In this document: positions 1 through 34,811 of the stretch, one piece after another
How positions within the stretch are numbered: the stretch's first letter is position 1
Layout of the letters: each line of letters opens with the position of its first letter
Notes under the pieces: model-generated
Told to the model about the DNA's origin: nothing
The model's input: the letters and a program-made list of their open reading frames with translations, nothing else
The model's database searches: none
Assembly (NCBI GenBank): GCA_038734275.1
Contig: JAVYOO010000002.1
Location: 1-34,811 of the forward strand
Source: Archaeoglobaceae archaeon
GTDB taxonomy: Archaea; Halobacteriota; Archaeoglobi; Archaeoglobales; Archaeoglobaceae
Length of the DNA stretch: 34,811 nucleotides
Direction: 5' to 3'
Program-made: the position numbers and the translations under genes

Positions 1-125
1 ACTGGGAATCCAATGCTCTTAGCAACCCTCACAGCTTCTTCTTCGCTTTCGCAGACAACCGCTTTAGCAGTCCTGACTCCATAGCTTTCAAGCAGTTCTT
101 TGGCTTCACGCTCAAGTAGAAGCAT
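1..125 (-). CDS. Acetate/acyl-CoA ligase (ADP-forming) beta subunit, N-terminus only (partial)
   Basis: Only the first 41 codons are in the window; the gene runs off the left edge. The ATG is at 123-125. The visible residues include LLESYGVRT, then a run of Glu residues followed by AVRVAKSIGFPV. This is the usual opening of the ATP-grasp beta subunit of ADP-forming acyl-CoA synthetases, enzymes that make ATP from acyl-CoA, ADP and phosphate in archaeal fermentation and peptide degradation. Because the domain starts at the protein N-terminus, a separate beta subunit is more likely than an alpha-beta fusion. An A/T-rich TATA-like stretch lies about 25 nt upstream, inside the end of the neighbouring phosphoesterase gene. 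Another ATP-grasp ligase such as SucC cannot be excluded from 41 residues. Confidence 0.7.
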   Translation of the reverse strand, partial: MLLLEREAKELLESYGVRTAKAVVCESEEEAVRVAKSIGFP

Positions 126-148
126 AGTTTAAGTTGTTGAGGGATATT

Positions 149-757
149 TTATCTTTTTGAAATAGATCTAAGGCTTAGAATCGTTCCGTCGATAAGAATT
201 GCGTCCCAGTTGCTGTAATCAAACTTTCTGAACATAAAACCAGCTGGTTTTTCCAGATTCACAGCAGTTGAGGAGCAGAGTTCATTAAAGGCGGGTAAAA
301 CCAAAACTCTTCTTTTCACATCTAGGAGTTCTATCTCTCCTGATAGAAACGCCCTCTCTTTATACCCTCCGACCTCTGAGGGAATGAAAACAGATGGGTG
401 GGCGTGAGCAAATATTAGAATATCAGAATTCAGCACATTCTCTTCTGGAATTGAATGCCCGTGGAATATGCCATATTTGCCGATCTTGAGAGCTTTGTAG
501 CCATTTATACCTATATCATGGTTCCCACGAACTATAAGAAGCTCAGTTATTCCAGATATCTTGTTAAGGAATTCCTCCAATGGACTTTTTTTGCCAAGAT
601 GTTTGAGATCACCAGCTATTATAAGCGTTTGAAAACGTTCTGCAAGCTTTAAGACCTTCTCTAAAAGTTCTTTATCGTAAAAAGGAACGAGACCAAAGTG
701 TAGATCCGCGATTACTGCTTTTTTACCTATAGCAATAGAATCGTTAATCAGCTTCAT
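149..757 (-). CDS. ICC-like metallophosphoesterase
   Basis: This 202-residue protein has the complete calcineurin-type metallophosphoesterase motif series: D18-x-H20 (ADLHFG), G49-D50 (AGDLKH), G-N-H-D at 78-81, HGH at 99-101 and AHAHP near 117-121. Together these build a two-metal phosphodiester or phosphomonoester hydrolase site. It resembles the small archaeal ICC-like group (COG1407); the substrate is unknown. The ATG at 757 lies 14 nt inside the end of the upstream small-protein gene, so the two are probably cotranscribed with RfcL. There is no signal peptide, so it is cytoplasmic. The replication-gene context hints at a nucleic acid or nucleotide substrate, but that is inference. Confidence 0.85.
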   Translation of the reverse strand: MKLINDSIAIGKKAVIADLHFGLVPFYDKELLEKVLKLAERFQTLIIAGDLKHLGKKSPLEEFLNKISGITELLIVRGNHDIGINGYKALKIGKYGIFHGHSIPEENVLNSDILIFAHAHPSVFIPSEVGGYKERAFLSGEIELLDVKRRVLVLPAFNELCSSTAVNLEKPAGFMFRKFDYSNWDAILIDGTILSLRSISKR

Positions 758-995
758 TGAAAATTCTCTTTTCGGCGAGAGTTATGTATTTTGAAATGTC
801 TAAACCAACTTCTTTTGCAACAACAAGGGCGACAACTTCAAAGCTCACAAGATTGTTCATTTTTTCCTGCTTTTCGCTTATCATTGAGAAAACTTCCTGT
901 TGAGTCTTGCCAGTCTTTTTTACAATTTCGGCAACTATCTCTTCAGCCAGATCTTGTTCGGGTATTTCTATCACTTCGTCAAGATTTAGGCTCAT
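744..995 (-). CDS. Small helical protein, resembles the RPA/DUF2240-associated N-terminal module
   Basis: An 83-residue acidic protein is read from the ATG at 993-995, which begins one base after the RfcL stop codon. A longer frame starting with TTG at 1016 would overlap RfcL and is less likely. Its core (an IVKKTGKTQQEVFSMI-like helix, then EKQEKMNNLVSFE and a VVAKEVGLDI ending) resembles the short helical module found at the N-terminus of archaeal OB-fold/RPA-type proteins and in DUF2240 proteins. That comparison is from memory, not a search. It lies between RfcL and a phosphoesterase in one transcription unit, which fits a DNA replication or repair accessory role. No catalytic residues are visible. 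Confidence 0.7.
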   Translation of the reverse strand: MSLNLDEVIEIPEQDLAEEIVAEIVKKTGKTQQEVFSMISEKQEKMNNLVSFEVVALVVAKEVGLDISKYITLAEKRIFNEAD

Positions 996-996
996 G

Positions 997-2406
997 TTAA
1001 GAGAAAAAGTCGTCAAGTGTTAAATCTTTTACTTTCTTCTCCTCAGTTCTTTCGATTTCTGTCTTTTCTTCCTTTTTATCAACGTTCTCGAGTCTCTCGA
1101 AAGCTTCGATATAAATCCAGCTTTCGTCGATTCTGTGCAGTTTATTCTCTTCGATGAATTCCATGATCTTCTCCGCTCTCTCACCAACAAGAAATTCCAG
1201 CTCTTCTCTGTTGAGTTGGTAAAATACTGCAATCCTCGCTGCTCTGTTTATATCGAGATTTTTGAGAAGTAGTGTTAACACTGGAAGCATTTCATTCTGA
1301 GCTTTTTTTGTTGAGAGGTGAGAAAAAGTCGAGATCTTCTTAAGGATACTGTTTCTAATTTCTCTTTTTTGCTTTATCTGAAAAAGAAATTGCCAAGTCT
1401 GCGGGCGCTTATACTTAGTAAAACCGCTCTTTGTCTCCTTTCTCATCTGCTGAACACCACTCGTCATTAAATATGTTGCATACTTCCATAATCTATAAAA
1501 TTGCCTTTTTTTAACTCTTCCAATGAAAAGATCAGCTCTTGAAAGAGCCAGATAGCCTTTGAAGAGGTCTTCTCCTGAATACTCGAGAGGCAAATTCTCT
1601 TCAACCCACTGAATCAGATCTTCAGGCGATTCATCGAGAAGCATAGCATCGGCGTATGGTGAATAATTCGTTTTGAAGATTTTCTGTAAGACTTTAAATA
1701 CATCCATTTCCTGTGTTCTCTTGCCGACAACCACATCATCGATTTTTATTTCTTTTTTCCCTTCTGCAATGGCTTGGAGATCGTTTATTGCAGCTCTAAG
1801 ATCTCCACCGGCGTTTTCGGCTATCTCTCCGAGGACTTCTTTGTCACATTTAATCCCCTCTCTGGCGCATATGTTCTGGAGGACTTTTACGATCTGAGTT
1901 TTGGTCAGTCTTTTTAGTTCAAGAAATTCACAAAACTTCCTTAGTTCTAAGGATAGCTGGTATGGATCGTTTGCTATAAGAATAAGTGGTTGTCTCGGTT
2001 TTCGTTTAATGATTCTGATTAAGGCGCTTTCTCCACCCACATCTTCTTTTTTGTGAATGTTGTCAACTTCATCGAGAACTATTAGCTTCAGTCTTCCTGA
2101 TCTTGAAGATAAAAACTCTCCTTCATCGCTTATAGTTTCGTTAAAAGCTCCTTCTCCGACTATCTTGCTTATTATCTGCCAGTTTCTCTGGTCGCTCGCA
2201 TTTAATTCAACAATTTCCCACTTCATTGTGTTGGCGAGAGCAATTGCTAAAGATGTTTTTCCAATTCCTGGCGGACCGGCTAAGAGTAAAGGTTTCCAGG
2301 GGCCTTTTTCCCAGTTTTTTGCCCATTCTAAAACTTTTGAAATAACTTCTTTGCCTGCAACAACTTCTTTTAGAGTTTGGGGGCGATATTTTTCTGTCCA
2401 TAGCAT
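997..2406 (-). CDS. rfcL: Replication factor C large subunit (RfcL)
   Basis: The 469-residue AAA+ clamp-loader large subunit works with the small subunits to load PCNA onto primer-template DNA. I place the start at the ATG at 2404-2406, giving the family-typical opening MLWTEKYRPQ; an in-frame extension of 10 residues exists but is not conserved-looking. Visible motifs are Walker A GPPGIGKTS at 44-52, Walker B LIVLDEVD at about 108-115, and a sensor-1-like LILIANDPY. The C-terminal third is charged and ends in LTLDDFFS, a PIP-box-like PCNA-binding tail as seen in other archaeal RfcL proteins. It has no intein. It heads a minus-strand unit with the small helical protein and the phosphoesterase. 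Confidence 0.95.
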   Translation of the reverse strand: MLWTEKYRPQTLKEVVAGKEVISKVLEWAKNWEKGPWKPLLLAGPPGIGKTSLAIALANTMKWEIVELNASDQRNWQIISKIVGEGAFNETISDEGEFLSSRSGRLKLIVLDEVDNIHKKEDVGGESALIRIIKRKPRQPLILIANDPYQLSLELRKFCEFLELKRLTKTQIVKVLQNICAREGIKCDKEVLGEIAENAGGDLRAAINDLQAIAEGKKEIKIDDVVVGKRTQEMDVFKVLQKIFKTNYSPYADAMLLDESPEDLIQWVEENLPLEYSGEDLFKGYLALSRADLFIGRVKKRQFYRLWKYATYLMTSGVQQMRKETKSGFTKYKRPQTWQFLFQIKQKREIRNSILKKISTFSHLSTKKAQNEMLPVLTLLLKNLDINRAARIAVFYQLNREELEFLVGERAEKIMEFIEENKLHRIDESWIYIEAFERLENVDKKEEKTEIERTEEKKVKDLTLDDFFS

Positions 2407-2458
2407 CGATAAAAAATCTATCTGTAAGTATATCAAAATTTGCGCTGAAAACTGTAAT

Positions 2459-2468
2459 CTATTTATTA
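2459..2468. promoter_or_regulatory. TATA element between RfcL and tRNA-Arg
   Basis: The sequence TATTTATTA sits about 25 nt before the tRNA-Arg 5' end, the right spacing for an archaeal TATA box. On the other strand the same bases read TAATAAATA, so the site could also drive RfcL with a leader of about 30 nt. A second minus-strand candidate (GATATACTT) lies at 2432-2443. This is a spacing argument only. Confidence 0.5.
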
Positions 2469-2488
2469 CCTGTGAATAAACTAAAACA

Positions 2489-2560
2489 GCCCCCGTGGGG
2501 TAGCGGATATCCTTAGGGGCTGCGGACTCCTAGACCCGGGTTCGATTCCCGGCGGGGGCA
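2489..2560 (+). tRNA. tRNA-Arg (anticodon GCG)
   Basis: This 72-nt segment folds as a tRNA. The acceptor GCCCCCG pairs with CGGGGGC, followed by discriminator A. A D arm contains TAGCGGATA. The anticodon stem AGGGG/CTCCT closes the 7-nt loop CTGCGGA, with T33 and anticodon GCG. The T arm is CCGGG-TTCGATT-CCCGG. GCG reads the arginine codons CGC and CGU. The 3' CCA is not encoded and no intron is visible. A run of five T follows directly and may end transcription. Confidence 0.95.
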
Positions 2561-2654
2561 TTTTTGGTTCCATGTCGCTGGAGAAACTTGTTGAAGCTTT
2601 GAAATGAGTTATAAAGTCCCATAGTTATCCAGAAGGTTTGAAATTGAATTTTTT

Positions 2655-3320
2655 GTGGATAAGGATATAAACATGTTGGACATAGTTTTTCTTGTGGTTA
2701 AAAAATTAAACTCCAAATTCCCACAAGAGGTTGTAGGACTTTACATCACAGGCTCTACAGCCAGAAAAGAAGCTGAGGAGTATTCCGATCTGGATGTAGT
2801 TGCCATTGTTGATGGAGATCTGGATCCTCGGGAAATCTCCAAAATCTTTGATGGAGATGTTCAGGTGAATGTTTTCAAGAGGGACGAGCTTAGAAGGGAA
2901 GTCAAAGAAGACCCGACAATAGCCCTTATGATCAAAGAGGGAATCCCGATAAAACCTCTCAGCAACATCGACGAGGATCTCAGCTTTACAAGAGAGGACA
3001 TTCTCAAGGCTATTTCCCGCACTGCCAGAGAATTGCTTCAACTGCTCAAGCGCTCTGGAGCGGTGGATTCCGGAGTTTTTCTTGCACTGATGTATGCCCG
3101 AAAGCTCTACACCCTTAGATGTATGCTTCTCGAAAAAACTGCAACAAAGCAGGGCTTCATCGGAGAATTGAAAGAGTATTACAGCGGGATCGAGGAGATT
3201 TACAGGCTTAAAAAGAGGATTGAGAAAGGAGAGATAGTTGAACTTAATGAAGATGAGTTTAAGAGATTTCTCAGAGCTGTGGTCGATTATGCCATTGATG
3301 TTCTGGGAACTTTACGTTAA
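2655..3320 (+). CDS. MNT-type nucleotidyltransferase-domain protein
   Basis: The protein is 221 residues from the GTG at 2655, or 215 from the ATG at 2673, which has the better upstream purine stretch (AAGGA) and may be the true start. The N-terminal half has the pol-beta-type nucleotidyltransferase signature: G33-S34 followed by D45-x-D47 in a GSTARKEAEEYSDLDVVAIV-type segment. The C-terminal half (about 110-221) is all-helical, rich in Lys/Glu and HEPN-like in character. It is therefore a one-chain nucleotidyltransferase plus helical domain rather than a separate MNT/HEPN toxin-antitoxin pair. A TATA-like TTATAAA lies at about 2607-2613. Substrate unknown. Confidence 0.8.
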   Translation: MDKDINMLDIVFLVVKKLNSKFPQEVVGLYITGSTARKEAEEYSDLDVVAIVDGDLDPREISKIFDGDVQVNVFKRDELRREVKEDPTIALMIKEGIPIKPLSNIDEDLSFTREDILKAISRTARELLQLLKRSGAVDSGVFLALMYARKLYTLRCMLLEKTATKQGFIGELKEYYSGIEEIYRLKKRIEKGEIVELNEDEFKRFLRAVVDYAIDVLGTLR

Positions 3321-3410
3321 CATAATCTCTGCTTTCTCCTTTTAAGCGATCTCTCCTTATGCTTCTCAATACCTATTAAAGAGAAACGGAATCAAATAGA
3401 CTGAAAAGAT

Positions 3411-3450
3411 GAGCACTTCTGAGCATATCGAACCATATCAGAGCACATAG
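3411..3450. promoter_or_regulatory. Four 10-bp units upstream of the ABC operon, possible operator
   Basis: Four consecutive 10-base units start at 3411 (GAGCACTTCT), 3421 (GAGCATATCG), 3431 (AACCATATCA) and 3441 (GAGCACATAG). GAGCA recurs at offsets 0, 10 and 30, and CATATC occurs in units two and three. The block lies just upstream of the TATA box of the binding-protein operon, where archaeal activators or repressors often bind. It can also be read as a 13-codon ORF, which I consider less likely. Confidence 0.4.
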
Positions 3451-3460
3451 CAGAAAAACC

Positions 3461-3509
3461 TTTTTAAATTTTTAAGGATTGATTTTTAAAGATATGTTTA
3501 TGAAGGTGA
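3461..3509 (+). promoter_or_regulatory. TATA box and ribosome binding site of the SsuABC/DUF364 operon
   Basis: A TTTTTAAATTTTTA element at 3461-3474 is a good archaeal TATA box. Transcription would start near 3490-3500 and leave a short leader. AAGGTGA at 3503-3509 is a strong ribosome binding site ending 4 nt before the ATG at 3514. Confidence 0.6.
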
Positions 3510-3513
3510 TTTT

Positions 3514-4452
3514 ATGAAATGGCAGAAAGTAGCAGTCTTCAGTGCTGGAGTAGTTGTCTCATTGCTCCTTTATAGCCTTTTCTTTTGGCAATCCGATAGC
3601 TTGGGCAGGGAAATTAAATTGGGTTTGGGTGTTGAATTCAACACTCATGCTACTCCGATCTGGGTAGCTGTTCACACAGGATTGTTCGAAAAGCATGGAA
3701 TAACTGTTGAGACTCTCTTGAAGTTCAGAACCGGTGCAGATCTAGCTTCTGCCCTTGCAAGAGGAGACGTAGATTTAGGAGTTGCTTGTTTGGGCCCTAT
3801 AGTCAATTTAGTGGACAGAGAAGTTGACGTTAAAATAGTAGGAAAGGTTCATAACCGCGGATATGCTTTGGTTGTAAATCCTGAAAGGATTAGGAGTCTT
3901 TCAGACCTGAATAACACAACGGTCTATTCTACTGGAATACCCAATCCGACGAACATTTTGCTGCTGAAGATTAAGGATTTATATGGCTTGGAATTTAACA
4001 TAAAACCCATTGGGGATCCAAATACTGTCCTGTCAATGCTAATCAGCGGACAAATAGATTCTGCAACGCTTCCAGAGCATTATTCGAGTGTCGCAGAAGA
4101 AAGGGGATTAAGAATTCTGGTGAGAGACAAAGATGTATGGCCTAACATGCCGGGTAGCTTTGTTATTGCGCGTGGAGATATTTTAAAAAATAATCCAGAA
4201 GTCGTTGCAAAATTTGTTAATATAATAAAGAGCAGTGTTAGGATTATCGAAGAAAATAGATCCTTTGCTTCGCATGCGTGTGCTTTGGAGCTCGGTATAA
4301 GCGATCAAACCGCTCTAAGGTCGATTGAGCAACTCGATTGGGATACTGAGTTAAACATCACAGAGATTCAGGAATACATAGACTTCATGTTCGCACATGG
4401 GCTAATTGAAAAGAAGATCAACGCAAGCGACATAGTGGTGAATTTGAGATGA
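3514..4452 (+). CDS. NMT1/SsuA/ThiY-type ABC substrate-binding protein
   Basis: This 312-residue extracytoplasmic binding protein begins with a short basic head and a hydrophobic segment at about residues 6-24. There is no lipobox Cys, so the segment may be an uncleaved anchor. The body has the periplasmic-binding type II pattern of the NMT1/SsuA/TauA/ThiY family: an opening like IKLGLG, PIWVAVHTGLFEKHGI, ALARGDVDLGVACLGP, then VNPERIRSLSDL and LISGQIDSATLPE. Family substrates range over sulfonates, nitrate, thiamine precursors and riboflavin, so the ligand here is open. It overlaps the permease by ATGA (4449-4452), showing translational coupling. It is the first gene of a four-gene operon. 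Confidence 0.85.
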   Translation: MKWQKVAVFSAGVVVSLLLYSLFFWQSDSLGREIKLGLGVEFNTHATPIWVAVHTGLFEKHGITVETLLKFRTGADLASALARGDVDLGVACLGPIVNLVDREVDVKIVGKVHNRGYALVVNPERIRSLSDLNNTTVYSTGIPNPTNILLLKIKDLYGLEFNIKPIGDPNTVLSMLISGQIDSATLPEHYSSVAEERGLRILVRDKDVWPNMPGSFVIARGDILKNNPEVVAKFVNIIKSSVRIIEENRSFASHACALELGISDQTALRSIEQLDWDTELNITEIQEYIDFMFAHGLIEKKINASDIVVNLR

Positions 4453-5216
4453 ACAGAAGAGGTCTAATCTCCATCCTCGCCTTCTTAGCGTGCTGGGAGA
4501 TATTGGCGAGATATTTTGTATCGATCCCGAATACAATTTTTCCACCATTTTCTCAGGTTTTTGTGAACTTTGCGAATCAAAAATTTTTGGAATCTCTGAT
4601 TGATAATTACCTATTAACCTTGATCAGATCTACGCTTGGCTTTATCTTAGGTTTAGCACTCGGACTGTTCACGGGATTAATTATAACACTAAGGCGTTCC
4701 TTTGACGACTATCTTAGCCCCATAGCCACCTTAGTGTTTTCAGTTCCTTCAGTAGCCTGGATACCAATCTTGATTGTATTGATAGGGATAAATGAATTTA
4801 CCTTGCCTTTATCTGCATCTTTTATGTGCACCTATCCCCCGATACTCTATGGCGTTGTTAACACGCTGAAAATGTTTGACAGAAACCAGCTCGATGTAGC
4901 GGACATTTACTGTGCCAAGCGGACAACCAAGTATAGGCTTGTTATACTTCCACAGTTAATCGGAAGACTCATTCCCATGATTAAGACTGAAGCGGTCATG
5001 GCTTGGAAGACTGTTTTTGTAGTGGAAATGGTGGTTTTGCCAAACGGAATAGGTTACCTCGCGCTCATATATGCCTCTACGCTCAGAATGGACAGCCTGA
5101 TTGCAGTGGTTTTGGTGTTGGCGTTGAGCCTGATCCTTATTAACTCTATTATTGGAAGAGTGGAAAAGAATTTCTCGCAAGTATTGGGTGGTGTCAATGA
5201 GTGGAATTTTGCTTAA
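4449..5216 (+). CDS. ABC transporter permease, SsuC/TauC-like
   Basis: The 255-residue protein has about six hydrophobic segments, including a first one near residues 5-22. It has the layout of binding-protein-dependent permeases of the sulfonate/nitrate/taurine group, for example FSVPSVAWIPILIVLIG. The cytoplasmic coupling loop is DVADIYCAKRTTKYRLVILPQ. It departs from the textbook EAA-x3-G loop but keeps the spacing and the LPQ ending. It forms the membrane channel for the upstream binding protein and the downstream ATPase. It starts inside the binding-protein stop (ATGA) and overlaps the ATPase gene by 20 nt. Confidence 0.88.
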   Translation: MNRRGLISILAFLACWEILARYFVSIPNTIFPPFSQVFVNFANQKFLESLIDNYLLTLIRSTLGFILGLALGLFTGLIITLRRSFDDYLSPIATLVFSVPSVAWIPILIVLIGINEFTLPLSASFMCTYPPILYGVVNTLKMFDRNQLDVADIYCAKRTTKYRLVILPQLIGRLIPMIKTEAVMAWKTVFVVEMVVLPNGIGYLALIYASTLRMDSLIAVVLVLALSLILINSIIGRVEKNFSQVLGGVNEWNFA

Positions 5217-6228
5217 GAACGTTAGCGTTTCTTATTCTGGCAGAAAAGTCCTTAGAGATTTAAACCTAAGTTTTCCAGAATCTGGGCTTTCGCTTGTCAT
5301 TGGTCCAAATGGTGCTGGTAAAACGACCTTATTGAAGGTTATAGCGGGATTGGTTAGCTACGAAGGGAACGTTTACATTGGGGGAAAAATCGTGGACAAA
5401 GTCCCACCAAACCGCAGAAAGATATCCTATGTGCCTCAAAACAGCAGTCTGATTCCCAATCTCAGGGTATGGGAAAACATCGCTTTGGGTCTCTTTGATC
5501 GCGGATACAGTTTTGAGCAAATTAGAGAGAGAGTTGAAACTTATGCGAAATTGTTAAACGTTGATAAACTGCTAAACAAATACCCTGCAACTTTGAGCGG
5601 TGGTGAAGCAAGAAGAGTTTCGATAGCTCGTGCATTGGCATTTGATAGTGATGTAATTCTGATGGATGAACCAGAAATCAGCATTGACTCTCATGCGTGG
5701 AGATTTATTCTTGATGCAATCTTTAAAATTGCAGAAGATGATAAAAGGTCACTAATACTAATCACTCACAATTTCGAAGATCTAATTCCATTCGCAAGAA
5801 ATCTATGCGTTCTATTCGATGGCAAAGTCGTATTTTCAGGTGATCCATCGCAAATAAATACAGAAAATCTTCCAATTGAAATCAAAACTTGGCTGGGAAC
5901 TGTGATTGAGGTTGACGAAGTTGTTAACAATGGGCACTTCTGCGAAGCTTTTCTTGATAGCCATAGAATTTATGCGGGCAGAATAAAAAGAGGTAGAAAA
6001 ATAAAAAGAGTCCTTGTCCTGCCGAAGTTCATAAGCATTGATAGCAATAAAGGATTGAAGGGGAAAGTGGTAAACGTTTTTAACCATGCGGACATTGCAA
6101 CGGTTTTTATCGATGTTGGAGGACAGGAAATAGTCTTTAGTTCAAGAGATCGATTTCAAAAGGGGGAAGAAATCACCATAAATATTGAAAAGGTTATTCC
6201 ACTATGTGACGATTATGAATCGCTATGA
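5197..6228 (+). CDS. ABC transporter ATPase with TOBE-like C-terminal domain
   Basis: The 343-residue protein starts at the ATG at 5197, preceded by a GGTGGTG ribosome-binding-like run; an earlier in-frame ATG at 5152 lies inside the permease and adds a non-family N-terminus. The ATPase core is complete: Walker A GPNGAGKTT at 36-44, Q-loop Q81, signature LSGGE at 133-137, Walker B ending in D157-E158-P159, and H191. Residues about 230-343 form an extra domain. Its last 50 residues (GLKGKVVNVFNHADIATVFI onward) look like a TOBE/OB segment, as in molybdate/tungstate- or sugar-type ATPases. This is unusual for an SsuB/TauB-type protein and may bind a regulatory ligand. It is followed by a 14-nt overlapping DUF364-like gene. 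Confidence 0.85.
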   Translation: MSGILLKNVSVSYSGRKVLRDLNLSFPESGLSLVIGPNGAGKTTLLKVIAGLVSYEGNVYIGGKIVDKVPPNRRKISYVPQNSSLIPNLRVWENIALGLFDRGYSFEQIRERVETYAKLLNVDKLLNKYPATLSGGEARRVSIARALAFDSDVILMDEPEISIDSHAWRFILDAIFKIAEDDKRSLILITHNFEDLIPFARNLCVLFDGKVVFSGDPSQINTENLPIEIKTWLGTVIEVDEVVNNGHFCEAFLDSHRIYAGRIKRGRKIKRVLVLPKFISIDSNKGLKGKVVNVFNHADIATVFIDVGGQEIVFSSRDRFQKGEEITINIEKVIPLCDDYESL

Positions 6229-6973
6229 TGAGATCTGCCGAAAATACTTCAGAAAGCTTGTTGATGAGAAGGGGATTAAAGAAGAGAACATTTCAAGCAT
6301 TGGCGGAAATGAAAGCACGCTAAATTACAGAACGGTCTCGCCAGAGTGGTTTATGTTGCCAAGCGAAGAATATGCTATTTCTAAGGGTGAGGAAAAGGTG
6401 ATGGAGTGCAATTTTAGAAATTCGAAAGCGCAAGTGTTCACAACAGTGCCGAGTAGCATTTCTCTCAAAGTTTCTGAAGTTCTGGAGTTGAATTTGCAAA
6501 ATATTGCATCTCGATCATTGTTTTATTGCGCTTTGAACGCTGTTATGGTGCACTATGGTCTTGTCAGCGGAACGGTGCACTGCAGAAAAGATTCACCATT
6601 GGAATGCGCAAAATTGCTGTTTGAAAAGCTGAAAAAGGTTTCAAAGCTCAGAAAAATACTTTTAATAGGTTATCAACCCGCATTCGCTGAAAAACTGTCC
6701 GAGAAATTTGATCTCTTCATTACGGATATGAATCCAAAAAATATAAACAGAAAGGTTCGAAATACCAAGATTTTAAGCCATCTGGAAAATCTGAACTTGA
6801 TACCAGAGGTCGATATAGTGCTCATAACAGGCAGTTCCCTGATAAACGGGACTTTTTGGGAACTCTATGAGTGTGCAATGGAAAATTCCAAGCCACTCAT
6901 TAGCTACGGCATTTCAGCTTCGGGAGCCTCAAAAATTTTGGGTATAGAGAGGCATTGCCCGCTATCTACCTGA
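6215..6973 (+). CDS. DUF364-like protein (putative heavy-metal-chelation/Rossmann family)
   Basis: The 252-residue soluble protein starts at the ATG at 6215, 14 nt before the ATPase stop; a TTG at 6185 would give a longer, less likely form. The N-terminal part resembles the DUF4213 half. The C-terminal part (about 130-250) reads as a Rossmann-like domain with KILLIGYQPAF, an internal VDIVLITGSSLINGT strand-turn, and SYGISASGAS near the end, the arrangement of DUF364 proteins. The family is described as putative heavy-metal chelation, with no defined reaction. Overlap with an ABC ATPase gene suggests it handles the imported compound or senses it. Assignment is from memory of the family pattern. 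Confidence 0.65.
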   Translation: MNRYDEICRKYFRKLVDEKGIKEENISSIGGNESTLNYRTVSPEWFMLPSEEYAISKGEEKVMECNFRNSKAQVFTTVPSSISLKVSEVLELNLQNIASRSLFYCALNAVMVHYGLVSGTVHCRKDSPLECAKLLFEKLKKVSKLRKILLIGYQPAFAEKLSEKFDLFITDMNPKNINRKVRNTKILSHLENLNLIPEVDIVLITGSSLINGTFWELYECAMENSKPLISYGISASGASKILGIERHCPLST

Positions 6974-6983
6974 TTAAAGTAAT

Positions 6984-8246
6984 TTAATTTTCATAATCTC
7001 TGCGTAGAATTACGTGTTCCATCAGCATCGCTACCAATACCCCTAAGACAAAACCATTGCCAATTATTGGTCTCAAGATCTCGGGAAAACTGGTCAAAAC
7101 TGATTCTGGAAGAAAGGTGACGATTATGCTCAGAAGCAATGGAAAGCCGATTACAAAGCCAGAAGCTGTGTCTTTAAACTTGATCATAGGAATTCCGACC
7201 GCGACTTGGGAGCACATTATATATAAAAATACACTGCCTATAACAACCTTTGGAATTGCCTCGATTAGAGAGATCACAAAGGGCGTGAACGCGAGGATCA
7301 ATAGGATAAATCCAGCGGGAACAAGGGCGTATCTTGATGCGCACTTCGTCGCTGAGATTATCCCGGGGCTCATGGAGTAGTTTACAGATCCTATAACTCC
7401 AAAAAATCCCGAAAGGATATTAGACAAACCAGTCAGCGTTACACCTCTCTTTGCTCGAAATTCAGTGTCTTCAAGTTTAAGAGTTCCTGCCAAGGAGTAT
7501 ATTGAACTCAGATCGTTGATGGCGAGGGCAAAAAAGCAGATCATGAAGGATATAATTACCTCTAACCTGAAAGAAGGTGTGATATTGATTTCGGAAAAGA
7601 CATTCAGGGGATCTGGGTTCAGAATTTCATAATGCTGAGGAAAGATTAGACTATAGACAGCAGAACCAAGAATGAGGCTCCATAGAATTAAGCTCGAATT
7701 CCAGAACCCCCTGAGCTTTTTGTTTAGGATAAAAAGCATGATAACGAACAAAATTGAAAAAGCGAAGTTGTAACCGGCATTAGGTGTATCCAAAGTGATC
7801 ATCTCCATTATAAGGGGCGATAGGGTAATTGCTACCAAGATTAAAACCACTGCAACTATATTCTCAGTGAAAAGCTTTCGCAAGAGGTTTAGCGATCCTG
7901 TAATGCCAAAAAAGAATATAACAACGCCTCCAATCGCAATTGCTGTGTATATTGTGCTAAAATCACTCCCCATGCTTGCATAAATCCCAGCGATAAGAAC
8001 GGAAGCGGGTCCAACTACGAGAGGCAATCTGTGACCAATAAAAAGCTGAGCGAGCATCGTTATTCCAGAAATTAGAAATATTTTTTGGATGTAACCAATT
8101 CTATCTGTTGGATTCTCAAATTGAATTTCCGCAACAATTCTACCGCCTATAATAAGAATTGCAGCTATTATTGCAAACCACTGCAAACTTAAGGCTATAA
8201 GCACCTTCTTGGGCGGGATTTCATCGAGTTGGTATTCAAGTTCCAC
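6984..8246 (-). CDS. NCS2-family (xanthine/uracil permease-like) transporter, divergent
   Basis: A 420-residue integral membrane protein begins at a GTG (8244-8246). It has the hydrophobic profile of the nucleobase-cation symporter-2 family. Family landmarks include LPLVVGPASVLIAGIYAS at about 74-91 and, in the second half, SNILSGFFGVIGSVNYSMSP followed by G and TKCASRY. By eye alignment to E. coli UraA, the substrate-binding glutamates appear replaced: Glu290 by Met292 and Glu241 by Ile243. The proton-linked His245 appears replaced by Ser247. The substrate may therefore not be uracil or xanthine. Its 3' end converges on the DUF364 gene with only 10 nt between. A minus-strand TATA box sits about 25 nt before the GTG, implying a leaderless message. 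Confidence 0.82.
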   Translation of the reverse strand: MELEYQLDEIPPKKVLIALSLQWFAIIAAILIIGGRIVAEIQFENPTDRIGYIQKIFLISGITMLAQLFIGHRLPLVVGPASVLIAGIYASMGSDFSTIYTAIAIGGVVIFFFGITGSLNLLRKLFTENIVAVVLILVAITLSPLIMEMITLDTPNAGYNFAFSILFVIMLFILNKKLRGFWNSSLILWSLILGSAVYSLIFPQHYEILNPDPLNVFSEINITPSFRLEVIISFMICFFALAINDLSSIYSLAGTLKLEDTEFRAKRGVTLTGLSNILSGFFGVIGSVNYSMSPGIISATKCASRYALVPAGFILLILAFTPFVISLIEAIPKVVIGSVFLYIMCSQVAVGIPMIKFKDTASGFVIGFPLLLSIIVTFLPESVLTSFPEILRPIIGNGFVLGVLVAMLMEHVILRRDYEN

Positions 8247-8362
8247 CCAGCCACTAAATTCTTAAATTTTATAAATATTTCTATTTAGTTTTTATTCGCA
8301 GAATCGAGATTTGGGGAGTTTACAACTCCAAAAGTATTTTAATTCGAAAAACTATTTCGACT
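8247..8362. promoter_or_regulatory. Divergent promoter region of NCS2 and CtaB-like genes, with inverted repeat
   Basis: On the minus strand, TATTTATAAAATTTAAG (8262-8278) lies about 25 nt from the NCS2 GTG. On the plus strand, GTATTTTAA (8334-8342) lies about 25 nt from the CtaB-like GTG. Both messages look leaderless. Between them, GGAGTT-TAC-AACTCC at 8315-8329 is a perfect inverted repeat with 6-bp arms, ending 4 nt before the plus-strand TATA box. This is the expected position for a repressor operator on the prenyltransferase gene. Confidence 0.5.
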
Positions 8363-9199
8363 GTGGAGCCAAGAGCACTATTAGAAGTAATCAAGCCAAA
8401 ACAGACCTTATTGCTCATGATCACGTTTTTGGTGAGCTTTCTCGTAGCGGGAGGAAGAGAAACTCTGCCCTTGTGCTTTCTTGCAACCTTTCTAACAATC
8501 TCAGGCACCACTGCTTTGAACATGTGGATCGATCGGGACATCGATGCGATCATGATGAGAACCCGAAGCCGACCAATTCCCGCTGGTGAGCTAAGCCCAA
8601 TAGCTTGTGCTATCTATGGATCAATCCTTTTTGTTTCGGGGCTTCTTATTGCGTTATTCGTGAGCCTTGAGTTCGCTTTTGTCCTCTTTTTGGGTCTTAT
8701 CTTCGACATTCTCGTTTATACTCTTCTGCTCAAGAGAAAAAGCCCCTATTCGATCATCCTTGGAGGCTTTGCGGGAGCCATGCCTGCTTTAGCTGGCTGG
8801 GTTGCGGTTAAAGGCTTTACTCTGCCGGGATTTTTGATCTCTGGGATCGTGCTCCTCTGGATCCCCTCACACATCTGGTTCATAGTGATGCATTACGAGG
8901 AGGACTACAGAAGAGCGAGAATTCCAATGTTTCCGCTTATTGCTGGCATTAAGAAGGCTTCATGGGCTATTGTCTTCGCTACTCTGCTCATGCTAATTTT
9001 GGCAACCTCATTGTATTTCTTGATCCCTCTACATGCCATCTATTTGGCTATATCAATTCCAGCGATTCTCTTATTTCTTTTCAAAGCCATTAAGTTTGCA
9101 ATTGCTCCAAAAAAAGAAAAAGCGAGGGGGATGTATAAGCTCGCAAGCTTAACCCTTGGGGCGGTCTTCTTTGCGTTGCTATTCGGTGCATTTTTATAA
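8363..9199 (+). CDS. ctaB: UbiA-family prenyltransferase, heme O synthase (CtaB)-like
   Basis: A 278-residue membrane protein starts at GTG with seven to nine hydrophobic segments. The first Asp-rich motif is N53-x3-D57-x3-D61 (NMWIDRDID), followed by TRSRPIPAGE. The loop near 170-195 has PSHIWFIVMHYEEDYRRARI followed by PMFPL, typical of protoheme IX farnesyltransferase, which makes heme O from heme B and farnesyl diphosphate. Other archaeal UbiA proteins make lipids or quinones, but the H-x-W and PMFPL features favour CtaB. No oxidase gene is in the window, so the product's use is not evident. It is followed 21 nt later by SerRS. Confidence 0.78.
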   Translation: MEPRALLEVIKPKQTLLLMITFLVSFLVAGGRETLPLCFLATFLTISGTTALNMWIDRDIDAIMMRTRSRPIPAGELSPIACAIYGSILFVSGLLIALFVSLEFAFVLFLGLIFDILVYTLLLKRKSPYSIILGGFAGAMPALAGWVAVKGFTLPGFLISGIVLLWIPSHIWFIVMHYEEDYRRARIPMFPLIAGIKKASWAIVFATLLMLILATSLYFLIPLHAIYLAISIPAILLFLFKAIKFAIAPKKEKARGMYKLASLTLGAVFFALLFGAFL

Positions 9200-9200
9200 C
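9191..9200 (+). promoter_or_regulatory. TATA-like element before SerRS
   Basis: TTTTTATAAC overlaps the last codons of the CtaB-like gene and is centred about 25 nt before the SerRS ATG at 9221. This would give a leaderless SerRS transcript independent of ctaB. Confidence 0.45.
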
Positions 9201-9220
9201 TGAAATGCCATGGGTTGTTG

Positions 9221-10579
9221 ATGTGGAGCATTCTTAAAGCTTTGAGAGAGAAACCAGAGATCCTATATGAGTCGCAGAAAAGACGCGGTTTGAGCTTGGA
9301 AGTTGTAGATCGTGCTATAGAGCTCGATAAAAAATGGAGAGAGAAGTTAAAAGAAACGAATATGCTCAGAAAGAAAAGAAACGAATTATCAAGGCTTTTG
9401 AAAGATAAAAAAGATCAGAAGCTAATTGAAGAGGCAAAAAAGCTTAGCGAAGAGGTAAAGAAGGCAGAAGAAGAATTAGGCAGAATTGAAAAGGAAGTTG
9501 AGGCGATTTTGCTTTCAATCCCGAATATAGTCCACGAAACTGTGCCCATTGGCAAGGACGACAGCGAAAATGTCCCAATTCGCTACTGGGGAAAGGCAAA
9601 GGTTTACTTTGAAGACGTCGATGAGTTTGTTAAAAAAACCTCTGGAAAGGCGGAGTATGAGGTAGTCGACTTCAAGCCAGTAAGCCATGCAGACGCAGTA
9701 GAGCTTTTTGGCTGGGCTGACATCGCAAGGGCGGGAAAAGTTGCAGGTTCGAGATTCTATTATTTGTTCGAGGACCTTTTGTGGCTTGATTTTGCATTAA
9801 CGCTTTATGCAATGGATTTTCTTGCAAGCAGAGGCTTCAAGCTCGTATTTCCGCCATTTATGCTTAAAAAGTCTGCCTATGAAGGCGTAACCGCTTTCAG
9901 CGACTTTGAAGACGTGATCTACAAGATCGAGGGCGAGGATCTGCACTTGATAGCGACAAGCGAGCATGCAATCGCCGCGATGCACATGAAGGAAACGCTT
10001 GAGGAGAGTGAACTTCCTTTGCTCTATGCTGGCTTCAGTCCATGCTTCAGAAAGGAAGCGGGAGCCCATGGAAAGGACACAAAAGGAATTTTTAGGGTTC
10101 ATCAGTTCAACAAAGTGGAGCAGTTCGTTTTCTGCCTGCCAGAGCAGAGCTGGGAGTGGCATGAAAAACTCTTGGAGAATGCTGAAAAACTTTGGCAAGG
10201 CCTGGGAATTCCCTACCGAGTTGTGAACATCTGCACGGGAGATCTTGGCATAGTCGCAGCCAAAAAATATGATCTCGAAGCCTGGATGCCTGCTCAGGCT
10301 ACTTATAGAGAAATGGTCTCGTGTAGCAATTGCACAGACTGGCAGAGCTATAGGCTTGACATAAGATTTGCTGAGAAGAAAGGAATGCCGAGCAAGGGCT
10401 TTGTGCACACGTTAAATTCAACAGCAATAGCCACAACAAGGGCAATAACTGCAATAATTGAAAACTACCAGCTTGAAGATGGCAGGATTGAAATTCCGAA
10501 GGTGCTAAGAAAGTATCTTGAAAATATAGATTCAGCGCCTAAGGATTATATAATGCCAAGAAGCTCTCGTAGGGTGTGA
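9221..10579 (+). CDS. serS: Seryl-tRNA synthetase, canonical class IIa type
   Basis: The 452-residue enzyme charges tRNA-Ser with serine. The ATG at 9221 gives MWSILKALREKPEILYESQK, a normal start; two TTG codons just upstream are alternatives. Residues about 30-105 form the long Lys/Glu-rich antiparallel coiled coil that grips the tRNA. The class II core follows: motif 2 in GFSPCFRKEAGAHGKDTKGI followed by FRVHQFNKVEQF, and motif 3 in TTRAITAIIENYQ. This is the common bacterial/eukaryotic form, not the rare methanogen SerRS. The last 41 nt overlap the 3' end of the convergent PepQ-like gene, and the C-terminus runs about a dozen residues past the usual VLRKYL ending. Confidence 0.95.
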   Translation: MWSILKALREKPEILYESQKRRGLSLEVVDRAIELDKKWREKLKETNMLRKKRNELSRLLKDKKDQKLIEEAKKLSEEVKKAEEELGRIEKEVEAILLSIPNIVHETVPIGKDDSENVPIRYWGKAKVYFEDVDEFVKKTSGKAEYEVVDFKPVSHADAVELFGWADIARAGKVAGSRFYYLFEDLLWLDFALTLYAMDFLASRGFKLVFPPFMLKKSAYEGVTAFSDFEDVIYKIEGEDLHLIATSEHAIAAMHMKETLEESELPLLYAGFSPCFRKEAGAHGKDTKGIFRVHQFNKVEQFVFCLPEQSWEWHEKLLENAEKLWQGLGIPYRVVNICTGDLGIVAAKKYDLEAWMPAQATYREMVSCSNCTDWQSYRLDIRFAEKKGMPSKGFVHTLNSTAIATTRAITAIIENYQLEDGRIEIPKVLRKYLENIDSAPKDYIMPRSSRRV

Positions 10580-11642
10580 GGACTTCGCAGTCATCCTTCC
10601 TGATCAAAACCAGATCTTCCACTCTAACTCCACCTATTTTTCTGTAATACAGCCCGGGCTCAATCGTTACAACCATTCCGCTTTTTAGCTCAGCATCAAC
10701 ATCGCCTATTCTTGGCTCTTCATGAACTTCAAGTCCCACTCCATGGCCCGTGGAATGTATAAATCCCTCACCCGCTTTAGTTTCGAAGCCATGGCTTTTA
10801 AGACAGTCTTTGACGGCATTGTGCACGTCTTTTCCGTTGATACCCTCTTTGAGCATCGAGATTGCCTTTTTCTTTGCCTCGATTACTGCCTTAAGCATTT
10901 CCTCAATCTCTGGATTTTTTCGGATCAAGATCGTTCTTGTAAAGTCCGCGTAGTATCCAGTTCTTAAATTCCTCGGAAAGACGTCAACGAGAAGGTGATC
11001 CTCGATCTTTCCCTTTCCGAGCTCATGTGGATCCGCTGAGAGTTTTCCTGAAGAGCATATGGTATCTTCAGCGATCAAACCTTGAAAGAACAGCTCTTTT
11101 TCAAGAAAGGATCGAGCAGAATCGCAGCTCATGATCTTTTTTGATCTCAACTTCCTGTAAAGTTTATCAAAACTCCTAAGCAATATCAGGCAATTCTGTC
11201 TTATTTTTTCAATCTCATCCGCCCTCTTCACAGCTCTGAGCTTTAAGAATGGGTTCTCGTCAGCTTCGACTTCAAAATGTTTCTGTAGCTCGAAGGCAAG
11301 AAAAGCGGGAAAGTCGGTGGGAATAAGAACTTTCTTAGCCCTCCCTTCTTTGAGCCTCTCAACGAGAATTTCTGCAATTGCTTTCCTTGGACTTTTAAGC
11401 TCTTTAAGCTTCTCTTCATAACCAAGCTTCTCGAAGCTTGCAATCTCTTTAACTCTGCTCTCCCTTAAAGCCCTTCCAAGCTCCATCTCTGGCAAAAGCA
11501 GAAGATCTGTGCCATCAACTCCGATCAAATAGAACATCGTCGAGGAGCTTTTGAACTTCGTAGCATAGCTAAAATTCACGCCTCCAGAATGCAGAACAAA
11601 AAAATCCGCATTTTTCTCTTTGAGAAGCTCAATCACTGCCAT
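10539..11642 (-). CDS. pepQ: M24B Xaa-Pro aminopeptidase/dipeptidase-like metallopeptidase
   Basis: The 367-residue protein has a creatinase-type N-terminal domain (about 1-135) and a pita-bread catalytic domain. All five expected metal ligands are present: D220 (LLVDVFP), D233 (YYADFTRTI), H300 (STGHGVGLEVH), E328 (TIEPGLYY) and E342 (VRVEDLV). It should cleave Xaa-Pro bonds using two metal ions in the cytoplasm; dipeptidase versus aminopeptidase cannot be told from sequence. Its ATG overlaps the MaoC-like gene end by 10 nt, so these two are cotranscribed. The 3' end overlaps SerRS on the other strand by 41 nt. Confidence 0.88.
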   Translation of the reverse strand: MAVIELLKEKNADFFVLHSGGVNFSYATKFKSSSTMFYLIGVDGTDLLLLPEMELGRALRESRVKEIASFEKLGYEEKLKELKSPRKAIAEILVERLKEGRAKKVLIPTDFPAFLAFELQKHFEVEADENPFLKLRAVKRADEIEKIRQNCLILLRSFDKLYRKLRSKKIMSCDSARSFLEKELFFQGLIAEDTICSSGKLSADPHELGKGKIEDHLLVDVFPRNLRTGYYADFTRTILIRKNPEIEEMLKAVIEAKKKAISMLKEGINGKDVHNAVKDCLKSHGFETKAGEGFIHSTGHGVGLEVHEEPRIGDVDAELKSGMVVTIEPGLYYRKIGGVRVEDLVLIRKDDCEVLTPYESFLALYNP

Positions 11643-12091
11643 ATTAAGATCTTAGCCCATCCCTCTGCAACAACTTTGTCAGAAACCTTGCAAATTACCG
11701 CAACTTTAAACCTGTTCTTCTCCTTCTCAACTATTTCGCATTCCGCATTAACGAGATCTCCGATTCTAACTGGAGAAGTGTACCTGAAATTCGTTTCTAG
11801 AAGAACAACTGTTCCGGGAAGCATTGCCAGAGCTGTTGAGACAAGGCTTGTTGTGAGCATTCCGTGGGCAACTCTACCGCCGAATCTTGTCTTCTTTGCA
11901 AATTCCTCGTCAAAGTGGATCGGATTCATATCACCAGAGATAAGTCCGAATAGCTGAACATCCGCTTCTGTGATCTTTTTTGCAAAATTGAACTTATATC
12001 CAACGTTTAACTCGCCAGAAAGCTTTTTGAATTCTTTGTAGTCTCCGCCAAGCTTTAAATATATGCCTATAAGCTCGGAAAAACCCGCCAT
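11633..12091 (-). CDS. MaoC-like (R)-specific enoyl-CoA hydratase
   Basis: A 152-residue single hot-dog domain protein. The hydratase 2 signature is clear: SGDMNPIHFDEEFAKKTRFG followed by GRVAHGML, with the catalytic Asp and His in DMNPIHFD. Relatives add water to trans-2-enoyl-CoA to give (R)-3-hydroxyacyl-CoA, or act on related acyl-CoA esters. The ATG is at 12089-12091. A minus-strand TATA-like CTTTTATATTTG (12108-12119) lies about 24 nt away, which suggests its own leaderless promoter just after the ATPase operon. Substrate not determinable. Confidence 0.85.
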   Translation of the reverse strand: MAGFSELIGIYLKLGGDYKEFKKLSGELNVGYKFNFAKKITEADVQLFGLISGDMNPIHFDEEFAKKTRFGGRVAHGMLTTSLVSTALAMLPGTVVLLETNFRYTSPVRIGDLVNAECEIVEKEKNRFKVAVICKVSDKVVAEGWAKILIWQ

Positions 12092-12105
12092 GAAAAAAGT
12101 TATAA

Positions 12106-12119
12106 GGCAAATATAAAAG
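12106..12119 (-). promoter_or_regulatory. TATA box for the MaoC-like/PepQ unit
   Basis: Reading on the minus strand, CTTTTATATTTGCC is centred about 23-25 nt before the MaoC ATG at 12091. It lies in the 30-nt gap after atpD, so the pair can be expressed apart from the ATPase operon, although read-through is possible. Confidence 0.45.
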
Positions 12120-12121
12120 TC

Positions 12122-12751
12122 TTACCTCTTCGCCTTTTTCATCTTGAGCTTCTTCAACCTTATTATGTTCTCTCGATCCATTTCCTCAAGCTTAAAGGCT
12201 ATGAACCTTGCAAGCTCATTCATTCTTGGAATAACTCTGTATTCGAGAGCATTAACTCTACGCTTAGTCCTTTCAATCTCTTCAAGCAATCTTCTGATCG
12301 TGGTTTCGATCTCCGCAACTTCAAGAATCGAGTCAACGAGCTCTTCGTAGGCTGTAACCGCCTCATCAACTCTGACGCTTGTGCTCAGGATCCCGTAAGG
12401 TTTCTCTATTGCCCTTCTTGCCACTTTCTCTCTTTTGATCACAGGCACTACTACGCCCATTATGCTTTTCCTTTTTAGCGTAAAATTCGGCGGGATCTGA
12501 CAGCATGAAAGTGCTATTGAGCGCAATGCGGGAAAGCCATCGACCGCCATTGCAATCAAGAGCTTCTGCTGAGCCTTGTTGTAATTGTCAACCATTTTCT
12601 GAATTGCAACCTTTGCTTCCTCAAGCAGTTCTCTGAACTCCATTATCAAGCCATCCCTTTTCATCTTCAGCAACGCGTGCCCGCGAACAGCCATTTTTAT
12701 TCTTCTTCTGAGCTTTATTAGTTCCATTCTCGTCGGTTGAACTTCTGCCAT
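12122..12751 (-). CDS. atpD: A-type ATP synthase subunit D
   Basis: The 209-residue protein is the central rotor-shaft subunit, a long antiparallel coiled coil inside the A3B3 head. The opening VQPTRMELIKLRRRIKMAVR and the C-terminal helix (a long Arg/Lys/Glu-rich stretch ending in basic residues) are typical. The middle part contains a short hydrophobic segment, also normal. The ATG at 12749-12751 is preceded by GAGGG with 6-nt spacing, 22 nt after the subunit B stop. It is the last gene of the ATPase operon. Confidence 0.94.
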   Translation of the reverse strand: MAEVQPTRMELIKLRRRIKMAVRGHALLKMKRDGLIMEFRELLEEAKVAIQKMVDNYNKAQQKLLIAMAVDGFPALRSIALSCCQIPPNFTLKRKSIMGVVVPVIKREKVARRAIEKPYGILSTSVRVDEAVTAYEELVDSILEVAEIETTIRRLLEEIERTKRRVNALEYRVIPRMNELARFIAFKLEEMDRENIIRLKKLKMKKAKR

Positions 12752-12773
12752 CCTTATCCCTCACTGCTGAGCT

Positions 12774-14162
12774 TTAAGCTCCCTGTGTCTTCTTTTTGTA
12801 AGCGGGATGGTATTTCTCGATGTATTTTCTCTCGATCTTTGTCAGTTCTCTTTCTGGAAGCATGCTAAGCAATTCCCAGCCGAGATCGAGCGTTGTCTCG
12901 ATGTCTCTGTCCTCATATTTGCCCTGATTGACGAATCTGCGTTCAAATTCGTCTGCAAACTTCAGGAATAGGCGATCTCTTTCGCTCAAAGCCTCTTCGC
13001 CAACGATCGCAACTAAACCGCGAAGATCTACGCCCTCAGCGTAGGCAGCATACATCTGATCGTTCCACTGCTTGTGATCATCTCTCGTCATTCCCGCCCC
13101 GATTCCCTCTTTCATCAGCCTGCTAAGCGACGGGAGCACGTTAATGGGTGGATAAATACCCTTAGCGTGAAGCTCTCTGCTCAGAACGATCTGTCCTTCT
13201 GTGATATAGCCCGTAAGATCTGGGATCGGGTGAGTTATGTCGTCTGCGGGCATCGTAAGAATTGGGAACTGCGTAATTGTGCCCTTTCTCCCACGAATTC
13301 TCCCCGCTCTCTCGTAGATCGTTGCCAAGTCGGTATACATGTATCCCGGATACCCGCGTCTTCCCGGGACTTCTTCTCTTGCAGCGCTTATTTCTCGCAG
13401 AGCTTCGCAGTAGTTTGTCATGTCAGTCAGAATAACAAGGACGTGGTAGTCGTAAGTGTAGGCTAAATACTCCGCAGCGGTTAATGCCATTCTCGGAGTT
13501 ATTATTCTCTCTATGGCGGGATCCTTTGCAAGATTTAGGAACACTACCGCCCTTTCAAGAGCTCCAGTCCTTTCGAATTCTTTCATGAACTGATATGCCT
13601 CCTCATAAGTTATGCCCATCGCAGCAAAAACTACAGCGAATTCTTCAGCCTGCCCACGAACCTTCGCTTGGCGAGCAATTTGCAAGGCTATGTCGTTGTG
13701 CGGTAAACCGCTACCACTGAAGATCGGAAGCTTCTGCCCACGAACGAGTGTGTTCATCCCGTCGATTGCAGAAATTCCAGTCTGAATGAACTCTCTCGGA
13801 TACTTTCTTGCATAGGGATTTATTGCTGCACCAACGATTGGTATTCTCTCTTCAGGAATAATTGCTGGTCCTCCGTCAATTGGTTCTCCTGAACCGCTTA
13901 AGATTCTCCCAAGCAAATCTTTGGAGCAATTCAGCTTTACTATGTCTCCTGTGAAACGAACGCTACAGCTTTTGTCAATGCCTCTTGTGCCCTCGAACAT
14001 CTGCACAACCACAATATTCTTTGAAGTGTCGAGAACCTGACCTTTCCTTACTGAGCCATCTGGAAGAACAACATTCACGAGTTCACCATAAGCCACTGGC
14101 TTCGTTTTCTCTACAAAGATTAGAGGGCCCGCTACTTGGGTAATCGTCTTGTATTCCTCCAT
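12774..14162 (-). CDS. atpB: A-type ATP synthase subunit B (non-catalytic)
   Basis: The 462-residue regulatory nucleotide-binding subunit alternates with subunit A in the head. The sequence [14 protein letters not shown] replaces a true P-loop, as expected for [21 protein letters not shown] and [20 protein letters not shown] are characteristic. I place the start at the ATG at 14160-14162 because GGGGGTG lies 5 nt upstream; a GTG at 14168 overlaps the subunit A stop (GTGA) but would sit on top of that site. The gene is complete with no disruption. Confidence 0.96.
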
Positions 14163-14164
14163 TT

Positions 14165-15895
14165 TCACACCCCCAGGCTTTTCTTCATTTTCTCCATCGC
14201 CTTGGTCATCGCGGTCTTGTAATCAGCCTCGAGCTTACTCCTCATGAACTCGTCAAAGCCTTCTACTTTTTCAATCTCCTCGTAAGTCTTTCCAGCTTCA
14301 AGAGCCTTGTAGAACCAGTCGTTCACCGTTTTAATTGCCTTGAGCATGTCATATTGCTTTTTAATATCGCAGTAGCTGTCAATCTCGTGATATGCATACT
14401 GGGACAGATAGAACTCCCTTATAATCCTTGCAACGAGCAATAATACACGCTGAGATTCTGGCAGAGCATCGCTTCCAACGAGCATCACGATCTCCTGCAA
14501 TGTCGCCTCTTCCTGCAGAACGCTCATTGCCCATGTGCGCAATTCATTCCAGTCAGGAGCCACGTTTTTTGCATACCACTCTGCAAGAGTTCCTGTGTAT
14601 AGGCTGTAGCTAATAAGCCAGTTTATTGCAGGGAAATGTCTTCTCCCAGCGAGCTTGGCATCGAGTCCCCAGAATGCTTTTACTATTCTCAACGTATTCT
14701 GAGTGACCGGTTCACTGAAGTCTCCACCTGGTGGCGAAACTGCTCCCACGACGCTTACACTTCCAATTTCTCCGCTCAAAGTCTTCACTCTTCCAGCTCT
14801 TTCATAGAATTCTGCAAGTCTTGAAGCAAGATACGCTGGATATCCTTCTTCGCCGGGCATTTCTTCGAGCCTTCCAGAAAGCTCTCTCATCGCCTCTGCC
14901 CAACGCGAAGTCGAATCAGCCTGCAAAGCAACGTCGTAGCCCATATCCCTGAAGTATTCAGCTATTGTGATTCCAGTATAAACGCTTGCCTCTCTTGCGG
15001 CTACAGGCATGTTTGAGGTATTTGCCACAAGCACAGTTCTCAGCATTAATGGCTTTCCAGTTCTCGGATCTATTAGCTCAGGGAATTCTTCAAGAACTTC
15101 TGTCATCTCATTGCCACGCTCTCCACAGCCTATGTAAACGACGATGTTAGCATCACTCCACTTTGCAAGCTGATGCTGAGTTACAGTCTTACCACTGCCA
15201 AACGGTCCTGGAATTGCAGCGGTACCTCCTTTTGCAATCGGGAAAAACGTGTCAAGAATTCTCTGCCCTGTCAGCAAAGGCACAACTGGTGGTAATTTCT
15301 CAATGTATGGTCTTGGAATTCTTACTGGCCACTTGTGGGCCATCTTTAGCTCAGTTCCATCTTCGAGCACCGCAATGGGTTCATCAACTGTGAAGTTTCC
15401 AGAGTAAACTTCCTTTACCTTACCTCCTTTAACGTTTGGGGGCACAAGAATGCGGTGCGCAACTACTTCAGTCTCCTGAACCTTTCCAATGATTTGACCA
15501 GCTTTAACTTCATCTCCTTTCTTTATTAATGGCTGAAATTCCCATTTCTTCTTTTTGTCAATGCCTGGAGCCTCGATACCTCGGCTAATGAAGTCTCCGC
15601 TGATCTCCTTCAGAAGTGGTAATGGTCTTTGAACTCCGTCGTAGATGTTTCCTATTAGCCCTGGACCGAGATCGACGCTTAAAGGCATTCCTGTGTTCAC
15701 AACTTTTTCGCCCGGTCTAACTCCTGAAGTATCTTCGTACACTTGGATCAACACCTTGTCTCCCGCTAAGCCAACGACTTCACCCATTAGTTTCGCTTCT
15801 CCTACCTTACAGAGATCATACATCCTTGCCTTAAGTCCCTCAGCAACAACGAGGGGTCCTGAGATCCTAAATATCTCACCAACGCTTACTTCCAT
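14165..15895 (-). CDS. atpA: A-type ATP synthase subunit A (catalytic)
   Basis: The 576-residue catalytic subunit hydrolyses or makes ATP in the A3B3 head. The P-loop is GPFGSGKT at 230-237 with Lys236. The archaeal A-subunit non-homologous insert occupies roughly residues 110-190. [20 protein letters not shown] and [15 protein letters not shown] follow. There is no intein, although this P-loop is a known insertion site in some archaea and fungi. The ATG at 15893-15895 overlaps the subunit F end by 10 nt. Confidence 0.97.
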
Positions 15896-16188
15896 AGCTC
15901 AACACCTATCGCCTTTCTTATCTTTTCCTTAATTTCCTCAACTCCGCCCGTTGCACCGACAGCGATGAATGTTGGCTCAACCCTCTCGTCTATCTCCCTG
16001 CGCAGTGCCACGGGCAATTTTTTCAAAAATTCCGACTTTATCGCAACAACACCAATATCTTTTCTCTTTAAAACATCCTCAACCGCTTTAACAATTTCCT
16101 CATCTTTCGAAACCTCATATATATCTGTGATACCAGCAAGCATGAAGCCTGTGACAAAGTCCATGTCTCCTATTACCGCCATCTTCAT
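15886..16188 (-). CDS. atpF: A-type ATP synthase subunit F
   Basis: The 100-residue central-stalk subunit has the expected alternating alpha/beta pattern: opening [18 protein letters not shown], then [11 protein letters not shown], and a short C-terminal helix after [14 protein letters not shown]. It joins subunit D in the rotor. The start shares ATGA with the subunit C stop (16185-16188) and has GGTGATACT upstream, so translation is coupled. Length is normal. Confidence 0.93.
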
Positions 16189-17195
16189 AGTATCACCATC
16201 TCCTTCTCTATTTCTTCATTTGGAATTCCATGCCATTTACCCCAACCGAGAATTCGAAGATTGTCAATTTCAACCTTTTTGAGAACTATATACTGCAAAA
16301 CTGGCAGAACGCTGAGCGGATAATTGCCAGCTCTTTTAGCTATTGCTTCGATCCAGATCTTGTCAAGTTCAATCTCTGTTCTGCCTAAATCCTGCACATT
16401 TGATATCTTCCAGAACCAGAAACCTTCCAAGGACTTTGTGATCTCTTCAAAAGACATAGTTGCAAGTTTTCTCGCCTCCTCTTCGGTCAGTTCGTAACCT
16501 CCCGGGACTATTCTTGAAATAACCTCCTCAGCAGTATCTCCTTCAGCTTTGAGCCTCAGAATTGTTTTTATGTTCCTCAGATCTATCTCCATTTTTATGA
16601 AGTTAGTGAAAACCCTGCTTTCGAAGTCGTTTGCCTTAACAGAAAGCACTGCTTTGTAATAGGCTTTCCAGAGTTCATCCTCAATAACGTTCATTGGAGC
16701 GGAGCCAATTTTTGAGAGAGCATCGTGGTAAATCGTTCCTTCAAGCTCCTTTGCAATCTCATTGATGTCTTTGGAAATCATTGAGCGAAGAATTTCCAAG
16801 CTGAATTCTCCAGCTGGAACAAAAGTCTCTTCGATTACTTCAGCAGGCAAATTTGCGTTTTTACCCCTAATTATGTTTATCAGGTTCCATACGTCCCATC
16901 TACGCAGATACTGTCCTATTAGCATCTTGGCATCTCCAAAGGATACGCTGTAGATTTTTCTGTATGTCTTCGCAAGATTCGAAAACAGAGCGTAGTCCAA
17001 AAGCTTCGGACCGCTGAACTTGTAAGCCATCTCGTCGATTTCCTTCTTGTATTCTGTCTCTTCAAGGAATCTCATGATCTCATCGAACGACATGTTGAGA
17101 AGTTTTCTGAAGTCCTCTGCCTTCAGCAGTTTGCTCTTCATCACCTTTGTCCTTGCAACGATGTAAGCATAGGACGCCTTTGTTCTTGAGATCAT
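16185..17195 (-). CDS. atpC: A-type ATP synthase subunit C
   Basis: The 336-residue subunit (V-ATPase subunit d homologue) is the socket that couples the central shaft to the K ring. It is all-helical. YAYIVARTKVMKSKLL at the start and repeated helical blocks such as QYLRRWDVWNLINIIRGKNA are typical. I use the ATG at 17193-17195 because GGGTGA sits 5 nt upstream; the GTG at 17204 overlaps the subunit E stop and gives three extra residues. Confidence 0.93.
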   Translation of the reverse strand: MISRTKASYAYIVARTKVMKSKLLKAEDFRKLLNMSFDEIMRFLEETEYKKEIDEMAYKFSGPKLLDYALFSNLAKTYRKIYSVSFGDAKMLIGQYLRRWDVWNLINIIRGKNANLPAEVIEETFVPAGEFSLEILRSMISKDINEIAKELEGTIYHDALSKIGSAPMNVIEDELWKAYYKAVLSVKANDFESRVFTNFIKMEIDLRNIKTILRLKAEGDTAEEVISRIVPGGYELTEEEARKLATMSFEEITKSLEGFWFWKISNVQDLGRTEIELDKIWIEAIAKRAGNYPLSVLPVLQYIVLKKVEIDNLRILGWGKWHGIPNEEIEKEMVIL

Positions 17196-17200
17196 TAATA

Positions 17201-17767
17201 TCACCCAAAGAGGACTTTTGCGACTTCAGCAAGTTTTTTCTCGTATAACTGGGAAAGGAGCTCGTCAAAGGTTAGGTTTATCCTCACCTCCCCGCTTGGT
17301 TCTTCCAACACGAGACCGCCAAGACCCGAAATGTTTCCTGCGATCTTCAAATTTAGATTGAGATTCTTTATTATCTCCTTAACGATATCCTCATCCTCCT
17401 TTCTAACATAAAGGAGCATTCCATCTTTTGCATTTTTTTCGATCAGAGTCTTTAAGACATCTTTCTTTGTCTTTTGGTCCATAGAACCTATTTTTTGCTT
17501 CAGCTTTTTGAACACTTCCTCTGTGATCTCCTTTTGTTTTGCCAGCATCATCCTTTTTAGTTCAAGATTTAAACTCGAAATCTCTTGTTTTCTAAGAGCC
17601 TCGCCCTCTTTTTCTGCCTCCTCTCTTGCCCTTTTAAGGATTAGTTCCGCTTCTGCCTTTGCCTCAGCCATTATCTTTTCAACTTCCTTTTTGGTTTCAA
17701 TCTCAATCTTTTTTACCTCTTCTTCCCCTTTTTTTGTGATCTCTTGAAGCACCTGATCTAAGGGCAT
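17201..17767 (-). CDS. atpE: A-type ATP synthase subunit E
   Basis: The 188-residue peripheral-stalk subunit pairs with subunit H to hold the head against rotation. Residues 1-100 are a Lys/Glu-rich coiled coil (a KKEVEKIMAEAKAEAELILK-like helix). The C-terminal globular half includes ISGLGGLVLEEPSGEVRINL followed by TFDELLSQL, the usual head-binding domain. The ATG is at 17765-17767, with GGTGAAAGG upstream. It lies 4 nt after the second K gene. Confidence 0.93.
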   Translation of the reverse strand: MPLDQVLQEITKKGEEEVKKIEIETKKEVEKIMAEAKAEAELILKRAREEAEKEGEALRKQEISSLNLELKRMMLAKQKEITEEVFKKLKQKIGSMDQKTKKDVLKTLIEKNAKDGMLLYVRKEDEDIVKEIIKNLNLNLKIAGNISGLGGLVLEEPSGEVRINLTFDELLSQLYEKKLAEVAKVLFG

Positions 17768-17771
17768 CCTT

Positions 17772-18020
17772 TCACCCGTAAGCGAACATCAGTATGAAGC
17801 TGATGACCAAGCCAAATATAACGATGGTCTCTGGGATAACTGTAAACAGCAGACCCAAGCCCAAGAAGCTCCTGTCTTCAGCAATTGCTCCAACCGCAGC
17901 AGCTCCAATACCGCTTTCACCAGCTCCAGCACCAATTCCAGCAAGTCCAACAGCCAAACCAGCCCCTATTGCAGCACATCCCTTTATGAACGCCTCATCA
18001 CTAATCATTGCCTCAACCAT
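17772..18020 (-). CDS. atpK: A-type ATP synthase proteolipid subunit K, second copy
   Basis: The 82-residue rotor-ring proteolipid has two hydrophobic helices. The first is rich in Gly/Ala (GAGLAVGLAGIGAGAGESG); the second carries the ion-binding carboxylate Glu64 in IPETIVIFGL. The ATG is at 18018-18020, one base after the stop of the 66-residue protein, with GGTGA as ribosome binding site inside that gene's last codons. It is almost identical to the copy at 18219-18467: five base differences over the shared 262 nt and one residue difference (Ser51 here, Gly51 there). It probably forms the ring together with, or instead of, the other copy. Confidence 0.95.
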   Translation of the reverse strand: MVEAMISDEAFIKGCAAIGAGLAVGLAGIGAGAGESGIGAAAVGAIAEDRSFLGLGLLFTVIPETIVIFGLVISFILMFAYG

Positions 18021-18033
18021 TCTATTCACCTCC
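17772..18033 (-). repeat. Direct repeat copy B (atpK second copy plus leader)
   Basis: This segment matches 18219-18480 at an offset of 447 nt. It covers the whole K gene plus 13 nt of leader including the ribosome binding site. I count five mismatches, at 17775, 17814, 17832, 17870 and 17895. Matching stops abruptly upstream of the ribosome binding site. Confidence 0.95.
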
Positions 18034-18222
18034 AAGCAATGCATCCACCCAGCTTACAGTATCGCTAAATCGATATCCAAAAAGAAGAATCAGGATTGCG
18101 ATACTCGCCCCCAATGCGAGTCTGAAAGTCGATACCAGCCAGTAGTATCTAACGAACCTCTCTACATTCTTCTCGCTACCGAGCTTCTCCGCAAGCCTTA
18201 ACACGAATTTCTCGCCGATCAT
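18022..18222 (-). CDS. 66-residue single-TM protein inside the ATPase operon, unknown
   Basis: The protein is encoded between the two K genes. The N-terminal 27 residues are charged and amphipathic (LRLAEKLGSEKNVERFVRYY). One hydrophobic helix spans about 34-50 (ALGASIAILILLFGY), and the tail is short and acidic, ending in LLGGE. The ATG overlaps the first K gene stop as ATGA (18219-18222), and its last codons contain the GGTGA site used by the second K gene. Such tight coupling argues it is translated in step with the ring subunits. I do not recognise a family. An assembly factor or small accessory subunit of the membrane ring is plausible inference, as with AtpI/AtpZ in bacterial F-type operons, but there is no visible homology. 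Confidence 0.8.
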   Translation of the reverse strand: MIGEKFVLRLAEKLGSEKNVERFVRYYWLVSTFRLALGASIAILILLFGYRFSDTVSWVDALLGGE

Positions 18223-18467
18223 CCGTAAGCGAACATCAGTATGAAGCTGATGACCAAGCCGAATATAACGATGGTCTCCGGGATAACTGTAAACAGCAGA
18301 CCCAAGCCCAAGAAGCCCCTGTCTTCAGCAATTGCTCCAACTGCAGCAGCTCCAATACCGCTTTCACCAGCTCCAGCACCAATTCCAGCAAGTCCAACAG
18401 CCAAACCAGCCCCTATTGCAGCACATCCCTTTATGAACGCCTCATCACTAATCATTGCCTCAACCAT
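18219..18467 (-). CDS. atpK: A-type ATP synthase proteolipid subunit K, first copy
   Basis: This 82-residue proteolipid is the first of two copies. It has the same two-helix hairpin and Glu64 as the other copy, with Gly51 in place of Ser51 in the polar loop (EDRGFLG). The ATG at 18465-18467 follows GGTGAATAGA, and the ribosome binding site lies in the subunit I 3' end (I ends at 18469). Its stop codon overlaps the ATG of the 66-residue protein. Four of the five base differences from the second copy are synonymous. Confidence 0.95.
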   Translation of the reverse strand: MVEAMISDEAFIKGCAAIGAGLAVGLAGIGAGAGESGIGAAAVGAIAEDRGFLGLGLLFTVIPETIVIFGLVISFILMFAYG

Positions 18468-18480
18468 TCTATTCACCTCC
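18219..18480 (-). repeat. Direct repeat copy A (atpK first copy plus leader)
   Basis: Partner of the segment at 17772-18033. Identity runs from the K stop codon to CACCTCC on the plus strand at 18474-18480, then diverges into subunit I coding sequence. Confidence 0.95.
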
Positions 18481-20562
18481 TTCCTCTTCTATAAACTTCT
18501 TAACCCTACCAAATGGTGTGTATTCTCTACCACCACCCTCAAAAAACTTCGTGAAGAACTCTACATAGTGCAATCGAAGCGACTGCAAACCAGGATCGAG
18601 TATGCCGAGCAGGAAGTTTCCAAAATGACCTATAAGCATTATAACTATCGCAAGTGGAAGTATAGCCATTCCCGGCTCTAAGCCAATTTTGAGCGAGAGA
18701 TAGTTCACAACGAAGGCTATGTAAACTGAAGAAAGGCCTATAGCAAGCAGTCGGGCGTAGCTTATGATCTGACCAAACCATGTGAGCAGTTCGACCGCCA
18801 TTATTGCTCCAAAGATTCCCATTTTTGGAATTTCAGCCTTCAGGAAGATTACGAACCATATCAGTATTAGTGGCAAGGTAGCGAGGTAGAAGTAGTTGAA
18901 TCCTGCCTGCCAGCCATCTACAAGTCCCGGAATAGGCAAAGGCACAGCTCTTGCTTCAGCAACGGTATTTCCGTAAACAAAGAGGTTCTTTGGGAACAAC
19001 TCTCCGAATCCGTTTGGTGGTGGAGAAGTGAAAATTCCGAGATTGTATGAGAATCCAAATATAAGGCAAACAAGCCCAAGGACTCCGAAGATCCAGCATC
19101 CCTTTTCAAGAATTGCCTCTTTAATGCCATGCTCCACGTATACATTGTAGAAGCCCATCGAGAAGCCCCATAGCATCTTGAACATACCAACCATGAGCAC
19201 TATGAAAAGCAGGGCTTTAACACCGAATTCTTCAACTCTGTCAAAGAGCGGATGTCCGTGATTGAAAGCATATAGCCCCGCAAGAAAGTCGCCGATGAAG
19301 TGGACTTCTGCGGGATTCTCTGTTCCGGGGATCTTGAACGGTCCGAAGAATTCACCGTAGATAAAGCCAAAGAATATCGAAGTTATACCGCATGCCAGAC
19401 CTATGTTGAGCAGTTTTTGCCAGCCTTCGGTCTTGAAGATCATCTTTAGATACAGCGAAACAGCAAGTATCAGCAGTCCGTATCCCATGTCTCCAAGCAT
19501 TAGTCCAAAGAAGAGCGGGAAGAAGATCGCCATTATCGTTGTTGGATCTATCTCTTTGTATTTTGGAATGGCATAGGTTTTTGAAAGCACTTCGAAGTTC
19601 TTTGCAAATCCCGGATTGTTGAGCTTTGTTGGTGGCATCTCATGTTCTTCAAATTTGAGCTGTTCTACTACAATTCTTTTTTCTTCCAACTCCTTTTTGA
19701 ATTTATCAAAATTATTGGCCGGCACATAGCCGACGATTACGAAAGTGTGCTTTGAGACGAGGGTTTTAAGAGGAAGTTCCGCCTTCTCGACTTCAGAGGA
19801 CAGGTATTCTTCGATTGCCAAGAGCAGTTCAGATTCTTTGACCTTTAGTTCTTCTATTTCGATTTCAATCTTCTTTTTCTTCTCAGAAAGCTCTTCTTTC
19901 ATCTTTGTGAGCTCGGAAATTCTTGCTTCAAGGTCGACATCTGGCACTGGCAATTCTTTGTATCCAAATCCCTGCAGGATCCTATAAACCTCATCACCGT
20001 GTTCTGATTTAACGAAAATTGCAATCACGAATTGATCTTCAAATTTCTTCAGCACAAAATCGAATTGAGTTGTAATTTTTTCAATTTCAGGAATCGGATT
20101 CTCTTTTACAAGACCTACAAAGCATTTTATGCTCCTGTATCCTTTTAGAAGTTTTGGAGGTATTTCAAGAACTTTTAGAGGTTCAATCGTCGAAAATTCC
20201 GATTCAATGGATTTAAGAGTTTCATTTATTTTTCTGAGTTCGTCAATTCGTTTTCCTATATCCTCCTGGTATTCGGTTAGCTTTTTACTTAGCTTTTCTT
20301 CAATTTCTCTTCTTTTAAATTTCTTTTTTGGTGAAAACTTTGTTGGATCAAGTTTCAGATGGGAAATATAGCTTCTTAGCTGTAGTAAGTTTCTTGAAAT
20401 CTGTCCAGCTCTTTCCATAGGTGTTCCTACCTTGAAATAATCGGTTTCTAAAGGATTTTCTATATGGATAAGATTCATCCTGTACAATAGCTCTGAAGCC
20501 ACTTCGAGTTGATCTCTGGAACCCACAACCGCGACTTTAACCATCTTTTCAGGCCTGAGCAT
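18469..20562 (-). CDS. atpI: A-type ATP synthase subunit I (membrane a subunit)
   Basis: The 697-residue stator subunit carries the ion half-channels. Residues 1 to about 330 are a cytoplasmic arm with long Lys/Glu-rich coiled coils. From about 340 on there are seven to eight membrane helices, starting near IMAIFFPLFFGLMLGDMGYG. The essential Arg facing the ring is in ISYARLLAIGLSSVYIAF near residue 610. The ATG is at 20560-20562 with GGTGG 3 nt upstream; it overlaps subunit H by 14 nt. The tail ends in VKKFIEEEGGE, and its last codons hold the ribosome binding site of the first K gene. Confidence 0.95.
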   Translation of the reverse strand: MLRPEKMVKVAVVGSRDQLEVASELLYRMNLIHIENPLETDYFKVGTPMERAGQISRNLLQLRSYISHLKLDPTKFSPKKKFKRREIEEKLSKKLTEYQEDIGKRIDELRKINETLKSIESEFSTIEPLKVLEIPPKLLKGYRSIKCFVGLVKENPIPEIEKITTQFDFVLKKFEDQFVIAIFVKSEHGDEVYRILQGFGYKELPVPDVDLEARISELTKMKEELSEKKKKIEIEIEELKVKESELLLAIEEYLSSEVEKAELPLKTLVSKHTFVIVGYVPANNFDKFKKELEEKRIVVEQLKFEEHEMPPTKLNNPGFAKNFEVLSKTYAIPKYKEIDPTTIMAIFFPLFFGLMLGDMGYGLLILAVSLYLKMIFKTEGWQKLLNIGLACGITSIFFGFIYGEFFGPFKIPGTENPAEVHFIGDFLAGLYAFNHGHPLFDRVEEFGVKALLFIVLMVGMFKMLWGFSMGFYNVYVEHGIKEAILEKGCWIFGVLGLVCLIFGFSYNLGIFTSPPPNGFGELFPKNLFVYGNTVAEARAVPLPIPGLVDGWQAGFNYFYLATLPLILIWFVIFLKAEIPKMGIFGAIMAVELLTWFGQIISYARLLAIGLSSVYIAFVVNYLSLKIGLEPGMAILPLAIVIMLIGHFGNFLLGILDPGLQSLRLHYVEFFTKFFEGGGREYTPFGRVKKFIEEEGGE

Positions 20563-20884
20563 GTTCCACCATCCTTATGAATTCATTATAGAGAATCTCC
20601 ACAGCCTTATCGACATTCTCTTTTCCTCTTTTTTCAAAATTCTCGATGTCCTTTAACTTCTTGCTTTTTATCTCGTGTTTTTCCTTCTCTAAGTTCTCTT
20701 TAATCCTTTTGAGGATTTCTTCTCTTAGCTTATTTGCTTCTGTGTTTGAATCGTCAATAATTTTCTTTGCCTGAATTTTAGCTTCGAAAATAGCTTTTTT
20801 TCTCTGTTCTTCGGCCTTTTTTATGGCTTCTTCGACTCTTCCTTCGACATCTTTAATTCTCATGAGAATTTCTGTTTTTTCCAT
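20549..20884 (-). CDS. atpH: A-type ATP synthase subunit H
   Basis: The 111-residue peripheral-stalk coiled-coil subunit partners subunit E. Nearly the entire length is a charged helix (AIKKAEEQRKKAIFEAKIQA and similar). I use the ATG at 20882-20884, preceded by AAGGTGG at 5-nt spacing. It is the first gene of the operon, with a TATA box at 20931-20941. Confidence 0.9.
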   Translation of the reverse strand: MEKTEILMRIKDVEGRVEEAIKKAEEQRKKAIFEAKIQAKKIIDDSNTEANKLREEILKRIKENLEKEKHEIKSKKLKDIENFEKRGKENVDKAVEILYNEFIRMVEHAQA

Positions 20885-20930
20885 GCAAACCACCTTATGG
20901 AAGCTTCAAAGCCATTTATCCAATGACCGA

Positions 20931-20941
20931 AGTATATTTAA
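20931..20941 (-). promoter_or_regulatory. Promoter of the ATP synthase operon
   Basis: On the minus strand TTAAATATACT is a strong TATA box. A start about 25 nt downstream gives a leader of roughly 25 nt before the subunit H ATG that includes the AAGGTGG ribosome binding site. No internal promoter of similar quality is obvious in the operon. Confidence 0.6.
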
Positions 20942-21113
20942 GCTTTAGCTTTCCTTTCTTTAGGTTCTGATTAATTATTCTAATTCTTTTTAAATGAACT
21001 CAAGAAAAATTGGATTAATTTATATTAATTAAATATTAATTTTCTATTTCATGAATGCTTTGGCTAATTCATAACCTTGTTTTGGTCTTCCCCTACTCGC
21101 AGAGTTATAAAAA
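20942..21113. other. A/T-rich intergenic spacer with phased ATTAATT units
   Basis: This non-coding stretch separates the ATPase promoter from the end of the FecE-type gene. ATTAATT occurs at 20970, 21014, 21024 and 21035; the last three are spaced 10 and 11 nt, about one helical turn. A T-rich run follows the FecE stop on the minus strand (complement of 21107-21113) and may help end that transcript. I see no RNA gene here. Confidence 0.4.
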
Positions 21114-21896
21114 CTAATTAAAATTTCCTTTTAAAGGTCTTAATGGTAGCACGAAAGTAGATCCATTGCTTTTTATTACTTCTACCTCAACACCATATAC
21201 ACTTTTTATGTTCTCTGGAGTCAAGACTTGGCTTGGTTCTCCAACTGCGAATATTTTTCCGTCTCTCATCATAATGATTTTGTCAGAGTATCTTGAGGCA
21301 AGATTTAGATCGTGCATAGCCATTATTGCAGACATCTCTCTCTTTTTAACAACCTCTTTTATTATGTCTAAAACTTCAAGTTGAACCTTTATGTCGAGGT
21401 TGCTCGTGGGCTCGTCAAGAAGGAGAATTTCTGGTTCTTGGGCCAATGCCCTTGCTATAAAAACCCTCTGTTGTTGACCACCGCTGAGCTCGTTTATGTC
21501 TCTCATTGAAAATTCTTCAAGGTTCAGCATTTTTATGACTTCCACGACCCTATCTATGTCCTCTTCGCTAGTTCTCCAAGTTATATGTGGTTTTCTTCCC
21601 ATGAGTATTACCTCGAAAACAGTAGCTGGAAAACTATATTTTGCTCCTTGTGGGATGTAACCTATCTTCTTTGCAATTTCAGACTGAGATAACTGTCTCA
21701 AATCTTTTTCATCTATAAATATCGTCCCTTTATTTGGTCTGAGTATTCTATCGATGCATTTTATAAGTGTAGACTTTCCAGCACCATTTGGACCGAGAAC
21801 AGATACGATCTCAGACTTTCTAACTTCGAAACAAATATTTTCTAATACTGGAACGCTTGAATAACTAAATTCAAGATCAATGACTCTTATCTTCAT
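21114..21896 (-). CDS. FecE/BtuD-type ABC transporter ATPase
   Basis: The 260-residue ATPase belongs to the iron-siderophore/cobalamin uptake group. It has Walker A GPNGAGKST at 35-43, GYIPQG (Q-loop), signature ELSGGQQQR, Walker B EILLLDEPTSNLD and the switch His in MAMHDLNLASRY. The ATG at 21894-21896 follows GGTGA 4 nt upstream, and it starts 4 nt after the permease stop. It is the last gene of the long import operon and powers the single permease shared by three binding proteins. Substrate (iron chelate, corrinoid, heme or oxyanion) cannot be told. Confidence 0.92.
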   Translation of the reverse strand: MKIRVIDLEFSYSSVPVLENICFEVRKSEIVSVLGPNGAGKSTLIKCIDRILRPNKGTIFIDEKDLRQLSQSEIAKKIGYIPQGAKYSFPATVFEVILMGRKPHITWRTSEEDIDRVVEVIKMLNLEEFSMRDINELSGGQQQRVFIARALAQEPEILLLDEPTSNLDIKVQLEVLDIIKEVVKKREMSAIMAMHDLNLASRYSDKIIMMRDGKIFAVGEPSQVLTPENIKSVYGVEVEVIKSNGSTFVLPLRPLKGNFN

Positions 21897-21900
21897 AATC

Positions 21901-22998
21901 TCACCAATAGTCCTTTTTCTTTCTTAGCAGAATATACAGAAACATTGGCCCGCCTAAGAAAGCGGTTACCACTCCCACAGGTAGAACGATTGGAGCTATT
22001 ATCGTTCTAGCAATTGTATCGCAAATAAGAAGTAAAGCTCCACCAAAAAAACCTGAAGCGGGGACGAGATATCGATTATCTCCGCCTATTATAATCCTCG
22101 TAATATGCGGGGCGACCAAGCATATAAAACCAATTGTTCCAACAAAACTGACTATTGTCGCTGTCAAAAGACAAGAGAGTAGCATAATGAATATTCTTGT
22201 TTTTTCTGGATTTATTCCTAAGCTCTTAGCAGTATCATCTCCAGCACCCATTATTATGTTAACATCCCAAGCTTTTATCATTAAAATAGGAGAGATTAAG
22301 ATTAATGCTACAAATGCAACGATCACTGCATCCCACTGAGCTCTACCGAGGTCGCCCACAGTCCAAAAGTATGCTGCTTTAACCGCATCGCTCTCTGCGA
22401 AATACATTAAAACTGTGGTTACCGCACTAAAAATGTACATCATTGCGATTCCAGCAAGGACCATTGTTTCTGGAGTAGCTTTCTTGAGTCTTGTAAGTCC
22501 AAGAATTACAAAGGTTGGAATTAAAGAAAACACGAATGCATTTCCAACAATCAAATATTTCCCAAAGATTATACCTTTCGTGAGTATTATCGCTATTGCT
22601 GCTCCTAGTGCAGCCCCAGAAGCAATGCCTAAGGTGTATGGTGTTGCTAAGGGATTTCTGAGGATCCCCTGAGTCATAGCTCCCGCAATGGCAAAGCCCA
22701 TCCCAGCGAGAACTGCAAGGAGAATTCTTGGTAGTCTTAGATTCCAAACTACCATTTCTTTTGTCGTTTCTGGATTCCAAGAGAAGCCTGTTAAAATGGA
22801 ATTCATGAATCCATTCAAAACTATTCCATAAACTTCGATCGGGTGAATCTGGTATGAGCCAAGTGTTACTGCTAAACCTGCAAATATGGCAATTAGCAAA
22901 ATAGAAAAAATTATAAAAGTGATTTTTCGACCTATAAACTTCTTATATTCTCTTTTTATTCTCTCCACGTCTTTGTTAGCCTGCAATCCTGCTCTCAT
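21901..22998 (-). CDS. FecCD/BtuC-type ABC transporter permease
   Basis: The 365-residue permease has about ten membrane helices and a basic N-terminal tail of about 25 residues. Family landmarks are LRLPRILLAVLAGMGFAIAG followed by AMTQGILRNPLATPYTLGIA, then GTIGFICLVAPHITRIIIGG and PVGVVTAFLGGPMFLYILLR. It works as a homodimer. The ATG is at 22996-22998, two bases after the stop of the nearest binding-protein gene. Only one permease is encoded for three upstream receptors. Confidence 0.93.
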   Translation of the reverse strand: MRAGLQANKDVERIKREYKKFIGRKITFIIFSILLIAIFAGLAVTLGSYQIHPIEVYGIVLNGFMNSILTGFSWNPETTKEMVVWNLRLPRILLAVLAGMGFAIAGAMTQGILRNPLATPYTLGIASGAALGAAIAIILTKGIIFGKYLIVGNAFVFSLIPTFVILGLTRLKKATPETMVLAGIAMMYIFSAVTTVLMYFAESDAVKAAYFWTVGDLGRAQWDAVIVAFVALILISPILMIKAWDVNIIMGAGDDTAKSLGINPEKTRIFIMLLSCLLTATIVSFVGTIGFICLVAPHITRIIIGGDNRYLVPASGFFGGALLLICDTIARTIIAPIVLPVGVVTAFLGGPMFLYILLRKKKDYW

Positions 22999-23000
22999 GT

Positions 23001-24278
23001 TTATCTTCCGTTTGGATGTAGTTCAGGGTGATATACGTAAATACCCTGGGTTCTAACGTTCATTTTAGAAGAAGTAAATTTGTCTATGTATTCCTGGAGA
23101 ACGTCCAGCGGTTCTATGTCGCTGAACAAGTCCGGGTGGAACCACTTGGCATGGAAGAGCAATCCTACGACGTCATTAAGTCTTGAGGTTATATCCCCGT
23201 GTATAATATAGATCTTCTTATTTTGAACTGCAGGGGTATTTTCAATCCCTGGAATTGAAATTATTTCATTGTAATAGTCTTTTAGAGCACTTAAATCGTT
23301 TGTTTCAAAACCACCACTTCTCGAATTAAGGCCAGATGCTTGCCCTATTATTATCTCGGGTTGCTGAGATATTATCCACTCGTAATCGACCGCATAGTAA
23401 CCGGGACTATAGGGGCTGAGAATTCTTGCGATGCTTGGGTTTAAGTCAGCTCCGACGTTTATTCCTCCAGTAAATTCAACAAGTTGGTGTAATCCAGTAT
23501 TGGAAGCGACTGTTAATCTTCCCGATGTTATTACTCTTCCGGGACCATAGTCTATAAAGACCCTTGGCTTACTCTCAACTGATTTGATTCTTTCTTTAAC
23601 AATATTGAAATAATGTTTTCTCCACTCAATAAAATCTCTTGCCCTTTCTTCCTTACCAAGCAACTCTCCCAACTTGAGCATTTCCTCCTCTATAGTTTCG
23701 GGCTTGTAAAAATCTAAGCGGACAACAGTTATCTTTGGCTCAAGCTGAGCTTCGAGCGCATCATATCCGGGATTGTATACTCCTGGAACGTAGGCAATTA
23801 CCACATCTGGGTCAAGTTTAAAGATCAACTCGAAGTTCGGATTGTTACCCGGACCTATCAATGGTAGATTTAGATATTCTGGGAGATAGTTTGGTTTCAC
23901 AGTCGCGGTTTCTATGCCTACTACGAGATTTGAAGCGCCGAGAACTCTTATAGCGTCAGCTGCAGATGGGTTCAAAGGAATTATTTTTCTTATGGGTTTA
24001 TAGAAAACTTTCTCTCTTCCGTCGGACATGTAAATTTTTTTAGGATTCCCATTCCAGTAAACGTAAACATGCGAAGCATCTCTAAGCCATTCAACGTTTA
24101 TTTTTTCCCCTTTATAGGGCTCATCGAGCATGTAGGCAAGAATCGCGTCGCTCAACTCTTCCCTATCAAGGTATCCGTCACTGAAAAACAAGTTCCTATA
24201 TTTCTCTGATGTTGAAGCGAGTGTTGGGAATATCGATAGTGTTAAAATTAAAAAAACTAAAAATAAAAATTTTTTCAT
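23001..24278 (-). CDS. BtuF/FepB-type substrate-binding protein with dockerin-like N-terminus (paralogue 3)
   Basis: The 425-residue secreted protein has an N-terminal signal sequence (about 1-22, LFLVFLILTLSIFPTLAS) without a lipobox Cys. Residues about 25-80 form the shared module: FFSDGYLDREELSDAILAYM, then EWLRDASHVYVYWNGNPKKI. This resembles a degenerate two-helix dockerin/EF-hand unit. The remainder is the cobalamin/iron-type binding fold: KIIPLNPSAADAIRVLGA, LDPDVVIAY, VVRLDFYKPETIEEEM and FTGGINVGAD. There is no C-terminal anchor. It is closest to the permease and the most diverged of the three paralogues. A GAGGAAGTGATC ribosome binding site precedes the ATG. Confidence 0.88.
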   Translation of the reverse strand: MKKFLFLVFLILTLSIFPTLASTSEKYRNLFFSDGYLDREELSDAILAYMLDEPYKGEKINVEWLRDASHVYVYWNGNPKKIYMSDGREKVFYKPIRKIIPLNPSAADAIRVLGASNLVVGIETATVKPNYLPEYLNLPLIGPGNNPNFELIFKLDPDVVIAYVPGVYNPGYDALEAQLEPKITVVRLDFYKPETIEEEMLKLGELLGKEERARDFIEWRKHYFNIVKERIKSVESKPRVFIDYGPGRVITSGRLTVASNTGLHQLVEFTGGINVGADLNPSIARILSPYSPGYYAVDYEWIISQQPEIIIGQASGLNSRSGGFETNDLSALKDYYNEIISIPGIENTPAVQNKKIYIIHGDITSRLNDVVGLLFHAKWFHPDLFSDIEPLDVLQEYIDKFTSSKMNVRTQGIYVYHPELHPNGR

Positions 24279-24331
24279 ACGATCACTTCCTCAAACAGCT
24301 TTTTTGATTAGATTTAGATCTGTAAAAATTC

Positions 24332-25630
24332 TCATATGCATATCGCGGGATAAGTGAATGACTTGTGGTTAAGAACGGCTTTCGAAACTCCGAGAAGGTC
24401 AACGTATTCTTCAAAGGCCTTGCATGGGTCTAAGTCTGCAAATAGCTCTGGATAAAACCACTTAGCCAACGCTACGAGAGCGGATGGATAGTTTGGTGTT
24501 ATTGCCCAATCGTTTGTAATAACATAAACCCTATCATTACGCACAGCATTTGTTAAGTTAAAAACGTTCTTAATGTCATTGTAATAAGCTTTGACTGCGC
24601 CATCGTCAGTTCTTTCCCATGGTCTTAATGCGCCTTGACCAGAAATTGTGCCCATAGCTCTTCCAACTATTATATCCGGGTTATTCTCTAGCACGAATTC
24701 TACCGAAATGTCGTTATATTCTGTATTATAGGTGGGATTAAAAGGTATGTTCCCCGCTCCTATGTTTTTACCCCCAGCGAGCTCTACCAATCCATGGGCT
24801 GGATGTCCCAGACCTATGCCAAGCCTCGTATTGCTTCTTCCGTAACTGCCTTCGGAGCTCTCTACAAATACCTTTAATTTCTCATTTTCTGGTATCTTTG
24901 AGACCCTCTCAAGCACGATATTAATGTATCTATCATGCCATTCCAAATATTTCTGAGCCCTTTTCATTACTTCTTGATCGAAAAGCGATGCAAAGTCCAA
25001 GACTTCTTTTTTCATAGCATCGATTCCAACATAACCTTTTCCAATTGGATCTCCAGTGAACCCGACCCTCATTATGGATATAACTCTGTCAGGGAGATTA
25101 GAAAGTTCTTCAATTGTTCCTACAGCAGGATACCAACCATATGCTACAACCACGTCTGGATCCAATTCTATAATTTTTTCCAAGTTCGGATTGTCTCCTG
25201 AGCCAACGCTTGGCTTTGTGTGTAAGATCGGATATCTGTTTTTCTGAATCGCAAATGTGTCTCTAACACCTACTACTTTATCCTCCAAGCCCAATATCAT
25301 TAACATCTCTGCATGCTGGTGGTGATAAGTTACAATTTTCTTAATAGGCTTGTAAATTTTCAATTGGTTTCCATTAACGTCCTCAAACGTCTTCGGATTT
25401 CCACCCCAATATACGTAAACGTAGCTTGCGTCTCTCAGCCATTCAAGCTTCAAATTTTTCCCTTGATAATCTTCGTTGAGCATGTAAGCTGTTATTGAGT
25501 TTAAAAGCTCCTCGATATCTATCCTCTCGTCTGAAAAGAACAACTCTATGTATTCCCTGCTGGTAGAGGCAGAAGAAATTCCAAAAGACAACGGTATTAA
25601 TAAAAGTAATAATATAAATGTATACTTCAT
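24332..25630 (-). CDS. BtuF/FepB-type substrate-binding protein with dockerin-like N-terminus (paralogue 2)
   Basis: The 432-residue second paralogue. The signal sequence is about 1-22 (FILLLLLIPLSFGISSAS), with no lipobox. The N-terminal module FFSDERIDIEELLNSITAYM and EWLRDASYVYVYWGGNPK occupies about 27-80. The binding fold follows: IVTYHHQHAEMLMILGLEDK, LDPDVVVAYGW and LAGGKNIGAGN. Its ligand pocket should differ, because the segments lining it (for example the HHQH near residue 103) are not shared with the other copies. It shares an 89-nt block with paralogue 1 that is identical at DNA level. GGTGATCGAAC precedes the ATG. Confidence 0.88.
   Translation of the reverse strand: MKYTFILLLLLIPLSFGISSASTSREYIELFFSDERIDIEELLNSITAYMLNEDYQGKNLKLEWLRDASYVYVYWGGNPKTFEDVNGNQLKIYKPIKKIVTYHHQHAEMLMILGLEDKVVGVRDTFAIQKNRYPILHTKPSVGSGDNPNLEKIIELDPDVVVAYGWYPAVGTIEELSNLPDRVISIMRVGFTGDPIGKGYVGIDAMKKEVLDFASLFDQEVMKRAQKYLEWHDRYINIVLERVSKIPENEKLKVFVESSEGSYGRSNTRLGIGLGHPAHGLVELAGGKNIGAGNIPFNPTYNTEYNDISVEFVLENNPDIIVGRAMGTISGQGALRPWERTDDGAVKAYYNDIKNVFNLTNAVRNDRVYVITNDWAITPNYPSALVALAKWFYPELFADLDPCKAFEEYVDLLGVSKAVLNHKSFTYPAICI
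25398..25486 (-). repeat. 89-nt identical block in paralogue 2 (partner 26613-26701)
   Basis: This 89-nt stretch is identical, base for base, to 26613-26701. It encodes the YMLNEDYQGKNLKLEWLRDA-type core of the dockerin-like module plus the following YVYVYWGG. The surrounding coding sequence is much less similar. Confidence 0.93.
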
Positions 25631-25636
25631 GTTCGA

Positions 25637-26839
25637 TCACCATCCAAAACTCTTGGAGTAGAAGAAAGCTCCTTGAGTTTTGACGTCAAAGTTTATTCCA
25701 AGGAATTTGTCGATGAATTCTTGATGAATTGCCACTGGATCTAAATCACCGTAATTTTCTGGATACAACGCCTTCGCTACTGCAACAAGACTTACTGGAG
25801 CAGAGGGGCTGGTGCCGATTTTACTTGAAAGAACATAAATCCTCTCATTTTTGATTGCTGGGATCTCTTCAGAATAGCTCTGGAGTGCATTCAAAACACC
25901 ATTATAATCTTTTATCACTTCAGTTTCATCATCGACTTCATAACCGCCAGCTGAGCTCCAGCGAAGTATAACTTCTGGTTTCCAATTTAATAGCTCTTCC
26001 ACCGTTACATCAAAGTAACCATTACGCCCTTCAAGGACGTTTTTACCTCCAGCCATAACTGATAACGTGAACAACCCGGTTCCTTCTGCAAACGCACGTA
26101 GAGGAGCCTTTGTCCCGCCAGTTGTGTAGACCTTAACTTTTTTATCCTCTTCTGGAATTCTTGACGTTACCAGGTTTACATAATATTCAAACCACTTTAT
26201 GTATTCTTCAGCATACTTCTCAGCATCTAAAATATATCCGAGCTTTTTCATTTCTTCTTTCATTGTATCGAGGATATAAAAATCGAGTCTAACGACTGTA
26301 ATTCCTGTTCCAGCAAGCTGATTCTCCAATTTGTCAGAAGTTGGCCATCGAACGTATGATAAAACTAAATCTGGAGCCATTTTGACGATCTCTTCTATAT
26401 TCGGATCGTTCCATAGACCCACAGAAGGTTTTTGACTTATCTCAGGAAGCATTTTGTAAGAACTCTTTACAGAAGTGCTAACTCCCACCACTTTGTCCTT
26501 AGAGCCAAGTATTTGCACAGCCAGTCCAGAATCGCTGTTTAGAACTACAATACTCTTAACTGGCTTGTATATAACCACTTCACTACTGGCTGAATCAATT
26601 ATCCTTTTCGGTTTTCCACCCCAATATACGTAAACGTAGCTTGCGTCTCTCAGCCATTCAAGCTTCAAATTTTTCCCTTGATAATCTTCGTTGAGCATGT
26701 AGGCGCTTAATACATTCAAAAGTTCATCCTTAGTTATTGTATTATCATCAAAGAATATTTCTATGTAGTCTTTGCTTGTAATGGCACTTGCTGTTGAAAT
26801 CAGTAATGCAATAAAAATAAATAAAAGCCCAGCTTTCAC
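25637..26839 (-). CDS. BtuF/FepB-type substrate-binding protein with dockerin-like N-terminus (paralogue 1)
   Basis: The 400-residue first paralogue starts at a GTG (26837-26839) that overlaps the stop of the surface-protein gene; GGAGGTG lies 7 nt upstream, a very strong ribosome binding site. The signal sequence is LLFIFIALLISTASA (to about residue 19), with no lipobox. The N-terminal module is IEIFFDDNTITKDELLNVLS followed by EWLRDASYVYVYWGG. The binding domain includes SIVVLNSDSGLAVQILGSKD, MAPDLVLSYVRW, VVRLDFYILDTMKEEM and MAGGKNVLEG. It has no membrane anchor beyond the leader. Confidence 0.88.
   Translation of the reverse strand: MKAGLLFIFIALLISTASAITSKDYIEIFFDDNTITKDELLNVLSAYMLNEDYQGKNLKLEWLRDASYVYVYWGGKPKRIIDSASSEVVIYKPVKSIVVLNSDSGLAVQILGSKDKVVGVSTSVKSSYKMLPEISQKPSVGLWNDPNIEEIVKMAPDLVLSYVRWPTSDKLENQLAGTGITVVRLDFYILDTMKEEMKKLGYILDAEKYAEEYIKWFEYYVNLVTSRIPEEDKKVKVYTTGGTKAPLRAFAEGTGLFTLSVMAGGKNVLEGRNGYFDVTVEELLNWKPEVILRWSSAGGYEVDDETEVIKDYNGVLNALQSYSEEIPAIKNERIYVLSSKIGTSPSAPVSLVAVAKALYPENYGDLDPVAIHQEFIDKFLGINFDVKTQGAFFYSKSFGW
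26613..26701 (-). repeat. 89-nt identical block in paralogue 1 (partner 25398-25486)
   Basis: Identical in all 89 positions to the block in paralogue 2. The two copies lie 1215 nt apart, which suggests recent gene conversion or duplication limited to this module. Confidence 0.93.
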
Positions 26840-28365
26840 CTCCTTTCACCTCCAATTCTAAACATTAAAACCATAAAGCCGATCAAAATTACTATCGTAA
26901 CCCCCATCATTCCGAGCATTATAAGAATCACTAGCTCCAAGTTCAAGAATGTCGAACTTTGTGCATTAATCTGGGATGAGGGGGCAGTAGTGGTTTGATA
27001 TTCCGCTGTTCTTTGCGAAGTTTGAGTTGAAGGTTGTGAGGAGGGATGCATAGACGGAGATTGTGTAGAGGGCGGAGCTTGACTAAAGGCAGGTGTTTGT
27101 TGTGTAGACGTTTCTGGAGCTTTAATGACCGCAGTAAAGTAACTGAAGCCGGGAGTTTTTACAATGTAGTAGGTGTAAGCATCATCTTTTTTAAACAAAG
27201 TAGCATTTAGCTCACTCCACTCCCTATCGTATCTCAAAAAGACTATCTCGGCATCATCTGGATTGTAACCTTTTTCGGAGATTATGCTCCTCTCTATCAG
27301 AAACTCTATGTATCCTTCAAAACTCGCTGGCTTTGAAGATTTGAGCGTTATGTCCCAGACGTAAAGCAAGATTCCAGGTGGACTCTTAACACCGCTTGGC
27401 AACGAAGGGAGCTTAGATATTGAAATATTCGCTTCTGTTGTCTCATTAGATTTTATTGACAAGCCTAGGATATTTATCTGCTTCATCAAATCTGACGATA
27501 CAATCAATTTTCTTTCAGTGTTCATTTCCAAATATAACTTAGAAGTCAAGCTATTTTGTGTAATTGAAGGGGTGGTTTTCGTTTCTTCTTTTGAAGTGCC
27601 TGAGAATTTCACTCTGAATATCAATGAGTCATCAAAAGCGGTTTTGTTTATATACACGACAACTACGTAGTATCCAACATCAATGTCGTATCTCGAAGTG
27701 TTTACTGTGAATTCGTTAATCTTTCCTTCTTCACCCAGCGTTACCCTCCATTTTGCCTTGCTTGCAACACCTGTGGTATCTATTTCGTTGATAGACTTCT
27801 TCAAATTCATGTAATCATAAACGTCAATGATCGCAACGTATCTTGTCACATCCTTATAAGTTGCGGTATCCACACGGATTGTTATTGTATCGCCTTCGTA
27901 TACTTCGGTATCCGAGATTTCAATTATATTTACTCGGAGAACGTCAGATAAGTGTGGTGAAGATGCTGGACCTTTGTATGTCTTTGGCGGAGTTTTTAGG
28001 TTTATTTTTTCAATAATGCTGCCTTCGTTCTCACTAAGCATATCAATCCAGTATCCATTTAAATCATAGGAGATGTCGTATTTGAAAGGAGCTCTAACTT
28101 TACACTTGGCTTCGGATTCACCAACTAAAGCGATAGCAACTTTATTTCCCGATATTTTGTAGTTGGGCAAGCATTCAATGAGAGTAAAGCCTTCTGGAAC
28201 TGTAAAGTTTATCCCAACAACGAACGGGGGATCTCCATTCACTCTGAAAACGATCTCTCCTTCCGAACCCATTGAGACGTCCGAATAAACATTTATCGAG
28301 GTAACCAATGCACTCGCTGTGCTAATTAGATATACCCAAACCAATAAAGTTAACACTTTGTTCAT
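26836..28365 (-). CDS. Membrane-anchored surface protein with PGF-pre-PGF domain
   Basis: The 509-residue protein starts at the ATG at 28363-28365; a TTG at 28383 is less likely. Signal peptide is MNKVLTLLVWVYLISTASA. Two beta-rich domains follow (about 20-140 and 140-265). Residues about 290-415 match the PGF-pre-PGF domain pattern: SLPSGVKSPPGILLYVWDIT, EFLIERSIISEKGYNPDDAE, WSELNATLF and TPGFSYFTAVI. A Ser/Thr/Pro/Gln-rich linker (about 416-474) leads to one C-terminal membrane helix and a short basic tail GGERR. The PGF-CTERM sorting motif is missing, so anchoring is by the helix. It heads the import operon and is translationally coupled to the first receptor; a surface scaffold for the receptors is inference. 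Several N-x-S/T sequons suggest glycosylation. Confidence 0.85.
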   Translation of the reverse strand: MNKVLTLLVWVYLISTASALVTSINVYSDVSMGSEGEIVFRVNGDPPFVVGINFTVPEGFTLIECLPNYKISGNKVAIALVGESEAKCKVRAPFKYDISYDLNGYWIDMLSENEGSIIEKINLKTPPKTYKGPASSPHLSDVLRVNIIEISDTEVYEGDTITIRVDTATYKDVTRYVAIIDVYDYMNLKKSINEIDTTGVASKAKWRVTLGEEGKINEFTVNTSRYDIDVGYYVVVVYINKTAFDDSLIFRVKFSGTSKEETKTTPSITQNSLTSKLYLEMNTERKLIVSSDLMKQINILGLSIKSNETTEANISISKLPSLPSGVKSPPGILLYVWDITLKSSKPASFEGYIEFLIERSIISEKGYNPDDAEIVFLRYDREWSELNATLFKKDDAYTYYIVKTPGFSYFTAVIKAPETSTQQTPAFSQAPPSTQSPSMHPSSQPSTQTSQRTAEYQTTTAPSSQINAQSSTFLNLELVILIMLGMMGVTIVILIGFMVLMFRIGGERR

Positions 28366-28385
28366 AAAGTCAGTGGTAGTCAAAG

Positions 28386-28396
28386 GATTTAAATCT
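28386..28396 (-). promoter_or_regulatory. TATA box of the surface-protein/ABC import operon
   Basis: GATTTAAATCC on the minus strand, a near-palindrome, is centred 26 nt before the ATG at 28365. This implies a leaderless transcript for the first gene, whereas the downstream genes all have ribosome binding sites. Confidence 0.5.
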
Positions 28397-28575
28397 TACT
28401 ATGCAAAATTTTATTATTACTTTTCGTTATCGGGCTACTTTAAGTCAGAAAAACTATTAATTCTCAGTGGGCCAGTAAGATCCTTTAGAGAGTTTGTTTT
28501 TGGGATCTTTTCTCTGATCACTGGGAGCTATATCGAAATCATCATTATTATAATCATATAATTTTTATAGAAAAG

Positions 28576-28583
28576 TTTATATA
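28576..28583 (+). promoter_or_regulatory. TATA box of the 49-residue protein gene
   Basis: TTTATATA lies at the standard distance from the ATG at 28606 for a leaderless archaeal transcript. Confidence 0.55.
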
Positions 28584-28605
28584 CTTAAGTATCTTTTGAT
28601 AACAT

Positions 28606-28755
28606 ATGGACGTATTAGTTGCGGGAACCCTGATGGTTTTTGGAACATCCCTTGGTTTGGTATTTTACAGGAAAAGACTGGAATTGAAGATTAGAAGATT
28701 AAAAAAAGAAGTAGAAAAACTTGAAGCGGAAAAAATAAAGTATTTGGCTCAATAA
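28606..28755 (+). CDS. 49-residue membrane/coiled-coil microprotein
   Basis: The small gene starts at the ATG at 28606 and stops with TAA at 28753-28755. Residues 1-20 are hydrophobic (VAGTLMVFGTSLGLVFY). Residues 21-45 are a highly charged helix with heptad-like leucines (LELKIRRLKKEVEKLEAEKI). A TATA box TTTATATA (28576-28583) is centred about 26 nt upstream of the ATG, the ideal leaderless arrangement. That promoter and the clean TM plus coiled-coil design are the reasons to call it. It is divergent from the import operon. No family recognised. Confidence 0.65.
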   Translation: MDVLVAGTLMVFGTSLGLVFYRKRLELKIRRLKKEVEKLEAEKIKYLAQ

Positions 28756-28783
28756 AAAGTATTTAAAAGCTAAATATTTGAGA

Positions 28784-29659
28784 TCATAGAGTAACAACTC
28801 TTGCAGAATCCTTTTCCACAATTACAGTGTGCTCCCACTGACTAACAATTCCTCCCGAAACTTCGCAAAGCACTGGATAGTCTCTAAGCACTCCTTCTCT
28901 GACAAGCTTGGATATGAAAATTTCTGGAGCCTTTGTTAGCCATCTTTTTGCAAATGGCAGGGTTTTGTATTTCTCGTTTATTTCAGAAAGCATGTCTCTC
29001 AAAACTTTAACTCTAACAGGCTTTGGATTCAGAAGACTGTATATCTCGCATTCTCCCCTTTCTGCCACCCTTCCCGCTCCGTTCGTTGCAAAAGGCTCGA
29101 TCGCTATGATCATACCTTCTTTGAGCTCAATACCACGCTGGGTTGCATAGTTATAGATGCTTGGCGGAGCGTGGGCTATGTATGGCAGCAATCCGTGTCC
29201 AGTGAGATTCACCACGGGTCTAAAGCCATAGCTTCTTATAGTGTCTTCTATTATCTTTCCAAGCTTTGCAGTGTCCACTCCCGCCTTAACAGCGTCGATT
29301 GCATTGAAAACCGCTTCTTTGCTTGCCTTTATAAGCTCTGAATGGTCTCCAAGATCGATAGATATTGCCATGTCCGCAATATAGCCGTCGATATGGGCAC
29401 CGATGTCAATCTTGACAAGATCTCCTTTTTTGAAAACCCTTTCGTCGTTCTTTGCTGGTGTGAAATGCGCAGCGTCGCTGTTTATCGAAATATTGCACGG
29501 AAAAGCTGGCTTTGCTCCGAGTTCGATTATTTTGTTTTCTATAAACTCTGCAACCTCAATAAGCTTTGCTCCAACCACAACTTTTTCTTCTGCGGACTTA
29601 ACAACCTGTTTAAGGATCTCTCCAGCTTTTATAGTCTTTTCCAAACCTTCTTCATTCAT
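28784..29659 (-). CDS. map: Methionine aminopeptidase, type II
   Basis: The 291-residue cytosolic dinuclear metallopeptidase removes the initiator Met from nascent proteins. It has the pita-bread fold with the type II insert. Visible ligands are D85 (VKIDIGAH) and D96 (YIADMA), the His of NLTGHGL, the Glu of IAIEPFATNG and the last Glu in SQWEHTVIV. H65 in DAAHFTP is the usual substrate-contacting His. The ATG at 29657-29659 follows GGTGATGTAA, which overlaps the last codons of purP; the two are cotranscribed. Confidence 0.95.
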   Translation of the reverse strand: MNEEGLEKTIKAGEILKQVVKSAEEKVVVGAKLIEVAEFIENKIIELGAKPAFPCNISINSDAAHFTPAKNDERVFKKGDLVKIDIGAHIDGYIADMAISIDLGDHSELIKASKEAVFNAIDAVKAGVDTAKLGKIIEDTIRSYGFRPVVNLTGHGLLPYIAHAPPSIYNYATQRGIELKEGMIIAIEPFATNGAGRVAERGECEIYSLLNPKPVRVKVLRDMLSEINEKYKTLPFAKRWLTKAPEIFISKLVREGVLRDYPVLCEVSGGIVSQWEHTVIVEKDSARVVTL

Positions 29660-29668
29660 TTACATCAC

Positions 29669-30742
29669 CTAATAGATCAGTTCCTCAAGCATACCTTTCT
29701 CGACTGCCATTTTTATCTCTCTGGCAATCCTCCTGCCCATATACATGTTTTCTCCAAACAAGATGTAGGAGTATGGCGAACAAGGAATTCCAACATTGGT
29801 TCCAGCAACAATCCTTGCTGAGATCTCGAAGACTATTAATTCTGCTTTTTCGTTGAAGATTGTTTCTATGCAAAAAGCCCCAACCATTCCTGGATAAGCA
29901 ATCTCCTTCGATACTTCTACAATCCTTTCTGCAACTTCAAAAGCCTGATTCAGCAAGCTTTCACGAACAACAATTGGGAAATTACCTATTACCGTGTATG
30001 TTGGCTCCAAAGATAACTTCAACTGCTCCTCTGCAGGAATTCTGCTGATTCCATCCACGTGTTCATATCTTCTGTCGACCGCTATGAGCTCGAGTCTTTC
30101 GTTGACAGGCGAATAGAAGAACGAGAAATACACGTTAGCTCCGATTACGTATTCCTGAATCTCTACATTTTTCAATTCCTCTCTGCTGACAAGCCCATTT
30201 TTAACCATTACCTCTGCCTTCTTTTGAAATTCCTCTGGCGATGAAACAAGGAAATAACCCCTTCCACCTTTGGCACCCTGATACTTCACTATGCAAAGCC
30301 TGTCTATGTCCTCAACTCTCGCAAATTCTTTCGGAATGCGGACATTTGCCTTTTTGAACCACTCTTTCTGTTTTTCTCTGCTTGTCTCATATTCCATCAG
30401 CTTTCTATTTCCGAATATTGGAACCTCAAGTTCATCAAGCTTTCCTATGTAGGCGTTGAAAGAGCCGTGAGGAATTAGAATGGCATTCTCCTTTTTTAGA
30501 AACTCCTGAACATCTTTATTGAGCAATTCTTCAAAGCTTTTAACTTCGATCAATTTATCCGCAACTCCAAAGTGTTTGTAAACTGCACTTTCGCCATTTT
30601 TGCAGATGCATATAGTTTCAAAACCCTCATCTTTAGCTCCCCTGAGTATATTAAGAGCTGAATGGCTTCCGAGAGTTGCTATTTTCAAATCGCTAAGATC
30701 GTAGCTTCTAAGCACTCTTAAGATTTTCTCTCTCAATTTCAT
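29669..30742 (-). CDS. purP: PurP, formate-dependent AICAR (FAICAR-forming) ligase
   Basis: The 357-residue archaeal ATP-grasp enzyme formylates AICAR with formate and ATP in purine synthesis, in place of folate-dependent PurH. Family features are IATLGSHSALNILRGAKDEG near the start, ILIPHGSFNAYIG, VKYQGAKGGRGYFLVSSPEE, VDRRYEHVDGISRIPAEEQL and FEISARIVAGTN. It starts at the ATG at 30742 inside the DUF72 gene end (35-nt overlap). The AGGAGGG run abuts this ATG, so a TTG at 30736 is a possible alternative start. Confidence 0.95.
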   Translation of the reverse strand: MKLREKILRVLRSYDLSDLKIATLGSHSALNILRGAKDEGFETICICKNGESAVYKHFGVADKLIEVKSFEELLNKDVQEFLKKENAILIPHGSFNAYIGKLDELEVPIFGNRKLMEYETSREKQKEWFKKANVRIPKEFARVEDIDRLCIVKYQGAKGGRGYFLVSSPEEFQKKAEVMVKNGLVSREELKNVEIQEYVIGANVYFSFFYSPVNERLELIAVDRRYEHVDGISRIPAEEQLKLSLEPTYTVIGNFPIVVRESLLNQAFEVAERIVEVSKEIAYPGMVGAFCIETIFNEKAELIVFEISARIVAGTNVGIPCSPYSYILFGENMYMGRRIAREIKMAVEKGMLEELIY

Positions 30743-31388
30743 CCCTCCTTTTCTTCAATTTTTCCGCATCCTGTAGCATAAAAGGATTGTTGAACATCAC
30801 ATAATCTGCCTTGCCAAGCAGTGAGAATATTTCGTCGTCGCTGTGATTTTTGTGGATCCTGAAATACCTGATATCTCCAAAAACTGGCTGGGATTCGAAT
30901 GGATCGACAACGTGGACAAGCGAAAGTTCTTCGCAAATCCTTTTCACAGCATCACCGCTCCAGCCTCTTGCCTCCCAGCCAAATGTGAATTCCCGCTCAA
31001 TGGAATTAAAGAATTCCCTCATGTTTCTAAAGCTTTCTTCAGATTCTTTGAAGCTTTTCGGAGTTTGAAATAAAATGAATTTAGCTTTTAAGGTCTTTGC
31101 AATTTCTCTTGTTACTTCCCAAGCTTCAAAGACCTGCTTTATTGGCTTAAAAAAGCCCGCATCTTCAAGCTTTAGATTGACCCTTCTATAAGTCGGACTC
31201 GTGGGCGGGTGCGTTATTACTTGCCAAGCTTTAACTGTAAATTCAAAGCCTTCGGGAGCATTATCTCTCCATTTCTTTGCAGTTTCTACTGCTGGAGGCT
31301 TGTAAAAAGTCTTCTGGATCTCTACGACCTCAAAAAGTTTGAAATATTTTTCCATTGCTACTGGAAATCCGCAACAGCCTATCTTCAT
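30708..31388 (-). CDS. DUF72 family protein
   Basis: The 226-residue TIM-barrel-like protein has the DUF72 pattern: MKIGCCGFPVAMEKYFKLFE, VEIQKTFYKPPAVETAKKWR, FEFTVKAWQVITHPP, KFILFQTPKSFKES, and an ending with YFRIHKNHSDDEIFSL. The biochemical function of the family is not established. It is cytoplasmic and overlaps purP by 35 nt, so they form one unit with map. A minus-strand TATA box at 31407-31420 suggests a leaderless start at the ATG at 31386-31388. Confidence 0.88.
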   Translation of the reverse strand: MKIGCCGFPVAMEKYFKLFEVVEIQKTFYKPPAVETAKKWRDNAPEGFEFTVKAWQVITHPPTSPTYRRVNLKLEDAGFFKPIKQVFEAWEVTREIAKTLKAKFILFQTPKSFKESEESFRNMREFFNSIEREFTFGWEARGWSGDAVKRICEELSLVHVVDPFESQPVFGDIRYFRIHKNHSDDEIFSLLGKADYVMFNNPFMLQDAEKLKKRRDEIERENLKSA

Positions 31389-31472
31389 CGAACTACAAAG
31401 GTCGTTAAGATATAAATATGCTCATCGCCCAAAAGAAGAGAAGATTTAAAAAGTTCCGAAATTTCTTTTTTT
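31389..31472. promoter_or_regulatory. Divergent promoter region: DUF72-purP-map and glutaredoxin
   Basis: On the minus strand CATATTTATATCTT (31407-31420) is centred 26 nt from the DUF72 ATG. On the plus strand ATTTAAAAAG (31444-31453) is centred 25 nt from the glutaredoxin ATG. Both transcripts should be leaderless. No ribosome binding site precedes the glutaredoxin ATG, only a run of T. Confidence 0.55.
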
Positions 31473-31721
31473 ATGGCTGAAATCACGATGTATGGTCTCA
31501 CAACATGCCCGCACTGCAAGAGAACTCTTGAGTATCTTAAGACAGCAAAGGCTGACGTCGAAGTTGTTTGGGTCGATAAGCTTGATGAAGAGGAGAGAAA
31601 AAAGACTGTAGAAAAGATATACAGCATTTCAAAAAGCTATTCTGTGCCTCTCGTTGTTAAAGGAGACAAATGGGTTCTCGGTTTCAATAGAGAAAAGCTT
31701 GATGAGTTGATTAAAGGTTAA
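31473..31721 (+). CDS. Glutaredoxin/thioredoxin-like small redox protein
   Basis: An 82-residue thioredoxin-fold protein with the redox motif C12-P-H-C15 (GLTTCPHCKRTLEYL) and the cis-Pro region SYSVPLVVKGDKWVLGF. It resembles NrdH/glutaredoxin-type carriers. Its reductase partner and targets are not visible in the window. A single-gene transcript from its own TATA box is likely, and its stop converges on the radical SAM gene with 4 nt between them. Confidence 0.9.
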   Translation: MAEITMYGLTTCPHCKRTLEYLKTAKADVEVVWVDKLDEEERKKTVEKIYSISKSYSVPLVVKGDKWVLGFNREKLDELIKG

Positions 31722-31725
31722 AATT

Positions 31726-32589
31726 TTAAAGACCTCTAAGCCACTCAGGCTTTAGCACCCGTGGATTGGCGAGTGCGTAATCGATCGTTTTCAGGATCTT
31801 TAGTTTATCTTCAGGCAGATTTCCCTTGATCGGCAGATAGTTTGAAGCATGATTGCATCTAAAGATCGTCTTCGCCTCAAGGTTCTCTACGAGCGTTCTC
31901 AATTCTTGCAGATTTTCAATGGCATTTGGCAGTTCAAATTCTCCTCTTTCTATCTTAAAATAAAGAGCTGTGTTCGGAACGGGCATGTAGGTCAAAACTC
32001 CAGTGTATTTAGGCTGAATTCGATTTAAGAGCTTTGCAGTGTTAATGGCGTTGTCTTTCATCTTTCCTCTACCGCCGATGCCAGTCAGCACAGTCACAGA
32101 TAAGTCGAAACCGCATTCATGAGCCTTTTTGCAAGCCTCATAAATTTCATCGGAGCTTGCACCTTTTCTGATCTTTGCAAGGATCTCGTCATCTCCGCTC
32201 TCTATGCCTACGTATAGTAGCTTTATTCCAGCTTTTCTGAGTTCTTTAAGTTCTTCTTTGCTCTTATCCAGCAGATCCATTGGATTTGCATAACAACTTA
32301 TCCTTTCAAGCCTGAAAAGGCTGTTCGCATAATTTGCGATCTCAATAAGAAACTCAGTATCGGCGGTTAAAGCATTACCGTCTGCGAGGAAAACTCTTTC
32401 TACGTTGCCATAGAACTTCTTTGCAATTCTGAAATCCTCCTTCACTTCTTCAAGCTCACGAACACGGAACTTCTTCATTTTATACATTCCGCAGAATGTG
32501 CACTTATTCCATGAACAGCCTATTGTAGCTTGGATTATTAGGCTGTAAGCCTCGCTTGGCGGTCGAAATACTGGTTCTTCGTATCTCAC
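31726..32589 (-). CDS. Radical SAM protein with CX4CX2C cluster motif
   Basis: The 287-residue radical SAM enzyme has the cluster motif C25-SWNK-C30-TF-C33, a CX4CX2C spacing rather than the classic CX3CX2C. This spacing occurs in a known group of small archaeal and bacterial proteins with IGCS-x-NKCTFC. Other family features are VFLADGNAL, LYVGIESGDDEIL and VLTGIGGRGK. No B12-binding or second cluster domain is seen. Reaction unknown. The start is a GTG at 32587-32589; a T-rich element at about 32610-32620 may be its TATA box. Confidence 0.85.
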   Translation of the reverse strand: MRYEEPVFRPPSEAYSLIIQATIGCSWNKCTFCGMYKMKKFRVRELEEVKEDFRIAKKFYGNVERVFLADGNALTADTEFLIEIANYANSLFRLERISCYANPMDLLDKSKEELKELRKAGIKLLYVGIESGDDEILAKIRKGASSDEIYEACKKAHECGFDLSVTVLTGIGGRGKMKDNAINTAKLLNRIQPKYTGVLTYMPVPNTALYFKIERGEFELPNAIENLQELRTLVENLEAKTIFRCNHASNYLPIKGNLPEDKLKILKTIDYALANPRVLKPEWLRGL

Positions 32590-33683
32590 ATAACTTATTG
32601 GCTCGAAGGTCTAAAAAATTTTTGAAAGATTTAAGCCCTTCATAGTCATTCTCGCAGTAGTTAAGATCTTTAGCCACTTCAGCATATTTTCCAAGAGCAG
32701 TAGTCAAGCATCACAATCGCCCTAACATGTTTAAACATGCTATTCCAAGGCTCATCTAGATATGATGACAAGCCATGGTTATCTTTTACGATCCATTCAA
32801 GACGTGGTCGAAACTCTTCAATCGCGTTCATGTAATAAAGAGCTCCGCTGTAATTTCCAGACTGAAGCAGCGAATATACTATTCCAGTAGCCCAATACAT
32901 AAAGCCAATTTCCACGCGGATATAATCCTCATCACCAATATTAGAGAGTGTTAGCGGCCTAAAGTATCCGTAGGGGAACCCCTTTTCCATGAAGAGATCT
33001 TTTAATCCATAACATTTGTGGGGAGATACGCTGTAATCTATACAGATCGGACACTCTCTAACTCTACAGTAAATATATGGCATCCACTGTCCATTAAGTT
33101 CACCCAGTTCTTTAGCCTTTTCCATTGATTCCATTGTTTCTATAAGAGCTAACCATGCCTTAAAAACAGCAGTAGTATCTCCAACTACTCCAAATATCTC
33201 CCCCAGTGAACTAAGAGTTTCGAGCGTAAAGCCAGAGAGCAAATCTTTAAGGTTGGTTGGCACTCCTATCATTTTCAGTGCTAAAGAAATGAATTGAGCC
33301 ATAGGGGGTATCCAGAGCTTTTGCGCACTATCGTATGCCATATTCATTTCTTTGGCCCATTCAGTGGTATAAGAACCGAGCAAAATCTGCACACGTGTTT
33401 TATCGCCATTGCATGCAAAAAGGAAACACCCGACATCTTTTGTTGTCACGACAACATCATATATCGCATTACCTGGTTCCACCACGATTTCCCAAATCGT
33501 TGGGTCACCCGGAGAATCTATTCTGGAAAAAGTGCCCATGGGTTCTATTAGAACGCCATTTCTGTAAACCTGAATTTGATATTTGTTCTTAATAAAGAAA
33601 CCAAGCAATGGAATTCTATCCGTTGATTCCGCTTTTATTATTAAAGCTCTTCCCGAGCCTTCTACCGTGAGCCAAAGCCGTTT
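32590..33683 (-). pseudogene. Decayed archaeal surface/secreted protein gene
   Basis: The main open frame is 32679-33683 and codes 334 residues, but it has no ATG, GTG or TTG until a TTG at 33608. The upstream codons (RLWLTVEGSGRALIIKAEST) still look protein-like, and a stop precedes them at 33684-33686, so the true 5' end seems lost. At the 3' end the frame stops after LDYCSWKIC. A shift of one base at about 32690-32700 instead continues as ALGKYAEVAKDLNYCENDYE for about 35 codons up to the radical SAM start. The body is unfamiliar: a beta-rich N-terminal part, a helical middle, and a Cys-rich patch CRVRECPICIDYSVSPHKC. The most likely reading is a truncated, frameshifted remnant; a real protein starting at the TTG is possible. 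Confidence 0.6.
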
Positions 33684-33723
33684 TTATGCTTCTTTTTCAA
33701 AACTCTAAAGAGCTTATTTATCT

Positions 33724-33751
33724 AAAAAAAGATTAGACTAAATTAAAAAAA
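33724..33751 (-). terminator. Double T-run after the cohesin/dockerin gene
   Basis: On the minus strand the end of the gene is followed by two runs of seven T (complement of A runs at 33745-33751 and 33724-33730) within 35 nt of the stop. Oligo-T runs of this kind end transcription in archaea. Confidence 0.55.
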
Positions 33752-33757
33752 TTTGTT

Positions 33758-34811
33758 TTAACCCTGAAGCCACTTCATTATCACATTTATCAGCTCCAAA
33801 TCGCTTATTCTGTTGTTCAGCCAGTCCATTATCGCTGCTATTAGCTCCTGATCTTCTATTCTGTCATTGCCGTTGCTGTCGTAGCTTTGCCATGGCTCTG
33901 TGCCAATTTTTATGCTCTGAACTATTGGCATTGCATTTGCTCCATTAACACTTGCTGTAACAACATTGAAGCTTAAAGTCCCTGAAGCTCCAGAATTGAC
34001 TTGGAACACAGCGGTTGCAACTTTTGTCTTGCTTGCAATGTTAACTGGAGAGCTTGAAACTCCTAAATATCTGACATAATTTGCACTCGAGGATATTGTG
34101 TCAATTGTGTTGAACACTCCCTGAGTTGAGCCAGTAACGTAGCTGATCTTTGAAGTGTCGAAGGTGAAGTTGAGGAGCACTGATTGTGCGGTGCCATCCT
34201 GAACGCTGATATCGACTGCAAAGATTCCACCTGGGGCAACAGTGGTTTTGTTTGGCTCGATGAAGATCTTTGCTGAGGTTGTTGGTGGTGGAGTTGTTGG
34301 AGGCGGAGTTGGTGGTGTAGTGGGCGGAGGTGTAGGTGAACAGTCGACTACCTCAAATATTCTGATTGCTTGATTGTTTCCTTCGTTATTTTCTATAACC
34401 CTATTATCTAAATCAACAATCCAAGTGAGGTTATGAATTCCAGATTTGGCAATCCAAGGATACTCAGACCATAAGGTTATGGACTCGCCCCCTCCTACAT
34501 AACTAATAACTCCAGAGTCATATAATCTACCATCCAAATATACATCCACTCTAAAGTTAGAGGCTCCAGTTGTTCCCTGATTGATCAGTACGGCTCCAAA
34601 ATAGACTGTGTCTCCATCACAGTGTGGAGAGGGCTTATTAAATCCAATTATAAAGAAGGTAAGATCTACCTCTCTCTGAGTTTGTCTGAACACCGCAACT
34701 AAATTGTGAGGAGCATTCATGGTAACAGTATAACTTGGAGATGTTCCGACATTGTTACCATCGAGTTCCCAGTGATCGAATATGTAACCAGAAGATGCAG
34801 TTGCAGTCACT
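33758..34811 (-). CDS. Large secreted protein with CARDB, cohesin and dockerin-like modules (5' partial)
   Basis: Only the C-terminal 350 or so residues are present; the gene enters from the right edge. Module order is: an InlB/Listeria-repeat-like unit (VTATASSGYIFDHWELDG); a CARDB-type beta domain (about 48-155, LINQGTTGASNFRVDVYLDG); a Pro/Thr linker; a cohesin-like domain (about 182-300, starting SAKIFIEPNKTTVAPGGIFA); and a C-terminal dockerin-like pair (about 306-350) with YDSNGNDRIEDQELIAAIMD then NNRISDLELINVIMKWL. The first dockerin loop keeps the D-x-N-x-N-D-x4-E calcium pattern; the second is shortened. Cohesin/dockerin modules are known in Archaeoglobus fulgidus proteins. Such proteins sit outside the cell and bind each other non-covalently. 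Confidence 0.85.
   Translation of the reverse strand, partial: VTATASSGYIFDHWELDGNNVGTSPSYTVTMNAPHNLVAVFRQTQREVDLTFFIIGFNKPSPHCDGDTVYFGAVLINQGTTGASNFRVDVYLDGRLYDSGVISYVGGGESITLWSEYPWIAKSGIHNLTWIVDLDNRVIENNEGNNQAIRIFEVVDCSPTPPPTTPPTPPPTTPPPTTSAKIFIEPNKTTVAPGGIFAVDISVQDGTAQSVLLNFTFDTSKISYVTGSTQGVFNTIDTISSSANYVRYLGVSSSPVNIASKTKVATAVFQVNSGASGTLSFNVVTASVNGANAMPIVQSIKIGTEPWQSYDSNGNDRIEDQELIAAIMDWLNNRISDLELINVIMKWLQG

What the first reader, a model, noticed from the sequence alone, without database searches (positions are those of the whole stretch)
3514..6973. SsuABC/ThiY-like transporter fused genetically to a DUF364-like gene and a TOBE-tailed ATPase
The four genes overlap head to tail (4, 20 and 14 nt). 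The ATPase has an extra TOBE-like domain of about 110 residues that SsuB/TauB/ThiZ-type ATPases usually lack, and the last gene belongs to a family proposed to chelate heavy metals. The combination suggests uptake of a metal-binding small molecule or an oxyanion complex, with ligand sensing by the ATPase tail, rather than ordinary sulfonate or nitrate import.
Basis: partly seen in the sequence, partly recalled or inferred. Interest (0 to 1): 0.6.

Follow-up and report, generated by a model that had tools for sequence, protein, structure and literature searches.

The report
Probable molybdenum uptake operon in archaeon
Four overlapping archaeal genes encode an importer that looks like a sulfonate transporter, but its relatives in many anaerobes sit beside nitrogenase and molybdenum-enzyme genes, so it most likely brings in molybdenum and passes it to a cysteine-bearing companion protein of unknown function.

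Summary
Window 3514-6973 holds four same-strand genes overlapping by 4, 20 and 14 nt: an NMT1/SsuA-type binding protein, a permease, an ATPase with a ~110-residue C-terminal tail, and a DUF364 protein. The tail is predicted all-beta, of MalK/ModC TOBE type. The combination is not unique. It is a conserved module in anaerobic Archaea and Bacteria, and the tail is present in 28 of 58 related ATPases. In this archaeon's family it occurs only here (55 genomes); its nearest relatives are in Desulfurococcales, which suggests horizontal transfer. Neighbourhoods point to molybdenum: nif genes (18 of 80 loci), or MoeA, MocA, YqeB, XdhC, Mo-hydroxylases, ModD and the regulator Tfx. Nif or Mo genes occur in 37/80 loci against 1/33 control NMT1 loci; DUF364 in 38/80 against 0/33. 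The same DUF364 subfamily, with invariant H-C, C and C residues, also sits beside ModABC, formate dehydrogenase and nif. The closest solved structure to the tail family is the ATPase of a molybdate importer (ModC, 3d31). The binding protein has an invariant, partly clade-specific pocket signature. Best reading: an unrecognised class of molybdenum (possibly tungsten) ABC importer with a dedicated cytosolic partner. Ligand binding is untested.

The parts
3459..3478 (+). AT-rich TATA-like stretch (CCTTTTTAAATTTTTAAGG) 35-55 nt before the first gene; probable archaeal promoter
   Evidence: Read from sequence; inference only, not tested.
3514..4452 (+). Substrate-binding protein, NMT1/SsuA fold, N-terminal membrane anchor, 312 aa
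   Evidence: Pfam NMT1_2 7.6e-18; SsuA_fam 2.9e-28 but below its cut-off; AF2 pLDDT 94.8, best PDB match SsuA 3ksx TMt 0.85 at 19% identity; 71/71 invariant E41, H45, C92, H113, E188, W209, S215.
4449..5216 (+). Permease, BPD_transp_1, 255 aa
   Evidence: Pfam 1.2e-16; nearest solved permeases: nitrate permease 8w9m and CmpB 9u9z, ~5e-7.
5197..6228 (+). ABC ATPase with C-terminal OB/TOBE-like tail, 343 aa
   Evidence: ABC_tran 1.3e-29; best NCBIfam WtpC 179 bits, below the 440-bit cut-off; AF2 pLDDT 91.8; full-length Foldseek matches to GlcV, MalK, PotA, CysA, ModC.
5860..6225 (+). Tail domain of the ATPase (residues 222-343), all-beta, TOBE/Mop-like
   Evidence: Family profile: best PDB match 3d31 ModC 5.1e-15, then ModG, ModE and Mop molybdate-binding proteins among the hits; TOBE in 17/26 tails; profile without window finds it at 6.2e-9.
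6215..6973 (+). DUF364 (PF04016) protein, 252 aa, with H122-C123, C131 and C248
   Evidence: PF04016 6.1e-11; PDB 3npg 3.6e-5; H-C, C, C identical in 45/45 subfamily members, not shared as a set by two outgroup DUF364 proteins.

Best explanation
A molybdenum uptake and handling operon. The membrane-anchored binding protein captures a molybdenum oxyanion (molybdate, or thiomolybdate in sulfidic water; tungstate not excluded). The permease and ATPase import it. The TOBE-like ATPase tail probably senses cytosolic molybdate and slows transport, as in ModBC. The DUF364 protein, through its conserved His/Cys set, receives, stores or chemically prepares the metal for cofactor assembly. Shown here by computation: gene order, families, fold of SBP and tail, conservation signatures, genomic association with molybdenum and nif genes. 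Inferred: the ligand, the sensing role and the action of DUF364.
For: (1) The related SBP-permease-ATPase set lies in nif clusters or next to Mo-cofactor, Mo-enzyme and Tfx genes in 37/80 loci, against 1/33 loci of other NMT1 transporters in the same phylum (Fisher 2e-6); DUF364 38/80 against 0/33 (9e-8). After clustering at 60% identity: 12 of 18 lineages have Mo/nif, 12 of 18 DUF364. (2) The same DUF364 subfamily sits beside an unrelated transporter type, ModABC (L027, L030, L034), and beside nif, FdhD, Mo-pterin oxidoreductases and Tfx, so molybdenum is the common denominator. (3) The tail profile's best solved relative is the M. acetivorans ModC; Mop, ModE and ModG follow. (4) The SBP signature is clade-specific: E41, C92 and S215 71/71 and Y117 70/71, against 0/24 controls; the clade is separate on the tree, 99/98. 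(5) The host encodes Mo/W enzymes: two AOR-type and three PF00384 matches. (6) Tfx precedes and binds a Mo-enzyme operon and responds to Mo/W (PMC3087415); DUF364 was already linked to Mo, W and V transporters (PMC2954201).
Against: No binding data. The host also has a WtpA/ModA-like system, and PF13531 proteins occur in all module-bearing genomes searched, so this importer is not an obvious replacement. The host has no NifDK; its one PF00148 protein lies in an F430-type cluster. No Mo gene lies next to the operon in the window itself. About half of the loci show no Mo gene within reach, many being short contigs. Three of the four query sequences come from nif-linked or near-nif relatives, and the neighbour families were chosen because they recur, which favours the result. 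The window tail lacks a direct TOBE hit.
Confidence: 0.72

Rival explanations
1. The importer carries an organic ligand needed for molybdenum cofactors (homocitrate, a pterin piece, or a secreted Mo-binding chelator) and DUF364 releases or processes it.
For: NMT1-fold proteins mostly bind small organic anions; the closest folds are SsuA, TauA, thiamine and formylaminopyrimidine binders. NifV lies in several loci. The published proposal for DUF364 is condensation or hydrolysis of a chelator (PMC2954201).
Against: The same DUF364 subfamily pairs with ModABC, whose ligand is the bare oxyanion. Nif and Mo-hydroxylase loci share no obvious organic ligand. No chelator biosynthesis genes were seen among the recurring neighbours that were annotated.
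Confidence: 0.13
2. A tungstate- or vanadate-specific importer rather than a molybdenum one.
For: The host has AOR-type enzymes that usually hold tungsten; the best NCBIfam match of the ATPase is tungstate WtpC, below cut-off. DUF364 is also reported near W and V transporters (PMC2954201), and RPA1385 of R. palustris binds vanadate (PMC3223731).
Against: Many relatives sit in nif clusters and beside Mo-hydroxylase maturation genes (YqeB, XdhC, MocA), which use molybdenum. RPA1385 belongs to another SBP family, COG3221.
Confidence: 0.1
3. An ordinary sulfonate, taurine, nitrate or thiamine-precursor importer that happens to lie beside molybdenum genes.
For: Nearest folds and family names are SsuA and TauA; nearest solved permeases are nitrate and bicarbonate ones.
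Against: Scores lie far below the SsuA, TauA and SsuC cut-offs; the pocket signature is absent from other NMT1 proteins; the association with Mo genes and DUF364 recurs over many phyla against a matched control; ATPases of this class often carry TOBE tails.
Confidence: 0.05

Closest known systems
ModABC / WtpABC / TupABC molybdate-tungstate ABC importers
   Same: Three-part importer, link to Mo enzymes and nif, ATPase with TOBE tail (in about half of relatives), same companion DUF364 subfamily beside ModABC in the same phylum.
   Different: The binding protein is NMT1/SsuA-type (PF13379/PF09084), not PF13531; ATPase far below WtpC/ModC equivalog cut-offs. The host has a separate PF13531 system.
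SsuABC / TauABC / NrtABC (NMT1 superfamily importers)
   Same: Same folds of binding protein and permease.
   Different: About 19% identity to the nearest solved SBPs, a separate clade with its own invariant pocket residues, ATPase of the TOBE-bearing class, Mo/nif context and DUF364.
DUF364 (PF04016; Dhaf4260 3l5o, and 3npg)
   Same: PF04016 match in the C-terminal half; association with metal ABC transporters was already noted by Miller et al. 2010 (PMC2954201).
   Different: Belongs to a subfamily with invariant H-C, C and C-terminal C; Pfam does not recognise the DUF4213 half in the window protein.
M. acetivorans ModBC with trans-inhibiting ModC tail (3d31)
   Same: Tail profile match 5e-15 over the whole tail; lowest rmsd (6.4 A) of the tailed PDB hits listed.
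   Different: The window tail is divergent; binding of oxyanion by the tail not shown.

Membership tests
NMT1/SsuA-type substrate-binding proteins | Pfam NMT1/NMT1_2 over cut-off and type-II SBP fold | tested here: met
   65.7 and 54 bits against 24.7 and 20.5; TMt 0.85 to SsuA.
SsuA (sulfonate) or TauA (taurine) families of NCBIfam | NCBIfam cut-off | tested here: not met
   SsuA_fam 98.9 against 163.5; taurine 34.5 against 304.
DUF364 / PF04016 | Match over the gathering score | tested here: met
   42.6 bits against 23.
DUF364 / PF04016 | DUF4213 (enolase-N-like) N-terminal half | tested here: inconclusive
   No Pfam hit in the window protein, but relatives align over residues 4-251; fold not predicted.
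TOBE-bearing ABC ATPases (MalK/ModC/PotA class) | C-terminal OB/TOBE-type beta domain after the ATPase domain | tested here: met
   AF2 tail all-beta, full-length matches to that class; homologous tails hit TOBE 17/26; the window tail alone has no TOBE hit.
ModABC / WtpABC molybdate-tungstate importers | PF13531-type binding protein and equivalog scores | tested here: not met
   SBP is NMT1-type; WtpC 179 against 440 and ModC 130 against 285 bits.
Molybdenum importers by function | Binds and transports molybdate or tungstate | not testable with these tools
   Only context, conservation and tail homology.
Trans-inhibited ModC | Tail binds cytosolic molybdate and locks the transporter | not tested
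   Sequence-profile relation to 3d31 only.

The most novel reading that the evidence does not exclude
A separate, so far unnamed class of molybdenum importer that arose from the sulfonate/thiamine-precursor binding-protein family and uses a Cys/His/Glu pocket to take up thiomolybdate, the form of molybdenum expected in sulfidic anoxic water, with a DUF364 partner that strips or hands over the metal.
Probability: 0.2. Interest if true: 0.75.

Novelty: new variant of a known kind. Interest (0 to 1): 0.55.

Why it matters
How anaerobes in sulfidic water obtain scarce molybdenum for nitrogenase and Mo-enzymes is an open question, and the Mo/W importers I know of use other binding-protein families. 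If right, a widely misannotated 'sulfonate/nitrate' transporter, found in ANME archaea, Desulfurococcales, Chloroflexota and syntrophic bacteria, becomes a testable molybdenum importer, and a DUF364 subfamily gains a candidate metal site and pathway.

Tried and rejected
Complementarity test (module present, ModA/WtpA absent): PF13531 is found in all 41 module genomes, only weakly in a few such as G408, G423 and G429, so it gives little support. Nitrogenase as the reason for the operon in this host: rejected, no NifDK. Reading the host's single PF00148 protein as nitrogenase: rejected, it sits with Mur-ligase-like and CobB/CobQ-like genes as in F430 synthesis. Vertical inheritance in the host family: rejected, absent from the other family genomes searched. 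A SET domain hit to the tail (PF00856, below its cut-off) was treated as chance. Literature searches for NMT1-type molybdate transporters and for NMT1 with nifH found nothing; that covers open-licence papers only.

Full report
OBSERVATION. The four genes are real and at the stated coordinates: 3514-4452, 4449-5216, 5197-6228 and 6215-6973, all on the + strand, with overlaps of 4, 20 and 14 nt. Pfam assigns NMT1_2/NMT1, BPD_transp_1, ABC_tran and DUF364. NCBIfam gives only sub-threshold hits: SsuA_fam for the binding protein, SaoP and SsuC for the permease, and WtpC (tungstate) as best for the ATPase, aligned through residue 321 and so into the tail.

DISTRIBUTION. The window lies in a 99% complete archaeal genome of 1.73 Mb. 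In 55 genomes of its family no other has an ATPase of this kind (E<=1e-60), and none of the other genus members searched has a related DUF364. A scan of 84,980 species genomes with a four-sequence SBP alignment returned 80 loci, from Desulfurococcales, other Thermoproteota, ANME and Methanosarcinales archaea, Chloroflexota, Bacillota, Thermodesulfobacteriota and others. The closest full-length matches (44-53% over the best segment) are in Desulfurococcales. L052 has the identical order SBP-permease-tailed ATPase-DUF364. The tree puts the window with Desulfurococcales (95/83) inside a module clade that is separate from 24 other NMT1 proteins (99/98). Horizontal transfer from a Desulfurococcales-like donor is the simplest reading (inference).

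CONTEXT. Eighteen of 80 loci hold NifH/D/K. In ANME-2 and Methanosarcinales the order is nifH...nifD-nifK-SBP-permease-ATPase-DUF364 (L028, L088, L094, L096). Outside nif the recurring neighbours are MoeA, a MobA/MocA-type transferase, YqeB, XdhC, Mo-hydroxylase large subunits, a MoCF_biosynth protein, ModD and the regulator Tfx, and once FdhD. Tfx precedes and binds the Mo formylmethanofuran dehydrogenase operon and its transcription responds to tungstate (PMC3087415). As a control I took 33 windows (median 19.9 kb, against 11.5 kb for the test loci) around other NMT1 proteins of the same phylum: Mo or nif in 1/33 against 37/80 (p 2e-6), DUF364 in 0/33 against 38/80 (p 9e-8). By SBP lineage at 60% identity, 12 of 18 have Mo or nif and 12 of 18 have DUF364. 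The bias to note: the neighbour families were chosen because they recur, three of the four query sequences came from nif-linked relatives, and the control is drawn from one archaeal phylum while the test loci span many phyla.

DUF364. The nearest relatives in the phylum stand beside ModABC (L027, L030, L034; L035 has ModA and L032 a ModB-like permease), nif or NifV (L024, L025, L027, L028, L030), Mo-pterin oxidoreductases (L026, L029, L031, L034, L037), FdhD (L031) and Tfx (L037, L039). Two unrelated transporter types therefore share one partner, and molybdenum is what they have in common. All 45 aligned members carry H122-C123, C131 and C248 (window numbering); the two more distant DUF364 proteins that were aligned lack the set, though those alignments are weak. 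This is a plausible metal site. Miller et al. 2010 had already noted DUF364 next to Fe, W, V and Mo transporters and proposed a role in chelation (PMC2954201), so the general link is known. The NMT1-type transporter and the Cys/His subfamily I did not find described.

ATPASE TAIL. AlphaFold2 gives a confident model (mean pLDDT 91.8) whose residues 235-330 are all beta. Foldseek aligns the full length with GlcV, MalK, PotA, CysA and ModC; 3d31 (ModC) has the lowest rmsd of the tailed hits listed (6.4 A). A profile of 26 tails finds 3d31 at 5e-15, with ModG, ModE and Mop molybdate-binding proteins among the next hits alongside sugar and polyamine ATPases. Seventeen of 26 tails hit Pfam TOBE; the window's does not. 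It is joined to the family mainly through its Desulfurococcales relatives (6.2e-9 with them, 0.014 without). Related ATPases are bimodal in length: 30 short (222-265 aa) and 28 long (333 aa and up). In most nif loci with a complete ATPase it is the short form, so the tail is optional for the core function. Trans-inhibition as in ModBC is an inference by analogy.

BINDING PROTEIN. Model pLDDT 94.8; closest folds are SsuA and TauA at 18-20% identity. Invariant in 71/71 module members: V40, E41, H45, G74, C92, P95, H113, G116, E188, W209, G214, S215. E41, C92 and S215 occur in 0/24 control NMT1 proteins, as does Y117 (70/71 in the module). In the model these residues lie at strand ends and loops where type-II binding proteins usually hold ligand. 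A pocket with Cys, two His and two Glu is unusual for a sulfonate binder, but does not by itself identify the ligand.

HOST. G000 has two AOR-family and three PF00384 matches, so it needs Mo or W. It also has a WtpA/ModA-like operon. The operon here would then be a second, perhaps high-affinity or differently specific, route.

VERDICT. Real, conserved and probably a molybdenum importer with a dedicated cytosolic partner; a new variant of a known kind (Mo/W ABC importer built on another binding-protein family). Ligand, sensing and DUF364 chemistry remain to be shown.

Noticed in passing
L135 8169-14602 (G000:C1, about 156-163 kb): The host has a second NMT1-type ABC transporter directly followed by a Mur-ligase-like, a PF00148 and a CobB/CobQ-like gene, as in coenzyme F430 synthesis; perhaps a nickel or F430-precursor importer. 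PF00148 homologues of similar length occur in other genus members.
   Followed up: partly
control NMT1 binding proteins (L135-L170): In 15-19 of 24 control NMT1 proteins of this phylum the positions of M212, G214 and S215 are H, C and C, a different, possibly metal-binding signature.
   Followed up: no
L026 5119-6554, L029 6665-8100: The H-C/C/C DUF364 protein sits next to a second gene (in L026 a canonical DUF4213-DUF364 protein) near a molybdopterin oxidoreductase; L029 also has a FecCD-type permease.
   Followed up: partly
L024 7946-8647 and other nif loci: A class-I glutamine-amidotransferase-like protein of about 233 aa recurs next to DUF364 in ANME nif loci; role unknown.
   Followed up: no
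L053 4052-5674: A 541-aa protein without any Pfam or NCBIfam match lies between the permease and a ModD gene; homologues in five Desulfurococcales loci.
   Followed up: partly
6984-8246, - strand: NCS2-type permease convergent with the operon; it also scores over the cut-off of MFS_MOT1 (molybdate transporter), though far more strongly as a purine permease.
   Followed up: no
17794-18681: Two + strand ORFs share about 80 nearly identical starting residues, so the DNA here is a near-perfect direct repeat of about 240 bp, within the ATP synthase gene region; possibly a duplicated membrane-ring subunit on the - strand.
   Followed up: no
21114-26839, - strand: ABC transporter genes (ATPase and FecCD-like permease by eye) followed by three tandem paralogous binding-protein-like genes.
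   Followed up: no
2655-3320: Nucleotidyltransferase-domain protein upstream of the operon.
   Followed up: no
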